Shown: piece after piece, positions 1 through 64,000 of the stretch | Layout: each line of letters begins with the position of its first letter | Numbering within the stretch: the first letter of the stretch is position 1 | Assembly (NCBI RefSeq): GCF_014250675.1 | Contig: NZ_JACHTG010000004.1 | Location: forward strand, 1,613,501 to 1,677,500 | Direction: 5' to 3' | Length of the DNA: 64,000 nucleotides | Source: Cetobacterium sp. 8H | Lineage (GTDB): Bacteria; Fusobacteriota; Fusobacteriia; Fusobacteriales; Fusobacteriaceae | Translations under genes and position numbers: made by a program | The notes under the pieces: generated by a model | What the model was told of the DNA's origin: nothing | Databases searched by the model: none | What the model saw: the letters and a program-made list of their open reading frames with translations, nothing else

Positions 1-345
1 CGTGCATATAACCCCAATTTTTTTGTTTTTACTTTGTTTTATTGCCATAGAGGCACCTGGGCTTACAACACCTATAACTGGAATACTTGTAAATCTTTCC
101 TTTAAAACATTTAAGGCTGCTGCTGTTGCAGTATTACAAGCAATTACAATGACATCAACTCTATTATCTATTAAAAATTCCCCTATTTTTAAACATAACT
201 CTTGGATATCTTCAATACTTTTACTTCCATAAGGAGCATTTAAACTATCACCATAATAGATAATATCAGCAAAGTCAACTTTTTCTTTTATTTTTTTTAA
301 AACACTTAAGCCTCCTACACCAGAATCAAAAACCCCTATCTTCAT
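1..345 (-). CDS. murI: glutamate racemase, 5' part (runs off the window)
   Basis: Makes D-glutamate for peptidoglycan by racemising L-glutamate in the cytoplasm. The 115 visible residues open with the family signature FDSGVGGLSV, where Asp7 and Ser8 are catalytic or substrate-binding, followed by the substrate loop NAPYG near residue 36 and the motif ACNTATAAAL with the first catalytic Cys at about residue 70. The second Cys half lies outside the window. The ATG at 345 has a GGAGGGG ribosome site about 6 nt upstream. Reading is open to base 1, so the gene is cut only by the window edge. The next gene upstream, gltS, is on the same strand 24 nt away, so glutamate import and D-glutamate synthesis are probably co-transcribed. 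Confidence 0.95.
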   Translation of the reverse strand, partial: MKIGVFDSGVGGLSVLKKIKEKVDFADIIYYGDSLNAPYGSKSIEDIQELCLKIGEFLIDNRVDVIVIACNTATAAALNVLKERFTSIPVIGVVSPGASMAIKQSKNKKIGVICT

Positions 346-369
346 TTTGCCCCTCCTATTCTATTAGTT

Positions 370-1569
370 TTACTTTCCAAATATGTTTATAAATATAGTT
401 ATAAGAGATGCGTTTGTAAAATCTATAAATAGTGCTCCAACTAATGGTAATACAAAGAAAGCTGTTGGCGATGGCCCATTAGCTGTTGTAAATGATTCCA
501 TATTTGCCATTGCATTTGGTGTTGCTCCCATACCAAATCCACAGTGCCCTGATGCCATAACTGCAGCATCGTAATCCTTACCCATAACTCTAAATGTAAT
601 AAAGTAAGCGTATAGAGCCATTACTGCCGTTTGAACAAGTAATATTGCTACTAATGGTCCTGCTAATTCTGCTAATTCCCATAATTTCATTGACATTAAT
701 GCCATTGCTAAGAATAATTGTAATGCGATATTTCCAACTGCACTTATTGTATGTAAAGGAAGCTCTGAATCTTTAGAATCTATAACATTTCTAATTATAG
801 CTGCTACAAGCATTGGCCCGATATATGCAGGTAATACTACTCCAGCTTTTTTAGCTAAAGGAATTAATAATCCTCCAATACCCATAGAAATAACAATATA
901 AACAATTGCATGGAAAAGGTTTTCTTCTGTTATTTGCTCTTTTATAACCTCTGTAGATCCCTCTTCATGAATTAAGAACTCCTCTTCAGTATGTCCAACT
1001 AATCCATAACGTTGCATTAATTTTTTTGCAACTGGTCCACCTATCATACATCCTGCAACTAGTCCAAATGTTGCCGAAGCAATTGCCACCGACATTGCTC
1101 CTGTTGCTCCAGCTGCCTCAAGAACAGGTCCAAACGCTCCCGATGTACCATGTCCACCTGTTAAAGGTACTGATCCTGCTGCAATTCCTAATAATGGATT
1201 TAATCCAAAGAATTTAGCTAAAGTAACTCCAACTATATTTTGTATAACAACTAGTCCACTCGCTACACAAAGGAAAATAAATACCTGTATTCCTCCTTTT
1301 TTTAAAAGCTTAAAGCTTGCTAAAAATCCAATTGTAGTAAAGAAAGCAATCATTAGAAGGTCTTTTAAAGTACCCTCAAAAGATAATGTAAATGTTCCTG
1401 TACTTCTACCAAAAAGTGTGAATATTGAGAAAATAACTCCACCTATTACAGGAGCTGGAATAAAGAACTTTTCAAAAAAACTAATTTTTCTTTTTATCCA
1501 TCTTCCTATAAGTAATAAAACAACTGCAATTGCTAAAGTTTCGGCCATATTAAACTGATATTCAAACAT
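370..1569 (-). CDS. gltS: sodium/glutamate symporter
   Basis: Inner-membrane Na+-coupled glutamate uptake carrier of the GltS (ESS) family. The 399-residue protein has the expected length and about ten hydrophobic segments in two inverted halves. The family's Gly-rich re-entrant loops are visible as LTGGHGTSGAFGP in the first half and GHCGFGMGATPNA in the second. The frame extends 14 codons further upstream, but the ATG at 1569 is preferred because GGAGG sits 5 nt before it. It lies just upstream of murI on the same strand, and glutamate is the MurI substrate. The 240 bases upstream, shared with a divergent gene, are very A+T-rich and hold the promoters. Confidence 0.95.
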   Translation of the reverse strand: MFEYQFNMAETLAIAVVLLLIGRWIKRKISFFEKFFIPAPVIGGVIFSIFTLFGRSTGTFTLSFEGTLKDLLMIAFFTTIGFLASFKLLKKGGIQVFIFLCVASGLVVIQNIVGVTLAKFFGLNPLLGIAAGSVPLTGGHGTSGAFGPVLEAAGATGAMSVAIASATFGLVAGCMIGGPVAKKLMQRYGLVGHTEEEFLIHEEGSTEVIKEQITEENLFHAIVYIVISMGIGGLLIPLAKKAGVVLPAYIGPMLVAAIIRNVIDSKDSELPLHTISAVGNIALQLFLAMALMSMKLWELAELAGPLVAILLVQTAVMALYAYFITFRVMGKDYDAAVMASGHCGFGMGATPNAMANMESFTTANGPSPTAFFVLPLVGALFIDFTNASLITIFINIFGK

Positions 1570-1853
1570 AATAACCTCCATTTTTTTATTTTGTACTTCT
1601 AGTTGAGCCAAGTATACTTCTAAAAAAATACAATATCAAATATATAATTAGTATATAGTTTATAACTTGTATATATATACATTTTACAATTCTTCTCTAT
1701 TTGGTCGTTTTGGCATTCAAAAAATATTTTTTTAAAAATTATTTTTCATTTTATATACATATTGAAATTATTTATAAATAAAATAAAGGAGATACAAAAG
1801 ACTCTTAGAATAATAGTCTACAAGAGAGTTTTAATTAATAAGGAGGTTTTTTT

Positions 1854-2396
1854 ATGGACGAGTTTAACAAAAAGATATTTTCTTATCTTTTATTTACAGG
1901 AATACTTTTTAGCATTGTAGGGGTTTTCGGAATATTTAGTCCTACTATTTTTTCTATATATTTAGTTTATATTTTAGCTGCATTTTTTTTCGTTAGCGGA
2001 ATTAAAAACTTTACAAAAGGATTCCAATTTAGAAAAATTCCAAATTTTCATTGGGGACTTTATATATTTTTAGGTACATTGGAAATAATAATCTCCCTTT
2101 CGCTTTTAGTTACACCTTTTGCCAGTCAAATATATATGATTATATATGCTGGAATATTTATGATTTTTAAAGGTATTTTTATAGTATTGAATGTTTTATT
2201 CAATAGAAAAATTTTTCCTAGCCTTGTTAATTTCAGCTTAGGTTCGGGTATAATTGATGTTTTATTCGGTTTCCTTTTGGTTGCACTACCATTTTTCTCT
2301 CAGCAATTCATATTCTTATGTATAGCTTGGTATATTTTATTTAGTGGAGCAAACCTTATTTTATCTGCCTTTTCTTTCAAAAGTTCAAATAAATAG
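1854..2396 (+). CDS. HdeD/DUF308-like membrane protein
   Basis: Small integral membrane protein of 180 residues with about six predicted helices in three two-helix repeats. These repeats and the length match the DUF308 (HdeD-like) family, whose E. coli member is linked to acid stress; the biochemical role is not known. The start has a strong AAGGAGG site 7 nt before the ATG. It is transcribed alone: gltS is divergent on the left, and a perfect bidirectional terminator on the right separates it from ldcA. Family assignment rests on topology and size rather than a catalytic motif, so function should be treated as unknown. Confidence 0.7.
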   Translation: MDEFNKKIFSYLLFTGILFSIVGVFGIFSPTIFSIYLVYILAAFFFVSGIKNFTKGFQFRKIPNFHWGLYIFLGTLEIIISLSLLVTPFASQIYMIIYAGIFMIFKGIFIVLNVLFNRKIFPSLVNFSLGSGIIDVLFGFLLVALPFFSQQFIFLCIAWYILFSGANLILSAFSFKSSNK

Positions 2397-2402
2397 CATT
2401 AA

Positions 2403-2434
2403 AAAAATCCTAGAGCTTTTGCTCTAGGATTTTT
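2403..2434. terminator. bidirectional terminator between convergent genes
   Basis: Perfect 14-bp stem (arms 2403-2416 and 2421-2434, TTTT loop) with A and T tracts on the two sides, so it works in both directions. The last eight codons of ldcA lie inside the hairpin, so the coding sequence is constrained by it. Confidence 0.93.
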
Positions 2435-3312
2435 CCTTTTCCGTCTATCTTTAAGTTACACCCTAAGATCAATGTTTGCATAGGTGTACAATGTCCTGAT
2501 TGAAAATTATAACAAACCGGTTTATCATATTCATTAAAGTGTAAATTAAAAACCTCTTCTAATTCCATATCATCTTTCCCAGCCTTCTCACAGTCTGAAA
2601 AATCTCCTAATAGAACTCCAGCAACTTTATCAAATATTCCCAAGTTTTTTAAATGCCATAACATTCTATCTATTTTATATGTATTCTCTCCTATATCTTC
2701 CAAGAATAATATTTTATCAGTATAGTCAACATCATACTCAGTTCCTATATTAGAGATCATTGTTGCTAAATTCCCTCCTATAACAATGCCCTCACAACTT
2801 TTATCATTAAAAAATTTAAGTTCTTGTCCAAAATTTTCTAATTTTTGAATTGATTTATCTTCTGTTACAACCTCTAAAAAATGTTTCAAGGTATCCCTAT
2901 TATATTCACCTGAAAGATTACTTACTGCCATAGGACCGTGATATGTCATCATATTGCATTTTTTATACAAAGCCATATGAATTGAAGTTATATCGCTATA
3001 TCCTATAAAAATTTTAGGATTTTGCTTTATCATGTCATAATCTAAAAGATTTAAAAGCCGAATACTTCCATATCCACCTCTAACACACATTATAGCTTTT
3101 ATATCTTTATCTCCAAAAAAAGCATTTATGTCTTGAGCTCTAGCAAAATCATCCCCAGCAAAAGAATACCATCTATTTTTTACACTTTCTCCAACTCTTA
3201 CTTTATATCCAAAGCTTTCAATATTTTTAATAGCACTTTTCAATTTTTCTTCATCCATATAACTAGCAGGAGCAATTAATCCTATCAAATCACCTTTTTT
3301 TAAAATTTGCAT
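2410..3312 (-). CDS. ldcA: L,D-carboxypeptidase (peptidase S66)
   Basis: Cytoplasmic serine peptidase of the LdcA/MccF family that removes the terminal D-Ala from murein tetrapeptides during peptidoglycan recycling. The 300-residue length is typical. The nucleophile motif IGYSDIT places Ser at residue 106; the Glu of the triad is in FLEDIGE and the His in SGHCTP near the C terminus. The N-terminal GLIAPAS motif is also typical. It is the last gene of the cls-to-ldcA operon, 15 nt after spmB, with AGGAGG before its ATG. A microcin-type (MccF) immunity activity cannot be excluded from sequence alone, but housekeeping recycling is more likely. Confidence 0.92.
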   Translation of the reverse strand: MQILKKGDLIGLIAPASYMDEEKLKSAIKNIESFGYKVRVGESVKNRWYSFAGDDFARAQDINAFFGDKDIKAIMCVRGGYGSIRLLNLLDYDMIKQNPKIFIGYSDITSIHMALYKKCNMMTYHGPMAVSNLSGEYNRDTLKHFLEVVTEDKSIQKLENFGQELKFFNDKSCEGIVIGGNLATMISNIGTEYDVDYTDKILFLEDIGENTYKIDRMLWHLKNLGIFDKVAGVLLGDFSDCEKAGKDDMELEEVFNLHFNEYDKPVCYNFQSGHCTPMQTLILGCNLKIDGKGKILEQKL

Positions 3313-3327
3313 AGAAGCCTCCTAAAA

Positions 3328-3867
3328 TTAACTAAACATTATATTACAAATCCACACTGCTGCTAAAATTCCTGCTAAATCAGCTAAAAGTCCTGCAACT
3401 ACAGCATGTCTTGTTTTTCTTATGCTCACTGCTCCAAAATAAACAGCTAATACATAGAATGTTGTTTCTGTCGATCCCATCATAACTGAAGCCATTCTAC
3501 CTATCATTGAATCTGGTCCATAAGTTATAAATAGATCATTCATTATTCCTGTTGAACCTCCACCTGATAGTGGTCTCATAATAGCCATTGGTAAAACTTC
3601 TCCAGGCATACCTATAAATTCTAGTATTGGATTTATATACTTTATAATAACATCTATTGCACCCGAAGCTCTAAATACACCTATTGCAACTAGCATCGCC
3701 ACTAGGAATGGAATAATTCTTATAGCTGTTGAAAACCCTTCTTTTGCACCCTCACAAAATACTTCATAAACTTTTACTTTCTTTACAAAATATGCATATG
3801 AAACTATAAAAAGTATTATCATAGGTATTGCATAAAGTGATATCTTTTCCATAATCAATGTAAACAT
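3328..3867 (-). CDS. spmB: SpmB-like Gate-domain membrane protein
   Basis: Integral membrane protein of 179 residues from the nucleoside-recognition (Gate) family; its Bacillus relative SpmB acts in spore core dehydration. The sequence has four to five hydrophobic segments and the conserved RPLSGGGSTGIM loop and MGSTETTFYV motif of this family. It starts at an ATG 9 nt after GGGGG, 3 nt downstream of spmA, so the two are translationally linked and presumably form one complex. No sporulation genes are seen in this window, so the ancestral function is likely transport or membrane maintenance rather than sporulation. Confidence 0.88.
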   Translation of the reverse strand: MFTLIMEKISLYAIPMIILFIVSYAYFVKKVKVYEVFCEGAKEGFSTAIRIIPFLVAMLVAIGVFRASGAIDVIIKYINPILEFIGMPGEVLPMAIMRPLSGGGSTGIMNDLFITYGPDSMIGRMASVMMGSTETTFYVLAVYFGAVSIRKTRHAVVAGLLADLAGILAAVWICNIMFS

Positions 3868-3870
3868 CTA

Positions 3871-4476
3871 CTATTCCCCCTTCTTGCTTTCTCTTTTAAA
3901 TGTTGGTAATTTTTGTAAAAACTTACATGAAGCAACTCCAACTACAGTTGAAATTATTGTAGCTATAATTGTTGGAGCTATAATTTCAGTTACATTAGCT
4001 GAATTTGCAGCTGCTCTATAAGCTATTACACTTGATGAGATTAGAGTTACTGAAGATGTATTTATTGCTAAAAATAAAACCATTGCATCCGTTGCTTCCT
4101 CTTTATTGTCATTTAATTCTTGTAGTTCTTGCATAGCTTTTATCCCTAGAGGTGTTGCGGCATTCCCTAGACCAAAAAAGTTTGCTGCCACATTTGCAAC
4201 AATACTTCCTACTGCTGGATGATCCTCTGGTATTTCAGGGAAAAGTCTTTTCATTATTGGTCTTAATCCTCTTCCTAAAGCTTTTACAAGACCGGCCTCT
4301 TCAGCAACTTTCATAAGTCCTAACCAAAAAGACATCACACCTATAAGTCCTATTGCAATTTCCACCGCCGTTTTAGATGATGATAAAACTGAGTCTGTTA
4401 CCACTTGCATATTTCCGTTAAACATTGAAATTACAATTCCAATTACTATAAGTCCTAACCATATTGCATTAATCAT
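3871..4476 (-). CDS. spmA: SpmA-like Gate-domain membrane protein
   Basis: Partner of SpmB, 201 residues, with four or five membrane segments. The family hallmarks GNAATPLGIKAMQEL and FLAINTSSVTLI are visible in mid-protein. In spore formers SpmA and SpmB are both needed for spore core dehydration; here they lie between a thiamine/iron-type ABC permease gene and ldcA in one operon. The ATG follows GGGAGG by 7 nt. Function outside spore formers is not established; the pair is often annotated only as nucleoside-recognition domain proteins. Confidence 0.88.
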   Translation of the reverse strand: MINAIWLGLIVIGIVISMFNGNMQVVTDSVLSSSKTAVEIAIGLIGVMSFWLGLMKVAEEAGLVKALGRGLRPIMKRLFPEIPEDHPAVGSIVANVAANFFGLGNAATPLGIKAMQELQELNDNKEEATDAMVLFLAINTSSVTLISSSVIAYRAAANSANVTEIIAPTIIATIISTVVGVASCKFLQKLPTFKRESKKGE

Positions 4477-4489
4477 GTTTTTCCCTCCC

Positions 4490-5995
4490 TTATTTCTGTT
4501 CGCTTAATTTGTTTGATAAATAAAATAAAACTCCAACTATAAAGATATTCAAAGATGACAGTGCTGCTCCCTCTAAAAGTCTTTTATCTGTGAATAATGA
4601 GTAGTTTACTAAGGCAATAGTTGGAAAATCCCTACCTAACTGCATAGAATAAGATATTGTAAACTCTCCTAAAATTATAGCAAAAATTTGTAGATATGTT
4701 GCTATAAACACTTTTTTCAGTATTGGAAACTCAACTAAAATAAAACTTTTGAAAGGCGTTAACCTATCTATTTTTGCTAAATCCAATATATCTTTTGGAA
4801 ACTCTCTAACATATTGATACATAAATGAATATGCTATTGGCACTGTTATTAAAAAATATCCTATAACTAATAATAAATATAACTTTATATCATAAAGTAT
4901 ATTTAAATAGATTAAAGCTATTCCTAAAAATGCACTTGAAAATCCCATGGTAGAAAAAACAACTACTCCTGTCAATTTTGTAAAGTTTTTGAGTAAAAAA
5001 TAAGTAAAAAATATTACAAAGACTGGAGTTATACCTGCTAAAAGCAATGAATTTCCTATCGCTTGTAAAATTGGATACTCCTGGTTAAAACCATTATCAA
5101 ATAGCTTTAATAAATGATATATTGAAAATTTTCCCGTATAGTAGTTAAAAAATCCATATATAACACCAGTAAATATTACAGCATATTCAAATAACAGATA
5201 TACTAAAGAATATATCATTACAGGTTTACCCATTTTTTTTTCTAAATAATCTTCACTCAATTCATATCTTGGAAATCGTTCACCTAAAAGATTTAAAGAT
5301 ATCAAAAATATAAATTGAATAACTCCTAGCATAAGTGCTTTTGAAAAATTTGCATCTTTTAAAAGTGTATTGGCTATCTCAACTTCTAAGTTTGAATATT
5401 TTATTCCACCTAGAGCTAAAACTATTCCAAAAGAAGCAAAGGTATATATAAAAACTAAAAACATTCCTCTAAAAACTTGTGGGAGCATAAGAGGTACTTT
5501 AATTCTAAAGAAAATATTAATCTCATCTAAACCATCTATTTTTGCTGCTTCTACAACATTTTTAGGAATATTATTCATTCCTTGGCTTAAATATTTTATC
5601 ATAATGGGACTATTATAAAAAACATTGGCAATTATTATAGCTTTTAAAGTATATAAAACACTCAACTCTTTCAGAAATGGAAGATTAAATATTAATGTAA
5701 AGGCTACTACTGTTGATATGGTAGGAAAGAAAAAAGGAATGAAAATTAATCCTTCTAGCATCTTACTTAAAATATTTTTTTTATAACTCATATAGTAAGC
5801 TGGAATCAGTGCTACTACTGTTGAAAATAGCACTGATAACCCGCCTTGAGTTAATGAAATTTTTAAAAGATTTAAATTTTCATTTATATCCAAATCTTTA
5901 ATTTCATTTAAGTCAAAAAAATCTTTCATAAAAAATGCTATTGGAACAACCCATAGAAAAAGATATATATAACTATAGGTTTTAATTTTTTTCAT
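4490..5995 (-). CDS. thiP: ABC transporter permease, ThiP/FbpB type (fused two-domain)
   Basis: Inner-membrane permease of 501 residues with about twelve helices, formed from two homologous halves as in ThiP (thiamine) and FbpB (ferric iron) permeases. Each half carries an EAA-type loop for contact with the ATPase: EAAKIDGLDEINIF in the first and LDLAKIDRLTPF in the second. The frame opens 12 codons earlier, but the ATG at 5995 overlaps the thiB stop as TAATG and so marks coupled translation. No ATPase gene (thiQ) is present in the operon, so the transporter must borrow an ATPase from elsewhere. The substrate cannot be settled by sequence alone. Confidence 0.85.
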   Translation of the reverse strand: MKKIKTYSYIYLFLWVVPIAFFMKDFFDLNEIKDLDINENLNLLKISLTQGGLSVLFSTVVALIPAYYMSYKKNILSKMLEGLIFIPFFFPTISTVVAFTLIFNLPFLKELSVLYTLKAIIIANVFYNSPIMIKYLSQGMNNIPKNVVEAAKIDGLDEINIFFRIKVPLMLPQVFRGMFLVFIYTFASFGIVLALGGIKYSNLEVEIANTLLKDANFSKALMLGVIQFIFLISLNLLGERFPRYELSEDYLEKKMGKPVMIYSLVYLLFEYAVIFTGVIYGFFNYYTGKFSIYHLLKLFDNGFNQEYPILQAIGNSLLLAGITPVFVIFFTYFLLKNFTKLTGVVVFSTMGFSSAFLGIALIYLNILYDIKLYLLLVIGYFLITVPIAYSFMYQYVREFPKDILDLAKIDRLTPFKSFILVEFPILKKVFIATYLQIFAIILGEFTISYSMQLGRDFPTIALVNYSLFTDKRLLEGAALSSLNIFIVGVLFYLSNKLSEQK

Positions 5996-6957
5996 TATTT
6001 TTTTAATACCTCTATTAATTGTTTTTTCCACTTTTCCATATTCTTATTTACATCTTCAGCATTAAGTCTTACAAACTTATTTGTTGTAGGAACATACTTA
6101 TAATCTTCAGGAAGTTCATATCCTATAACTGGGAACATATAATTTTTTTCAAGAGCTAGCTTCTGAAATTCGTTTTCTAAAACAAAATCTAAAAACTTTT
6201 CAGCAGACGGCTTCACATCTTTTTTATTTACAAGTGCTGCTCCTTCTAAATATACATATCCTCCCTCTTCAGGAATATAACTTTTATACTTATTTTCATT
6301 TCCATCTTGGTAGAAGTATAATGAACTAGATGCATACCCACTCATTATATTTCCCTCTCCTACAGAGAATTTTGCAAATGAATCTGACCATCCCGATGAA
6401 ACTGTTAAAATACTAGGTTTTATAGCTTCCCAAAACTCTAGCCATTTATCTCCATAAACAGCTATTGTCCATAGCATAAATGCTTCTCCTGTAAAACTTC
6501 TTGGATCTTGAACTAAAAGTTCTTTAGAATACTTTTTTAAATCTTCAAAAGTTTTTGGATTTGATTTTAAGTTTTCATAATTATAATTTAAAGCTAACAT
6601 TCCATAATCAATAGGTGTCACAAACCACTCTTTATCAATTATAAATTCCTCTTTTGCTATATTTCCTGCTGTTGATGGTTTATATTTTTTTATAAGCCCT
6701 TCATTTTTTGCCTCTAAGTAGTTAATATCTGTTAATCCCACAACGATATCTGCCTTAGGTCTTTTCTTTTCCAATTTCATTCTAGATACCACACTATCTA
6801 TTGGAATATATTTTATATCTGTCCCTGTTTTTTCCTTAAATATTTTTCCTGCCGAGCTTTCTATCCACTTCATTGACTCAGGACCATAAATTAGAATTTC
6901 CTCACCAAAAGATACTGTACTTACTAAAACTAAACTTCCAAATAATAATCTTTTCAT
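5995..6957 (-). CDS. thiB: periplasmic binding protein, thiamine/iron type
   Basis: Secreted solute-binding protein of 320 residues with an 18-residue signal peptide ending near SFGEE. The order of motifs (opening strand ILIYGPESMKWI, then ADIVVGLTD, QDPRSFTGEAF and GAALVNK) matches the ThiB/TbpA thiamine-binding proteins more than ferric-iron binders. Its stop overlaps the permease start, and addA ends 12 nt upstream. There is no TPP riboswitch in the 12-nt gap or elsewhere in the operon, which weakens the thiamine assignment. It could instead serve a phosphonate, sulfonate or metal ligand. Confidence 0.8.
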   Translation of the reverse strand: MKRLLFGSLVLVSTVSFGEEILIYGPESMKWIESSAGKIFKEKTGTDIKYIPIDSVVSRMKLEKKRPKADIVVGLTDINYLEAKNEGLIKKYKPSTAGNIAKEEFIIDKEWFVTPIDYGMLALNYNYENLKSNPKTFEDLKKYSKELLVQDPRSFTGEAFMLWTIAVYGDKWLEFWEAIKPSILTVSSGWSDSFAKFSVGEGNIMSGYASSSLYFYQDGNENKYKSYIPEEGGYVYLEGAALVNKKDVKPSAEKFLDFVLENEFQKLALEKNYMFPVIGYELPEDYKYVPTTNKFVRLNAEDVNKNMEKWKKQLIEVLKK

Positions 6958-6969
6958 CTCATTCCCCTC

Positions 6970-9900
6970 TTATAATTTTAGTTCTAAAAATTCACCTGAA
7001 ACTTTATAACTCTCTACTTCTCCCAAATTATACAGATGATTTTTAATTATTTCAATATATTCATCTAGCTGATTCTGATTTATTCCTCCCGTTTTATAAT
7101 CCACAACTAGAATTTGACCGATTGACGTAGGTGTTGGCTTTTTAATCATAATTCTATCTATTCTTTTTAGCTTTCCATTATCATATATTTCATACTCTGG
7201 ATATATATAATCCCATTCTTCTGAAAATATAATTGGATTTTCTATAAAGAAACTTTGAAACTCCCTACTATCTAATATCCCCTTCAGTCTTTTCTCTCCA
7301 ATTATAGAAGCATATTTCGAAAATGTTCTTCCCTTTGCTTCTATATGTTCTTCTAAACTATTATTTATTATAAATTCTAAATAGTAGTGGATTGCATTTC
7401 CTACTATTCTTTTTTCTTCTGTTTTTACATCTATTAGTATCTGTCTGTTTGGTTGTTCACATTCTTTTATGCCCTCTTCAATGAAGTTTATAGAATTTAA
7501 CAGCTCTGTGTTTATAGTCTTTATCTCTTTGCTATTTTTTTTAGACATACTAATTTTACCACACTTTGTATCAAATAGTCCATCAATTGAGTTTTTTAAA
7601 AAATTATTTGAACTTTTCCCCATAACTAAAAACAGATTCTTTTTAGCTCTAGTTAAAGCAACATATAAATTATTTATCTCTTCTTGTTCTTTTTTTATAT
7701 CTAGTTCTTGTAAAAATTTATAATCATCATCTAAGTACTTTAAAACTTTTTCATATTTCTTATCTACAAATATAAAGTTATTTATCTCTTCAAAAGGGGA
7801 TTTAAAATCTATATGAAATTGAACTCCACTCTCTACACCTTTTTTTTGCTCTTGATGATAATAATAAACAGTTTCAAATTCTAATCCTTTTGATTTATGT
7901 ATTGTTAAAAGAGTAACTGCTTTTTCTTCTTCTAAAGAAACTTGTTTAAATCTTGGATTATCAACTTCTTTTATTAAAGAGTTATAAAAATCAATTATAT
8001 TTTCAAACTCTTTAGACATCTCCAAAAACTGAAAAATATTTTTTAGATCTGATTTTGTTGAGTAGAACTCTGAGATATTAAAGTTCTCCAAAATATTCAA
8101 TATTAGATTTCTATTTTCAAATCCATTATTTAAAATAGTTTTTATCTTTGATAATACAAGCTTTAACTCCTCTAAATCTTCATTTAATTCATAGTCATTT
8201 CTAAATAGATAGTCTTCAACACTATCTCTATTCTCTAAAATAGATTTAACTTTAATATTATCAATTTTTACAATATCACTTCTTAAAAATTCTAAAAGAG
8301 AAAAAATATCTCTATTTACACTATATTTTAAAAGTTTAAATATAGGATTAACTGCTCTGTGATATATTATTGAATCATTTGACTCCACCACAAAAGGTAT
8401 CTTTTTTTCACTTAACTTTTCTGCTATCTCTTTTAATTGAGGATTACTTCTTGCAATTATTGCTATATCACCATAGTTCCCTTTAAAGTTACTTTCTAAG
8501 GACTCGACAAGAGTTAATGTCATATCCTCTTCTATGTCTTTTCCATCTTCATCCACTTCACTCTGAATAACTTCAAAGAATCCTAACTCATCACTTTTTC
8601 CCTCTACAGCTGTAAACGACCAAGTATATAAATTCTCTTTACACTCCTCAATCTCCTCATATATATCCGAAATATTTGAAAAAATTTCATTTGTAAAACT
8701 AACTATATTTTTACAACTTCTATAAGAAACACTCATTGTTTCCTCTTCAACACCTATAATTGATGGCAAGTTTTCAAAAAGAGCCTTTTCTCCCCCTCTC
8801 CATCCATAGATACTTTGTTTTTCATCACCAACACATATCAATGTTTCACATTGATTGATCAAACCTTTTAATATTTTCCACTGTAGAACACTTGTATCTT
8901 GAAACTCATCAATAAATACGGTTTTAAAATCACTGTCAAAAATATCTTTAAAGTATTCTGTTATTTTTCCATTTTTTATTAAATTTACCTCTTCCGCACC
9001 TATATATTGAAACAGGTAACTACTTATATCTAAATGTGTAAATCTTTTTTCTGAAAACTTAATCTCATCATAAACTTTGTATAAATTTTCAATAAAAAAT
9101 AAAACCTCTTTTTCAAAGCTCAATATCTCTGTATTAAAAAGCTCTCTCGCAACTTCACCCTTTAAGTCATCAAATGCTCTTTGTAAGATTTCAATTTCTG
9201 AATCAAAATCAAACTTCGATGTTGTTTTTACCCTTCTGCCATCCCAACACTTTTCACTTTTTATAAGATCATTCCAATTTTGAATAAGATATTCCTTATG
9301 CTTATCTTCCGGAGTTTCTAAAACCCATTTTATAGCTTTTGACATATAATCTGAAATATCTTTCCCATCTTTTTTCTTCTCTTTTATAGATTCAAATGTT
9401 GTCAACATATGATTTATAACTTTAGATATAGTTATATTTTCTTCATATTCATTTTTATTGCTCTCTAATCCTTTAGATTGACTTATCAATATAAGCTTCC
9501 ATCTATTTTCAATAAGTTTTTTTAATATCTTTAAATAATTTTCGATATCTCTTTCTGTTCTATTTTGTAAAAAAAGTTTGAATCTATTAAACTCCTCTCT
9601 ATCTTGAACAATTTTTTCAAAACATTTTAAGAGTATTTCTAAGTTATCACTATCATCTATAATTTCATAGGAAAATATATTTAAGTATGGTGCGATTACA
9701 TTTTTAAATATATTATTTATAAAACCATCTATTGTTGAAATTTTTAATCTATCCCTATTATCTAATACCTCATAATATACTTTTTTTATATTGGCATATG
9801 ATAAATCTATATTTGGATAAAGATTTTTTAAATTTATATATAGATCTGATTCTTTATCTCTATACATCTCCTCTAAAAAAACAATAACTCTTTCTTGAAT

Positions 9901-10041
9901 TTCAGAAGTAGCTTTTTTAGTAAAAGTCATTACAAGAACATCTTTATAACTTTCACCTTTTAATAAAGTAGCTAAATATTCTAAAGACAATCTATAGGTT
10001 TTTCCTGTTCCAGCACTAGCTTTTAGAACTATTCCCTTCAT
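6970..10041 (-). CDS. addA: AddA-type helicase-nuclease subunit
   Basis: ATP-dependent UvrD/Rep-family helicase with a C-terminal RecB-like nuclease; resects double-strand breaks for RecA loading. In the 1023 residues the motifs run in order: Walker A ASAGTGKT (8-15), TFTKKAT, Walker B FIDEFQDT, GDEKQSIYGWRGG, SYRSCKN, LLTIHKSKGLEFE and YVALTRAKK (motif VI). The nuclease ends with KRIDRIM followed by VDYKTGG, the D and (D)xK of the PD-(D/E)XK fold. The ATG overlaps the addB stop as TAATG. Gene order addB-addA is conserved in many bacteria. It is somewhat shorter than Bacillus AddA (about 1230 residues). Confidence 0.92.
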   Translation of the reverse strand: MKGIVLKASAGTGKTYRLSLEYLATLLKGESYKDVLVMTFTKKATSEIQERVIVFLEEMYRDKESDLYINLKNLYPNIDLSYANIKKVYYEVLDNRDRLKISTIDGFINNIFKNVIAPYLNIFSYEIIDDSDNLEILLKCFEKIVQDREEFNRFKLFLQNRTERDIENYLKILKKLIENRWKLILISQSKGLESNKNEYEENITISKVINHMLTTFESIKEKKKDGKDISDYMSKAIKWVLETPEDKHKEYLIQNWNDLIKSEKCWDGRRVKTTSKFDFDSEIEILQRAFDDLKGEVARELFNTEILSFEKEVLFFIENLYKVYDEIKFSEKRFTHLDISSYLFQYIGAEEVNLIKNGKITEYFKDIFDSDFKTVFIDEFQDTSVLQWKILKGLINQCETLICVGDEKQSIYGWRGGEKALFENLPSIIGVEEETMSVSYRSCKNIVSFTNEIFSNISDIYEEIEECKENLYTWSFTAVEGKSDELGFFEVIQSEVDEDGKDIEEDMTLTLVESLESNFKGNYGDIAIIARSNPQLKEIAEKLSEKKIPFVVESNDSIIYHRAVNPIFKLLKYSVNRDIFSLLEFLRSDIVKIDNIKVKSILENRDSVEDYLFRNDYELNEDLEELKLVLSKIKTILNNGFENRNLILNILENFNISEFYSTKSDLKNIFQFLEMSKEFENIIDFYNSLIKEVDNPRFKQVSLEEEKAVTLLTIHKSKGLEFETVYYYHQEQKKGVESGVQFHIDFKSPFEEINNFIFVDKKYEKVLKYLDDDYKFLQELDIKKEQEEINNLYVALTRAKKNLFLVMGKSSNNFLKNSIDGLFDTKCGKISMSKKNSKEIKTINTELLNSINFIEEGIKECEQPNRQILIDVKTEEKRIVGNAIHYYLEFIINNSLEEHIEAKGRTFSKYASIIGEKRLKGILDSREFQSFFIENPIIFSEEWDYIYPEYEIYDNGKLKRIDRIMIKKPTPTSIGQILVVDYKTGGINQNQLDEYIEIIKNHLYNLGEVESYKVSGEFLELKL

Positions 10042-12569
10042 TAAAACTCCCTCCTACATATATTTTCATATTCACAGTACATACATCCACTCTTCTTTTC
10101 ACTCAGTGAATAAATATCTGTTTTAAAGAAATTGATCAAAGATTCCTTCAAAATCTCTTTTGTTAATTTTGTTTTATCTTGATTTTCCAAACTTCCTTCA
10201 AATGCATTATAAACTGATTTAAATGATTTTGTTTCATCCCCATAAAGCATTATTGTATAAAAATCTAGCTGATTATCAATTTTACTACCTGTTTTAAAAT
10301 CTATTATATGATTTTCTGTTGTAGTCTCTATAACTAAGTCAACCCTTCCATTTAAAGTAACCTCTACATCACCTTTTAGAAATGGTTCTTTTTTACTGTT
10401 CTTCTCACTTTCTATCCGTTTAACTTTTTTTTCTATATAAAGTTTTTCTATCTCTTTATAAAACTTTAAAATATTTCTTGTAAAACGAGGTATAAGAATT
10501 TGGAGAAAATAGTTATCTAAATATATCGGTATTTTTTTTCTATTATAATAAAAACTTCTTGTTAAAAGCTCTTCTACTTCTTCTTGAGAGATTGAATAGT
10601 CTGAAATATTAAGAATCTTTTTCCACATTCTATCTGTAATTTTTTCGAAAACATCATGGACATAGATTCCTAAAAACTTCATAGATATTCCTAAGCTATC
10701 CTTTTTTTCAAAAGAACTTAGTTTAAATAACTTGCTCAAATAGAATTGATATTCACATGTCACCAAGGTATTAAAATCATATGCTCCTAAATTTAATTCG
10801 CCATTTAAAAAATCTGATTTTAATTTTGGCAATGGAGTTTCAACACCAGTTACTATTTTAGCTGATTTAAATTCTAAAAGTTTTTCTAAAATATTCTCGC
10901 TATATATACTTTTTTCTAACTTTGATATTTTATATCTATTCATTATCTCTGAAAGTAATGGTGAAACTGCCTCTCCATTGTTTTCATTTTTTATATATAT
11001 AAGTGTATTATATCTATTTTTTAAAAGAGCTTGATAAAATCTATATCTTTCTTCACGTCTTTCTTTTTCATAGTAAGAAAATCCATTTTCTTTTTTTTGT
11101 TTCTCTGTTAAATAAAGATAATCTCTTTTTGCTTTTGGAAGATATCTGCTACTTGTATTTATAAAAATTGATTCTCTTGATGGGATAACCTTACAGTTTT
11201 CTATCGGTTTTATAAGGTATTTCCCCTCACTGTTTTCATTTTTTATAATCTCTACATTGTTAAAATACTGAAGTAAAAACTTTAATATATCTCCACCATT
11301 TTTAAAACATTTTTTCAACTCTTTTTCTTGAAGCATTATCTCAGTTGTTTTAGCATATCCCATATATTCTTGAAGTTTATCATAAAAATCCGTATATATT
11401 TTCTCAAAAAATATATCTAATGAAAGAAGTCTATTAAAATAATCTATAAAATAATCTATTGTTTCAATTTTTGAAATTTCTAATACATCGTTGTATATCT
11501 TTGATATTGTTTCATTTTCTTCATCTCCAATATATTTATAATCATTTTCAATCCTGTTATAAATATACTCTATATCCTCTCTAGATATATTATAATACTC
11601 TCTCATTTCGAGAATATTTATGCATTCTAAAAACTTAGATATTGGAATCATATTATCAACTCTTGGTTCTAAAACACTTACTAGATCACTTTGAGCCGTC
11701 AAAAATTTAAAAAACTTAGTATCATTTATTGTTGAAAAACTTCCTCTCATAAAATTATTCGGAAATATTTTTGAATATTCGTTTGTATCTGCCTCTGGAG
11801 AAAATATGTTTGTCATTTGATTTTTCATTTCCATTATATCTAAAAGGTTTCCTACAAGTTCTAGTTCATCTTGGACTTCTAACATAGAAATCTCTATCCT
11901 TTGCTCTCTAGGAAGATATACCTCTTTTAACTCTAAATTTTCTTCATCAAAAGCTTCTCTCTCCACCTGAATTCTAATAGTTATTTCAATAAATTTTTCA
12001 AGCTCTTTTAATATATGTTTATCAAGTGGTGTGAAGTTTACAATATCAACAAATACTATTTTTTTATATTTCTTAAACTCTGAAAGATCTAAATATTTTA
12101 TATCTTCTACCCAGTCTTTAGGTATATAGTTTTTTTCATCTAGATATGTTTGATACTTCGCTTTAAACCTATCAAATATTTCAAAGTACTTCTCTTGCCA
12201 CTTTTCAAGTTCTATATTTTTATTGCAAAGAGCTCTATTTAGTTCAGTATAGTACTTAAAGAATTTATCTGAAAACTCTATAGATTCAAAATAACTTTTT
12301 ATTTGAAGCTCTAAAAATTCCTCTCTCATAAAATTATAAAGACTTACAAATCTTTTAGCCTCACTCAAAATAACTTTATCTGTTTTAAATATTCTCGATT
12401 TAAATTCATCTATTGTTAAATATAATGGATCTGGCTCAAAAATATTTCTTTTACTTTCTTTTCTCTGACTATTTTTAAGTGGATAATCAGAAAATACATA
12501 GACAATAGAAGGGTCTTTTTTTAACCCTTGAATCAAAGACCCTCCATAATTTATATATTCAAATTTCAT
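10041..12569 (-). CDS. addB: AddB-type nuclease subunit with Fe-S staple
   Basis: Partner of AddA in break resection. The 842-residue protein is clearly shorter than Bacillus AddB (about 1160). Its C-terminal nuclease is intact, with RVDLVIE and IIDFKTGS, and is bracketed by four cysteines: one in TCEYQFYL and three in GCMYCEYENICRREF. Cx2Cx5C plus the distant Cys is the iron-sulfur staple known from AddB nucleases. The N-terminal nucleotide-binding loop is degenerate: GGSLIQGLKK lacks the GxGK(T/S) Walker A. In AddB the helicase is thought to recognise DNA rather than move on it, which fits. It starts at an ATG 9 nt after the stop of the mogA-like gene. Confidence 0.88.
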   Translation of the reverse strand: MKFEYINYGGSLIQGLKKDPSIVYVFSDYPLKNSQRKESKRNIFEPDPLYLTIDEFKSRIFKTDKVILSEAKRFVSLYNFMREEFLELQIKSYFESIEFSDKFFKYYTELNRALCNKNIELEKWQEKYFEIFDRFKAKYQTYLDEKNYIPKDWVEDIKYLDLSEFKKYKKIVFVDIVNFTPLDKHILKELEKFIEITIRIQVEREAFDEENLELKEVYLPREQRIEISMLEVQDELELVGNLLDIMEMKNQMTNIFSPEADTNEYSKIFPNNFMRGSFSTINDTKFFKFLTAQSDLVSVLEPRVDNMIPISKFLECINILEMREYYNISREDIEYIYNRIENDYKYIGDEENETISKIYNDVLEISKIETIDYFIDYFNRLLSLDIFFEKIYTDFYDKLQEYMGYAKTTEIMLQEKELKKCFKNGGDILKFLLQYFNNVEIIKNENSEGKYLIKPIENCKVIPSRESIFINTSSRYLPKAKRDYLYLTEKQKKENGFSYYEKERREERYRFYQALLKNRYNTLIYIKNENNGEAVSPLLSEIMNRYKISKLEKSIYSENILEKLLEFKSAKIVTGVETPLPKLKSDFLNGELNLGAYDFNTLVTCEYQFYLSKLFKLSSFEKKDSLGISMKFLGIYVHDVFEKITDRMWKKILNISDYSISQEEVEELLTRSFYYNRKKIPIYLDNYFLQILIPRFTRNILKFYKEIEKLYIEKKVKRIESEKNSKKEPFLKGDVEVTLNGRVDLVIETTTENHIIDFKTGSKIDNQLDFYTIMLYGDETKSFKSVYNAFEGSLENQDKTKLTKEILKESLINFFKTDIYSLSEKKSGCMYCEYENICRREF

Positions 12570-12578
12570 TATACCCTC

Positions 12579-13082
12579 CTATTTCTTCATAGGAGTTGCA
12601 CACTCCACTGCTTCACCCTTTAGAATTTCTATTCCGTGAACCAAACTATCAATTATAAACCCTAGGTTTTCAGTGGCTCCTTTTGGACTTCCAGGAAGAT
12701 TAACAATCAAACTTCCTTTTCTTATACCACATCTCGCTCTACTCAGCATAGCTTTTGCTGTAATCTCAAAAGATTTTGCTCTCATATATTCTGCTACTCC
12801 TTGAGCTTCTCTTTCAATAACAGCTAATGTAGCTTCTGGAGTTACATCTCTTTTCGAGAATCCTGTCCCTCCATTTGTAACAATTAAATCTGCAATACAG
12901 TTGTCTGCAAGCATTTTTAATTCCTCACATATCACATCAAAAGTATCTGGTAACATGTTATAATATACAATTTCATAACTTTTATGTTCTGCAAACATCT
13001 CTTTTAACTTTTCACCAGTTATATCTATTCTTTCACCTCTTGATCCTTTATCACTCAATGTCACTATTGCCACTTTTATCAT
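12579..13082 (-). CDS. mogA: MogA/MoaB-type molybdopterin adenylyltransferase
   Basis: Cytoplasmic enzyme of molybdenum-cofactor synthesis that adenylates molybdopterin before metal insertion. The 167-residue length fits the MogA/MoaB fold. The family motifs are plain: ALVTLSD-like VAIVTLSDKGSRGER at the start, TNGGTGFSKRDVTPEA near residue 90 and NLPGSPKGATENL near 130. No other cofactor gene lies nearby; it sits between cls and addB with short gaps of 22 and 9 nt. It may act with cofactor genes elsewhere. MoaB-like proteins of unknown role exist, so the physiological role is less certain than the family. Confidence 0.9.
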   Translation of the reverse strand: MIKVAIVTLSDKGSRGERIDITGEKLKEMFAEHKSYEIVYYNMLPDTFDVICEELKMLADNCIADLIVTNGGTGFSKRDVTPEATLAVIEREAQGVAEYMRAKSFEITAKAMLSRARCGIRKGSLIVNLPGSPKGATENLGFIIDSLVHGIEILKGEAVECATPMKK

Positions 13083-13104
13083 TTTAATTCTCCCCTATCT
13101 TTTT

Positions 13105-14526
13105 TTATAATATTGGAGCTATTAATTTAGAAATAGACTCCTTTATTTTCTCTTTTTTGCTTCTATTTTTATAATCTTCTAATTTTACTCTTGTCGAGTT
13201 AGATATATCTTCTCTAACTCTCATTTCAAGTTCTGAAACTTTTTCACCAAAAATCATTAAACTAATTTCAAAATTTTGGTACATGCTTCTATAATCAAAA
13301 TTAGCTGTTCCTAAAAAACCTACTTCTCCATCAACAACAACTAACTTACTATGTATAAACCCTTCATTATATTTATATATCTCTGCTCCTAACTCAATAA
13401 GTTCCCCATAAAAATATTGATTTGCCCAATATACAAATGCATGATCTCCTACACTAGGAATTACAATTTTCACTGTAACTCCTGATAAAAGTGCAACCTT
13501 TAATGCATCTAAAATCGGTTCATCCGGTATAAAATATGGTGTTTGAATATGTATACTTTTTTCGGCTCTTCCAACAAGTCCTAAGAATGTATCCTTTATT
13601 GTATGAAACTCGTAGTTTGGTCCAGAACTTACAACCTGAATAGGATTTGAAGAGTATTCTTTAATTTTTACAACCTTAGTTTCAAAAACCTCTTTCATAT
13701 CTTTTTTAAGAAATTTCCAACTTCTTTCAAACTCGTGTATATAGTCAATTATAGCCTCTCCTTTTAAAGAGAATCCTATATCCTGCCATTTTCCTAATCT
13801 ACCTTTTCCAACATAATCATTTCCAATATTAAGTCCACCTGAATAACATACCACATTGTCAACCAAAGTAATCTTTCTGTGATCTCTATAGTTAGCTCTC
13901 AAATTACCCATTTTTATAAAAGGGAAATATGACGGAAAAAATACTTCCATTTTTATTCCTGCCTTTTTCAGCTCTTCTCTTCTTTTTCTACCAACACCTC
14001 TTGTTCCAGCTCCATCAATTATTATTTTAATTTCAACGCCTTCTTTTACCTTATCTAAAAGAAGGTCGTATATAGGACCTCCAACCTCATCATCATCAAA
14101 TATATAATATTCCATAAAAATTGTTTTTTTTGCCTTTTTTATAGAACCTGTCAAACTTTTAAAAAACTCTTCTGGATTTTGATAAAATGTAAAATTGTTA
14201 TTATGTGTCATTTTTCCTAAAAGAACTGCATCTAAATACTTACTTAATCCTGTCCATTTTTTTAAGCTTAGTTTTGATTTCTCGTTTAGTTTTGTTGAAT
14301 AATTTTTACTATTTTTTAAGTAATATTTAGCTAAAGCCCTTCTTTTCTTAAATCCCATTCCAAAAAACAGATACATTATAAAACCAAAATATGATGTTAA
14401 TAAAAGAACTGTTATCCAAAATAGGGTAAAAACCGGTCTTCTTCTTTCAAAAAAAATTATAATACATGCAAATATTATATTTATAAAAATCAGATAATCT
14501 TTAAGTGCTATTAATATTTTCAACAT
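13105..14526 (-). CDS. cls: cardiolipin synthase (phospholipase D family)
   Basis: Membrane enzyme joining two phosphatidylglycerols into cardiolipin. Two N-terminal membrane helices (residues about 8-60) precede two phospholipase-D domains. The two HKD motifs are YRDHRKITLVDN near residue 213 and FIHSKLVVVDG near 394. The 473-residue length is that of ClsA-type enzymes. The ATG at 14526 follows GAGGTG by about 6 nt. It is the first gene after the terminator of the (p)ppGpp synthetase gene, so it probably opens the long cls-to-ldcA transcription unit. Confidence 0.93.
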   Translation of the reverse strand: MLKILIALKDYLIFINIIFACIIIFFERRRPVFTLFWITVLLLTSYFGFIMYLFFGMGFKKRRALAKYYLKNSKNYSTKLNEKSKLSLKKWTGLSKYLDAVLLGKMTHNNNFTFYQNPEEFFKSLTGSIKKAKKTIFMEYYIFDDDEVGGPIYDLLLDKVKEGVEIKIIIDGAGTRGVGRKRREELKKAGIKMEVFFPSYFPFIKMGNLRANYRDHRKITLVDNVVCYSGGLNIGNDYVGKGRLGKWQDIGFSLKGEAIIDYIHEFERSWKFLKKDMKEVFETKVVKIKEYSSNPIQVVSSGPNYEFHTIKDTFLGLVGRAEKSIHIQTPYFIPDEPILDALKVALLSGVTVKIVIPSVGDHAFVYWANQYFYGELIELGAEIYKYNEGFIHSKLVVVDGEVGFLGTANFDYRSMYQNFEISLMIFGEKVSELEMRVREDISNSTRVKLEDYKNRSKKEKIKESISKLIAPIL

Positions 14527-14550
14527 TTATTCACCTCTAAACTTTTTTTA

Positions 14551-14578
14551 GAAAAAAAGAAGAGCCTAAACTCTTCTT
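14551..14578 (-). terminator. terminator of the (p)ppGpp synthetase unit
   Basis: On the minus strand an 8-bp stem (AAGAAGAG with CTCTTCTT, 6-nt loop) leads into a run of T. It lies at the stop codon of the synthetase gene and separates it from cls. Confidence 0.82.
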
Positions 14579-15364
14579 CTATTTGAACTTTAAATCTAGC
14601 TCTCTAAAATTTTCATCCATTCCTTTTCCATTAGAAAATTCTTTTTTAATCTTCTTAATAAACATTCCCATTTCATCAGCACTTCCAACTATTCTATTAA
14701 AAATACCTAGATATTCAGTTATAATAGGATTATCTACATCATATGGATATCTCATCAGATGATCAATCTCACTCCAAGCCTCTTCAAATACTGTTCTAAC
14801 CTGTATTTCAACTAATACTTCATCTTGTTTTGTAACAGGAACCCCTATCAAATAGTGAATTGATCTATATCCATGATCTCTAACTATAATTTCACAATCT
14901 AAATCTTGAATAGTATTTTTTAAATCTTGGATATTATAATCTCCTCTTCTAATATTAATTTGTGGAGTCTCTTTGGTATCCCAAAGTTTTGTAATTTCAC
15001 CATGAATACTACGCCAATCATCTTTAAACAAATGTAGTACTCTTATTCCAATGAGGTCAGTTATTATCTCTTTATAATTTTGAACACTGATTCCTCTATC
15101 ATAATACTTTCTACCCTTTCTAATAATTTTTTCAATCAGATGAGCAGCTTTTTTAACCCTTCTTCTAACAGAATGTACCCCGTCGTTATCAATTAATTTA
15201 GATACTATGTGTTCAGCTTCTTTTTCTAAATAAGGAACTAATTTTAGATAATCCGCATAAATTTTCATTAATTCTTCCCAATCTAAACCTGTAGATTCAA
15301 AATATTCCTCAGTTATGCAAAAGGCTTTGAAAAATTCAACCCTATCCATTCTTTCATTTGACAT
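14579..15364 (-). CDS. small alarmone synthetase (RelA/SpoT synthetase domain)
   Basis: Single-domain GTP pyrophosphokinase-like protein of 261 residues, making (p)ppGpp from ATP and GTP or GDP in related enzymes such as YjbM/YwaC. Visible family motifs are RRRVKKAAHLIEKI at the start of the domain, TDLIGIRVL with the conserved Asp and Arg, DHGYRSIHYLI for the G loop, and VEIQVRT with the catalytic Glu followed by AWSEIDH. There is no HD hydrolase and no TGS or ACT domain, so it can only synthesise. It lies 20 nt after the stop of the SIR2-linked gene, with GAGGTG before its ATG, and ends at its own terminator. This two- or three-frame unit could link alarmone output to the SIR2-like protein. 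Confidence 0.9.
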   Translation of the reverse strand: MSNERMDRVEFFKAFCITEEYFESTGLDWEELMKIYADYLKLVPYLEKEAEHIVSKLIDNDGVHSVRRRVKKAAHLIEKIIRKGRKYYDRGISVQNYKEIITDLIGIRVLHLFKDDWRSIHGEITKLWDTKETPQINIRRGDYNIQDLKNTIQDLDCEIIVRDHGYRSIHYLIGVPVTKQDEVLVEIQVRTVFEEAWSEIDHLMRYPYDVDNPIITEYLGIFNRIVGSADEMGMFIKKIKKEFSNGKGMDENFRELDLKFK

Positions 15365-15383
15365 TTACGTTAGCACCTCTTTA

Positions 15384-16184
15384 TTATTTTCTAGGTATTT
15401 TTTCTAATGAAATTTCACAAGTTTTTCTATAACCAACAACTTTATCTACTTTAATCTCTCTAGATTCAATAGGTGAAGTAGTTATAATTTTTTCTCTTAT
15501 ATTGAAATCGTTTCCTTTCAATATATGTACTCTCTCAACTTCAATAGTGTCGCCTTCTTTTATATCAAGATCATTTAAATCACATCTGAAATTTATCCAG
15601 CTCTGAATAACTTCGTTCTTGCCTAAAAGATTTAGTAAAGCCAGTGAATATAGAGTATTCTCTTCTTGTAATAATTTTTCTTTATGTATTTCTTCTAATC
15701 CTAAAATTTCCTTCTCTAATAAATCTAATTTCATTAGTTCGATTCTATTTTCAAAAGACACTCTACCAGTTAAAAGCTTTCCTATCAGTTCAACCGAGTG
15801 CCCTACAAATACATCCTTTAAAAACTTTATATTAAATACAAATCTTTTAAGATTATTTGTTTTATAAATTTTATAATAGTAATTGTTTAAAATTGGGTTA
15901 AAACTTCCATCCTCTTTTAATTCAATTTCGATACCTAATTTAAACTCTCTATTTTTCATTTCAAAATATTTTTTTCTATTTATTTCAACTATTTTAGTAT
16001 GACACTCTTTTAAATGAGTCTCATTAACTTTTAACTCGGTAACTCCAAAGGTTCTTATTAGATTAAACTTTTCCATATTTTTTATTGTAGAAAATTCTAA
16101 TGGTAATCTATCTAATTTTAAAGAGCTATACCTTATTTCTAAAGCACTCTCTAAAAGTTCTAAATTTCCACCATCTAAATGCAC
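15384..16184 (-). CDS. conserved protein, probable C-terminal half of the SIR2-like protein
   Basis: As a stand-alone gene this would be 266 residues starting at a GTG (16184) with only a poorly spaced AAGGCGG. However, its frame stays open upstream through 16232, into the end of the SIR2-like gene, and that upstream stretch reads as natural protein (AFSVTSDIEVDREPRRV, then the listed start). A one-base backward slip at the A AAA AAG site joins the two into a product of about 554 residues. The domain itself has no motif I can name: it is mixed alpha/beta and rich in beta strands near both ends. It ends 20 nt before the alarmone synthetase. Function unknown. Confidence 0.7.
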   Translation of the reverse strand: MHLDGGNLELLESALEIRYSSLKLDRLPLEFSTIKNMEKFNLIRTFGVTELKVNETHLKECHTKIVEINRKKYFEMKNREFKLGIEIELKEDGSFNPILNNYYYKIYKTNNLKRFVFNIKFLKDVFVGHSVELIGKLLTGRVSFENRIELMKLDLLEKEILGLEEIHKEKLLQEENTLYSLALLNLLGKNEVIQSWINFRCDLNDLDIKEGDTIEVERVHILKGNDFNIREKIITTSPIESREIKVDKVVGYRKTCEISLEKIPRK

Positions 16185-16202
16185 CCGCCTTGGTTCTCTA
16201 TC

Positions 16203-16238
16203 AACTTCAATATCTGAAGTTACCGAAAAAGCTTTTTT
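16203..16238 (-). promoter_or_regulatory. candidate -1 frameshift signal (A AAA AAG plus stem-loop)
   Basis: On the minus strand the SIR2 frame reads GGA AAA AAG, which contains the heptamer A AAA AAG (16238-16232) in the right phase for a -1 slip, as in E. coli dnaX. Ten bases later comes a perfect 7-bp stem (AACTTCA/TGAAGTT, loop of 5; 16203-16221). The 0-frame TAA at 16222-16220 lies inside the stem. A simple one-base deletion in the A run would look the same. Confidence 0.6.
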
Positions 16239-17047
16239 CCAACATATGCCTCTTTCAATTCATTTTCATCTAAAGTTTCAGATGTTAAATAACATCTTAA
16301 CTCTTTAAAAAACTCATCTTCTGTATGAGGTAATAATTTTATTCCTAAATCATTTAACCTCTCTATTGTTTTAGTTTTTAAAACATTAGAATTACTAACG
16401 GCATATATAACGTCTTTTTTATCTGCATTTGCTAAAATCACTTCTAAAATATCTATAAGATCTAAGTTATTTAAGTCTAATCCTAAAATAATAGTCGGAT
16501 AAGTTTCTATCTCACTTTTTATAGAATTAAAGAAATTTTTATAAAAATCCAAAACTTTTAGCTTTCTAAAATCTTGAACTGATACAAAAACTTTTTCATG
16601 CTTCTCAGTATCTCCTAGTATTTTGTAATGCTTTATCTCTCCATTTGAAGATTCTCTTATAACTTCATCTGTTGGTAATATCTTTACTACTCTATTTGAA
16701 TTTATATCGTCTAAAACTATGTCATAGTCCGTTGAAAAAACAGCATTAATTTTGTCACTTTCTGAGAAAACGTTTAATATCTCTTTAGCATCCCTGTTTG
16801 TTTCGTATAAATTTTTGATTTTTTTCAATAATGAACTTCTACTGCTAACAACACCATCTAGATAAACTTGGCTAACCTGAAACAAGGAATTTTCATCTCT
16901 TATATATCCTTTTATGTTTTCCTTCATATCTTTCATCAATAATCTTGCTAACTCTATTCTTGTAGGATATCCTGCTGTTCTTACCAAGAAATCTCCTAAA
17001 AATAGGTTTATTTTCTCTGCTTCATTAAATTTATTGAAAAAACTCAT
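16220..17047 (-). CDS. SIR2-like domain protein, probably catalytically inactive
   Basis: 275 residues with the outline of a bacterial SIR2-like NAD-binding fold: an opening LFLGDFLVRTAGYPTRIELA in place of the usual GAGxS...G.P motif, FSTDYDIVLDD where active enzymes have TTNYD, KILGD where a catalytic His (HG) is expected, and TIILGLDLNNLDLIDIL matching the late G.S..D motif. The catalytic Asn is Asp and the His is missing, so NAD hydrolysis is doubtful. The ATG at 17047 has AGAGGTG 6 nt upstream. It stops at 16220, but the next frame probably continues it by frameshift. Upstream lies the divergent pdxST promoter region. Confidence 0.65.
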   Translation of the reverse strand: MSFFNKFNEAEKINLFLGDFLVRTAGYPTRIELARLLMKDMKENIKGYIRDENSLFQVSQVYLDGVVSSRSSLLKKIKNLYETNRDAKEILNVFSESDKINAVFSTDYDIVLDDINSNRVVKILPTDEVIRESSNGEIKHYKILGDTEKHEKVFVSVQDFRKLKVLDFYKNFFNSIKSEIETYPTIILGLDLNNLDLIDILEVILANADKKDVIYAVSNSNVLKTKTIERLNDLGIKLLPHTEDEFFKELRCYLTSETLDENELKEAYVGKKLFR

Positions 17048-17186
17048 AGTAACACCTCTCTTTCTCTAAAAATCAACACTTTGTCAATATAAGTATAACT
17101 TAATTTTTTCCATTTAACAAGTCATTTTATCAAAATTATAAATAAAAAGTTTTAAAAATTGTATTAATACACTTTCTAAAATAGCA

Positions 17187-17220
17187 TTGTTTTTTTTATT
17201 TTGCGAGCGTATAATCGCAA
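17187..17220 (+). promoter_or_regulatory. pdxST promoter with overlapping operator
   Basis: -35 TTGTTT (17187-17192), a 17-bp spacer and -10 TATAAT (17210-17215). A perfect inverted repeat TTGCGA-N8-TCGCAA (17201-17220) covers the -10 box, so a repressor bound there would block transcription. The regulator is not identified; no MocR/PdxR gene is adjacent. Confidence 0.75.
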
Positions 17221-17255
17221 TGTAACCATAATAATATTTTCAACGGAGGGTTTTT

Positions 17256-18131
17256 ATGTCAAGATATGAATTAAACAAAAACTTAGCTCAAATGCTTAAA
17301 GGTGGAGTTATCATGGATGTTACAACTCCTGAAGAAGCAATCATAGCAGAAACAGCTGGAGCTTGTGCTGTAATGGCTTTAGAAAGAGTTCCTGCTGATA
17401 TTAGAGCAAATGGTGGCGTTGCGAGAGCTTCAGATCCTAAAATGATTAAAGAGATACAAAAAGCTGTTTCTATACCCGTTATGGCAAAAGTTAGAATTGG
17501 ACATTTTGTTGAAGCTCAAATTTTAGAAGCACTTAATGTTGATTATATTGATGAAAGTGAGGTTTTATCCCCCGCTGACAACAAATATCATATAAATAAA
17601 ACAAAATTTAAAACTCCTTTTGTTTGTGGAGCTAAAAATTTAGGTGAAGCTTTAAGAAGAATTTCAGAAGGTGCTAGTATGATAAGAACAAAGGGAGAAC
17701 CTGGAACTGGAGATGTTATTGAAGCTGTTAAACATATGAGAGCTATGAATGAGGATATTAGAAGAATTCAAGGGGCCCATATTGATGAATTATATAACAT
17801 TTCAAAAGAGCTTGGTGCTTCTTATGATTTAGTTAAATATGTTCATGAAAACGGTAGTCTTCCAGTTGTTAACTTTGCAGCTGGTGGAATTGCTACTCCT
17901 GCTGATGCCGCTTTAATGATGCAACTTGGTTGTGATGGCGTATTTGTTGGTTCAGGTATTTTTAAATCAGGAGATCCTGCTAAAAGAGCAGCAGCTATAG
18001 TCAAGGCTGTAACAAACTTTACAAGCCCTGAAATTCTTGCAGAAATATCAGAAGATTTAGGAGAACCTATGGTTGGTATCAACGTTTACTCTTTGGACGC
18101 TGAAGATAAGATGTCTGATAGAGGTTGGTAA
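17256..18131 (+). CDS. pdxS: pyridoxal 5'-phosphate synthase, lyase subunit
   Basis: Builds PLP from ribose 5-phosphate, glyceraldehyde 3-phosphate and ammonia in the DXP-independent pathway. The 291-residue TIM barrel has the expected length and near-invariant motifs: [23 protein letters not shown], then [10 protein letters not shown] and [12 protein letters not shown], which include the Lys residues forming Schiff bases, and [15 protein letters not shown], the phosphate loop. The ATG follows ACGGAGGG by about 8 nt. Its partner pdxT starts one base after the stop. The promoter upstream carries a perfect inverted repeat over the -10 box. Confidence 0.98.
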
Positions 18132-18132
18132 T

Positions 18133-18696
18133 ATGAAAATTGGTGTTTTAGCTTTACAAGGAGCTTTTATAGAACATGTTAACTCTTTAAAAAAATTAGG
18201 AGTTGATACAATTCTTGTTAAGAAAAAAAGCGATTTAAAAGATATACAAGGACTGATCTTACCTAGAGGAGAAAGTACTGCTATAGGAAAACTTTTAGTG
18301 GATTTAAACTTAAAAGATGAGATTAAAATGCTTATTGAAAATGGTCTTCCAGTTTTTGGAACCTGTGCAGGAATGATTCTTTTGGCTAAAAATATCACCA
18401 ACGATGAAAGAAAGCACCTAGCAATGATGGATATAACTGTAAAAAGAAATGCTTATGGACGTCAAAATGACAGCTTTTGTATTGAAGAGAATTTTAAAGG
18501 CATCAGCTCTAAAGTTGAGATGGTTTTTATAAGAGCACCTTATATCGAAAAAGTGGGTGAAAATGCAGAGATTTTAGCTACTGTTAATTCAAATATTGTA
18601 GCTGCTCGACAAAAAAATATGTTAGTTACATCCTTTCATCCAGAATTAACTTCAGATTTAAAAGTACATCAATACTTTATTGATATGATAAAATAA
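18133..18696 (+). CDS. pdxT: pyridoxal 5'-phosphate synthase, glutaminase subunit
   Basis: Class-I glutaminase that feeds ammonia to PdxS. The 187 residues show the oxyanion and substrate loop LPRGESTAIGKLL, the nucleophile Cys in FGTCAGMILL (about residue 79) and the His-Glu pair in SFHPELTSD near the C terminus. The frame is open 20 codons further back inside pdxS, but the ATG at 18133, one base after the pdxS stop with AGAGG upstream, gives the standard MKIGVLALQGAF start. Transcription ends at a strong hairpin 5 nt downstream. Confidence 0.97.
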   Translation: MKIGVLALQGAFIEHVNSLKKLGVDTILVKKKSDLKDIQGLILPRGESTAIGKLLVDLNLKDEIKMLIENGLPVFGTCAGMILLAKNITNDERKHLAMMDITVKRNAYGRQNDSFCIEENFKGISSKVEMVFIRAPYIEKVGENAEILATVNSNIVAARQKNMLVTSFHPELTSDLKVHQYFIDMIK

Positions 18697-18700
18697 AAAG

Positions 18701-18731
18701 AAGGCTGAAGTATAAAAAATACTTCAGCCTT
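18701..18731. terminator. bidirectional terminator pdxT / mnmA
   Basis: Perfect 13-bp stem with an AAAAA loop, A-rich on the left and T-rich on the right, between the convergent pdxT and mnmA. Confidence 0.93.
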
Positions 18732-18755
18732 TTATTTAGCAATAAATATAAAATT

Positions 18756-19811
18756 TTATTTTACTATGAATGAACTTGCTATAACTTTTCCGTCCTCAGT
18801 ATATAAAACTGCTCCTTGACCTGGAGTTACAGCTCTGATACTGTCTCCTATAAAGTGTATCTCTATAGTGTCGTTGTCTATTACTCTTACAACACAGTGA
18901 TGTAGTTTATCTCTAGAACGAGCTTTTGCAAAACACTCTAAACCATCTAACTCTTTTATATCGTTAACTAAAAGTAAGTTTAGCTGATTAGCTATCAATC
19001 TATCTTTCATTAAGTCGTCATTATCACCAACAACAACTCTATTGTTTGCTTTATCTAAAGCCACAACGTATAATGGATTTGCAGAAGCTATTCCCAGTCC
19101 TTTTCTTTGACCTATTGTATAAAAAGCTAGTCCATTATGTTTTCCTAAGACTTTACCATTCATATCTACAATATTTCCCTTTTTTTCAATTCTTCCGTTT
19201 GTTCTCTCGATTAGAAACTCTTTTAGTTTCCCATCTTCAACAAAACAGATTTCTTGAGAATCTTTCTTAGCATAAACTCTAACACCTAGTTCTTTTGCTA
19301 AATCTCTAACTAGTGGTTTTTCCATCTTTCCAATCGGGAAAATTATATATTTTAAATTTTCTTTTTTTATTTGTGATAAGAAATAAACTTGATCTTTATT
19401 CACATCATCACCGATTGCTAAAGTTCCATCAACGATATTTGCATAGTGACCAGTTGCTAAAACTTCCGCACCTTTTTCTCTTGCAAACTCAATCAATTTT
19501 CCAAACTTTATCTTTCTATTACAAACCATACAAGGATTTGGAGTTTTTCCAGACTCATACTCTTTTACGAAATAGTCTATAACCTCATCTCCAAACTCTT
19601 GTGTAACATCTAAAAGATAGTGCTCAATTCCTAAATCATCGCATATTCTTTTAGCATCTTTGTCCTCTTCACCACAAGTTTTCATTGTTACTCCAAAAAT
19701 TGTATACCCTTGTTTTTTTAGAAGATATGCAACTGTTGATGAATCAACCCCACCACTCATAGCTACTGCTATAACTTTTTTTTCATTCTCTTTTTTAAAC
19801 TCTAAGTTCAT
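18756..19811 (-). CDS. mnmA: tRNA 2-thiouridylase
   Basis: Thiolates U34 of tRNA-Lys, -Glu and -Gln. The 351 residues have the PP-loop AMSGGVDSS for ATP, the first catalytic Cys in NPCMVCNRKIKFG and the second in KDSQEICFVEDG, plus YTIGQRKGLG. The frame has an earlier ATG three codons upstream, but AAGGATGG is spaced correctly for the ATG at 19811, giving MNLEFKKENEK. Sulfur is supplied by a partner not in this window. It is convergent with pdxT across a shared terminator. Confidence 0.97.
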   Translation of the reverse strand: MNLEFKKENEKKVIAVAMSGGVDSSTVAYLLKKQGYTIFGVTMKTCGEEDKDAKRICDDLGIEHYLLDVTQEFGDEVIDYFVKEYESGKTPNPCMVCNRKIKFGKLIEFAREKGAEVLATGHYANIVDGTLAIGDDVNKDQVYFLSQIKKENLKYIIFPIGKMEKPLVRDLAKELGVRVYAKKDSQEICFVEDGKLKEFLIERTNGRIEKKGNIVDMNGKVLGKHNGLAFYTIGQRKGLGIASANPLYVVALDKANNRVVVGDNDDLMKDRLIANQLNLLLVNDIKELDGLECFAKARSRDKLHHCVVRVIDNDTIEIHFIGDSIRAVTPGQGAVLYTEDGKVIASSFIVK

Positions 19812-19844
19812 AAATACCATCCTTAATAAAAATTAATTCTATTA

Positions 19845-20456
19845 CTATTTGTAGAAGGCAAATATAATAGTTGAAATACCAAAAATCAGAATTATTAATC
19901 CTGACAGTTTACTCAATTTTAAAAGTATATCTATAGTTACTCTTTTCTTGAAATGATATATTAAAAAAACTGTTGTAAACCACATAGAGGCTCCACCAAT
20001 TCCAATTCCAAGTCCTAACTCCAATACCGTTGTATCTTTAATAATACAATCTAAAACTCCAAGTAAAGTATATATTCCTGCTATAACAAGTAAAGAAGAA
20101 ATATTAAATATTGCAAGAAGAAAAGTTTCAAAGTAGTCTTGAACCAGAGTGAAATGATCATCCTCTAACTCTTTTATAGTGGGTTGACCAAAAAATTTCT
20201 TACTTCCCACGAAAATTAAAAATACACTTATTAAAATTTTTAATGGTGTCTCATATCTAACAATTACATGATCTAACTTGCTTATAAACAAAAATGAGAT
20301 TATTCCGTAGATAATATCTACACTCACCATTCCTAATGCTGATACATAAGCTTTTTTCTCCCCTTCTGTCAGAGCTTTTTCCATACAGTATATTCCTACT
20401 GGTCCAAAAGGTAGAGATAATACTATTCCTGTTATAATACCTTTTAAAAAAATCAT
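19845..20456 (-). CDS. LysE/RhtB-family exporter
   Basis: Inner-membrane protein of 203 residues with about six helices. The opening FLKGIITGIVLSLPFGPVGI matches the LysE/RhtB amino-acid exporter signature (G...GP.G..C), and the length is right. The substrate cannot be read from sequence. It starts at an ATG with GAGGAGA upstream and lies 33 nt before mnmA, which may be co-transcribed. A separate upstream region of about 100 nt follows the deoxynucleoside kinase. Confidence 0.85.
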   Translation of the reverse strand: MIFLKGIITGIVLSLPFGPVGIYCMEKALTEGEKKAYVSALGMVSVDIIYGIISFLFISKLDHVIVRYETPLKILISVFLIFVGSKKFFGQPTIKELEDDHFTLVQDYFETFLLAIFNISSLLVIAGIYTLLGVLDCIIKDTTVLELGLGIGIGGASMWFTTVFLIYHFKKRVTIDILLKLSKLSGLIILIFGISTIIFAFYK

Positions 20457-20559
20457 ATTCTATTCTCCTCAAAAGTGTATTTCTATAAATGACTTTGTCT
20501 TCTGATTTTAACATAAAACTTTTGAAATATAAAGTAAATTCCTCAAAAATAGGACTATT

Positions 20560-21177
20560 TTACAGGTCTAACTCCTTCAGTTTTGATTTAACTATATCAA
20601 AAAATATTTTTCTATCTTCAGGGTTATCTCTTATATCCATATTATCTATATTTATTTTTAAAACAACTGTTTCTGTATAGTTGTCAAAAAAATCACAGTA
20701 CTCTTCATTCAAAGAGTTCCAATAACCTCTTTCAACTCCAAGTTCGAAACCTCTTCCTCTTTCAACTATTTTTTTTATAGCATTGTCTACATTTATTTCC
20801 AAATAAATTATTAGCTTAGGATTTTTTCTTGCCGAAATCAGTTTTTCCCAAAATGATTTATATAGCGAAAACTCTTCTTCTGTCATATATCCATTTTTTA
20901 AATGCATCTTAGCAAAAAGAAAATCTCCATATATACTTCTATCCATTATACATCCATCATATGTTGCTGCTTCTTCAATGATATCAATCCTTTTGTTTAG
21001 AAAGTACATCTGGCTAAGTAGAGAATATCTCTCTTTATTTGAATAAAATTTATCTAGAAAAGGATTATCTATATATGGTTCTTGAAAGAATTCTATATCT
21101 AATTCTTTTGCTAATAACTCTCCTAAGGTTGTCTTTCCAGCTCCTACAACTCCTTCTATACAGATAACATTTTTCAT
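20560..21177 (-). CDS. deoxynucleoside kinase
   Basis: Salvage kinase phosphorylating deoxynucleosides with ATP. The 205 residues show the P-loop EGVVGAGKTTL (8-18), EPYIDNPFLDKFY for substrate binding, the MDRSIYGD motif with the catalytic-site Asp-Arg-Ser, and a lid region rich in Arg (VERGRGFELGVERG). This is the dCK/dGK family; the precise nucleoside is not evident. It starts 1 nt after the uridine kinase stop, so the two salvage kinases form an operon. Confidence 0.92.
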   Translation of the reverse strand: MKNVICIEGVVGAGKTTLGELLAKELDIEFFQEPYIDNPFLDKFYSNKERYSLLSQMYFLNKRIDIIEEAATYDGCIMDRSIYGDFLFAKMHLKNGYMTEEEFSLYKSFWEKLISARKNPKLIIYLEINVDNAIKKIVERGRGFELGVERGYWNSLNEEYCDFFDNYTETVVLKINIDNMDIRDNPEDRKIFFDIVKSKLKELDL

Positions 21178-21178
21178 A

Positions 21179-21811
21179 TTATACTAGTACTCCTTTTTGT
21201 AAGAATCTTTTTAAGTTACTGATTACCATTCCAATAGCAACTTTATTTTCTCCTCCTCTAGGAATTATAACATCTGCATATCTTTTACTTGGCTCACAAA
21301 ACTCTAAGAACATTGGTTTAACTGTTGTTAAGTATTGATTTTTTACAGATGCAAAACTTCTTCCTCTCTCAGTCATATCTCTTTCAATTCTTCTTAAAAT
21401 CATTTCATCAGCATCAGTATCCACAAATATTTTCACATCAAATAACTCTCTAATTTCAGGAACTGCAAATATTAAAATTCCCTCTACTATTATTATTTTT
21501 GATGGCTCAATCTTTATACATCCATCTTTTCTTGAGTGTGTCGTGAAATCATAAATTGGTCTTTCAATTGCTTCATTGTTAATTAATTTTAATAAATGTT
21601 CTTTTAATAAATCAAACTCTATTGAATCTGGGTGGTCAAAATTTACTGCTGCTTTTTCTTCTAAAGTTAAATTTGTTAACTCTTTATAATAAGCATCTTG
21701 CTCTACTAGTACTGCGTCCTCTGATTTGAAAGCCTTTACTAAATTGTGTGCTACTGTTGTCTTTCCGCTTCCACTTCCACCAGCTACTCCGATCAATATG
21801 CAATTTTTCAT
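21179..21811 (-). CDS. udk: uridine kinase
   Basis: Phosphorylates uridine and cytidine to UMP and CMP. The 210 residues show the P-loop GVAGGSGSGKTT at the N terminus, the substrate motif NFDHPDSIEFD, YDFTTHSR and the RRIERDMTERGRS lid. Length and motifs are standard for Udk. It has AAGGAGG 9-10 nt before the ATG and precedes the deoxynucleoside kinase by one base. The upstream region is A+T-rich and shared with two small divergent genes. Confidence 0.96.
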   Translation of the reverse strand: MKNCILIGVAGGSGSGKTTVAHNLVKAFKSEDAVLVEQDAYYKELTNLTLEEKAAVNFDHPDSIEFDLLKEHLLKLINNEAIERPIYDFTTHSRKDGCIKIEPSKIIIVEGILIFAVPEIRELFDVKIFVDTDADEMILRRIERDMTERGRSFASVKNQYLTTVKPMFLEFCEPSKRYADVIIPRGGENKVAIGMVISNLKRFLQKGVLV

Positions 21812-21977
21812 TTGTTTGTTTCCTCCTTAAAGTTACTTTTATATATATTACTTTTTTTATAATCTTATATATTATAACATATTTCTCAAAAAAAAATAAA
21901 TTATAATATTGTATAGACTATATATTTTTTTTGATGTATACTTTACGATATAGTTGTTTTTAAAGGAGAAGATTTTT

Positions 21978-22115
21978 ATGAGTATGACAGAAAAAGATAT
22001 CGATCTTCAGATGAAAAAGGCTCTTGAAAAGGTTCCTTTTGAAATCAAAAAAATAAAATTTGTGCTCTCTGTAGTAAAAATATTTAAAAGAGCAAAAAAA
22101 CTATTAAAATTTTAG
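21978..22115 (+). CDS. small basic protein, 45 residues
   Basis: A short open frame with AAAGGAG 9 nt before its ATG. It encodes 45 residues starting MSMTEKDIDLQMKKALE, with an amphipathic, Lys-rich second half (KIFKRAKKLLKF at the end). It ends 11 nt before the next gene, and AGGAGG of that gene overlaps its stop codon, so the two are probably co-translated. No family is recognised. Good ribosome site, tight spacing and skewed composition argue that it is real. Confidence 0.65.
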   Translation: MSMTEKDIDLQMKKALEKVPFEIKKIKFVLSVVKIFKRAKKLLKF

Positions 22116-22126
22116 GAGGATAAAAT

Positions 22127-22408
22127 ATGACTGAAGAGATTTTAAAAAAAATAGATAGAATCAACGACGAGTTTGAAAAAAGAGATTTCTTTATTAAAGA
22201 GGACTTAATTGAGCTATTCCAAGAGAGAGAAGATCTTAGAACTAAACTAGATGAGATTAAATTCAAAAAAATTGAATTTTTCAACATTGCTGAGGAAGAT
22301 TGTGTAGGATTTACTTTTGATGATGTTCAAGTTAACTTCTTCGTTGAATTTGGTGAAGATGAAGAGGGCCCTTGGTACGAAGCAACAGCAGAAATCATAA
22401 CTTTCTAA
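22127..22408 (+). CDS. conserved acidic protein of unknown function
   Basis: 93-residue, strongly acidic cytoplasmic protein. The first half is a predicted helix pair (residues 1-45) and the second half is beta-rich, with FFVEFGEDEEGPWYEA near the end. No catalytic motif is visible and I do not recognise the family. It follows the 45-residue basic ORF by 11 nt, with AGGAGG 6 nt before the ATG. The basic/acidic pairing could mean a complex, but that is inference. Confidence 0.7.
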   Translation: MTEEILKKIDRINDEFEKRDFFIKEDLIELFQEREDLRTKLDEIKFKKIEFFNIAEEDCVGFTFDDVQVNFFVEFGEDEEGPWYEATAEIITF

Positions 22409-22431
22409 GTTGGACTTACTAAAGTTTAAAA

Positions 22432-22475
22432 AAAATAGCTAGGGTGGGATTTTATATCCCTGCTCTAGCTATTTT
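22432..22475. terminator. bidirectional terminator
   Basis: 11-bp outer stem AAAATAGCTAG/CTAGCTATTTT with an inner GGGAT/ATCCC pairing, A and T tracts on both sides, between convergent genes. The right arm covers the rnmV stop codon. Confidence 0.88.
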
Positions 22476-23017
22476 ATATTTCTCATTGCTGTTTCAAACT
22501 CTTCCATTGTTATTCCATATCTATTTAATTTTGATATTAATTGCTTTGCGTTAGAATACCCTATCCCTAAAGATGAACCTAACTTCTCTCTTAACTCTTT
22601 TGAATCTGAGGCACCTGATAATCCACAATCAATAATTATATCCATATTAAATAAGCTTTCTCCTTCTGAAATCACTTCACATTTAGCGTTTTCTAAAGCT
22701 CTTATTATTGCTTCTGGAGTAGCATTCTCTACACCTATATCACCATCTTTTGATCCCTCTTTCCTACTTATATAAGCCTGTTTAACATTTGGAAAAAAGT
22801 TTTGTATATATTTTCTTAGTTCTTCTCCTACAAAATCAGGGTCTGTTAAAACTATTAACCCTTTCTTTTCGTATGCAACTCTCAGTTTTTCTATATTTCC
22901 TTTTTTTCTTATTGCAAATCCATTTGTTTGAATTATTTCAGCATCTACTGCTGCTTTTACTGCTGATATATCATCTCTTCCTTCAACAACAATAACTTCT
23001 TTTATTATTTTTTTCAT
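22469..23017 (-). CDS. rnmV: ribonuclease M5
   Basis: Toprim-domain endonuclease that matures 5S rRNA. The 182 residues begin with VVEGRDDISAVK (the Toprim Glu), then IVLTDPDFVGEELR (the Asp-x-Asp) and SRKEGSKDGDIGVENATPEAI, all typical of RNase M5. A TTG one codon upstream opens the frame, but the ATG at 23017 is better placed after AAGGAAA. It is divergent from guaA. Confidence 0.95.
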   Translation of the reverse strand: MKKIIKEVIVVEGRDDISAVKAAVDAEIIQTNGFAIRKKGNIEKLRVAYEKKGLIVLTDPDFVGEELRKYIQNFFPNVKQAYISRKEGSKDGDIGVENATPEAIIRALENAKCEVISEGESLFNMDIIIDCGLSGASDSKELREKLGSSLGIGYSNAKQLISKLNRYGITMEEFETAMRNIK

Positions 23018-23147
23018 CAATTAAAATTTCCTTTCTTTAAGTATTTGTACTCAGTTATATTTTAACATTTTTTTATTTTTTTTACTATTTTTTTATCTTA
23101 TATGATTATAGGACTTTTAGTGTGTGAATATTTTCTTTAATTACGGG

Positions 23148-23177
23148 TTGACACTTCTCACCGTTCTATGATAGAAT
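23148..23177 (+). promoter_or_regulatory. guaA promoter
   Basis: -35 TTGACA (23148-23153), 18-bp spacer, -10 TAGAAT (23172-23177). A perfect inverted repeat TTCTAT-G-ATAGAA (23164-23176) overlaps the -10 region. Transcription should start about 23184, just before the riboswitch. Confidence 0.8.
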
Positions 23178-23200
23178 GTTCAAAAAGTAAATATATTTTA

Positions 23201-23263
23201 TTCGTATAAGTTGCAAATATGGTGCGACGTATCTACAACTAACCGTAAATTAGTTTCTATGAA
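23201..23263 (+). ncRNA. purine riboswitch aptamer, guanine type
   Basis: Matches the xpt guanine aptamer helix by helix. P1 is TTCGTA/TATGAA (23201-23206 with 23258-23263). P2 is GTTGCA/TGCGAC with the canonical 7-nt loop AATATGG. P3 is AACTAA/TTAGTT with the canonical loop CCGTAAA. The loop GG and CC needed for kissing are present. In xpt numbering U22, U47, U51 and C74 are kept; C74 (23257) predicts guanine. Two core positions differ: U48 is A and A73 is U. Confidence 0.93.
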
Positions 23264-23270
23264 AGATAAA

Positions 23271-23322
23271 AGGGACTAGTCTACCTTCTATTTTTTTATA
23301 GAATAAGATTGTCTCTTTTTTT
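23271..23322 (+). terminator. riboswitch expression platform (terminator/antiterminator)
   Basis: The terminator stem pairs AGGGAC with GTCTCT (G-U allowed), AGTCT with AGATT, and TTCTAT (23286-23291) with ATAGAA (23298-23303), then a T run. The 3' strand of aptamer P1 also reads TTCTAT (23255-23260) and can pair with the same ATAGAA, giving an antiterminator. Guanine binding should therefore stop guaA transcription. Confidence 0.88.
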
Positions 23323-23342
23323 ATTATATTTTGGAGGTTTTT

Positions 23343-24881
23343 ATGAAAAAAAATAGCATTATAATTCTTGATTTTGGTTCTCAATACAACCAACTTATTG
23401 CAAGAAGAGTTAGAGAAATGGGTGTTTATGCTGAAGTAGTTCCATACTTTGAGCCACTTGAAAATATTCTAGCTAGAGAGCCTAAAGGTATTATCTTATC
23501 AGGAGGACCTGCTTCTGTTTACTTAGACGGATCACCTACAATTGATAAAGCTTTATATGAGCAAGGAATTCCCGTTTTAGGAATTTGCTATGGAATGCAA
23601 CTTACATCACAACTTCTTGGAGGTCAAGTTGAAAGAGCTGACAAACAAGAGTTTGGAAAAGCTGAACTTATCATTGATGATTTAGATAGTCCTCTTTTCA
23701 AAGATGTTCCAAATTTAAATCAAGTTTGGATGAGTCATGGAGACCACGTTACAATCCTTCCTGAAGGGTTTAAGCAAATTGCTCATACAGATTCTTGTAT
23801 CGCTGCAAGTGCAAATATAGAAAAAAGTATTTACTGTATCCAATATCATGCTGAGGTTACTCACTCTGAATATGGTGCAAAAATGTTAGAAAACTTCGTA
23901 TTTGGTGTTGCCAAATGTGAAAAAAACTGGTCAATGGGTAACTACATTGAGCAAACTGTAAAATCTATAAAAGAAACTGTTGGAGATAAAAAAGTTCTTC
24001 TTGGACTTTCTGGAGGAGTTGACTCTTCTGTTGCTGCTGCTTTAATACATAAAGCTATCGGTGACCAATTAATCTGTATATTCGTTGATACTGGACTTCT
24101 TAGAAAAGATGAAGCTGTTAACGTTATGGAGATATATGGTAAACATTTCCACATGAACATAAAATGTGTTGACGCTGAAGAGAGATTCTTGAGCAAATTA
24201 GCTGGTGTTTCTGATCCTGAGTCTAAGAGAAAAATAATCGGAAAAGAGTTTGTTGAAGTATTCAATGAGGAAGCTTCTAAGTTAGAGAATGTGGACTTCT
24301 TAGCTCAAGGTACAATCTACCCTGACGTAATTGAGTCTCAATCTGTAAAAGGACCTTCTGCTACAATTAAATCACACCACAACGTTGGTGGATTACCAGA
24401 GGATATGAAATTTGAATTATTAGAGCCATTAAGAGAGTTATTCAAAGATGAGGTTAGAGCTGTTGGAAGAGAGTTAGGAATTCCTGATTACATGGTAGAC
24501 AGACACCCATTCCCAGGACCTGGACTTGGAATTAGAATTTTAGGTGCTGTTGATAAAGAAAAAGCTGATATCTTAAGAGAAGCTGACGATATCTTTATTA
24601 AAGAATTAAGAGCTGCTAATTTATATCAAGAGGTTAGCCAAGCTTTCGTAGTACTTTTACCAGTTAAATCGGTTGGAGTTATGGGAGACGAAAGAACTTA
24701 TGAATACACTGCTGTTTTAAGATCAGCTAACACAATTGACTTTATGACTGCTACTTGGTCTAGACTTCCATATGAGTTCTTAGACAAAGTTTCTAATAGA
24801 ATCATAAATGAGGTTAAGGGAATCAACAGATTAACGTATGATATCTCTTCTAAGCCACCTGCTACAATAGAATGGGAGTAA
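23343..24881 (+). CDS. guaA: GMP synthase (glutamine-hydrolysing)
   Basis: Converts XMP to GMP with glutamine and ATP. The 512 residues comprise a glutaminase domain with GICYGMQ (nucleophile Cys) and [11 protein letters not shown] (His and Glu), an ATP pyrophosphatase domain with [11 protein letters not shown], and the C-terminal dimerisation domain ending in TIEWE. A TTG opens the frame four codons earlier inside the ribosome site; the ATG at 23343, 6 nt after GGAGG, is the start. Control is by the guanine riboswitch upstream. Its 3' end marks the left border of the accessory island. Confidence 0.98.
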
Positions 24882-24955
24882 TTTAATATTACTTATAAAC
24901 ACAGAATATACAAGATATTTTAAATTCTTTGGACTTAAAATGGACTTAATAAAAG

Positions 24956-24987
24956 AAAACACCTTGTTTAATCTCAAGGTGTTTTTT
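24956..24987. terminator. terminator of guaA, also facing the RT gene
   Basis: 11-bp stem AAAACACCTTG/CAAGGTGTTTT, 8-nt loop, then more T. It ends guaA and lies directly after the extended reading frame of the reverse transcriptase on the other strand. Confidence 0.92.
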
Positions 24988-24989
24988 AT

Positions 24990-25082
24990 TTATATTTCTA
25001 TATTAAGTTCTGCTTTTTTTACCAACTCTTTAAAAATAGTATTTTTTACTATTTTTATCTTTTTAGATTCTTTCTTAACTAC
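24990..25082 (-). pseudogene. in-frame 3' extension of the reverse transcriptase after a TAA
   Basis: Thirty codons in the same frame after the RT stop read VVKKESKKIKIVKN and on to ELNIEI, then TAA at 24992-24990. Composition is Lys-rich like the preceding helix. Either the RT gene lost its tail by a nonsense change or the stop is read through at some rate. Confidence 0.5.
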
Positions 25083-26606
25083 TTATTTCTCATCACAAGA
25101 GAAAACTTGAATTTTTTCTAGTTCTTTAATTTGAAGATATTTTTCAATCGATTCAGTAACTTCATCAATTGATTTTATTATAGAAATATTATTCTCTAAA
25201 TTTATCTTATAAAATTCTATATAATTTTGGATTTTTCCTTTTTTTGCATATTGAGGAATTAAATATTTTTTTATATTTTCTTCTAAATCATTCTTCAAGT
25301 CACTGTATAATATAAGATGATAATTTTGAAACCAATATTTTTCATCTGACTTTTCTTTTAAATGTTCTAATTCTTCTTTGAATAACTTTTCTTTTAGATA
25401 GTATGAGATCAATAATTGATTTGAGGACTTCAATACTAAATCTTTTGTATCCAATAATATATCATTAAAGTTTTGGATTTTAATTGCATAATAATAATAT
25501 AGTTGTTCTTCGTGATACAATGTTTTTAGACTCTCTTCATATCTTATTTTTAAGAATTCTTTAAAATTTTCTCCCTTAAAAAAATTATCAGTACTAAAAT
25601 TTTTCATAGAATAGATCAATATTTCTGGAGAAAATTTGAATAAATAGCATAATTGATGATAATTATACTTTTGAATATAAAAATTTTCTAACTCCAATTT
25701 TCTAAAATAAGTAGATTTAAAAAATGTATTTAAAAATATTTTCCTTGATTTATCATCTTCTAAATTTGACATTCTATAAATCAATTGGTTTGTAAAGTAT
25801 AATATATTATCATCTTTTGTATCATCAAAACAATTTATGCTATCATAAACTATTTTTTTCCAATATTTTTCTATCAAATTATAATCATTATATTTTAAGT
25901 AGTCCCATATACTCACCTCATCTTCATTTCTTTCTAAATTAAAAGATTCTAGTACTTTATCAAATAGATTTATAATTTTTTCATTATCATGTTTATTACA
26001 AAAGAAATAAAAATCATCTGAAAAATATGAAAATTTACAATCTATTTCAAGTTTATTCAGTGTATCTTGAATTTTTTCACTTATATTTTTTGAGTATTTT
26101 TCAGCAAAATATAACGAAATATAATTTCCCATAATTAATCCATTTGTATTCCCTGTGTTAAGATTTGTTAAGAATCTTTCCTTCCCTGATGTATCTATAT
26201 CATGTGTATAAATTCTTTCATAATAAGCTTTTATATCAACTCTTATCAAATTATCATAAAGGCATAAGTTTAATAAATCCTCCTCTAATTGTTCATCAAA
26301 AGTTCCCGTCATAAAGTCTCCTGTTGCTAAACTTGGAACCAACCTTTTTCTTGAATCAAATTCAGAGGTATCTCCAAAGAATTCCTCATCTTTCAATACT
26401 TCTAAAGCACATAGAAAATTCAAAATATTAGGAAACTTTAATACTCTGTAGCTACTTTTATCTTTTCTTACACGAAAATTTACGGGCATTGCCCATGAGA
26501 TATTATTTATATCTGTTTTATCAAACCCCTCTTTACATTTTATTTCATCTATATTAAAAAAATGTCTTACTGTATTTTTAAAGTTATATAAATTATTAGT
26601 ATTCAT
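25083..26606 (-). CDS. unknown-group reverse transcriptase (defence/Abi type)
   Basis: 507-residue protein with the reverse-transcriptase palm: motif A VDIKAYYERIYTH (catalytic Asp about 124), motif B NGLIMGNYIS (155-164) and motif C YFSDD (194-198). The YTH after motif A and the long helical C-terminal region (about 210-507) without maturase, integrase or endonuclease are typical of the unknown-group or abortive-infection RTs (AbiA, AbiK, AbiP2, DRT families), several of which block phages; I cannot choose the subgroup. GGGGGAG precedes the ATG. The frame stops at TAA 25083-25085 but continues open for 30 coding-like codons to 24990, so the C terminus may be truncated. No integrase or retron RNA is seen. 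Confidence 0.88.
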   Translation of the reverse strand: MNTNNLYNFKNTVRHFFNIDEIKCKEGFDKTDINNISWAMPVNFRVRKDKSSYRVLKFPNILNFLCALEVLKDEEFFGDTSEFDSRKRLVPSLATGDFMTGTFDEQLEEDLLNLCLYDNLIRVDIKAYYERIYTHDIDTSGKERFLTNLNTGNTNGLIMGNYISLYFAEKYSKNISEKIQDTLNKLEIDCKFSYFSDDFYFFCNKHDNEKIINLFDKVLESFNLERNEDEVSIWDYLKYNDYNLIEKYWKKIVYDSINCFDDTKDDNILYFTNQLIYRMSNLEDDKSRKIFLNTFFKSTYFRKLELENFYIQKYNYHQLCYLFKFSPEILIYSMKNFSTDNFFKGENFKEFLKIRYEESLKTLYHEEQLYYYYAIKIQNFNDILLDTKDLVLKSSNQLLISYYLKEKLFKEELEHLKEKSDEKYWFQNYHLILYSDLKNDLEENIKKYLIPQYAKKGKIQNYIEFYKINLENNISIIKSIDEVTESIEKYLQIKELEKIQVFSCDEK

Positions 26607-26721
26607 TGCTCCCCCATTTTTATTATATAATTTTCTTTAAGTATATCTAATTATTGCCTTTATGTATAGTACTTTTAGCATATCTTACATTATGATTCTT
26701 TAATTTAGGAGTGCCTATAAC

Positions 26722-26753
26722 AAAATAAGAATGGACATATCCATTCTTATTTT
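26722..26753. terminator. strong hairpin upstream of the RT gene
   Basis: Perfect 14-bp stem (AAAATAAGAATGGA with its complement, CATA loop). On the minus strand it ends the phage-like genes upstream and isolates the RT, leaving about 115 bases for the RT promoter and leader. Those 115 bases show no clear -35/-10 pair and no strong fold that I can defend. Confidence 0.85.
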
Positions 26754-26852
26754 ATTATATATTCTTTTATTATTTTTATATCATCTGATAAAACTTCTAT
26801 ATTATCTTTTAAATTACTGTAAATCCAAATTTCATATATTCTATATTACTTA

Positions 26853-27103
26853 CCAAAATTTAAACAGCTCCCTTATTGAATTTGCTTTTTTAAATGCTTT
26901 CATCTCTATTAACTTCTTTTTATAATTAAATGAATCTACTTTTATTTGAAAGCCTTTTCCTTCAATCGTTGTTCTAAACCCAAGTTCATTTTTAAACTTT
27001 TAGTTCCAATAGATAGCTGATCGTTAGTAATCAAAGATACATTCCCATTTACATCTTGCTGTCTTAGTCCCTTCTCAAATGAATTTATTTGATCTGCACT
27101 CAT
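26853..27103 (-). pseudogene. frameshifted remnant of a small phage-like protein
   Basis: An ATG at 27103 opens MSADQINSFEKGLRQQ and continues to TNDQLSIGTKSLK; the frame then shifts by one base near an A run (about 26990) and resumes as NELGFRTTIEGKGFQ and on to NSIRELFKFW, ending TAA at 26853. Joined, it would be about 84 residues. The two halves read smoothly only if one base is removed, so the gene is broken. Neighbouring tail fragments suggest phage origin; the protein family is not recognised. Confidence 0.5.
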
Positions 27104-27108
27104 GATTG

Positions 27109-27237
27109 CTATCTTTTTGAGATCTTTTCTCCAACCTTTCTATCTAGTAGACTAGTCTTTGCTTTTGGTAAAATTACCCCTATTACAGCTCCTAGTACTA
27201 ACAACCAAATATCTTTATGCTCTATTATAAAATTCAT
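27109..27237 (-). CDS. 42-residue single-pass membrane peptide
   Basis: Short open frame with AAAAGGGAG about 8 nt before its ATG. It encodes MNFIIEHKDIWLLVLGAVIG followed by VILPKAKTSLLD and a basic tail ending KISKR. One hydrophobic helix (residues about 9-26) and a charged C terminus suggest a membrane peptide such as a phage accessory or toxin-like protein; nothing proves this. The next (broken) phage-like frame starts 6 nt downstream. Confidence 0.55.
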   Translation of the reverse strand: MNFIIEHKDIWLLVLGAVIGVILPKAKTSLLDRKVGEKISKR

Positions 27238-27314
27238 TTTATTACTCCCTTTTAACATTTCGGAACTTCCAAAATCACTTTTATAAAATTAACTAAATTA
27301 TGGAATTTATCTTT

Positions 27315-28103
27315 TTAATTTTTATGATTAGCTTTTATATTTAAAAAATTTACTCCACATTTTAAACTTTCTACAAATGCATCCGTACATGGATGAGGAA
27401 GTTGAAGAATTTTGTATTTAATTTTTTTATCCATTCCTTTTCTAAGCTTTTCATTTATTTCTTTTTTAAATTTTTTAGTACAACAGTTTAGAATATATTT
27501 TGGATTTAGACTTTTTAGTTCAGAAATAAATTCGTTTTGACAATCGATTCTTTCATCTTTCCAAAGTTTATACCATACTTTATCTCTTAACTTTTTATTA
27601 AGTTCTTTAGGTTCATTTACATACAAATAGTGCAAACTCGTTTGGTAGGGTACTGGATTAATAATTATAAAATTATAATTTTCTTTAGTATTGTATATTA
27701 AATTTAATAATCTCTTAATCTTTCTTTTCATACCAAATAGATTTCTCCCTGTTGTTCCTTGTGCAGGAGCTTTTGGATTCATATTTTTATCATATTCATC
27801 TTTATGAGGTGATTCTAAAACTATAACTACATTTATATTTTTCTTTAAATAATCATTAGTAGTATTTGCTTTATTAAATACCTTTACTTTTAATTTACTT
27901 TGATTTTCACGTGGAATTATACCTAGAGGTATTTTATTAAAAAAAGATTCTGATATTATAATCTTATCCTCTTCTGATTTCTCCTTTAAATCTACAATAA
28001 AATTATTTTTAAATAAAGAAACACGCTCATTTCTTGTTTTATATTCACTCAATTTATTTTTTGTCAAAAGGTCTTTAAATGATAACTCTAATTCTACTCC
28101 CAT
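27315..28103 (-). CDS. uracil-DNA glycosylase-like protein
   Basis: 262 residues, resembling the uracil-DNA glycosylase fold in motif order: VVIVLESPHKDEYD (about 92-105) at the place of the water-activating loop, GTTGRNLFG (about 116-124) resembling the family's G.AGR.L loop, INPVPYQ (148-154), ILNCCTKKF, and QLPHPC (234-239) resembling the C-terminal HPS loop. Similarity is weak, so activity is not claimed. A GTG opens the frame 17 codons earlier, but the ATG at 28103 has AGGA 8 nt upstream. It lies among phage remnants and near the RT. Base excision of uracil from phage or cDNA is one idea. Confidence 0.5.
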   Translation of the reverse strand: MGVELELSFKDLLTKNKLSEYKTRNERVSLFKNNFIVDLKEKSEEDKIIISESFFNKIPLGIIPRENQSKLKVKVFNKANTTNDYLKKNINVVIVLESPHKDEYDKNMNPKAPAQGTTGRNLFGMKRKIKRLLNLIYNTKENYNFIIINPVPYQTSLHYLYVNEPKELNKKLRDKVWYKLWKDERIDCQNEFISELKSLNPKYILNCCTKKFKKEINEKLRKGMDKKIKYKILQLPHPCTDAFVESLKCGVNFLNIKANHKN

Positions 28104-28188
28104 TATGTAATTCCTAAATGTATTATTTATTGTTAATATAGCATATTTTCTCACTTATATTAATTCTAGAATTTATTTAGTTAATATC

Positions 28189-28752
28189 TTACATAAAATA
28201 CTTTATCTTTTCTGTTGGAATTGGATAAAGTTGTTCTATTGGAATGCTTAAATCTGTATAGTTATTAGGAATTTCTAACCAAGCATTTCTAAATATGTCT
28301 CTTTCTTCTTTATCTTTAGGTGTTTCTATTATATCTCCTCTTAAAACTGCTTTATCATATAAATCAACAGCATTTAATTCTTTTTCTCTTTGCATTCTTG
28401 CTTTTAATTTTTCAGTGTCTAATGCTATAACTTTTTCATTAATATAATCTTCTCTTGTTTTATCTATAATCTCATTATTTACTATCTTTTGAGTATTAAT
28501 ATCATAGTCAACTATTTTTCCATTAATTAATATCTCATTTTCTTTTAATTTTCTCTGATTTCTTTCAAGCATCTCTTTATCAGTTGCTTCTCTAACTGTA
28601 TCAAGCTCTGGAACATAAGTTATATAATATGGGATATTATCTCCTACAAATTCAATTCCTTATCCTTCAAAATATTCAATATAGTTTTTTATTCTTTCTT
28701 CTGAAGCTCCTAAGAATAAACCTATTCCTTCTTTTACTTGTTATATATACAC
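28189..28752 (-). pseudogene. phage tail-fibre-associated gene broken by two in-frame TAA codons
   Basis: The intact 127-residue 3' part begins MLERNQRKLKENEILING and ends IPTEKIKYFM. The same frame continues upstream as GIEFVGDNIPYYITYVPELD, then a TAA (28660-28662), then QVKEGIGLFLGASEERIKNY to EYFEG, then another TAA (28741-28743) two codons after a GTG that follows GGAGG. Without the stops it would be one protein of about 187 residues, of a kind common at the end of phage tail modules. Both interruptions are TAA with no frame loss between them. Confidence 0.6.
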
Positions 28753-29131
28753 TGTGTGCCTCCTGTTTATTTCTAATAACATTACGATGATGTGATGGCT
28801 GTGTATGAACGTGGTTATCAACTTTATGCCTATAGATTCCTGAGTTTCCTAGTATTACTAATATTGGATGATTATGAGGTGGTAAGTTGCCTATTTTTAA
28901 AGTAACTGTATTTGATCTTCCAACTACTCCTGCTTCCTGTCCTATCTCAGCACCTCTTAAAAAAGCCGCTTCAATTTTATCCCATGTAGTCCCTTGCCAA
29001 GTTAAAGCAGGATGTTCTTTATTTTCAGTTGTTAAAATATTTCCTATTCTATATGGACATCTTCTTTCTAAATTCTCTAATTTACTAATATTCAGAATTT
29101 TCTTTATTTTTTTGACTTTTAAAAATAAATA
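28676..29131 (-). pseudogene. phage tail collar-domain fragment lacking its start
   Basis: A frame with no ATG, GTG or TTG start reads YRIGNILTTENKEHPAL, TWQGTTWDKIEAAFLRGAE and VTLKIGNLPPHNHPI. The W.GT.W..I...FL.G then VTL...LP.HNH pattern is the phage tail collar fold. The 5' part of the fibre gene is gone, so this is a deletion remnant. It overlaps the next gene by about 75 bases in another frame. Confidence 0.65.
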
Positions 29132-29184
29132 AAGTATACCTATATTAAGTGAACTTTATATTTAATTAAGGAGGAACAAATTTT

Positions 29185-30258
29185 ATGGATCAAAGATTAA
29201 ATGAACTATCAAAAAAAATTGAAACTTACAAGGAAAGAGTTAGCAATGAAGAGATGACAAAAACAGCTTTTATTATGCCATTTTTTGAAATCTTAGGATA
29301 CGACACTAGAAATCCTTTTGAATTTGTTCCTGAATTTACTGCTGATATTGCTGATTTAAAAGGTGAAAAAGTAGATTACGGTATTTTTATCAATGATAAA
29401 GTTGAATTTATTGTTGAATGTAAAAATTGGAAAGAAAATCTAATTAATCATGACAAACAACTGAATCGATATTTTAATGTTGTTGATTCACATATTGGAA
29501 TATTAACTAATGGCATTCAATATAAGTTTTTTACAGATTTAGAAGAGGCTAATAAAATGGATAAAAATCCATTTTATGAATTTAATATCTTAGATTTGAA
29601 AGAAAAAGATTTAATTCAATTAAAGAAATTTACAAAATCTACTTTTGACAGAAATAAAATACTCGATACTGCCGAAGAACTAAAATATTTAACTTTATTA
29701 AAAGCCTATTTAAAAAATGAATTTGATAATCCTTCAGATGAATTTGTAAGCTGCATGTTAAGTGGAATATTTGATGGAATAAAGACTGCTAAAATTAAAG
29801 ACAAATTTAGACCTTTGGTAAAAAAAGCTATTAACGAACATTTTAATGACATGTTAAGAGAAAAATTAGAAAACGCATTCCAATTAAATGTCGAAGATAC
29901 TAAATCAAATGAATTACTTGATGAGGCTATTGAGGTAGTTGATGAAAATATCCCTGTAACAACAGAAGATGAGATTGCTGGTTTATCTATTATAAAATCA
30001 CTATTATTGGAATTGGTTCCTAATATTGAAAAAATAACACACAAAGATACTTTAAGTTATTTTGGAGTACTCTTTGAAGATAATACTAGAAAATGGATTT
30101 GTAGACTTTATTTCAATTCACAAAATAAGTATATCTCGTTTCCAATCTTAGAAAATGGTGAAAGAACTTTAAAAGAAGAAAAGATTCCTCTTACAAATAT
30201 TTTTGAAATTTCTAAATACAAAGAGAGATTAGTTGAAATTATACAGCTATATATTTAA
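29185..30258 (+). CDS. HsdR N-terminal-type nuclease-like protein, orphan
   Basis: 357 residues. The first half matches the N-terminal nuclease region of type I restriction HsdR subunits: helix then MPFFEILGYDTRNPFEFVPE, and VDYGIFINDKVEFIVECKNW, which carries the PD-(D/E)XK residues (D, E, K). No helicase, no specificity and no methylase gene is nearby. The second half (about 150-357) is helical then beta-rich, with no named domain. AAGGAGG lies 10 nt before the ATG. Such orphan proteins are common in mobile DNA and may be single-gene defence factors or solitary restriction relics. It has its own terminator and is convergent with the sugar operon. Confidence 0.72.
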   Translation: MDQRLNELSKKIETYKERVSNEEMTKTAFIMPFFEILGYDTRNPFEFVPEFTADIADLKGEKVDYGIFINDKVEFIVECKNWKENLINHDKQLNRYFNVVDSHIGILTNGIQYKFFTDLEEANKMDKNPFYEFNILDLKEKDLIQLKKFTKSTFDRNKILDTAEELKYLTLLKAYLKNEFDNPSDEFVSCMLSGIFDGIKTAKIKDKFRPLVKKAINEHFNDMLREKLENAFQLNVEDTKSNELLDEAIEVVDENIPVTTEDEIAGLSIIKSLLLELVPNIEKITHKDTLSYFGVLFEDNTRKWICRLYFNSQNKYISFPILENGERTLKEEKIPLTNIFEISKYKERLVEIIQLYI

Positions 30259-30273
30259 ACCATTATATAAATT

Positions 30274-30324
30274 AAAATCCTTCTAAATTAATGATAAAAT
30301 ATCATTGATCCAGAAGGATTTTTT
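30274..30324. terminator. bidirectional terminator at the right edge of the island
   Basis: 11-bp stem AAAATCCTTCT/AGAAGGATTTT with an inner ATGAT/ATCAT pairing, then T run. It separates the HsdR-like gene from the convergent sugar operon. Confidence 0.9.
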
Positions 30325-30329
30325 CAATA

Positions 30330-31685
30330 TTAATTTGTAGCCAGTCTTTTTTCTTCTAAATTCTCAAGCACCTCATCATAGTACTCATCGTTCAGCTTAT
30401 AATATTTTTTATAGATTAAATATCCTAATATTGATAATATAATCGGGAACATAATCATCAAATACTTTATTCCCAAAATAGCATCTGCTGTCTGTTCCAC
30501 ATTTGCCACATACCCTACCATTGATAACCCCATACCAATTAACCATCCACTTATAGCTGATGCAGATTTCACAAGCAATGTTTGAACTGAGAAAATTACA
30601 CTTTCGTTTCTCGAACCAAATTTATACTCTCCATAATCAACAACATCTGCTAGCATTACTGTTGAAATTCCTAGAGATAAACCCGATCCAATCTTAGCTA
30701 TAATCCCTGATAAAGCAACTAGCATCACATTCGATGGAGCTAATGCCCCAGAAATAAATAGCATTGTAAATCCTACTACAGGAAAAGCACATGCTAGGAA
30801 AAATACTTTCTTTCTTCCTAAAGTTCTTGAAAGTAAAGGGAATGCAAAGAGTGATCCCATTTCTGCTAATCCAGAAAACCCTACAAATACAGAAAATAAA
30901 TTTTCTATCTTAATTACATATTTAAAATAATATATTGCAACTCCACCAGATAGTTGGGCCATTAGGTTAAACATAAGAACCGTTCCTATTAAAACTATCA
31001 GTTGATCATTTTTCAAAATCAATTTGAAAGTATCCTTCAGATTGATTTTTGCACTCGTTTTATCACTTATAATCTGCTCTTTTACATTTACTACTGTTAA
31101 TATTGATGTTATTAAAAAGAATATTGCTATTCCTATCGCTAAATTTGTAAACCCTTTACCTTCGTTTCCTTTTCCTAAAAAAGCAATCACTGGTAATCCA
31201 AAACTTCCTAAAGTTAACCAAGCTAAACTTGCAAAAATTCTTGGAACTACTGCAATCTCTTCCCTCTCCTTCTTGTCACTTGATAATGCAGGTATCATTG
31301 ACCAAAACGGTATATCCATAACAGTATATGTCATTCCCCATAAAATATATACTATTGATATATAGACATACAGTGTCTTTCCTTCAAATCCATCCGGTCT
31401 AAAAAACATAGCTATTAAAGCCAGTGCATTTAGTACTGTTCCTATTAAAATCCAAGGTCTAAACTTCCCCCACTTCGTCCTTGTATTATCAACAATCATC
31501 CCCATTGCAGGATCATTTATAGCATCCCACATTCTTGCAACCAAAAACAAACTTCCAACAAATGCTGGAGCTAACCCTAATACATCCGTAAAATAATACA
31601 TTAAAAATATATACACAATTGCACATGCATAATCTTTTCCCAAAGCACCTAAACCATATGATAACTTCATTTTAAAACTAACCAT
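30330..31685 (-). CDS. GPH-family galactoside:cation symporter
   Basis: Inner-membrane symporter of 451 residues and about twelve helices, in the MelB/GPH family. Family marks include YGLGALGKDYACAIVY near the start, FLVARMWDAINDPAMG (the cation-binding Asp residues) and KWGKFRPWILIG in the first cytoplasmic loop. It lies 22 nt after the alpha-galactosidase gene, so melibiose- or raffinose-type sugars are the likely cargo. The ATG follows GGGAGGAG by about 8 nt. It is the last gene of the LacI-controlled operon. Confidence 0.92.
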   Translation of the reverse strand: MVSFKMKLSYGLGALGKDYACAIVYIFLMYYFTDVLGLAPAFVGSLFLVARMWDAINDPAMGMIVDNTRTKWGKFRPWILIGTVLNALALIAMFFRPDGFEGKTLYVYISIVYILWGMTYTVMDIPFWSMIPALSSDKKEREEIAVVPRIFASLAWLTLGSFGLPVIAFLGKGNEGKGFTNLAIGIAIFFLITSILTVVNVKEQIISDKTSAKINLKDTFKLILKNDQLIVLIGTVLMFNLMAQLSGGVAIYYFKYVIKIENLFSVFVGFSGLAEMGSLFAFPLLSRTLGRKKVFFLACAFPVVGFTMLFISGALAPSNVMLVALSGIIAKIGSGLSLGISTVMLADVVDYGEYKFGSRNESVIFSVQTLLVKSASAISGWLIGMGLSMVGYVANVEQTADAILGIKYLMIMFPIILSILGYLIYKKYYKLNDEYYDEVLENLEEKRLATN

Positions 31686-31707
31686 TATACTACTCCTCCC
31701 GTGAATA

Positions 31708-33903
31708 TTATCTTACTTCAGTTATTTTAAACAATCTACTTTTAAAATCTTGTGTTTCTGAATTCTTTGAAAAATATCTATCTGGCTGTGAAAAAACTAT
31801 CCCCATATTCATCAGTTCATCACCATAAGCTTCATACTTTTCATTTACTTTATATTTTTTCTCCGGATCCAATCCTTTCAATATAATTTTATTGTTATAC
31901 CCAGGATTCGGTTGTGCTAAGATTTGAAAATGTCCTACTAAGGCTTCTGTTTTTTCTTTGTTCACAACTATCCAAGTTGCAGTATTTCCATAAAAAGGAT
32001 TGTCTATTCTATAAAAATCTCCAAATTGTATAAGTTTTCTATTTTCTTTATAAAACTTTAAATACTCAACCACTTGTTTTTCTACCTCAGAATCAAACTC
32101 TAAAACATTTAATTCATATCCAAAATTTCCAAAATATGCCACTCGATTTCTTAATTCTAAACTAGTTTTTCTTGCAGTTTGATGATTCGGTATATCCGAT
32201 ACATGTGCTCCCATCGATATCAAAGGATAAGCATATGATGTACCGTGCTGTATGCTCAGTCTAACTACAGCGTCTGTATTATCACTTGTCCACACTTGTG
32301 GCATATAATGTAACATCCCTGCATCAAATCTTCCCCCTCCTGATGCACATGACTCAAACAAAATATGTGGGTACTTCTGTGTTATTGTTTCTAGCACTTC
32401 GTATAATCCCAATATATATTTATGAGGCAAATCTCTATATGTAATCTCTGTCATATTTCTATTCATATCCCATTTTACATATGAAATTGGTGCCTCTGAA
32501 AATCTTTCGGAAAGAATATCTATTATATAATTTCTCACTTCCTTTTTAGAAAGATCTAGAATATACTGATTTCTTCCTAGCGATAATTTTCTATTTTTCA
32601 CACCTATTAACCATTCAGGATGCTTCGTATAAATTTCACTCTCTTTACTAATCATCTCTGGTTCAAACCAAAGACCAAACTTCATTCCGTTTTCTACTAT
32701 TTTTTCTCCTAGCCCTTTTATTCCATTTGGTAATTTTTCTAAATTTGGAAACCAATCCCCTAGAGATGTTTTATCGTCATTTCTTTTTCCAAACCAACCA
32801 TCATCTAATACAAACAATTCAAATCCTAAATCTTTAGCTTTAGATGCCATCTCTAAAATCTTTTCCTCATTAAAATCAAAATATGTCGCTTCCCAATTAT
32901 TTACTAGAATAGGTCTTTCTTTATACTGCCACTCACCTCTAACAAGTCTTTCTCTAAAAATATTATGAAAACTTTGGCTCATAGAATTTAAACCTTTATC
33001 AGTGTACACCATAACTACTTCCGGTGTCTGAAACTCTTCTCCCGCTTTTAAATTCCAACTAAAATCAAATGGATTTATTCCCATTGTCACTCTTGTTGAA
33101 TCAAAATGATCAACCTCTATATGAGCCAAGAAATTCCCAGAATAAACTAAGGCAAATCCCATAGCTTCTCCCATATTTTCTGTTGTTTCAGGTCTTTTTA
33201 ATATAACAAATGGATTTTGATGAGCACTACTTGCACCTCTTGTACTATCAATATATTGACTTCCTATTTCTAATTTTCTATTTTTTACAAATCTTTCTCT
33301 TGCCCAAGCTCCTGAAAGATGTATCATCTCATAATTATAATCTGGCAAATCTAATGATAAACTCATTGCTCTATTCAATTTTAAAGTTTTATTACCAAAA
33401 TTTTCAAATTTAGTATTCCTTGTCATGATATCTCTATTATTATAAACTGTATAAGATAAATAAACTCTTGTTTCTAATATCTCATCTTCTAAAATTATCT
33501 CTAAAGTTTCAGCTTCATCTTCTGAGTTTACATATGTTGATGGTAATCCTGATAATTTATTTTTACCTTTATAAACTTTATGAGATTTATATTTAAAATC
33601 AGAAACTCTGCTTCCATCAATATCTTCAATTTCAAAGGCAGGCTTACGAAAATCTGTCGTCCCATAGCTTGGATACTCCTGTTTGAAATATTCTAATGAA
33701 AACCCTGGATCATCTTCATGATGTGCAATTATCCCTACCCCAACTTCAGGTTGATAAAAAAAGTGAGAAAAACTATCTCTATGCTTTATTTTTTTACCAT
33801 AATATAAATGCCCCAACTGTCCATTCTTCATTACATTTAAAATATAACTAGCCCCTTTATTTTCTAAATGAAACTCCTTATTGCTTTCATTAACATATAT
33901 CAT
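31708..33903 (-). CDS. alpha-galactosidase, GH36
   Basis: 731-residue cytoplasmic enzyme hydrolysing alpha-1,6-galactosides such as melibiose and raffinose. No signal peptide is present. GH36 marks are plain: NWEATYFDFNEE, LDDGWFGKRNDD, FGLWFEPEMIS, the nucleophile Asp in YVKWDMNRN, CASGGGRFD, and the acid/base Asp in QVWTSDNTDA. Length equals that of tetrameric bacterial enzymes of the AgaA/RafA type. It sits 28 nt downstream of the LacI gene and 22 nt upstream of the symporter. Confidence 0.96.
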   Translation of the reverse strand: MIYVNESNKEFHLENKGASYILNVMKNGQLGHLYYGKKIKHRDSFSHFFYQPEVGVGIIAHHEDDPGFSLEYFKQEYPSYGTTDFRKPAFEIEDIDGSRVSDFKYKSHKVYKGKNKLSGLPSTYVNSEDEAETLEIILEDEILETRVYLSYTVYNNRDIMTRNTKFENFGNKTLKLNRAMSLSLDLPDYNYEMIHLSGAWARERFVKNRKLEIGSQYIDSTRGASSAHQNPFVILKRPETTENMGEAMGFALVYSGNFLAHIEVDHFDSTRVTMGINPFDFSWNLKAGEEFQTPEVVMVYTDKGLNSMSQSFHNIFRERLVRGEWQYKERPILVNNWEATYFDFNEEKILEMASKAKDLGFELFVLDDGWFGKRNDDKTSLGDWFPNLEKLPNGIKGLGEKIVENGMKFGLWFEPEMISKESEIYTKHPEWLIGVKNRKLSLGRNQYILDLSKKEVRNYIIDILSERFSEAPISYVKWDMNRNMTEITYRDLPHKYILGLYEVLETITQKYPHILFESCASGGGRFDAGMLHYMPQVWTSDNTDAVVRLSIQHGTSYAYPLISMGAHVSDIPNHQTARKTSLELRNRVAYFGNFGYELNVLEFDSEVEKQVVEYLKFYKENRKLIQFGDFYRIDNPFYGNTATWIVVNKEKTEALVGHFQILAQPNPGYNNKIILKGLDPEKKYKVNEKYEAYGDELMNMGIVFSQPDRYFSKNSETQDFKSRLFKITEVR

Positions 33904-33931
33904 GAATATCCCTCACTTTTTTATTGTATTT

Positions 33932-34969
33932 TTACAAACTGCACTCTTCTAAATAACTTTCTTTTAAATACTCATTTAAATCTTTTATCAATTTTGTTTT
34001 TATAAACTTCATTTTTTCTTTCTCTTTTTCTTGGAAAATTAAACTTTGAACCGCTTCTTTTGCCAACTTATTGATATCTGGTGCTATAGACATTATTCCT
34101 AAAGGAATCGTATTTCTTAGATTATCAAATCCCACTATTGGAATATCAATTATATTTTTTTCTTTCAAAGCTTTTAGAACACCATAGCTCATATTATCAT
34201 TAGCTGAAAATACTGCATCAAACTCAACCTTTTCTTCTAATATTCTATTTATTTCATCATAAGCTAAGAGTTGATTATAGTTCCCATTGTAAATCAGTGG
34301 TTTTAACTGGGCACTATTCATTGCTTCTAAATAACCTCTTTCTCGTTCTTTAGATGATAACTTTTCAGTGTTTCCAGATATGTGTATAATATTCTTTTTC
34401 CCTAACTCTATTAAGTGGTCAGTTGCTAGTTTTGCACCCTCGTAGTCCTCTGTATTTATGTAAAAAATATTCTCTGCTTCTACTTTTGGATTTAAAGTAT
34501 AGTCTACTAATACTGATAAATAACCTTTTTGTATTAATTTTTCTAACTTTTCATCCTCACCTTTAAAACCAATAAATATAGCTCCAACTATATTTCTATT
34601 TATAAAAAGAGAATCTATTTTTGAATAGCTATCATCATTTACAACATCAACTAAAAGCTGATGCTCTAGTTTTAAAGATTCTTTTAAAACTCTATTTATC
34701 AAATCCAAATAGTAACCAAATGTCAGTCCACTATCTAAGATATTTCTTTTTTCACTATTATCACCATAAACAAATAATCCTATTGTTTTATTTGTTTTTC
34801 CTGCCAACACTTGAGCATTTGTATTTGGAATATAACCTAACTCTTTTATAACTTTCATTATTTTTTCTTTAGTTTCTTCAGGAACATTTGAATAGTTATT
34901 AATTACTCTAGAAACTGTACTTCTTGAAACTCCAGCTAATTCAGCTACTTTAGAACTATTTATCTTCAA
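33932..34969 (-). CDS. LacI-family repressor of the alpha-galactoside operon
   Basis: 345-residue regulator. The N-terminal helix-turn-helix reads VAELAGVSRSTVSRVINNY with the hinge helix NAQVLAGKTNKTIGLF, followed by a periplasmic-binding-like sugar domain. The start codon is TTG at 34969 with GGAG 6 nt upstream; no ATG fits the helix-turn-helix start. It is the first gene of its operon and lies next to palindromic DNA that suits a LacI dimer, so autoregulation is likely. The inducer is presumably an alpha-galactoside. Confidence 0.92.
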   Translation of the reverse strand: MKINSSKVAELAGVSRSTVSRVINNYSNVPEETKEKIMKVIKELGYIPNTNAQVLAGKTNKTIGLFVYGDNSEKRNILDSGLTFGYYLDLINRVLKESLKLEHQLLVDVVNDDSYSKIDSLFINRNIVGAIFIGFKGEDEKLEKLIQKGYLSVLVDYTLNPKVEAENIFYINTEDYEGAKLATDHLIELGKKNIIHISGNTEKLSSKERERGYLEAMNSAQLKPLIYNGNYNQLLAYDEINRILEEKVEFDAVFSANDNMSYGVLKALKEKNIIDIPIVGFDNLRNTIPLGIMSIAPDINKLAKEAVQSLIFQEKEKEKMKFIKTKLIKDLNEYLKESYLEECSL

Positions 34970-34981
34970 TTTTCACTCCAA

Positions 34982-35020
34982 TCGTTTTATAAACGCGCGT
35001 TTATTTTATTTATAAGACGA
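34982..35020 (-). promoter_or_regulatory. LacI-type operator cluster
   Basis: A perfect 16-bp palindrome ATAAACGCGCGTTTAT (34989-35004) with central CG, as favoured by LacI proteins, nested in longer arms TCGTTTTATAAA (34982-34993) and TTTATAAGACGA (35009-35020) that mirror each other with one mismatch. It lies 13 bases upstream of the repressor's start codon. Confidence 0.78.
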
Positions 35021-35118
35021 TTATATTATATTTTAAACATTTTTACAACATGTGAATAATATTTCATTTATTGTTATTTTACCTACTAAATAAAGTTTTT
35101 TTATCCGTATTAGAAATA

Positions 35119-35150
35119 AAAAGGAGCATAAATAATTTTATGCTCCTTTT
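35119..35150 (-). terminator. terminator of the outer-membrane protein gene
   Basis: Perfect 14-bp stem AAAAGGAGCATAAA with its complement, TAAT loop; on the minus strand a T-rich run follows. Confidence 0.88.
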
Positions 35151-35189
35151 CTATTACTATTTTTGATAAGAGTAATAATCTAAATATTT

Positions 35190-36029
35190 TTAGAACCTAT
35201 ACCCTAAGTCTAATGCTAAAGTTTTTCTATCTCCAAATGAATATTCTAATAAAACAGTAAAATCATCTTTTATAACTGTAAAAACTCCAGCAGCAGGCGT
35301 CAAATCCTCTAACTCCATTCCAAACTTATAGTTTAATGTTGTGTTTGGAATAACCCCTGAAATTTCACTATCTGTTTTTTGATATGATGCACCTAGATAC
35401 GGTGTAATAGATAAGTTGCTATCTCTATATACAACATAACCTACTCTTCCCGCTGCAACCTCCGCACTCTTTGCTGCTACATCTCCATCCATCTCTATCC
35501 TTGTATATGTATATTGTAAAGAGCTAAAAACTCTCTTGTATTCTCCAGCAATTAGAGCCCCACCACCAAAAAGTTTTCCTTCTGATTTTTGTTTTATACG
35601 AAGATTCTCTGGCATAGTTTTAGAAATTTCATTTCCTATTGATCCTAACAGTTTATCATCCCAATATTTTCCAGTGCTATCAAAATTAAGATTTCCTCTA
35701 CCCAAATTAAATTTAGCTTCAGCTTCAAGCTTTCCACCAATTCCATATATATTTAAAAATGGAAGTAAAAAATAATCCACTTTTACTATCTGAACTTTTG
35801 CATCTACTTCCATATCATGAGGATTTAAAAAGTATGCATTTAGATTTGGAATTTTTTCATGAAGTTTTATTCCTTCTACACTCGCACTTTTTAAATTTCC
35901 TTTTTCTGTTTGATTTACTCCCATAACTGATACTCCCCATCTGTTCAACGGATATGGAATCCCATTCCAATACTCCTGTGCTAAAACTAATTGTGGTAGT
36001 ATAGCTAATAATCCCGTTACTTTTTTCAT
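35190..36029 (-). CDS. outer-membrane beta-barrel protein
   Basis: 279 residues with a signal peptide (cleavage after LVLAQ). The mature part alternates hydrophobic and polar residues in many strands and ends in DLGYRF, the C-terminal aromatic signature read by the BAM machinery. No enzyme motif is seen; a porin or a stress-related barrel is possible. It is a single-gene unit with GGGAG before the ATG and its own terminator. Its presence shows that the organism has an outer membrane. Confidence 0.8.
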   Translation of the reverse strand: MKKVTGLLAILPQLVLAQEYWNGIPYPLNRWGVSVMGVNQTEKGNLKSASVEGIKLHEKIPNLNAYFLNPHDMEVDAKVQIVKVDYFLLPFLNIYGIGGKLEAEAKFNLGRGNLNFDSTGKYWDDKLLGSIGNEISKTMPENLRIKQKSEGKLFGGGALIAGEYKRVFSSLQYTYTRIEMDGDVAAKSAEVAAGRVGYVVYRDSNLSITPYLGASYQKTDSEISGVIPNTTLNYKFGMELEDLTPAAGVFTVIKDDFTVLLEYSFGDRKTLALDLGYRF

Positions 36030-36111
36030 TATCTCTCCCTTTTGTTGTTCTATTTTAAGCTTTTATATTCTATCACAATTCCTATTCTTCGTGAAATTTA
36101 TTCTATAAATA

Positions 36112-36142
36112 AAAAATGTATGAAATCATTTCATACATTTTT
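36112..36142 (-). terminator. terminator of the aquaporin gene
   Basis: Perfect 14-bp A+T-rich stem AAAAATGTATGAAA with its complement and a 3-nt loop, 17 bases after the aquaporin stop on the minus strand. Confidence 0.8.
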
Positions 36143-36158
36143 GTTAAAATCTATTTAA

Positions 36159-36848
36159 TTATTTTTCATCAAATACAATCTTATAAATAATTCCAGCAAT
36201 TATAGCTCCAGCTATTGGCGCTACCCAGAAAATCCATAATTGACTTAATGCTTCTCCTTGAACAAGTAAAGCTACTGCTGTACTTCTCGCTGGATTAACT
36301 GATGTATTTGTTACTGGAATACTAATCAAGTGGATAAGTGTTAATCCTAATCCTATAGCTATTGGTGCAAACCCTTTTGGTGCCTTTTCCGAAGTTGATC
36401 CTAGTATTATAAATAAGAACATCATTGTCATAACAATTTCACATATTACTCCAGCTGCTAATGAATAACCATTCGGTGATAGTCCTGCAACACTATTTAC
36501 TGCAAATCCATTATTTAAAATAAAACTTGGTGATCCTGAAGCTATGAAAAATAAAGTTACAGCCCCTACAAATCCACCTAGAACTTGACTTATTATATAT
36601 GGAATCACTTCTTTCTTATCAAATTTTCCTGCCGTAAATAATCCTATTGTAACAGCTGGGTTTAAATGACATCCTGAAATATGTCCAATTGAGTAGGCCA
36701 TCGTTAAAACTGTCAATCCAAAAGCTAGCGCTACCCCTGTAAATCCTATTCCTAATTCTGGGTATCCAGCTGCTAGTACAGCACTTCCACACCCACCTAA
36801 AACTAACCAAAATGTTCCTAAGAACTCTGCAAATAATTTCTTCTGCAT
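36159..36848 (-). CDS. aqpZ: aquaporin Z-type water channel
   Basis: 229-residue MIP-family channel with six helices and the two half-helix motifs: GCHLNPAVT (first NPA) and NTSVNPARS (second NPA). The opening [12 protein letters not shown] and the Arg after the second NPA are as in AqpZ; glycerol facilitators usually have NPARD, so a water-selective channel is more likely. The ATG has AGGAGG about 9 nt upstream. It is transcribed alone. Confidence 0.93.
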
Positions 36849-37109
36849 AATACTAATTTCCTCCTAAGTAGTGCTCATATCTATATTTGTTTTAAAACAT
36901 ACCTATATTTTAGCATATTTTTTAAATATGGAATTAATTTTTATTAAAATCAACAATTTGAATTCTTGTTTTAAAATATTTAGGATATTTTGTATTTTAA
37001 TATTACAAAATATTCTCATCTTTTTTCCCAAAAATCGACACTTTATTTTTGCAATTAAGTTTTTCTTTTTGCAAATAAAAAATATTTTTTATTTTTTCGA
37101 AAAATAAAA

Positions 37110-37138
37110 TTGATTTTCCAATAATAAAATAGTATTAT
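37110..37138 (+). promoter_or_regulatory. promoter of the binding-protein/aminopeptidase operon
   Basis: -35 TTGATT (37110-37115), 17-bp spacer, -10 TATTAT (37133-37138), about 28 bases before the start codon. The rest of the 36849-37109 interval is A+T-rich with no gene or fold that I can support. Confidence 0.7.
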
Positions 37139-37166
37139 TAAAATATAATTTTTTAGGAGGTCATAC

Positions 37167-38666
37167 ATGTTAAAAAAAATTGGTATCTTTCTTACATTAT
37201 GTGCAACTTTATTTATTGGTTGCGAAAAAAAAGAACAATCAAAAAAAGACAAACTTGTTTATGCTCAATTAAGTGATCCTAAAACGTTGGATCCTCAAAA
37301 TTCAACAGACAACTACTCACAAGTTGCAATTACACAAATTTATGATCGTTTATTTGAGATTGATGAAAAAACTGGAACTCCTATTCCTAGTTTAGTTGAA
37401 ACTTATAAAAAAACTAATGATAAAACTTTAGAATTAAAATTAAAAGAAAATGTAAAGTTTAATAATGGCGATATTTTAACAGCTGAGGATGTAAAATTCA
37501 CTATAGAAAGAGCTCAAAACAATCCAAAAGTTGCACATCTTTATAAAATGATTGAAAATATTATTATATTAGATAATAATAATCTAGAGATAATTACAAG
37601 CGAATCTTTTGCACCACTACTGAATCATCTTAGTCATAAATCCTCTTCTATTATTAATAAAAAAGAGTATAATAACAATAGCGAAAACTACTTTAATCAC
37701 CCTATTGGTACAGGAGCTTATAAAGTTGAAAATTGGACTATCGGAGAAAGTATGACTCTTGTCTCTAATGAATCATATTTTAAAGGCAATCCAAGTATAA
37801 AAACTGTTATAATAAAAGCTGTTCCTGAAGAAAATAGCAGAGTTATCGGTTTAGAAACGTCTGAAATTGATATGTCTCTTGATATTCCGGCTATATCTTG
37901 GGAACAACTAGAAAGCGGTGGTAAAGTTAAAGTTCATTCTGGCCCTTCAACAACTACTGGTTATGTTGGATTAAACACTAAATCTCCTGCATTATCTAAT
38001 AAAACTCTGAGACAAATTATTGCTATGTCTATTGATAAACAATCTATAGTTGATACTATTTACCTAGGAAAAACAAAAGTTGCAAGTCAATTTTTATCCC
38101 CTCCTGTTTTTGGATATAATCATAATAGCAAGCCTTTAGAGTTTAATGTTGAGAAAGCTAAACAGTTAATGAAAGAAAATAATCTTAACGGAACCAAGTT
38201 AAAAATTTCAGTTAGTAGTCCTGAAAGAGTTCAAGTAGCAACTATTATTCAAGATCAATTAAAAAAAGTTGGTATTGAACTAGAGATTGAACTTTTAGAA
38301 TGGGGTACTTTCTTATCTCAAACAGGTTCAGGTAATACGGATTTATTTATTATGGGATGGGGACCTTCAACATATGATGCTGATTATGGTTATTATCCTA
38401 ATATCCACAGTAGCCAAATGGGAAGTAATGGTAATAGAACTTTCTATTCAAATCCAAAAGTTGATAGCCTTTTAGAACTTGCTAGAAAAGAAAGTGATAG
38501 TACTCAAAGAATTAAATATTATAATGAAGTTCAAGAGATTTTAAATGAAGATATCCCTCTTATTCCCTTGTACCATGGAAATGTTGTTTATGGCGTTGCT
38601 AGTAACTTAAAAAATGTTGAAGCTACTGGATACCCAGAGTTTTATAAATATGAATTTACTAATTAA
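37167..38666 (+). CDS. oligopeptide-type ABC binding lipoprotein (family 5)
   Basis: 499-residue solute-binding lipoprotein. The signal peptide ends in LFIGC, where Cys19 is the lipid anchor, then a Lys-rich linker and DPKTLDPQNSTDN, the family-5 signature. Residues ENVKFNNGDILTAEDVKFTIE and GTGAYKVENW are typical of DppA/OppA/GsiB proteins. No permease or ATPase gene follows; instead an M42 aminopeptidase starts 14 nt downstream. Binding of a peptide whose product is cut by that peptidase is a fair guess. Promoter boxes lie just upstream. Confidence 0.92.
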   Translation: MLKKIGIFLTLCATLFIGCEKKEQSKKDKLVYAQLSDPKTLDPQNSTDNYSQVAITQIYDRLFEIDEKTGTPIPSLVETYKKTNDKTLELKLKENVKFNNGDILTAEDVKFTIERAQNNPKVAHLYKMIENIIILDNNNLEIITSESFAPLLNHLSHKSSSIINKKEYNNNSENYFNHPIGTGAYKVENWTIGESMTLVSNESYFKGNPSIKTVIIKAVPEENSRVIGLETSEIDMSLDIPAISWEQLESGGKVKVHSGPSTTTGYVGLNTKSPALSNKTLRQIIAMSIDKQSIVDTIYLGKTKVASQFLSPPVFGYNHNSKPLEFNVEKAKQLMKENNLNGTKLKISVSSPERVQVATIIQDQLKKVGIELEIELLEWGTFLSQTGSGNTDLFIMGWGPSTYDADYGYYPNIHSSQMGSNGNRTFYSNPKVDSLLELARKESDSTQRIKYYNEVQEILNEDIPLIPLYHGNVVYGVASNLKNVEATGYPEFYKYEFTN

Positions 38667-38680
38667 ATGGAGGAGATTAA

Positions 38681-39742
38681 ATGAACAAAATTAAATTATT
38701 AGAAGAATTATCAAATTTACATGGAGCACCCGGACATGAAATCGATGTTGTTGAATTCATAAAAAATTCAATGAATGATTTTAATTGTAAAAGAGATTCT
38801 ATTAATAATCTTTATATCAAAAGAAATGATATGATTGATGGACCAATCGTTGCACTTGATTGTCATAGTGACGAAGTTGGATTTATCGTTGAAAATATAA
38901 ACTCTAACGGTACAATAAGCTTTCTTCCATTAGGTGGATGGCATATAACTAATATTCCTGCCCATTCAGTAGTTATAAAAAATTTTAAGGGAGAGTATAT
39001 TAAAGGAGTGGTCGCTTCAAAACCACCTCATTTTATGACAGCGGAAGAAAAACAAAAATTACCAAAATTAGATGAACTTGTTATCGATATCGGAACTAGC
39101 TCTTTTGAAGAAACTGTAAATCTATACGGAATTGAAGTTGGAAATCCTATAACTCCAGATGTTACTTTTTCATATGATCCTAAAATAGAGGTTGTTAGAG
39201 GAAAAGCTTTTGATAACAGATTAGGATGCGCTATTGTTATGGAAATTATGAAAGAAACAAATAATATACATTTAAATGTCAATCCAATTGGAGTTGTTAG
39301 TTCTCAAGAAGAAGTTGGTTTAAGAGGAGCACAAGTTGCCGCAAATACTATAAAACCTGATTTTGCAATTATATTTGAAGGTTCTCCAGCTGATGATACA
39401 TTTAAGGATGCTTTTTCATCTAAAGGAGCTATTGGTAAAGGAGTTCAACTAAGAGTAATTGATGCTGGAATGGTTTCTAATCCCAGAGTTCAAGAGTTTG
39501 TAAAAAATATAGCTCGTAATAACAATATACCTTTTCAAGTTATTGCTAGAAGTGGTGGAAGTACGAATGGTGGAAAATATCATATAGCAGATAAAAGTAT
39601 CCCAACTGTTGTTATTGGTATTCCAACTAGATATATCCATACTCACTATACTTATGCATCTATCAAAGATTATGAAAATGCCATTCTTTTAGGAAGAAAA
39701 CTTTTAGAGGCATTGACAGTGGATATAATTAATAAATTCTAA
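38681..39742 (+). CDS. M42-family metallo-aminopeptidase
   Basis: Cytoplasmic dinuclear-metal aminopeptidase of 353 residues. Metal ligands and catalytic residues fall in expected places: ALDCHSDEVGF (first His and Asp), FDNRLGCAI (bridging Asp), VSSQEEVGLRGA (catalytic Glu and metal Glu) and TRYIHTHYTY (last His). LSNLHGAPGHE at the start is also typical of the family. GGAGG lies 6-7 nt before the ATG. It forms an operon with a peptide-type binding lipoprotein, suggesting import and use of peptides. A large terminator follows. Confidence 0.94.
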   Translation: MNKIKLLEELSNLHGAPGHEIDVVEFIKNSMNDFNCKRDSINNLYIKRNDMIDGPIVALDCHSDEVGFIVENINSNGTISFLPLGGWHITNIPAHSVVIKNFKGEYIKGVVASKPPHFMTAEEKQKLPKLDELVIDIGTSSFEETVNLYGIEVGNPITPDVTFSYDPKIEVVRGKAFDNRLGCAIVMEIMKETNNIHLNVNPIGVVSSQEEVGLRGAQVAANTIKPDFAIIFEGSPADDTFKDAFSSKGAIGKGVQLRVIDAGMVSNPRVQEFVKNIARNNNIPFQVIARSGGSTNGGKYHIADKSIPTVVIGIPTRYIHTHYTYASIKDYENAILLGRKLLEALTVDIINKF

Positions 39743-39750
39743 ATAAAAAT

Positions 39751-39785
39751 AAAAACCTCACTTCAAAATTTGAAGTGAGGTTTTT
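39751..39785. terminator. bidirectional terminator
   Basis: Perfect 15-bp stem AAAAACCTCACTTCA with its complement and an AAATT loop, between convergent units. Confidence 0.94.
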
Positions 39786-39791
39786 ATTTCT

Positions 39792-40145
39792 TTATTGAAT
39801 AAGCGGTAAATAAATTTCATTATAATTTTCTTCAAGAGATATTTTATCTAAGCTCTCTTCAATTATTATTTTTAATTTTGAAGAATCTACTCCAATTTTT
39901 TCGATCTCGAACTTTAAATCATCATAATTTTCTAATGAATTTTTAAATACTTTCAGTGCACCTTTAAAATTCTTATTTTTCCAATGTAAAGCACCCACAG
40001 AAATTAATAATAAATTTATTGCAACATGCTTTCTTGTATTACAAGAAGTCTCTTCTATCCAAATATCCTCTAAAATTTCATGACATTTAAAAAAGTCCCT
40101 CTCCTTTTGGAATGTATTAATAAACTCTTTATATTTTTCTTTCAC
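39792..40145 (-). CDS. DUF309 helical protein
   Basis: 117-residue all-helical protein. FFKCHEILEDIWIEE matches the F..HE.LE..W core of DUF309, whose role is unknown. The start is GTG at 40145, overlapping the TAG of the upstream [2Fe-2S] gene as TAGTG, with AAGGA 5 nt upstream; the two are therefore co-translated. A partnership with the ferredoxin-like protein is suggested by this overlap. Confidence 0.85.
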   Translation of the reverse strand: MKEKYKEFINTFQKERDFFKCHEILEDIWIEETSCNTRKHVAINLLLISVGALHWKNKNFKGALKVFKNSLENYDDLKFEIEKIGVDSSKLKIIIEESLDKISLEENYNEIYLPLIQ

Positions 40146-40318
40146 TATTTTCCTTCGTTTACTATAGCTTCAATTCTATCAACGCATCTTCCGCAAGCTG
40201 ATCCTGAACCTGTTGCATCTAATACTTCTACTAAAGTTGTAGCTCCCTCTTCGATTGCAGTTAAAACCTTACCTAGTGTTACACCTTTACAGTAGCATAA
40301 TATTGTATTTTCTGACAT
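40145..40318 (-). CDS. BFD-like [2Fe-2S] protein, 57 residues
   Basis: A short frame missed by length filters. It encodes MSENTILCYCKGVTLG at the start and ATGSGSACGRCVDR later: the C-x-C then C-x2-C arrangement of the bacterioferritin-associated ferredoxin (BFD) fold, which binds one [2Fe-2S] cluster. In other bacteria such domains release iron from bacterioferritin or are part of NirB or glycerol-phosphate enzymes. Here it stands alone, overlapping the DUF309 gene. GGAGG precedes the ATG by about 7 nt. Confidence 0.88.
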   Translation of the reverse strand: MSENTILCYCKGVTLGKVLTAIEEGATTLVEVLDATGSGSACGRCVDRIEAIVNEGK

Positions 40319-40489
40319 TTGTTAACCTCCAGTTATTTTTTATTAAATTATACTACAAAAGTATAATTTAATCAATAGTTTTATATATTTTTATTTTAAT
40401 AATATTTATATATAAATTATATTTTAAAAATATGTTTATATCGTATATAATAAATATTATGAATAATAAATACAATATGGAGGTACAAT

Positions 40490-40792
40490 ATGAAAAAGTT
40501 ATTGTTATTTTTACTAGCACTTTCCACATTAAGTTATTCAACACCCAAGGTATCATACCGAACAGGAACTGCTTATGCTTTAGGAGAGTTTTTTAATTCT
40601 CCTGCCAAAAAAGTTTTAGCAGTAGATAACATTGTTCAATTAGAAGAAAATATATTTGCCCAAAAAGTAAAATATCAAACGTATACTGACTTTGGAGGAC
40701 AGATAATCAAAGAAAAAATATTTATATTTCAAAAAATTGGTTCAACCTATAAATTTCTAGAAAAACTAGATGCAAAAGATATGAATTTATAA
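40490..40792 (+). CDS. small secreted protein
   Basis: 100-residue protein with a clear signal peptide (MKKLLLFLLALSTLSYS, cleavage near residue 17). The mature 80 residues are beta-rich and include AYALGEFF and FGGQIIKEKIFIFQK. No family is recognised; a periplasmic protein is likely. The ATG has GGAGG about 8 nt upstream, and a strong hairpin follows. Single-gene unit. Confidence 0.75.
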   Translation: MKKLLLFLLALSTLSYSTPKVSYRTGTAYALGEFFNSPAKKVLAVDNIVQLEENIFAQKVKYQTYTDFGGQIIKEKIFIFQKIGSTYKFLEKLDAKDMNL

Positions 40793-40801
40793 TAAGCTTA
40801 A

Positions 40802-40838
40802 AATAGCCTTGCTCTAATTTTAAAAGAGCAAGGCTATT
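40802..40838. terminator. bidirectional terminator
   Basis: Perfect 14-bp stem AATAGCCTTGCTCT with its complement, 9-nt loop, between a plus-strand secreted protein gene and the minus-strand AIM24-family gene. Confidence 0.92.
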
Positions 40839-40846
40839 CTATTTAA

Positions 40847-41536
40847 CTATTTATTATTTTTTGGAAATGGTATATAATCAACTAAAATATCTACAAATGA
40901 TTGTATATTTCTTGTTTGAATAATAACCTTACCTTTTCCTTTAAAAGTATTTAATAGTCCTTCTCCAGATTTAAATCCAAATAGTCCACTCGCTATTTCC
41001 AATTTATAATCCAACGACTCTTGCCAACAAACTACATGTCCGTTATCTATTTGAAAAGGTTGTGAGCCATCTAAATCAATCTCAATAAGATCTCCAAATC
41101 CATTTACTAGAAGTTCTCCCTCTCCTTTAGATTTTAAGATAAAAAAGCCACCTGTAGAGCCTAGTATAGAGTTTAATAATCTTTTTTGTCTACTTGAAGT
41201 GTAATCTACAGATGTATTACAAGCTAAAAAACTTCCATCATTTATGTACCACTGATTATCTTTTGTTACATTTAATAATTTTATATTTCCAAATCCCTTA
41301 GGTGCAACAGCAATTCTTCCTGGAGACTTTGCAGTTGCTATAGATGTAAAGAAGCTTTCTCCACCTAGAAATGCCTTTCCTATTGCTGCGAATAACCCCC
41401 CATTAATCTTTCCTTCTAAATTGATGCAATTATCTTTATAAACCATACATCCAGGTTCTATTCTAATACTTTCATTTTTTTCTAATTTAAATTCAACAAG
41501 AGATGCACTTGTTGAAGATGTTTGATTAATTTTCAA
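40847..41536 (-). CDS. AIM24-family protein
   Basis: 229-residue beta-rich protein of the AIM24/TIGR00266 family; function unknown, fold similar to TRAP-type beta rolls. Typical are EPGCMVYKDNCI, GGESFFTSIATA (the repeated G-E-S-F pattern) and GLFGFKSGEGLLNTFKGKG near the end. A GTG lies three codons upstream but falls inside the AGAGGTG ribosome site; TTG at 41536, 6 nt after it, is the better start (MKINQTSS). Alone in its unit. Confidence 0.88.
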   Translation of the reverse strand: MKINQTSSTSASLVEFKLEKNESIRIEPGCMVYKDNCINLEGKINGGLFAAIGKAFLGGESFFTSIATAKSPGRIAVAPKGFGNIKLLNVTKDNQWYINDGSFLACNTSVDYTSSRQKRLLNSILGSTGGFFILKSKGEGELLVNGFGDLIEIDLDGSQPFQIDNGHVVCWQESLDYKLEIASGLFGFKSGEGLLNTFKGKGKVIIQTRNIQSFVDILVDYIPFPKNNK

Positions 41537-41665
41537 TGCTTTCACCTCTATTTTCTATTGGATTCTTTTTAATATTTTACAAAAAATAAAAAAAATCATA
41601 TATACTTTATTTTAACATGCAATCAGCATTGTTTCAATAACATATATATGATAAAATTCATTCTT

Positions 41666-41751
41666 TGGTGCCTAGAAAGGGACTTGAACCCTTACTCCCT
41701 AATGGGAAACGGATTTTGAGTCCGTCGCGTCTACCATTCCGCCATCCAGGC
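41666..41751 (-). tRNA. tRNA-Leu (anticodon CAA), CCA encoded
   Basis: Read on the minus strand the acceptor arms GCCTGGA and TCTAGGC pair with one G-U, followed by A and the encoded CCA. The anticodon stem CGGA/TCCG holds loop CTCAAAA, giving anticodon CAA for UUG codons. A long variable arm (TCCCATTAGGGA) and the T arm AAGGG-TTCAAGT-CCCTT are as expected for class II tRNA-Leu. Confidence 0.97.
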
Positions 41752-41895
41752 ACTTTCAAAAGTATTGTACCTTAAAGATTCCTATTTGTCAACAACTTTT
41801 ATTCAAAATAAACTTTTCTTATTTTTATAAAACACTATATCATTTTTTAAAAAACTATGTTAAACTAAAAAAATACTATTTTTTTAGGAGGAGTT

Positions 41896-43371
41896 ATGAA
41901 ATCTAATAATAATACTTACTATGATTTTACATTCATACATCTTAATGATATTCACGGAAGAGTTAATGGAGAAAACAATAGCATTAATTTTTCAAAGCTC
42001 TTCACTTTTTTAGAAACTTTACGAAAAGATAAAAATAATGGTAAAGTCTTTTTAATTGATTCTGGCGATACACTACATGGCACTCCTTTTGCAAACTTAT
42101 CTAAGGGTGAATCCATTGTTGAACTCTTTAACTATCTCAAATTTGACTATGCTACAATTGGAAATCATGACTTTAATTACGGATATAATCATTTAAAAAC
42201 ACTTTTATCTCTCCAAAATTATAAAACTTTAGCTTTAAATTTAATTGATAAAGAATGTGAAAATCATGATATCAAACCTTTTGATATTGTTAGTGTTAAT
42301 GGAATTAATATTTGTTTCTTTGGCATAGTTACCCCTGAGACCTATTATAAAACAAACTCTAAAAATATAAAAAGCTTGGATATTATTGATCCTGAAGAAG
42401 CTATTAAAAATCTTTTAAAAACTCTTGAAAACAAAGATATTAATCTTTATATCGGAATTACACATCTTGGGTGTGATAAAAGTACTAAAGAAATCTATCA
42501 AAGCACTTATTTAGCAAAGAAATTTTCTGAGATTAATATAATCTTTGATGGTCATAGTCACACTGAAATTAAAGAACAATACTTGGTTAACGAAACTTTG
42601 ATTAGCCAAACAGGGAACTATAACAATAAAATAGCTTTAGTTCAAGTTAAACTAGACAAAGAAAAAAGGTCTCCTATTTTTAATTATAAACTAATCAGCA
42701 AAGAGGATATCAATCACTACAAAAACGATCCTGTAATAGAAGAACGAATTGAAAAAATATTAAATAATCAAAATTTGATAATGAACACTGTTATTGGGCA
42801 AAGTGAATATCCTTTAATTGGAGATAGAGATCTTGTAAGGTGTCAAGAAACCAATTTTACTCAACTCATTACTGATTCTATCTTGTGGAAAACAGGCTGT
42901 GATGCAGTCCTTATAAATGGAGGAAGTGTTCGGGACTCTATTGCTGCTGGAAACATTACTATTGGTGATGTCATGAAATCAATTCCTTTTGGAAATTTTA
43001 TTGTTACTAAAAAAATTAAAGGAACTCATTTAAAGAGTGCTCTTGAAAACGGATTGAAAGCTTATCCTGAATCTCTAGGAGCTATGGCCCAAACTGCAGG
43101 AATGAAAATCTTATTTAATCCCAATAATCCTCCGTTGAAAAGAGTTAATAATATTTATATACAAAACACACTCCTTTCTTTAGACTCTTATTATAATGTG
43201 GCTATGACTGATTTTATGTCTTTGGGTGGAGAGGAATACTTCTCTCTTATTGAAGGAGAAGAAATTGAACACTATCCCAGTGTTGAAAATATTGTTATTG
43301 AATATATTAAATTCTTTGGTATCAGAGTTGAAGAGTCTATTGTATCAAGATTGATCCCAAACTCTAATTAA
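41896..43371 (+). CDS. 5'-nucleotidase/UshA-like metallophosphatase
   Basis: 491 residues. The N-terminal calcineurin-like phosphatase domain has the full dinuclear-metal set: HLNDIHGR, IDSGDTLHG, TIGNHDFNYG, ITHLGCD and FDGHSHTE. The C-terminal 5'-nucleotidase domain has LINGGSVRDSIAAGNITIGD and the substrate-stacking SLGGEEYF region. Unlike UshA it has no signal peptide, so it should act in the cytoplasm unless exported otherwise. Substrate (nucleotides or sugar nucleotides) cannot be specified. AGGAGG before the ATG. Confidence 0.9.
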   Translation: MKSNNNTYYDFTFIHLNDIHGRVNGENNSINFSKLFTFLETLRKDKNNGKVFLIDSGDTLHGTPFANLSKGESIVELFNYLKFDYATIGNHDFNYGYNHLKTLLSLQNYKTLALNLIDKECENHDIKPFDIVSVNGINICFFGIVTPETYYKTNSKNIKSLDIIDPEEAIKNLLKTLENKDINLYIGITHLGCDKSTKEIYQSTYLAKKFSEINIIFDGHSHTEIKEQYLVNETLISQTGNYNNKIALVQVKLDKEKRSPIFNYKLISKEDINHYKNDPVIEERIEKILNNQNLIMNTVIGQSEYPLIGDRDLVRCQETNFTQLITDSILWKTGCDAVLINGGSVRDSIAAGNITIGDVMKSIPFGNFIVTKKIKGTHLKSALENGLKAYPESLGAMAQTAGMKILFNPNNPPLKRVNNIYIQNTLLSLDSYYNVAMTDFMSLGGEEYFSLIEGEEIEHYPSVENIVIEYIKFFGIRVEESIVSRLIPNSN

Positions 43372-43410
43372 AAAAGATGTATCTTCAACTGTATGAAGAT
43401 ACATCTTTTT
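43371..43410. terminator. bidirectional terminator
   Basis: Perfect 17-bp stem (43371-43387 with 43394-43410), A and T tracts at its ends, covering the stop codons of the two convergent genes. Confidence 0.94.
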
Positions 43411-44677
43411 AATTTATAATAAATTTTGATTTTCCTGATTCCTTTGCTGAATAAAGTGCTTTATCCGCTCTTTCACATAGATTATCTAAAGACTCATAGC
43501 CTTTTTTTTCAACAACTCCTATACTAACTGTAAAAGCAACCTTATCTGCTTGCTCTAATTCTCGTAATTTTTCTAAATTTTTAAAAATTCTTTCAGCTAT
43601 ATCCTGAGCTGCACTAATTTCTGAAAAAATAAGAATACATATTTCATCTCCACCCATTCTTATCAAATAGTCATCTTTTCTAATACATATTTTTAAAATT
43701 GAAGAGAGTTTTTTTAGTACCTCATCCCCTGAAATATGTCCATAGGTATCGTTTATACTTTTAAAATTATCTATATCTAAAACCATTAAACTACAAGGAG
43801 TTTCTATGTTTTCTAAATATAACATTCTTAATTTATCCTCATAAAAATTCCTGTTATAAAGTCCTGTTAAGCTATCCTTATATGCCTTTTCTTCAAGCTC
43901 AAAACCCATCTCTTTATATTTTGTAATATCTCTTATCATAGCTAGTATTCCAACTTCATTATTTTCCAATTCAACTCTTCCCTTGAATGTAGAAAACCAG
44001 TTATCACCAAACTTCTCTTCTTCAAAATAGTCACCTTTTGTTAAGGCTTGTTCATTATTACTTAAGCATTTTATTGCCATTTCTGCCGGAAAAAAGTCTA
44101 GCTCTTTTTTTCCTAATATTTCTGAATATGGTTTTCCTATGAAGTTTGCATAAGCTGTATTCAAATATTGAATTCTACCCTCTGAGTCCAGGTAAAACAC
44201 TAAATCTTCTGTTGTATTTAAAATTGTATTTAATTTTAATTCAGTTTTTGCTTTTTCTAGTAAATCTCTCTCCAGCTCTTTGATTTTTGTAACCTCATAT
44301 ACTTCTAATTGTACATATTCTTCTTTTTCTAAAATTATTTTCTTCCCTTTAATCTCAAAGTTTCCATCGAATTTAAATTTCATTTGATTAGTAATTGATA
44401 CTAATTCTTCTTCATCTAAACTATCACTTTTTAAAACTTTTTTTAAGAATATATTCACGTCACAACTTTTACAACTCTTTTCAGTTCCACATTCTACTTC
44501 TAATTCTGTATTTTTACATTGAAGAAGCTCTCCAAATGTTTTCCCTATTCCAGTTAAATTCTCTACTTTTTCTCTATCCATAAGTTTTCTTATGTATTCA
44601 TTTAAATATTTCACTCTAAACATATCATCTAAAAGAATAATCCCAATAGTAAGATTATCTAAAATGTTTAATAACAA
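43409..44677 (-). CDS. PAS-PAS-GGDEF diguanylate cyclase
   Basis: 422 residues: a first PAS-like domain (about 1-130), a second PAS (about 140-255) and a GGDEF domain. MGGDEICIL gives GGDE at 342-345, and RKDD a few residues before it is the RxxD inhibitory site, so product feedback is likely. KDSLTGLYNRNFYE starts the cyclase. The first PAS carries four cysteines (54, 63, 69, 72; C-x8-C-x5-C-x2-C), which could bind an iron-sulfur cluster or metal. No membrane helix, so a cytoplasmic sensor. The start is TTG at 44677 with AGGAGG about 7 nt upstream. Confidence 0.92.
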   Translation of the reverse strand: MLLNILDNLTIGIILLDDMFRVKYLNEYIRKLMDREKVENLTGIGKTFGELLQCKNTELEVECGTEKSCKSCDVNIFLKKVLKSDSLDEEELVSITNQMKFKFDGNFEIKGKKIILEKEEYVQLEVYEVTKIKELERDLLEKAKTELKLNTILNTTEDLVFYLDSEGRIQYLNTAYANFIGKPYSEILGKKELDFFPAEMAIKCLSNNEQALTKGDYFEEEKFGDNWFSTFKGRVELENNEVGILAMIRDITKYKEMGFELEEKAYKDSLTGLYNRNFYEDKLRMLYLENIETPCSLMVLDIDNFKSINDTYGHISGDEVLKKLSSILKICIRKDDYLIRMGGDEICILIFSEISAAQDIAERIFKNLEKLRELEQADKVAFTVSIGVVEKKGYESLDNLCERADKALYSAKESGKSKFIIN

Positions 44678-44707
44678 TCTTACGCCTCCTTATTTTATAT
44701 ACGAAAA

Positions 44708-44742
44708 AAATAGCCTAAAAGCTATTCCTTTTAGGTCTATTT
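44708..44742 (-). terminator. terminator of the four-gene operon
   Basis: CCTAAAAG/CTTTTAGG inner stem plus AAATAG/CTATTT outer stem with one bulged base, 13 nt after the thioredoxin-like gene; T run on the minus strand. Confidence 0.8.
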
Positions 44743-44754
44743 CTTTATTCTCAT

Positions 44755-45243
44755 TTACTCTGAAATCATCTCAATCAGATCTTCAACTGTACACTTTAAA
44801 TATTCACCTTTTAAATAATCCATTTTCACATCTTCATAAATATATTTTTTAACTTCCTTTGGTCTTTCTATGAAAGCTTCTCCACATATTTCAAATTCTT
44901 GTGATAGTGGTACTATAAAAGGTACTTTAAACTCTTCTACACCCAATATCGGCTTTAAAAACTTTTCACCTCTAGCCTTTGTTATTATTGCCATGTCAAA
45001 ATTTGCATTTAACTCACAGAATTTTTTTAATACTGTTACATTTAATTGAAAATCCATGCACCATGGTTCTCCAGAAACTAAAAAATTTATCTTTTTTCCT
45101 ATATTTCTAACTTTATCAATTTGTTCTTGTGTCATAACAATTCTAGAGTAATTTTTAGGAATTCTGTCTCTTTCACTTTTAATTCCTGTTCCCATGAAAG
45201 CTTCAAAGTTCATTCCTGCTGAATAAAGAGTTTTTATATCCAA
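44755..45243 (-). CDS. thioredoxin-fold protein with a single active-site Cys
   Basis: 162-residue protein in the thioredoxin-like family often annotated thioredoxin_9. NFLVSGEPWCMDFQLN is at the position of the usual WCxxC, but only the first Cys is present (WCMDF), as in bacterial monothiol members. Other Cys residues (FCELN, EICGEAF, LKCTVED) are not in motif positions. Start codon TTG at 45243, with GGGGG about 7 nt before. Last gene of the operon with YhcH-like, DUF1275 and the 64-residue protein. Confidence 0.75.
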   Translation of the reverse strand: MDIKTLYSAGMNFEAFMGTGIKSERDRIPKNYSRIVMTQEQIDKVRNIGKKINFLVSGEPWCMDFQLNVTVLKKFCELNANFDMAIITKARGEKFLKPILGVEEFKVPFIVPLSQEFEICGEAFIERPKEVKKYIYEDVKMDYLKGEYLKCTVEDLIEMISE

Positions 45244-45254
45244 ATTTCTTCCCC

Positions 45255-45449
45255 CTATTTATTTAATAATTTACAATTTTTATACTCATCTTTTTGAGCT
45301 GCTTTATATGTACAAGTTCCTGATAAAACTTTACATTTTATTGACATGTATCCGTCATACATAACTCCAATTGCATTTTCGCATTGAAGAGTTGGGTATT
45401 TTCCAACTACCTCTTTTTTCTCTTCAACTGTTATAAAATATCTTTCCAT
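45255..45449 (-). CDS. 64-residue Cys-containing small protein
   Basis: Small cytoplasmic protein with four cysteines (LQCEN, IKCKV, GTCTYK, NCKLL) and the opening MERYFITVEEKKEVVG. The Cys number would allow one zinc or Fe-S site, but spacing is not a known motif. It lies 8 nt after the DUF1275 gene and 11 nt before the thioredoxin-like gene, with AGGAGAAC before its ATG. Function unknown. Confidence 0.7.
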   Translation of the reverse strand: MERYFITVEEKKEVVGKYPTLQCENAIGVMYDGYMSIKCKVLSGTCTYKAAQKDEYKNCKLLNK

Positions 45450-45457
45450 TTGTTCTC

Positions 45458-46123
45458 CTACCTTTTCATTTTATAATATTTATATCTCAATAAAAAATAA
45501 TATATTCCACTTACTATATACGCTATTGACATATAATCGAGTATTTCTCTACCTAAATGTTTGAATCCTAAAGCTACGGTTAACCCCCCTGTTATAAAGG
45601 ATAAAATATTCATAGCATAATACTTTATTTTCCAAGTAATCTCTCTGTTCCCTTTTAAATAGTGACCTATAACAACTCCCAAATCTGTTACTGTTCCAGT
45701 CATATGAGTAGTTCTTATAACCATTCCTTTATACCGTATAAACAATCCATTTTGTACTCCTAAAGCAAATGCTAATATATAAACAAACATTAATTTCCCA
45801 TAGATATAATGATCTATAAGCTTTAGTAAAACTCCTATAAAAATAAAAGTATCTCCATACCTCTTTCTAAGTTCAAAATCTCTTCCTGAACCTACAATTA
45901 TTCCTGAAATTATAGCCCCAAAAAAAAACGAACATACTAGTCCTAGCATTATCTCGAAATGAGCCATGTCATTATATATTAAATCAGTTGAAATCCTTGT
46001 TATACTACCTGTTATATGGCTTGCGGTTAACGCAAACTGTAAAATTGCAAAAGCATTCATTCCGCCACCTAAAAGCGACAATGAACTTATCCATAAAAAT
46101 AGATTGTCATTTATTTTTTCCAT
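45458..46123 (-). CDS. DUF1275 (YoaK-like) membrane protein
   Basis: 221 residues with about six membrane helices. GGGMNAFAILQFALTASHITGSI and RTTHMTGTVTDLGVVIGHY match the repeated H-.TG motif of the DUF1275 family, whose substrate is unknown. GTAGGGAAA precedes the ATG. Placed between a YhcH-like protein and a 64-residue protein in one operon. Confidence 0.85.
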   Translation of the reverse strand: MEKINDNLFLWISSLSLLGGGMNAFAILQFALTASHITGSITRISTDLIYNDMAHFEIMLGLVCSFFFGAIISGIIVGSGRDFELRKRYGDTFIFIGVLLKLIDHYIYGKLMFVYILAFALGVQNGLFIRYKGMVIRTTHMTGTVTDLGVVIGHYLKGNREITWKIKYYAMNILSFITGGLTVALGFKHLGREILDYMSIAYIVSGIYYFLLRYKYYKMKR

Positions 46124-46136
46124 TTTCCCTACTCTT

Positions 46137-46592
46137 TTAGTATTTTATTTTAAATACTACCTTTCTTAAATCTTGTGGCTCCTCATTAGAAGCTATTAAA
46201 GGCATATGAGGTTCATCTGGGAAAAATATTATAAAGTTTTCTTTATCCATTTGGAATCTATGCTCCTCTACCCCTTCAAGAACTTGAAAATCGCTCTCAC
46301 TATTATATTCTGTTTTTTCTTTCAAAGAATCTCTTAACGAGTATCCTATTCCTTCTTCCCCATCAATAACTACATGAATATCAATATAATTTTTATGTCC
46401 TTCAAAAAAACATTCATCTAATACTTTTGTTTTACACTCTTGAAGATTGAAAAAAACATTGTCTCCATCAATTTCATTTCTACCTATTACTCCAGTTTTA
46501 TAGCTTCCATTTTCTATAGTTTCAATAGCCTTATCTAAGCCTTTTGAAACTCCTTTATAAAACTTTAATTCATCAATTTTTCCAAAGATCAT
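46137..46592 (-). CDS. YhcH/YjgK/YiaL-family protein
   Basis: 151-residue cupin-fold protein. HKNYIDIHVVIDGEEGIGY holds the metal-ligand His residues, and FIIFFPDEPHMP the C-terminal His. Relatives act in sialic-acid and other sugar catabolism, probably as sugar anomerases. The ATG follows GGGGG by 9 nt. First gene of a four-gene operon; no other sugar gene is adjacent. Confidence 0.9.
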   Translation of the reverse strand: MIFGKIDELKFYKGVSKGLDKAIETIENGSYKTGVIGRNEIDGDNVFFNLQECKTKVLDECFFEGHKNYIDIHVVIDGEEGIGYSLRDSLKEKTEYNSESDFQVLEGVEEHRFQMDKENFIIFFPDEPHMPLIASNEEPQDLRKVVFKIKY

Positions 46593-46736
46593 TTTGTAAT
46601 CCCCCTTTATTTTTTATTCACATTTTATCATATTCCAAATAGGTTTATAAAGTCAAGTTATAATTTAATTTAGATTGATTTTTTTTGATAATTCTTTTAT
46701 AATATAGTGTGAATAAATATATTAGAGGAGGATACT

Positions 46737-48539
46737 GTGTTACAAAAATTTAAAAGAAACTTTTCAATTATAGCACATATAGATCATGGTAAATCTACAA
46801 TTGCTGATAGATTACTACAAGCAACTGGAACTGTTACTGAAAGAGATATGAAAGAGCAACTTCTTGATTCTATGGAACTTGAAAGAGAAAAAGGAATTAC
46901 AATCAAAGCTCAAGCTGTTACACTAAAATACAAGGCAAATGATGGAAACGATTATGAGTTAAATCTAATTGATACTCCAGGACACGTTGACTTTATATAC
47001 GAGGTTTCTCGTTCGCTGTCAGCTTGTGAAGGAGCTCTTCTTGTTGTTGATGCTGCACAAGGTGTTGAAGCACAAACTCTTGCTAACGTTTACTTAGCTC
47101 TTGAAAATAATCTTGAGATAGTACCTGTTATCAATAAAATTGACTTACCTGCAGCTGATGTAGAAAAAGTTAGAAATGAAATAGAAGATATTATTGGATT
47201 ACCTGCAGACAATGCAGTTCTTGCTTCAGCTAAAGCTGGAATAGGAATTGAAGAACTTCTAGAAGCTATCGTTGAAAGAGTTCCGGCTCCTACATTCGAT
47301 GAAGAAGCTCCTTTAAAAGCTATGATTTTTGACTCATTATTTGATGATTACCGTGGTGTTATAACTTACCTTAAAGTTATGGACGGATGTATTAAAAAGG
47401 GAGATAAGATCAAGGTTTGGTCTACTGGAAAAGAATTTGATGTTCTTGAATGTGGAATATTTGCTCCAACTAAAAAAGAGCAACCTGAACTTAGCTCTGG
47501 ATCAGTTGGATACATTATAACTGGTATTAAAACTATTCAAGATACTCAAGTAGGAGATACTATAACTCATGCTAAGAGACCTTGTCTTGAGCCGTTAGAA
47601 GGATTTAGACCTGCACAATCAATGGTGTTTGCTGGATTATATCCTTTATCTACTGATGACTATGAAGATTTAAGAGATGCTCTTGAAAAACTTCAACTAA
47701 ACGATGCTTCATTATCGTTTGTTCCAGAAACATCACTAGCTCTAGGATTTGGATTTAGATGTGGATTCTTAGGACTGCTTCATATGGAAATCATCGTTGA
47801 GAGACTTAGAAGAGAATATGATATCGATCTAATTTCTACTTCTCCATCAGTTGAATATAGAATAACTGTTGAAAATCAAGAGACTATCGTTATAGATAAC
47901 CCTTGTGAGTTCCCAGAAGGTGGAAGAGCAAAATTTGCTGTTGAAGAACCATACATAAAAGGAAGTATCTTAACTCCTAAAGACTATGTTGGAAACGTTA
48001 TGGAACTTTGCCAAGAAAAAAGAGGAACATATGTTGATATGAAGTATATAGATGATAACAGAACAATGGTAATCTATGAGTTACCTCTTGCTGAAATTGT
48101 TATTGACTTCTATGATAAATTAAAATCTAGAACTAAAGGATATGCTTCTTTTGAATATGAGATGATTGGATATAGAGAATCTAAACTTGTTAAAGTAGAT
48201 ATCTTAGTATCAGGTAACGTTGTTGATGCTTTCTCATTCATAGCTCACACTGACAATGCTGCTTCTAGAGGAAGAGCTATCTGTGAAAAATTAAAAGAGA
48301 TCATTCCTAGACAACAGTTTGAGGTACCTATCCAAGCTGCTTTAGGAGCTAAAATAATTGCTAGAGAAACTATCAAAGCCTATAGAAAGAACGTTCTTGC
48401 TAAATGTTATGGTGGAGACGTTTCAAGAAAGAAGAAACTTCTAGAGAAGCAAAAAGAGGGTAAAAAGAGAATGAAACAGATTGGAAATGTTGAGATTCCT
48501 CAAGAAGCCTTTGTATCTGTACTTAAACTTAATGATTAA
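46737..48539 (+). CDS. lepA: elongation factor 4
   Basis: 600-residue ribosome back-translocating GTPase. G motifs are [17 protein letters not shown] and NKIDLP; the ITIKAQA switch and the C-terminal [14 protein letters not shown] tail are specific to LepA. The start is GTG at 46737, 5 nt after AGGAGG; no ATG is available upstream. Single unit ended by a hairpin 10 nt downstream. Confidence 0.98.
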
Positions 48540-48548
48540 TAATATATA

Positions 48549-48574
48549 AAAAGGTGGGATTTTTCCCACCTTTT
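48549..48574 (+). terminator. lepA terminator
   Basis: Perfect 11-bp stem AAAAGGTGGGA/TCCCACCTTTT with a TTTT loop, before the MprF-like gene. Confidence 0.88.
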
Positions 48575-48596
48575 AGTATATAGGAGGGGATTTTGT

Positions 48597-50210
48597 ATGA
48601 ATAGATTCAAATTTGTTTTAAAGAGAATTTTTCCGGATATTTTAAGTATTTTAATCTTCTTATCTGGAACACTAATTATTTTTTCTAATACTACTAAGTT
48701 TACCATGAGACATATTAAATATATATATATGATACTTCCTGGAGATGTAATAGTTTTATCACACTTTTCTTCGAATGTTATAGGTACCTTTTTATTAATT
48801 CTTGCTTATGCTATCTATAGAAGACTTGATAGTGCTTATTATTTATCTGTTGTATCATTTGTCTTGGCAATATTTTTTAGTTTTTTTAAAGGATTCAACT
48901 ATATTGAAGCTTTAATTTTTAGTATAATTCTACTTCTATTAATCCCATCAAAAGAAAGATTTTATAGAAAGTCTTCTATTTTAAAAGACAAGCTTTCTCC
49001 TACATGGATTTTGCTTACTCTTTCAGTTATTTTATTGAGTATTTTCTTTGGATTATATTCTTTTAAAACTGTTGAATATAAAAAAGAGGTTTTATGGCAT
49101 TTAGCATTGAATAGACAATACACGCTTTTTTTAAGAAATAGTTTTGTTTCTATATCAATCTTCTGTGTATTTCTAGCCTTCAATTTTTTTAATACAGTCT
49201 TAAGTGTCGAAAAAATACCTAGTTCAAAAGTTTTAGAAGATGTTAAAAAAATAATTAATTTAAGTGACAACAGTTATTCAGGACTAGCTTATCTTTCTGA
49301 TAAATCCATAATTTTTAACAAATCTAAAACATCTTTCATAATGTTTGGAAATACCAATAGCAATCTAATTTCAATGGGAGATCCCATCGGTGATAAAAAA
49401 AGTTTCCAAGAAATTATAAGAGAATTTTATAGAATCGGAAGAGAAAGTGGTAAAAATATAGCATTTTATGAAATTTCAAAAGAACATCTAGCAGAATATC
49501 TTGAGCTTGGACTTAAAATTATTAAAATTGGAGAAGAAGCTATTGTAAATTTAAGTTCTTATGACATATCTACTCCTACATATAAAAAAATCAGATACAC
49601 TTTCAATAAGTTTGAAAAACTTAATTATACTTTCAAAGTTGTTGATTCAATAGAGGGGTTCGAAGATGAATTAAAACTTGTTTCTAACAATTGGTTAGAG
49701 AATAAAAAAGCTAAAGAGAAAACATTTTCACTTGGACGTTTTGATTTAGATTACTTAAAAAACTTTAAATTAGCTCTTCTGTTTGATGAAAATAATAAGC
49801 TTATTGCATTTTCAAACCTTATGTCAACACACGACAAAAATGAAATGGCCATCGATCTTATGAGATACCTTGATTCTGCTCCATCTGGAACAATGGAATA
49901 TCTTTTTATAAAAATAATAAACTGGTCTAAAGAAAATGACTATAAAAGATTCAGTTTAGGAATGGCACCACTTTCAGGTATATATGGTGGCGAATTGGCA
50001 CCACTTTGGAATAGACTTAGTGTTTTTCTTTTTAATCATGGTGGAAACTTCTATAACTTTGAAGGATTAAGACAATTTAAAGATAAATTTGCACCTGAAT
50101 GGGAATCAAAATATCTAGCTTATTCCGGTCATTTTAATCTTGCTTCACTTTTAAAGGATATTGCTTTTCTAATATCCGGTGGACTTCTTGGTATTTTTTC
50201 TAAAAAATAA
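48597..50210 (+). CDS. MprF-like (DUF2156) aminoacyl-phosphatidylglycerol transferase
   Basis: 537 residues: an N-terminal membrane part of about six helices (residues 15-200) and a C-terminal GNAT-like transferase (about 240-520). MFGNTNSNLISMGDPIG, RYTFNKFEKL and RFSLGMAPLSGIYGG match MprF synthase domains that move an amino acid (Lys or Ala) from tRNA to phosphatidylglycerol. Full MprF has more membrane helices for flipping, so this shorter form might only synthesise. AGGAGGGG before the ATG. Confidence 0.82.
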   Translation: MNRFKFVLKRIFPDILSILIFLSGTLIIFSNTTKFTMRHIKYIYMILPGDVIVLSHFSSNVIGTFLLILAYAIYRRLDSAYYLSVVSFVLAIFFSFFKGFNYIEALIFSIILLLLIPSKERFYRKSSILKDKLSPTWILLTLSVILLSIFFGLYSFKTVEYKKEVLWHLALNRQYTLFLRNSFVSISIFCVFLAFNFFNTVLSVEKIPSSKVLEDVKKIINLSDNSYSGLAYLSDKSIIFNKSKTSFIMFGNTNSNLISMGDPIGDKKSFQEIIREFYRIGRESGKNIAFYEISKEHLAEYLELGLKIIKIGEEAIVNLSSYDISTPTYKKIRYTFNKFEKLNYTFKVVDSIEGFEDELKLVSNNWLENKKAKEKTFSLGRFDLDYLKNFKLALLFDENNKLIAFSNLMSTHDKNEMAIDLMRYLDSAPSGTMEYLFIKIINWSKENDYKRFSLGMAPLSGIYGGELAPLWNRLSVFLFNHGGNFYNFEGLRQFKDKFAPEWESKYLAYSGHFNLASLLKDIAFLISGGLLGIFSKK

Positions 50211-50229
50211 AAATATAAATAATAAAAAA

Positions 50230-50255
50230 AAAAGAGTGTCGTATGACACTCTTTT
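50230..50255. terminator. bidirectional terminator
   Basis: 11-bp stem AAAAGAGTGTC/GACACTCTTTT with a GTAT loop, between the convergent MprF-like gene and rpmA. Confidence 0.92.
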
Positions 50256-50264
50256 ATATTATTC

Positions 50265-50555
50265 TTAGTTAGCTTTTTCAGCGTAAACTGAAACTTGCTT
50301 CTTATCTCTACCTAATCTCTCGAACTTTACGTATCCATCGATTAATGCGAATAATGTATGATCTTTTCCACATCCCATGTTGTTTCCAGCGTGGAACTTG
50401 TTTCCTCTTTGTCTAACGATGATGTTTCCAGCTTTTACAACTTCTCCATCATATTTCTTAACTCCAAGGTAATTTGGATTAGAGTCTCTTCCGTTTTTAA
50501 CAGAACCTTGTCCTTTTTTCTTCGCAAATAATTGTATATTTAATGTAAATAGCAT
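50265..50555 (-). CDS. rpmA: ribosomal protein L27 with Prp-cleaved leader
   Basis: 96-residue L27. It opens with [15 protein letters not shown]: the hydrophobic leader ending in QLFA is the site cut by the Prp protease, after which Ala starts mature L27, whose N terminus reaches the peptidyl-transferase centre. The body ([27 protein letters not shown]) is standard. AGGAGG lies 6 nt before the ATG. The protease gene prp is directly upstream. Confidence 0.98.
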
Positions 50556-50891
50556 CTAAATTTCCTCCTTCTCTACAAGCTTTATGTGTTTAGGATACCC
50601 CTTAGATAGTTCTTTCAACATTAATATCATAGTATTTAATAATACATCAACTTCCTTTGTCTTTTCAGAAAAGTCCATCCCTCTCATATCAACGTCTAAG
50701 TACCCATCAGAGTCAATCTCAAATCTAGGCGTTATACCTAAGATTTCCTGCATTCCTCCTAACGGAAATTGCATTGCCATCGAAATTGCTGCACAAACAA
50801 TATCTTGCCCATACTCCGCATATTCTGCATGACCTGTGGCTTTGTATCTTACTACTCTACCATTGTTTCTTGATATTTCAATCTTTGTCAT
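50556..50891 (-). CDS. prp: ribosomal-processing cysteine protease Prp
   Basis: 111-residue Cys protease that trims the L27 leader. The catalytic His is in ATGHAEYAEYG and the Cys in DIVCAAIS, the two motifs of the family. It lies between rplU and rpmA with gaps of 7 and 0 nt, as in Firmicutes and Fusobacteria. Confidence 0.97.
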   Translation of the reverse strand: MTKIEISRNNGRVVRYKATGHAEYAEYGQDIVCAAISMAMQFPLGGMQEILGITPRFEIDSDGYLDVDMRGMDFSEKTKEVDVLLNTMILMLKELSKGYPKHIKLVEKEEI

Positions 50892-50898
50892 AATTTAA

Positions 50899-51210
50899 TT
50901 ATGCGTTGATTGCTGTAACTTTGATCTCAGTGAAAAGTTGTCTGTGACCTTTCTTTCTGTGATATCCAGTCTTTGGCTTGTATTTGAAGTTAACAACTTT
51001 AGCTCCTTTACCTTGAGCAACAACCTCTGCTACTACTTTAGCACCTTCAACAACAGGAGTTCCAACTTTAACCTCTCCATTGTTTGACACTAAAAGAACA
51101 TCTGTTAATTCTACAGTTGTGTTAACCTCAGCATTTAGTTTTTCAACTCTTAATACTTCACCTACTGCAACTTTGTACTGTTTTCCTCCAGTTTTTATAA
51201 CTGCGTACAT
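50899..51210 (-). CDS. rplU: ribosomal protein L21
   Basis: 103-residue L21, with [18 protein letters not shown] at the start and [15 protein letters not shown] near the end. First gene of rplU-prp-rpmA. GGAGGTG before the ATG. The leader upstream folds into a hairpin that is probably an autoregulatory L21-binding site. Confidence 0.98.
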
Positions 51211-51230
51211 TCTAACACCTCCAAAAGTAT

Positions 51231-51272
51231 AAAGATCGCTGGATTCGGTTGCTGACGACCTTATCCAAGCTT
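51231..51272 (-). promoter_or_regulatory. probable rplU leader (L21 autoregulatory hairpin)
   Basis: On the minus strand TGGAT and GGT pair with ACC and ATCCA around a loop of 8 (CGTCAGCA), with tandem AA/GA mismatches between the two helices and an outer AAG/CTT pair. It lies about 21-62 bases before the rplU start. The position and compact fold resemble known L21 leaders. Confidence 0.6.
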
Positions 51273-51318
51273 AATCTACCAATTATAATATCATTTTTTA
51301 TAATCTTTGTCAACTATT

Positions 51319-52083
51319 TTATTTCATCCATTCCTGTGAAACTGTAGACCCATTCTTATATATAGTTATCTTTTCTAGTTCACCTTTTTGTGTATAAGTT
51401 CTCCATTCTCCATTAGGTAATCCTCCAACTAAATTTCCTTTATCTTTAATTTTTCCATTATCCCAATATGATTTCCAAGGTCCTGTACCATTTTTTAGAT
51501 ATTCTTTAGATAAAATACCACCATAGTTATCGTACCATTCAACTTCACCTGATATTCTTCCACCTACATAGTTTATTCTAGAACGAATATTTCCTGTATT
51601 TCTAAAGTATGTTTCTTGAATTCCATTTTTAACTCCATTTACATATGGCTCTTTCATACCAGTTCTTCCTGCTTCTGAGAACCACATCTTGTATCCATTC
51701 AATTTTCCATTTTTATAATCTTCTGTATAAAGCTTATGAACTCCTACAAGAGTAACAAATGTTCCTGTAAATGGTGTTGTTGATTTTCCGTTATAAGCAA
51801 GTCCATTTCTAACTTGTTTGTAACCTATATTTACTTGATCTATACCATTTAATTTCACTTCAGTAATTCCAGTTTCTACTTGAGAAACATTCTGTCCCGT
51901 ATGGATTATATCTGTTTGTGGAATAAATTCCCCTTCAATCATTGTTGATATTTTTACATCATGTGCTTTTGGTGTAACTGTTGGTAAAAGAATTCTTTCC
52001 TCTTCGCTTTGTTTATCTAAAGCAGAACAACCAACTAGAGCCAGTAAAATTATTCCTATTCCTATATTTATCTTTTTCATCAT
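51319..52083 (-). CDS. MORN-repeat lipoprotein
   Basis: 254 residues with signal peptide ending LALVGC (lipid-anchored Cys19, counting from the first of two ATG codons). The C-terminal two thirds are MORN-type repeats of the YwqK kind: GKLNGYKMWFSEAG, VKNGIQETYFRNTG, ISGEVEWYDNYGG, GPWKSYWDNGK and LPNGEWRTYTQKG. The role is unknown; such proteins are often annotated as antitoxin-like but no toxin is nearby. AGGAG before the start. Confidence 0.85.
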   Translation of the reverse strand: MMKKINIGIGIILLALVGCSALDKQSEEERILLPTVTPKAHDVKISTMIEGEFIPQTDIIHTGQNVSQVETGITEVKLNGIDQVNIGYKQVRNGLAYNGKSTTPFTGTFVTLVGVHKLYTEDYKNGKLNGYKMWFSEAGRTGMKEPYVNGVKNGIQETYFRNTGNIRSRINYVGGRISGEVEWYDNYGGILSKEYLKNGTGPWKSYWDNGKIKDKGNLVGGLPNGEWRTYTQKGELEKITIYKNGSTVSQEWMK

Positions 52084-52163
52084 TATTCTCCTAATAATAT
52101 TTTTATAAAAAATAAAGCCAAGAATTCTTATTGATAAATTCTTGACTCATTTATTTAGTTATA

Positions 52164-52514
52164 GATAGGCATTAAATAAGCCGGGTTTTGTATTTGTCAA
52201 TCATTTATCTAGAACTATAATCACTTATAGCTTCAAGCAACTTACCCTGAGAGAGAGCGAGCAACTCCTTTATCTCTCCTATTTAGTCTTGCTCCAAAGG
52301 GGGTTTACCTAGCTTCCTTAGTCTCCTAAGGAACTGGTGGTCTCTTACACCGCCTTTTCACCCTTACTCTAACAAATCTACGATTATATTAAAGCGGTCC
52401 ATTTTCTGTGGCACTTTCCTTAAAGTTTCCTTTAGTAGCCGTTAGCTACCCTTTTGCTCTGTGGAGCCCGGACTTTCCTCTTGCTTACACAAGCGATTAA
52501 CTCTAATACCTATC
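52164..52514 (-). ncRNA. rnpB: RNase P RNA
   Basis: About 351 nt on the minus strand. All conserved blocks of bacterial RNase P RNA are seen in order: GAGGAAAGTCCGGGCTCC, GGAAAGTGCCACAGAAA, AGGTAAACCCC and the 3' block AAAACCCGGCTTAT. The ends GATAGGTATTA and TAATGCCTATC pair as helix P1. The 5' end overlaps the stop region of the upstream TPM-domain gene by 5 nt, so it is probably processed from or initiated within that transcript. Confidence 0.97.
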
Positions 52515-53073
52515 TTCTTTTTAACTTGTATTTTATTTTTTTTCGTTTTACCTGTATTATTCTAATCCATAATACTAAAAATGTCAATAAAATTCCTAAA
52601 AATATTTTCATACCCATACTCATCTGTTCTGAATTTTCACTTTCTTCATTAAAATCGGCTTCAGCAACAAAGAGTTGTTGAAGTCCTTCAACTAAATTGC
52701 TTGCAACTTGAAGCTCATTTTTTTCATTGGCATACTCTTGAGCATTATCTAAAAGTAGCGTTAAATCTGTGGATAACTCTTCTGGATTTAAATCTTGTGA
52801 TATTTTTATTTGAACTTTCAATGTACTATTTATATTTTGCTTATCTTTTATTAAGTTAAGTATCACTGCTTTTTCTTGCGAATCTACTTCAAATCCCTCG
52901 TTATCTTCTAAAGTATTTAAAAAAAATTGATTCCCAGTTTCTTCTTCAAAAGCTTTAACTGTCTGTTCTAATTTAATTTTATCTTCATCAGAAAAAACCC
53001 CTCTATAATCGTTTATTTTCCCTAAAGCTAATGTTGATAAAATTATAAAACCTATTGTAATCTTTTTTAGCAT
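52510..53073 (-). CDS. TPM-domain (YgcG-like) membrane-anchored protein
   Basis: 187 residues: signal peptide or signal anchor (MLKKITIGFIILSTLALG), a TPM domain with YRGVFSDEDKIKLEQTV and TGNQFF, and a C-terminal helix (KIFLGILLTFLVLWI) followed by a very basic tail. TPM domains have been linked to acid phosphatase activity and photosystem repair; the role here is unknown. It begins 12 nt after the Nif3-like gene. Its stop overlaps the 5' end of rnpB. Confidence 0.8.
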   Translation of the reverse strand: MLKKITIGFIILSTLALGKINDYRGVFSDEDKIKLEQTVKAFEEETGNQFFLNTLEDNEGFEVDSQEKAVILNLIKDKQNINSTLKVQIKISQDLNPEELSTDLTLLLDNAQEYANEKNELQVASNLVEGLQQLFVAEADFNEESENSEQMSMGMKIFLGILLTFLVLWIRIIQVKRKKIKYKLKRR

Positions 53074-53085
53074 TTTCTGTTCTCC

Positions 53086-53874
53086 TTACATTTTTTGAAA
53101 TACAGGTCCATCATTGAAGTGTAATATTTCCAATTCAAATTCTTTTTCAATTATAGTTTTTAAATGTTTTACAAAAATACACTCACTTTCAAAATGTCCT
53201 ATATCCATCAAGCTAAAATTCTCCTCTTTAGCATCCATAGCCTCGTGATATTTTATATCTCCTGTTAACAATATGTCTGCACCAAGTTTTTTAGCTTTTC
53301 TCCAATAAGTTGAACCTGCTCCACTTACTAACGCTATCTTTTTTATACTCAAGTTTTCGTCCGATGTTACCACATTTATACAATCTAAACCTAGTGTTTC
53401 TTTCATATTTTGTGATAATTTTTTTATATTTATAGGCATATCTAGTTTATAAACTCTTCCTATTCCAAACTCTCTCCCATTAAGTTCAGATTTTTCTAAA
53501 ATCTTACCCTTTCCAAAGTTCAAAATAGTTTCTCCTAAAAAATCATTCAAACCAGATTTTGCTGAGTCCAAATTAGTATGCATTGAATATACTGCAATCC
53601 TATTTTCAATCAACTTTAAAACTTTTTTTCCTAAAGTCGTATCCCCAGTTACTGCTTTCAAAGGTTTAAAAATTATAGGATGATGAGTTATTATTAGGTT
53701 TGCACCCACCTTTATAGCTTCATCTATAACTTTATCTGTCACATCTAATGAAAGTAATATTTTCTCTATTTTAGAATCTCTTCTTCCTACTAAAAGACCT
53801 ACATTATCCCATTCTTCTGATAAATTAAGTGGAAATTTTTCTTCTAAATAACTAATTATTTTACTTAGTTTCAT
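53086..53874 (-). CDS. Nif3-like dinuclear metal-centre protein
   Basis: 262-residue NIF3/YqfO family protein. LSEEWDNVGLLVG, NLIITHHPIIFKP (metal-binding His pair), YSMHTNLDSAKSG and DIGHFESE near the C terminus are typical; they bind two metal ions. A GTP cyclohydrolase-like role has been suggested for relatives but is not established. The ATG overlaps the stop of the sigma-like gene by 4 nt. Confidence 0.94.
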   Translation of the reverse strand: MKLSKIISYLEEKFPLNLSEEWDNVGLLVGRRDSKIEKILLSLDVTDKVIDEAIKVGANLIITHHPIIFKPLKAVTGDTTLGKKVLKLIENRIAVYSMHTNLDSAKSGLNDFLGETILNFGKGKILEKSELNGREFGIGRVYKLDMPINIKKLSQNMKETLGLDCINVVTSDENLSIKKIALVSGAGSTYWRKAKKLGADILLTGDIKYHEAMDAKEENFSLMDIGHFESECIFVKHLKTIIEKEFELEILHFNDGPVFQKM

Positions 53875-54716
53875 ATTTTAAGACTTCTTCCTCCTCCTAA
53901 TGATAGTTTAGTTATAGCTGTTTCAAAAAGTTTTTCACCTTCTCCTCTTTTTAAATCTAAACTATTTTCTATCTCAAATAAAGATTCTCTTTTTTCTCCT
54001 ATTAATCCAAAGAATCTTTTTAGAATATCCTCTTCAGTATGAGACATTTTTTTCGGTAAAGAACTTATATTTATATCCTCTAAAGATGCTATTTTCTCTC
54101 CTATTATTTCAGATTTTTCCTCTTGAGATAACTCCTCCATTGGATCTTCTGAATCTTCACCTTCAAGTTCAGCTACAATCTCGTGTTCTATAAGCTCTTC
54201 TTGTCTTTTTAAGAAATATCCTTTATACATATATTTTTCTGTTTGAACTTTTTCATCAACAAAAAATAACATCTCTTTTCTAATCCATAGCTTTATATAG
54301 CTTAAAATATCTCCGTTTGATGGTCTATAGCTATCTAAAGCCTTTATAACACCAATATTTCCTTCTTGGATAAGATCTAAATAGTCAATTCCTGAAACAA
54401 GGTAATCAAAAGCAATACTTGCTACCTCTCTTAAATTTCCCTCAACTAAAGTATGCACACTCTCCTCTTCATCTAAAGATTCTAAAAGTTCATCTATCTG
54501 CTCTTTTGAAAGTTGCTGAATATGTGAAATTTCTTCTAAATATTCAGTAGTTACACTTTCTACTACATAATTATTTTCTTCTACTTTTTCTTCTTTTCTC
54601 AAATCTACTGTTGGAAGCTCTAAACTTAATCCAGGGTTTTCTTTTAAAAATTTAATAAAATCCTCATCATTCTTATATTTTAATAAAACTTGTTGTTCAA
54701 AATCTGTTAATTTCAT
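53871..54716 (-). CDS. degenerate sigma-70 paralogue
   Basis: 281 residues with the layout of the adjacent rpoD. Region 2 is readable: [37 protein letters not shown] and SYIKLWIRKEMLFF, close to the RpoD core-binding and -10 region. The C-terminal MSHTEEDILKRFFGLIGE resembles region 4, but the helix-turn-helix recognition part is degenerate (LKRGEGEKLFETAITKL). It lacks the aromatic residues for melting seen in RpoD. It may be an alternative sigma or a non-promoter-binding competitor. GGGG before the ATG; it lies 73 nt downstream of rpoD. Confidence 0.75.
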   Translation of the reverse strand: MKLTDFEQQVLLKYKNDEDFIKFLKENPGLSLELPTVDLRKEEKVEENNYVVESVTTEYLEEISHIQQLSKEQIDELLESLDEEESVHTLVEGNLREVASIAFDYLVSGIDYLDLIQEGNIGVIKALDSYRPSNGDILSYIKLWIRKEMLFFVDEKVQTEKYMYKGYFLKRQEELIEHEIVAELEGEDSEDPMEELSQEEKSEIIGEKIASLEDINISSLPKKMSHTEEDILKRFFGLIGEKRESLFEIENSLDLKRGEGEKLFETAITKLSLGGGRSLKI

Positions 54717-54755
54717 TCGTTTTCCCCTTTTCTATTTTGCTTTTTAATATAAAAT

Positions 54756-54772
54756 GGGAGCACTAGGCTCCC
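54756..54772 (-). terminator. weak hairpin after rpoD
   Basis: 6-bp stem GGGAGC/GCTCCC with a 5-nt loop and a mixed T-rich tail on the minus strand. It may attenuate reading into the sigma-like gene. Confidence 0.5.
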
Positions 54773-54789
54773 CCTTTATTTTATTATTT

Positions 54790-56013
54790 TTATACTTTAA
54801 AATCTTCTAATTTTTTTCTTCTGCTTGGATGTCTTAATTTTCTAAGAGCTTTAACTTCAATCTGTCTGATTCTTTCTCTTGTTACTTTAAAGATTTTTCC
54901 AACTTCTTCTAATGTTTTAGGTGCTCCATCATTTAATCCATATCTAAAGATTAAAACCTGTTCTTCCCTACTACTTAAAGTCTTCAAAACATCGTTTAAC
55001 TGCTCTCTTAAAAGAGTTCTATTAGTTAACTCATAAGGATTTTGCATCTTATTATCTTCAACGAAATCTCCTAATTCACTATCCTCTTCACTTCCTACTG
55101 GCGTCTCTAAAGATATTGGATCTTGGTTCATTTCTTGGATACTCTTTATTTTTTCAACTTCCATTCCAAGTCTTTTTCCTAAAACTTCTGGAGTCGCATC
55201 TTTTCCTGTCTCTTGAAGGTAAATTCTAGCTTCCTTTTTTATCTTATTTATAGTTTCTATCATATGAACTGGAATACGTATAGTTCTTCCTTGATCTGCT
55301 ATAGCTCTTGTTATGGCTTGTCTTATCCACCAAGTAGCATATGTTGAAAACTTATACCCTTTGCTATATTCAAACTTTTCAACAGCTTTCATTAGTCCAA
55401 TATTTCCCTCTTGAATAAGATCTAACAATTTAAGTCCTCTATTAGTGTGCTTTTTAGCTATACTTACAACTAGTCTTAAGTTTGCCTCAATAAGTTGTTG
55501 TTGAGAGTACTCATCCCCTTCTAGAGCTGCTTTTGCATACTCTAACTCCTGCTCATGAGTTAAAAGTGGAATTTGTCCAATCTCTCTTAAATACATCTTT
55601 ATTGGTTCGTCAACTTCCATATCTCCAGTTATGCTAAAAAGATCATCATTTACTAAATCATCTTCACTTACTTCTTCAATATCTTCAGGATTAAAATCAA
55701 AATCTTCGCTATATTCACTTGATTTTTCTTTTTCATCTTCTTCTTCATCTTCATCAGAATCAAGAACTACTTTTTTTACTGGGGTTATTATTTTTTTAAT
55801 ATCTTTTTTAGGGGTATCTTCCTTTTTTGTAACATCACTTTTAGAAACTATTTTTATCCCTTGTTCAGTCATTCCATTTATCAGAAATTCTATTCTTTCT
55901 GGGGGAAAATCAGAGCTTAACTCACTATTTATCTCTTCATAGCTGATCATCTTGTTTTCCATCGCTTTTCTCAATAAAGCTAATACCTTATCATTTTTTA
56001 TAAACTCCTTCAT
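54790..56013 (-). CDS. rpoD: primary sigma factor RpoD
   Basis: 407 residues. A long acidic N-terminal region (EDEEEDEKE around residue 95), then region 2 with [53 protein letters not shown] (-10 reading and melting), region 3, and region 4 with [17 protein letters not shown] (the -35 helix-turn-helix). It follows dnaG in the classical dnaG-rpoD macromolecular synthesis order. AGGAGG about 9 nt before the ATG. Confidence 0.97.
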
Positions 56014-56056
56014 TAGCTGAAGCCTCCTCTATTCAATAAACTTGTCTTTCAGAATT

Positions 56057-57841
56057 TTATGCATTGATACTTTCAAACTCTTCATACAATGCTTGAAGAT
56101 CATTAAAACTATTGGTTTGCTTTAATTTATCTTCAATTTTTTTTAGCTTAATATGTTTCAGTAAATTGCTTCTTTCTTTTAGCGATTCTTTTAACTCTAG
56201 TATGAACCAAGACATAAATATAATCTCAAAGCCTTTTTCAACTTGCGTTTTGTTAGAATAGTCATCTAAAGATAATAGCGATATATCTACTAATTCTTTT
56301 TCCTCTTTATCCGTTAAATTTCCAGTTGAAATAACATCTTTAATTATGTTTCTACTTTTTTTCTCATTCTCTTGTAAAAATTCTAAATAAAGAAATATCT
56401 TTTTACCTAAACTGCTAGTTATGCTTTTATTTTTAAAATAATCAAAATACTCATTTTGAGCTAAGACTAAAGCTAGTGTCAACTTTTCTAAATTATACAA
56501 TCCTTTTTCGTCTAATTCTCTTGTTTCCTCTTTTTTCTCATAAGTATTTTTTGATCTTTTTTTATTATTAGTTATTAAAATTGTTTTTAAGATATCCAAG
56601 TCAATATTTAATGATTTTCCTAGCTTATCTATATATAAACTTTTTTCAAGATCGCTTTCTATACATTGAAAAAAATCTCTAAATCTATTAATAAAATTCT
56701 GTTTAGACATATGATCGTCAAGACTATATTCCATAGAATATCTCTCATAAAGATAATCAAATGCCTCTAATGATTCTTTAACAACTTTCAAAAATGCATC
56801 TTTTCCATAACTTTTTAAATAGTCATCGGGATCTTTAGCATCTTTATAAACTAAAACTCTAATATTAAACCCTTCGGATTTTAATATCATTATTGCTCTT
56901 TCTGTTGCTTTTTGTCCAGCACTATCCATATCAAAAGATAACAATACATTGTTTGTATATCTTTTTAAAAGTTGCGCTTGTTCCTCTGTAAGAGCTGTTC
57001 CTAGAGGGGCTAATGCCACATCAAAACCATAGGAATGTGCCGAAAGTACATCCATGTACCCTTCCATCAATATCGAATAATTTTTCTTCTTGATGTTAGT
57101 TCCTTTTTGAATAAAACCATAAAGATTTTTACCTTTACTAAATATCGGTGTTTCTTGTGAGTTTATATACTTTGGAATGTCTTTATTATCTTCTAAAGAT
57201 CTACCTCCAAAAGCTATGACTCTTCCTGAAATTGAATATATTGGAAATATTATTCTATTTCTAAAACTATCATAAACTCCTTTTTCACCCTCTTTAGCAA
57301 GACCTAAATCGAGGATTTTTTTCTTATTATATCCAGCTGTTAAAAGATAATCAAAAAGCCCACTCCAACCATTAGGTGCATAACCTATCTCATTTTCTTT
57401 TATTAGTTTTGGGTTTATTTTTCTCTTTGATAGATACTCTAATGCATCTCTAGCTGAATTTTTAAATATCTCTTGTTTAAAATAAGTATGTGCTTCATCC
57501 ATAATCTCATAGTACTCACGATTCTCATCACTTTTTGCACTACCAACTACACCTGTTATTGGGATGTTATACTTTTTTGCTAAATCTTCTACAGCTTCAA
57601 CAAAAGATATTTTTTTGTATTCTGAGTAAAATTTAATAGGATTCCCACCTGCTCCACACACAAAACATTTACAAATGTTTTTGCTAGGACTTACAACAAA
57701 TGATGGATTACTGTCCTGATGAAAAGGACAAAGTCCTTTATAGTTTGCACCTGATTTTTTCAAATCAACAAACTCTCCTACAACTTTCTCAATATGTAAT
57801 TGTTGTAATAATAAATCAATATCTTCTGATTTATATTTCAT
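56057..57841 (-). CDS. dnaG: DNA primase
   Basis: 594 residues. The CHC2 zinc ribbon (CPFHQDS...CKCFVCGAGG), the primase core (ENEIGYAPNGW, FPIYSISGRVIAFGGRSL) and the Toprim EGYMDVLSAH and SFDMDSAGQKA are seen in order. A shorter, less conserved C-terminal DnaB-binding region follows. The frame has an ATG two codons upstream, but GGGAG is correctly spaced for the ATG at 57841. Precedes rpoD by 43 nt. Confidence 0.96.
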   Translation of the reverse strand: MKYKSEDIDLLLQQLHIEKVVGEFVDLKKSGANYKGLCPFHQDSNPSFVVSPSKNICKCFVCGAGGNPIKFYSEYKKISFVEAVEDLAKKYNIPITGVVGSAKSDENREYYEIMDEAHTYFKQEIFKNSARDALEYLSKRKINPKLIKENEIGYAPNGWSGLFDYLLTAGYNKKKILDLGLAKEGEKGVYDSFRNRIIFPIYSISGRVIAFGGRSLEDNKDIPKYINSQETPIFSKGKNLYGFIQKGTNIKKKNYSILMEGYMDVLSAHSYGFDVALAPLGTALTEEQAQLLKRYTNNVLLSFDMDSAGQKATERAIMILKSEGFNIRVLVYKDAKDPDDYLKSYGKDAFLKVVKESLEAFDYLYERYSMEYSLDDHMSKQNFINRFRDFFQCIESDLEKSLYIDKLGKSLNIDLDILKTILITNNKKRSKNTYEKKEETRELDEKGLYNLEKLTLALVLAQNEYFDYFKNKSITSSLGKKIFLYLEFLQENEKKSRNIIKDVISTGNLTDKEEKELVDISLLSLDDYSNKTQVEKGFEIIFMSWFILELKESLKERSNLLKHIKLKKIEDKLKQTNSFNDLQALYEEFESINA

Positions 57842-57955
57842 TAACATCTCCCAATTGAATAAGGTTTAATTTTTAAAAATATTTTAGAGCAAACCGCTCT
57901 ATCCTAAATTATATTACATTTTTAAAGAATATGCAATTTTTTTTTAAAAATAAAA

Positions 57956-57975
57956 GGAGGATTTAAAAATCCTCC
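57956..57975 (-). terminator. terminator of the foldase gene
   Basis: 9-bp stem GGAGGATTT/AAATCCTCC with a 2-nt to 4-nt loop, then a T-rich run on the minus strand, 11 nt after the foldase stop. Confidence 0.85.
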
Positions 57976-57986
57976 CTCTTCATTTT

Positions 57987-59735
57987 TTAATTTTCTACAT
58001 TTTGTGTACTAACTTCTATCTCTCTAAGTTTCTCTTGAGCTTTTGTGTTGATGTAATCAGAGATAACTTCATTTTTTACTTCTTCGAAGTTTGCTTTTTT
58101 CTCATCAACTTGAGAATCTTTTTTATAGATAATATAATCTTTTTGTTCTTTTACGAAATTAACTTCACCAATTTTCGAGTTAAAGATAGCTTTTGCTAGT
58201 TGCTCATTATAACCTAATCCAGGAACATATCCCTCTTCTGTTATTTCATCTATCTTTTCAGAGAAAACTATATCTTTATCATTTTTCAATTCTTCAAATG
58301 TAATTGTTCCCTTAGATAAATCCTTTACAATCTCATCAACTTGAGTAACTTTCGCTTGTAAAGTCTCTTCAGAAGGTTCTGGTATAATTAATATATGACT
58401 TGCTGTTACCGTTCCTTTAGCTTCATCTTTATTTTCTACAAATATTAAATGATAACCAAATTGTGTTTTTACAACTTCTGGATAAACCTGTCCTGCTTCT
58501 GCTGCAAATGCTGCATCTTCAAATGGTTTTACCATATCTCCTTTAGAGAATGTTCCTAAAGCTCCACCTGTTGGTCCACTTGGTCCATCAGAATGCTCTT
58601 TTGCCATTTCAGCAAAATTATCCTTATTTACTTTCTTTAAAAGCTCTTCTGCTTCAGCTTTTGCCTTAGCATCGTCTGCTTCAGTCGGTTCAACTTTCAG
58701 TATTGCAATATTGGCATCTGCACTTTTTGTTATATCATAATTTATCTGATTTTCTTCAAAGAACTCTTTCAAATCCTTATCTGTATACTTCACTTCAGAT
58801 TTTAATTTAGCATATAAAGATGATACCGCTTCAGAAACTTCTAAATCTAAAGGTAGAGATGTATCAACTTTTATTCCTTGAGCTTCCGCTACTTTTAAAA
58901 GTTTAATCTCAGACTCTAAAGATTCTTTTGCAATCTCTTTAGCTTGCTCTAAATTTCCTTTTGTCATTCCAAGAGTATTTAAAACTCTTTTAGCATATTC
59001 TAAATTTGTTACTTCTACCCCATCAAATTTAAACTCTTCTTTTTCTAAATAAGCTTCATAATTCTTATCCAAATCTTCAAGTTTCATCTGTGCTCTGGCT
59101 TCTGTAATATCTTTGATCAATGCTTCAGCTCCTTTTTGAGCTTTTAATGCTTGTTCAATTTGAGTTTTTACAGTATCTAAAGATTTTCCTTGGAATGCTG
59201 TATACTTGTTATCTAAATAATAAGTTTCAACATCTTCAGGACTTACTTTTACATTATTAGTTATTGCTTCAGAAACTTTTTGAAGAATTAAATTTTCTTT
59301 AATTTCATTTTCTAAAGTTTTTGTTGTGTAACCTTGGCTTAATAAAGCTTTTTTAAATTGTTCTTTATCTGGAAAAGCTTCCTTTATTTTATCCATCTGT
59401 GAACTCACTTCTGAACCAGAAACTTTTATCTTTAGTTTATCCGCCATATCTAAAAGTAAATTTTTATTTATAACTTCATTAAATGCAACTATATTCATTA
59501 AGGTAGGATCTACTGTCGTTCCTAAATATCTATTATAATTTTCAGATAATATAGCCATTGATCTTTGGGTTTCCATCTGTGTCACTTTTTTACCATTTAT
59601 TTTAAATGCTAATTGTGAGTTTGTCGAATTTCCTTTAAAAGACATCGCGTATCCTGCGATTAAACTTATTAAGAAAAATATCGTTACAACCCAAATCACG
59701 GGTTTCATATTTCTTCTGAACTTTCTAATTGCCAT
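57987..59735 (-). CDS. PpiD/SurA-like peptidyl-prolyl isomerase
   Basis: 582-residue membrane-anchored foldase: short cytoplasmic N terminus, one helix (PVIWVVTIFFLISLIAGYA), a SurA_N-like helical region, and a parvulin PPIase domain containing EHSDGPSGPTGGALG, GDMVKPFEDAAFA and TQFGYHLI. A second partial parvulin follows (TASHILII). Helps fold exported outer-membrane proteins. GGAGGGG before the ATG; own terminator. Confidence 0.9.
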   Translation of the reverse strand: MAIRKFRRNMKPVIWVVTIFFLISLIAGYAMSFKGNSTNSQLAFKINGKKVTQMETQRSMAILSENYNRYLGTTVDPTLMNIVAFNEVINKNLLLDMADKLKIKVSGSEVSSQMDKIKEAFPDKEQFKKALLSQGYTTKTLENEIKENLILQKVSEAITNNVKVSPEDVETYYLDNKYTAFQGKSLDTVKTQIEQALKAQKGAEALIKDITEARAQMKLEDLDKNYEAYLEKEEFKFDGVEVTNLEYAKRVLNTLGMTKGNLEQAKEIAKESLESEIKLLKVAEAQGIKVDTSLPLDLEVSEAVSSLYAKLKSEVKYTDKDLKEFFEENQINYDITKSADANIAILKVEPTEADDAKAKAEAEELLKKVNKDNFAEMAKEHSDGPSGPTGGALGTFSKGDMVKPFEDAAFAAEAGQVYPEVVKTQFGYHLIFVENKDEAKGTVTASHILIIPEPSEETLQAKVTQVDEIVKDLSKGTITFEELKNDKDIVFSEKIDEITEEGYVPGLGYNEQLAKAIFNSKIGEVNFVKEQKDYIIYKKDSQVDEKKANFEEVKNEVISDYINTKAQEKLREIEVSTQNVEN

Positions 59736-59768
59736 CTTTTAACCCCTCCAGAAAATTTCGTAATTTTT

Positions 59769-61154
59769 TTATTTTATGTCTAATCCGTATTTTCTTATTT
59801 TCTCATATAAAGTTGTTCTTCCTATTCCTAGAAGTTTTGAAGTTTCTTGTTTATTCCATCTAGTTTTTTGAAGAGCCATAGCAATTACAACCTTTTCTAC
59901 ATCATCTAAGGCATATATTTCTTGCTCTAATATATTTTTTAAAGGTCCTACTCCAATTACTGTTTTATTTTCAACAGTATCAGACTTCATCTTAATTTCT
60001 AATGGTAAATCTTCTACATCGATACTTCTATCTGTACATAAAATTACCATTCTTTCTATCATGTTTTTTAATTCTCTTATATTTCCTGGATACGAATATT
60101 CCATTAAATATTTCATAGCATCTCCAGATATAACTGGAATCTCTCTTCTTAAATCTTTAACTATTTTGTTTAAGAAGTAGTTAGCTAATATAGGGATATC
60201 GTCTTTTCTATCTCTTAAAGGTGGAACTTCAATAGGGAATGCAGTTAATCTATGGTATAGATCTTTTCTGAATTTACCTTTTTCTGTTTCCTCTTTTAAA
60301 TCTTTATTTGTTGATACGATAAATCTTACATCAACTCTTCTTGATTTATTTCCTCCAACTCTTCTGAATTCTCCATACTCAATAACTCTTAAAACCTTAG
60401 CTTGAGCTTTTAAATCCATAGCAGAAATTTCATCAAGGAAAACTGTTCCTCCATCTGCTTCTTCTAATATTCCTTTTTTACTTGTAGTTGCTCCTAAGAA
60501 AGCTCCTCTTTCGTATCCGAATAATTCTCTTTCAATTAAATCTTCTGGTAAAGAAGCACAAGAGATTGTTATATAGTTCTCTTTTCTTCTGTCACTTCTT
60601 TTAAAGATTTCTTTAGCAATTAACTCTTTTCCAACCCCATTTTCTCCAGTGATTAGAACTGTTAAGTCACTTTCAGCAACTTTCTCTATTAAATTTTTAA
60701 CCTCTTTAATTCTTGTAGATTGACCGATCATTTCATTTTCATCTTCAGAATCTGAAAGTTTTTCTTCTAACTTTCTTTTTTCTTTTACAATCTCTAAGTT
60801 TCTTAAAGCAGGAATCATTACTCTATTCATTTCTTTTGCATCTACTGGTTTTAATAGATAGTTATATATATCCGCCTCTTTCATTTCTTGAATTAAAGCA
60901 TCATTTTCCTCATCTAACAATCCAATAACAACAAAATCTTTTCCTATTCCATTTAATTTTCTTTTCGCTTCTGAGAAGTTGAACCAAGTTAAATACTCAT
61001 CTAATAAAACTACATCAAAATCACTCTCTCTCAGCATATCTAATGCATCTAATAAGTTGTTGAATGTTATTATTTCATACATCTCTGACAAAGCTTTTCT
61101 GACTTGCTTCAATGTTTCTTTTCTTTCCGAAACTACTAATATTGATTTCTTCAT
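59769..61154 (-). CDS. NtrC-type sigma-54-dependent activator with GAFLGA
   Basis: 461 residues: receiver (1-125), AAA+ (about 140-375) and a Fis-type helix-turn-helix. Walker A is TGENGVGKE, Walker B VFLDEIS; the sigma-54 contact loop is ERGAFLGA instead of GAFTGA. In the receiver the phospho-Asp (VVLLDEYL) and Lys (YLLKPVD) are kept, but the usual Asp-Asp pair at the start is replaced (VVSERKE), so phosphorylation is uncertain. LLGIGRTTLYEKIRKYG forms the DNA-binding helices. No sensor kinase is adjacent. AGGAGG before the ATG. Confidence 0.93.
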   Translation of the reverse strand: MKKSILVVSERKETLKQVRKALSEMYEIITFNNLLDALDMLRESDFDVVLLDEYLTWFNFSEAKRKLNGIGKDFVVIGLLDEENDALIQEMKEADIYNYLLKPVDAKEMNRVMIPALRNLEIVKEKRKLEEKLSDSEDENEMIGQSTRIKEVKNLIEKVAESDLTVLITGENGVGKELIAKEIFKRSDRRKENYITISCASLPEDLIERELFGYERGAFLGATTSKKGILEEADGGTVFLDEISAMDLKAQAKVLRVIEYGEFRRVGGNKSRRVDVRFIVSTNKDLKEETEKGKFRKDLYHRLTAFPIEVPPLRDRKDDIPILANYFLNKIVKDLRREIPVISGDAMKYLMEYSYPGNIRELKNMIERMVILCTDRSIDVEDLPLEIKMKSDTVENKTVIGVGPLKNILEQEIYALDDVEKVVIAMALQKTRWNKQETSKLLGIGRTTLYEKIRKYGLDIK

Positions 61155-61313
61155 CCTTACTCCTCCTATTTTCTATTTTCGTTAACAATGTATTATAATT
61201 GATATTTTGTTATTTTTCAAGACTTTTTTAAAATTTTCTGTTCAAGATTATTTCAAACAGTGTTAGTCTAAACATTAGTTTCTAAAAAATACATTTTTTT
61301 CCTTTAATTTATT

Positions 61314-61937
61314 TTATTTTTCTTTTACAATCTCTTTAAAAAAAAGATTATAAAACATTTCTATTTCTTTATCTATATCTATAGATAAATATTTTTCAAC
61401 CATTTTTCTATAACTTTCTTCTCCTGTAACCTCTATTCCAGTTTGATTTATTAAAAATAATAGTAGTGTTGTTAAGGCTGAACTTAATATACTTCTTATC
61501 TTTTGAATCTGATCCCTATACTCTTCTTTTATGTTTTCTTTATTGTTATTTAAAAATTCACTAAAAATAATATCTCTTTTCATATAGTCATCATAAGTTA
61601 AATTAATTTCGCCATTTTCATATATTTTAGCAAATAAAAACAAATTGTATCTATCGTCTTTTAGATCAAGTCTTCTAGATATAATCATTTTTAATTTTTT
61701 TTCAAACGAAACATCTAAATCTCCAACTTCTTTTAAAAATTCTTTTCTGCTTATTACAGAATTATCCATTATCTCCTCTAAAAGTTCCTCTTTACTTTTA
61801 AAGTAATAATAAAATCCTCCCTTTGCCATTCCTAAAACATTAGCAATATCTTCTATTTTTGTATTTCTTATCCCATTTGCAGCAAATAAGATAGTCGCTG
61901 TTCTCTTTATACGTTCTCTTTTAGTTAATACCACCAT
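61314..61937 (-). CDS. TetR-family regulator
   Basis: 207-residue repressor. The helix-turn-helix is ATILFAANGIRNTKIEDIANVLGMAKGGFYYYFKSKEEL, typical of TetR, and the rest is a helical ligand domain. It starts at an ATG with GGGGG 5 nt upstream, 11 nt after rseP, so it may be part of that transcript. The target and ligand are unknown; the 376-bp stretch between it and the NtrC-type gene start has no gene apart from 61155-61313, which is A+T-rich and empty to my eye. Confidence 0.92.
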   Translation of the reverse strand: MVVLTKRERIKRTATILFAANGIRNTKIEDIANVLGMAKGGFYYYFKSKEELLEEIMDNSVISRKEFLKEVGDLDVSFEKKLKMIISRRLDLKDDRYNLFLFAKIYENGEINLTYDDYMKRDIIFSEFLNNNKENIKEEYRDQIQKIRSILSSALTTLLLFLINQTGIEVTGEESYRKMVEKYLSIDIDKEIEMFYNLFFKEIVKEK

Positions 61938-61948
61938 GTATTCCCCCT

Positions 61949-62977
61949 TTAAAACTTAATAATATTGAATATGTCATTTACAGTAGCAAAAATTATTAAT
62001 CCAAATAGCAATATCATTCCTATCATATGAAGTTTTTCTTCTAACTTTTTATCTACTTTTATTCCAACTAACTCTAAAATTACAAATATAATTCTACCAC
62101 CATCTAAGGCTGGAAACGGTAAAAGATTAAAAATACCAACATTTATAGACAAAATTACAAGTAACCAAACTAAAATTCCTGAACTTCCACTTTTACTTGC
62201 ATCTCCAACAACTTTCACAATTCCAACTGGTCCACTTATATCTTTAGCCTTAACTTTTCCAGTAACCAACATTTTTATTCCACTTAGTGTGTCTTTAAAA
62301 ATTCCTGTAAATATTTTAAAAGATGCCTCCATTCCATCATTGAAATTATAGCTTTTAAATGTATATTCAGGAACAATTCCCATCATTAAAGGTCTGTTCT
62401 CTTCAACCTTTGTAAGTGGAACTAAAAGATTTAATTTTCTTCCATCTCTTTCAACTACAACATCTAAAACATCTCTTCCTTTTGATTCTTTAGCTATAGT
62501 CTCTCCTATATCTGACCAGTTCTGAATACTAAAGCCATCAATAGATTGAATTACATCATTCTTTTTTAAAACACTTGCCGCTTTAGTATCTTTTAAAACA
62601 TTTCCAATTATAGGTTTAGTATTTTGAACTCCTTGCCCTGTGGTAAAAGTAATACCAATAACTAAAACTAATGCCATTAAGAAATTCATAAATACACCCG
62701 CAAAAAGAACTACAAATCTTGCAAAAGGTGATTTACTGTTAAATCCATTCTCTACTTTACTGTCAACTTCCATCCCCTCTATACTCACAAATCCACCTAT
62801 AGGTATTATTCTTAGAGAATATAAAGTTTTTCCTGTATAATAAGAATATAATTCTGGACCCATTCCTAGTGAAAATTCTGATATAGGCATTTTAAACAGT
62901 CTTGCTGCTAAAAAATGTCCTAATTCGTGTATAAAAATTATTACTCCTAGTAACAACAATGCTATTAGTATATCCAT
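61949..62977 (-). CDS. rseP: site-2 membrane metalloprotease RseP
   Basis: 342-residue intramembrane zinc protease. HExxH is seen at 17-21 (FIHELGHFLAAR), a PDZ domain in the middle (about 120-200), and the third zinc ligand in NLLPFPALDGGRI. Cleaves anti-sigma factors and signal-peptide remnants. GGGAGG before the ATG. In the order dxr - tmk-like - rseP the usual dxr-rseP neighbourhood is kept. Confidence 0.96.
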   Translation of the reverse strand: MDILIALLLLGVIIFIHELGHFLAARLFKMPISEFSLGMGPELYSYYTGKTLYSLRIIPIGGFVSIEGMEVDSKVENGFNSKSPFARFVVLFAGVFMNFLMALVLVIGITFTTGQGVQNTKPIIGNVLKDTKAASVLKKNDVIQSIDGFSIQNWSDIGETIAKESKGRDVLDVVVERDGRKLNLLVPLTKVEENRPLMMGIVPEYTFKSYNFNDGMEASFKIFTGIFKDTLSGIKMLVTGKVKAKDISGPVGIVKVVGDASKSGSSGILVWLLVILSINVGIFNLLPFPALDGGRIIFVILELVGIKVDKKLEEKLHMIGMILLFGLIIFATVNDIFNIIKF

Positions 62978-62988
62978 TTTTCCTCCCG

Positions 62989-63684
62989 TTATAATATTTC
63001 AGCTACAAGAGCATATACCTCTTCTGATATCTCTTCTATACTTTTTAATCTTCCATCTTCAACACATTTAACTTCAGACCAAGAATACTTGGCTGAAATT
63101 TCACAGGCATTTCTATGTGATTTTCTCAAATATTCACCATTTTTTTCATGAATATCTTTTTTATCCTCACCTGTTATTTTATTCTTTCTTTTCGCCATAA
63201 GCTCTTCGGCCATCTCTGTAGGCATATTTAAAAATATAATTAAATCTGGTTTTGGAATTCCCATCTTTTTGTATTCTAGATCCTCTAACCAGTTTAAATA
63301 ATCTTCTTTTTCCTTTGAATTATCTATCTTAGATGCTTGATGAACCATATTAGATGTTGTATATCTATCTGTAACTATAATCCCACCTTCATCATAAAAT
63401 TTACCCCAATCTTTTTTGTATGAAGCATATCTGTCAATTGCATACATCGTTGATACTGGGTATGGATTTACTTTTTCAGCATCTGTTCCAAATTCTCCAG
63501 CTAAATACATTTTTACTGGTTCACAAGCAGGACTCTCATAATTTGGGAAAGATATTTTTCTAACATTTTTTATATTTTCATTCAATTTTTCAAATAATAT
63601 TTTAGTTTGAGTTTCCTTTCCACTAGAATCAGTTCCTTCTATAACTATTAACTTACCTTTTTTAATTTCTTCCATAATTTTCAT
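62989..63684 (-). CDS. tmk: thymidylate-kinase-like nucleoside monophosphate kinase
   Basis: 231 residues with P-loop IEGTDSSGKETQ, the DRYTTSNM motif (nucleotide-binding DR) and KGMAKRKNKITGEDKKD-like lid region AKRKNKITGEDKKD. Family is thymidylate kinase; it is longer than usual and lies between dxr and rseP. The start is either ATG 63684, inside the dxr end, or the ATG at 63675 (MEEIKKGK); the second is better spaced from a GTGGG site, so the N terminus is uncertain by three residues. Confidence 0.85.
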   Translation of the reverse strand: MKIMEEIKKGKLIVIEGTDSSGKETQTKILFEKLNENIKNVRKISFPNYESPACEPVKMYLAGEFGTDAEKVNPYPVSTMYAIDRYASYKKDWGKFYDEGGIIVTDRYTTSNMVHQASKIDNSKEKEDYLNWLEDLEYKKMGIPKPDLIIFLNMPTEMAEELMAKRKNKITGEDKKDIHEKNGEYLRKSHRNACEISAKYSWSEVKCVEDGRLKSIEEISEEVYALVAEIL

Positions 63685-64000
63685 AAACCCACTTTCTTGT
63701 TTCTTTATCTACTTTTTTTATAATTTCAAGACTTTCTATCTCTTCAATTTGATGACTTTTCATCGCTTCTTCTATAATTTCATATATCTCTAAAAATTTT
63801 ATCTTTCCTTTTAAAAATAACTCTACAGCGATCTCATTTGCAGAGTTGAAAACACAAGGCATTGTTTTTCCAGTCTTACCTGCTTCAAAAGCCAACTGAA
63901 CACCTTTAAAAACTTCATTATCCACTTGTGAGAAAGTTAATTCTTTTAACTTTTTTAAATTCAATCTTTCTAAAACTATATTGCTCTCTCTACTAGGATA
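63662..64000 (-). CDS. dxr: 1-deoxy-D-xylulose 5-phosphate reductoisomerase, 3' part
   Basis: C-terminal 112 codons, open to the window edge. YPSRESNIVLERLNL, then LTFSQVDNEVFKGVQLA, CVFNSANEIAVELFLKGKI and KFLEIYEIIEEAM match the C-terminal domain of DXR of the MEP isoprenoid pathway. The catalytic part is outside the window. It overlaps the tmk-like gene start. Confidence 0.94.
   Translation of the reverse strand, partial: YPSRESNIVLERLNLKKLKELTFSQVDNEVFKGVQLAFEAGKTGKTMPCVFNSANEIAVELFLKGKIKFLEIYEIIEEAMKSHQIEEIESLEIIKKVDKETRKWVYENYGRN

Follow-up and report, generated by a model that had tools for sequence, protein, structure and literature searches.

The heptamer A_AAA_AAG is the frameshift motif of E. 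coli dnaX (PMC3711429), and in IS1 and IS3 elements 72% of the heptamers are either this one or A_AAA_AAA (PMC4066793). We analysed a 64-kb stretch of DNA from Cetobacterium sp. 8H (hereafter the window) in which a gene for a SIR2-like protein is broken at this heptamer. As in bacterial dnaX (tau/gamma), A_AAA_AAG is preceded by an SD-like element about 10 nt upstream and soon followed by a stop codon in one frame; as in Thermus dnaX, a long A run replaces the heptamer in some lineages. However, the gene is a different one, the longer of the two products is here the one that would come from the frameshift, Cetobacterium has a weak downstream stem and the signals turn over between genera. With the transposase frameshifts of the IS3 and IS1 families the locus shares the heptamers, the SD or hairpin stimulators and a long fusion product but, unlike them, the SIR2-like gene is no mobile element but single-copy and chromosomal, with conserved neighbours. 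Few bacterial non-mobile genes are known to carry a conserved programmed -1 frameshift.

The 3' end of ORF1 reads GTT GGA AAA AAG CTT TTT CGG TAA, and ORF2 passes through the heptamer in phase. Rechecking the coordinates confirmed what a sequence-only reading of this DNA had proposed, i.e. an in-phase A_AAA_AAG where the two frames overlap. A -1 slip at this site would join ...YVGKK to AFSVTSDIEVDREPRRV... in a predicted product of 554 aa. The same reading had taken a 554-residue fusion to be the true product: the length stands, but the fusion is probably one of two products rather than the only one.

Table. Features of the SIR2-like locus (positions in the window)
Feature	Position	Strand	Remark
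ORF1, SIR2-like domain, 275 aa	17047-16220	minus	stop three codons past slip site (LFR*)
ORF2, -1 frame: variable acidic linker and conserved C-terminal domain	16259-15384	minus	291 codons open
Slippery heptamer A_AAA_AAG, in phase	16238-16232	minus	
SD-like GAGG	16249..16252	minus	10 nt upstream of A_AAA_AAG
0-frame stop TAA of ORF1	16220..16222	minus	
7-bp hairpin AACTTCA-GATAT-TGAAGTT	16221-16203	minus	weak, species-specific
RelA/SpoT-domain gene, downstream	14579..15364	minus	PF04607, E 1e-21

We consider it very likely that the two frames form a single gene, expressed by programmed -1 ribosomal frameshifting at A_AAA_AAG. A ribosome reaching GGA AAA AAG, its P and A sites occupied by tRNA-Lys(UUU), would pause there, and base-pairing between the 16S anti-SD and the GAGG would favour the pause. 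A fraction of the ribosomes would slip back by one base onto AAA AAA and read on into ORF2, yielding a 554-aa protein made of the SIR2-like domain, the acidic linker and the C-terminal domain, and the remaining ones would stop three codons on and release the 275-aa SIR2-like protein. From the comparisons below we infer that slipping takes place, that it yields the two products in a fixed ratio, and that this ratio matters.

In E. coli, tRNA-Lys(UUU) is linked to the slipperiness of AAA_AAG. The genome from which the window comes has about 76 tRNAs; the four tRNA-Lys genes found all carry the anticodon UUU, and a tRNA-Lys(CUU) was sought among them without success. Such a UUU-only set is as expected for a shifty A_AAA_AAG. 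Note that the matches to GACTCTTAATC that were checked as candidates for tRNA-Lys(CUU) in four genomes, the window's included, turned out not to be tRNAs.

Ten homologues from the same genus (g1; genus labels g1-g14 are those of the search tool) were readable, the window's own counted in, and the others are 52-89% identical to the window protein in ORF1. In all ten, ORF1 ends three codons past A_AAA_AAG, with the stop in the same position, and the -1 frame continues for 291 to about 520 codons. The nine closest members (window included) are broken at the same heptamer, with a run of exactly six A's in each. In these nine genomes, the GAGG, a feature absent from the sequence-only reading, is invariant and always lies 10 nt before the heptamer, its computed duplex with the 16S anti-SD having an energy of about -5.8 kcal/mol or better; likewise, the block AAGAGGCATATATTGGAAAAAAGCTCTTTCGGTAA is nearly invariant, the flanks having diverged on both sides. 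The site in the window reads as dnaX-like: A6G plus SD. The sequence-only reading had instead put forward a 7-bp stem with the stop inside it. The stem is real and does start 10 nt after the heptamer, but it holds just part of the stop and is not conserved in the genus (hairpin z of -1.4 in the window and between about -0.3 and +1.4 in the other members). A conserved downstream stem in Cetobacterium was rejected on these grounds, z being near zero or positive in most members.

Across the family, ORF1 was matched in 51 of 61 Fusobacteriaceae genomes, nearly always in single copy. The C-terminal domain was searched for by profile in 98 genomes from across the phylum and turned up in the Fusobacteriaceae only. 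We fetched 52 loci: 32 distinct split homologues, 15 fused ones, four cut by contig ends and one duplicate. Of the fourteen genera sampled, eight retain the split, in proteins that outside the genus are 25-46% identical to that of the window. An in-phase A_AAA_AAG is found in 25 of the 32 distinct split homologues (g1, L060 of g10, g13, g14 and L065 of g7); three have A8-A9 runs in its place (L071, L072 and L077), two have poorer sites and two none that we could recognise. In the other split homologues with a recognisable site, the stop lies within 1-4 codons of it. For a single gene, we estimate the chance occurrence of an in-phase AAAAAAG within a given 12-codon overlap at about 1-2%, and recurrence of the in-phase heptamer at the same junction rules out chance. 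AAAAAAG occurs 114 times on the two strands of the window; it is commoner there than in dinucleotide shuffles (84 expected), perhaps as a result of lysine codons.

The stimulators also differ from genus to genus. SD-like motifs are present 10-15 nt upstream of the site in the nine g1 members, L060 (g10), part of g13 and L077 (g4), and strong hairpins (z -2.3 to -5.5) stand right after the site in g5 and in some g13 genomes. Of the eight strong-hairpin genomes, six (four g13 and both g5) lack an SD-like motif, and their hairpins reach -14.8 to -19.0 kcal/mol (z -3.0 to -5.5); SD-like motif and strong hairpin occur together in L062 and L063. In g5, the site is CAA AAA CAG, followed by a strong hairpin of 11 consecutive pairs in L081 and of 14 pairs with one bulge in L080. 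The stem arms of g13 (GGTAATAATG/CATTATTACC, GGTAGTATC/GATACTACC and GTGGTAGTAT/ATACTACCAC) show changes on both arms, as counted by eye on few sequences. The break persists in distant genera even though slip site and stimulator differ there, which argues for frameshifting over an error. The two g8 junctions (L089 = G018 and L092 = G042) are split, and we found no A run in them and no start codon close by. They carry an SD-consensus match, GGTGAT, as well as hairpins close to the stop (those beyond it with z -3 to -4.5), and possibly represent another type of recoding; a dispersed repeat at the g8 junction was considered and rejected.

The 15 fused homologues fall into five separate groups, and five switches between the split and the fused state are required on the tree. 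Depending on where its root lies, these would be five fusions from a split ancestor or, from a fused one, a gain of the split and several losses. In the fused homologue of G041 (L059), a single frame crosses an A10 run at codons about 267-275 (TTA AAA AAA AAA GCT CTC TCG GTA ACT TCT GAC) and encodes KKKALSVTSD, a peptide that contains the KKALSVTS predicted to result from a -1 slip in Cetobacterium L051-L053. G041 thus encodes the predicted hybrid peptide, which provides independent support for the join. If its run were one A shorter, reading would end at a stop in the corresponding position, from which we infer that the short form could be reached by slippage. The gene is out of frame in the congener G020.

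Taken as a whole, the family pattern indicates that the break is ancient and has been kept by selection. Our broadest interpretation, a tentative one, is that an ancient, family-wide frameshift sets the proportion of short to long form of a SIR2-like but non-catalytic regulator that is coupled to a RelA/SpoT-type synthetase; the signal would have changed from genus to genus (SD plus A6, hairpin, A9 run, g8 type), and one lineage would be long by default, with the short form obtained via A10 slippage. It is possible, although we would not call it likely, that the frameshift is real but non-regulatory, i.e. that a broken gene was rescued by slippage and locked in, with a useless short product; this would refine the frameshift explanation rather than compete with it. 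Indeed, the long form alone suffices in the five fused groups. By contrast, the invariant SD-like motif, the both-arm changes in the hairpins and the persistence in eight genera suggest a tuned ratio, which is not proof that the short form works. Three observations count against frameshifting itself: the fused homologues indicate that some lineages can do without the short product, the genus has a weak downstream stem, and g8 is split without a known slip site.

The frames could also be joined at the RNA level, with RNA polymerase adding or dropping an A such that some mRNAs carry the fused frame. Transcriptional realignment typically occurs at An with n > 7 (PMC3711429). Such programmed transcriptional slippage would suit the A9 runs present in six split genomes (three g14, two g13 and one g4) and the A10 run of the fused G041, but it is improbable here: in the window and its close relatives the run is of exactly six A's, which falls short of n > 7, and is accompanied by an SD-like element that the ribosome alone can use. 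Even less probable is phase variation, in which slipped-strand replication would alter the length of the A run and thereby toggle the long form. The A9-A10 runs of some genera are long enough for this, and G041 and G020 do differ in frame; however, the run does not vary among the nine closest Cetobacterium genomes, the six homologues with A9 are all out of frame in the same way, and L066 and L067, whose run is interrupted by a G, are still split.

We find it hard to credit that ORF1 and ORF2 are two genes, the second being started independently or by termination-reinitiation. The window does contain a GTG 38 nt past the ORF1 stop, which the sequence-only reading had deemed poorly placed. It is indeed not conserved, and other members have no start codon near the junction: the first start codon of the L055 ORF2 lies 98 nt beyond the stop, without an SD, and that of L089 has none in about 400 nt. 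Moreover, the -1 frame stays open through the slip site and fused homologues exist. Independent initiation of ORF2 was rejected for want of a conserved start.

Substitution patterns within the genus bear on the integrity of the two halves. dN/dS is 0.05-0.13 for ORF1 and 0.10-0.22 for ORF2 (0.06-0.13 in its conserved C-terminal part), and substitutions in ORF2 fall mostly at third positions of the -1 frame, indicating that purifying selection acts on both frames and that neither half is decaying. An assembly error or a pseudogene, which a single-base break in a homopolymer might bring to mind, is virtually excluded, since the same break is present in independent genomes of many species and, for a pseudogene, since both frames are under purifying selection. 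The loss or gain of one base, real or in the assembly, that had been offered as the alternative is thus refuted by the relatives and the dN/dS values as an explanation of the family pattern; the shared break, the selection on both frames and the split in distant genera favour -1 frameshifting. Synonymous identity is 0.94 in the last 11 codons of ORF1 vs 0.72 in the whole ORF and ranks fifth among 265 overlapping segments, after the start region and one internal stretch: conservation at the end of ORF1 is high, not unique. The CGG codon is used once in eight genes of the window vs 113 times for AGA, yet it is invariant before the ORF1 stop.

As a mechanism, this belongs to a known kind. The papers searched mention neither the gene nor its family-wide frameshift, although an unnamed cluster in the GeneTack lists of PMC3711429 may cover it. 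The family offers several alternative decoding signals at one junction, together with natural fusions, across eight of fourteen genera, and hence a good test bed for how frameshift signals arise, get tuned and disappear, and for the question of a role for the short product. Such genes would escape notice if annotated as two ORFs or as pseudogenes.

As regards the proteins, the SIR2-like identity given to ORF1 was borne out by a match to SIR2_2 (PF13289; E 4e-8, 33.9 bits vs a gathering cut-off of 24.5). Like the NADases of that family, it has an N-terminal SIR2-like domain; its family profile matches ThsA in the PDB over about 210 residues (E 1e-11), and PADLOC called one homologue ThsA, across its SIR2 part. 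Unlike in ThsA, the catalytic His of HGD is replaced (by L, F, M, N or Y) in 47 of 47 aligned members, which makes NAD hydrolysis unlikely; NAD binding is possible. The gene also differs from ThsA in being present in most genomes of the family, the distribution of the ThsA type being patchy. ThsA, of the Thoeris system, carries a SLOG domain at its C-terminus and has ThsB as partner; for the C-terminal domain here, we found no Pfam match, no ThsA chain in a profile search of the PDB and no convincing PDB match (best E 0.07). NCBIfam matches of the naturally fused homologues were weak and sub-threshold, and AlphaFold models of the two halves, for which 3-4 sequences served as input, were of unusably low quality (mean pLDDT 49 and 34). 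Matches of the ORF1 profile outside the Fusobacteriaceae were weak; those in family f4 (G032:C32:2554, G037:C75:34084 and G094:C1:79313) belong to open frames of 476-490 aa, similar in length to ThsA, and are probably separate SIR2 defence proteins.

In most genera, the RelA/SpoT-domain gene directly follows the SIR2-like gene, and the two are probably in the same operon; it was not found directly downstream in g14, g4, g11 and g12. Its position leads us to a guess, and a doubtful one, that the SIR2-like protein, without being catalytic, binds NAD or ADP-ribose and serves as a regulator together with the RelA/SpoT-type alarmone synthetase encoded next to it. Gene order around the pair varies, with a divergent cls upstream in many cases.
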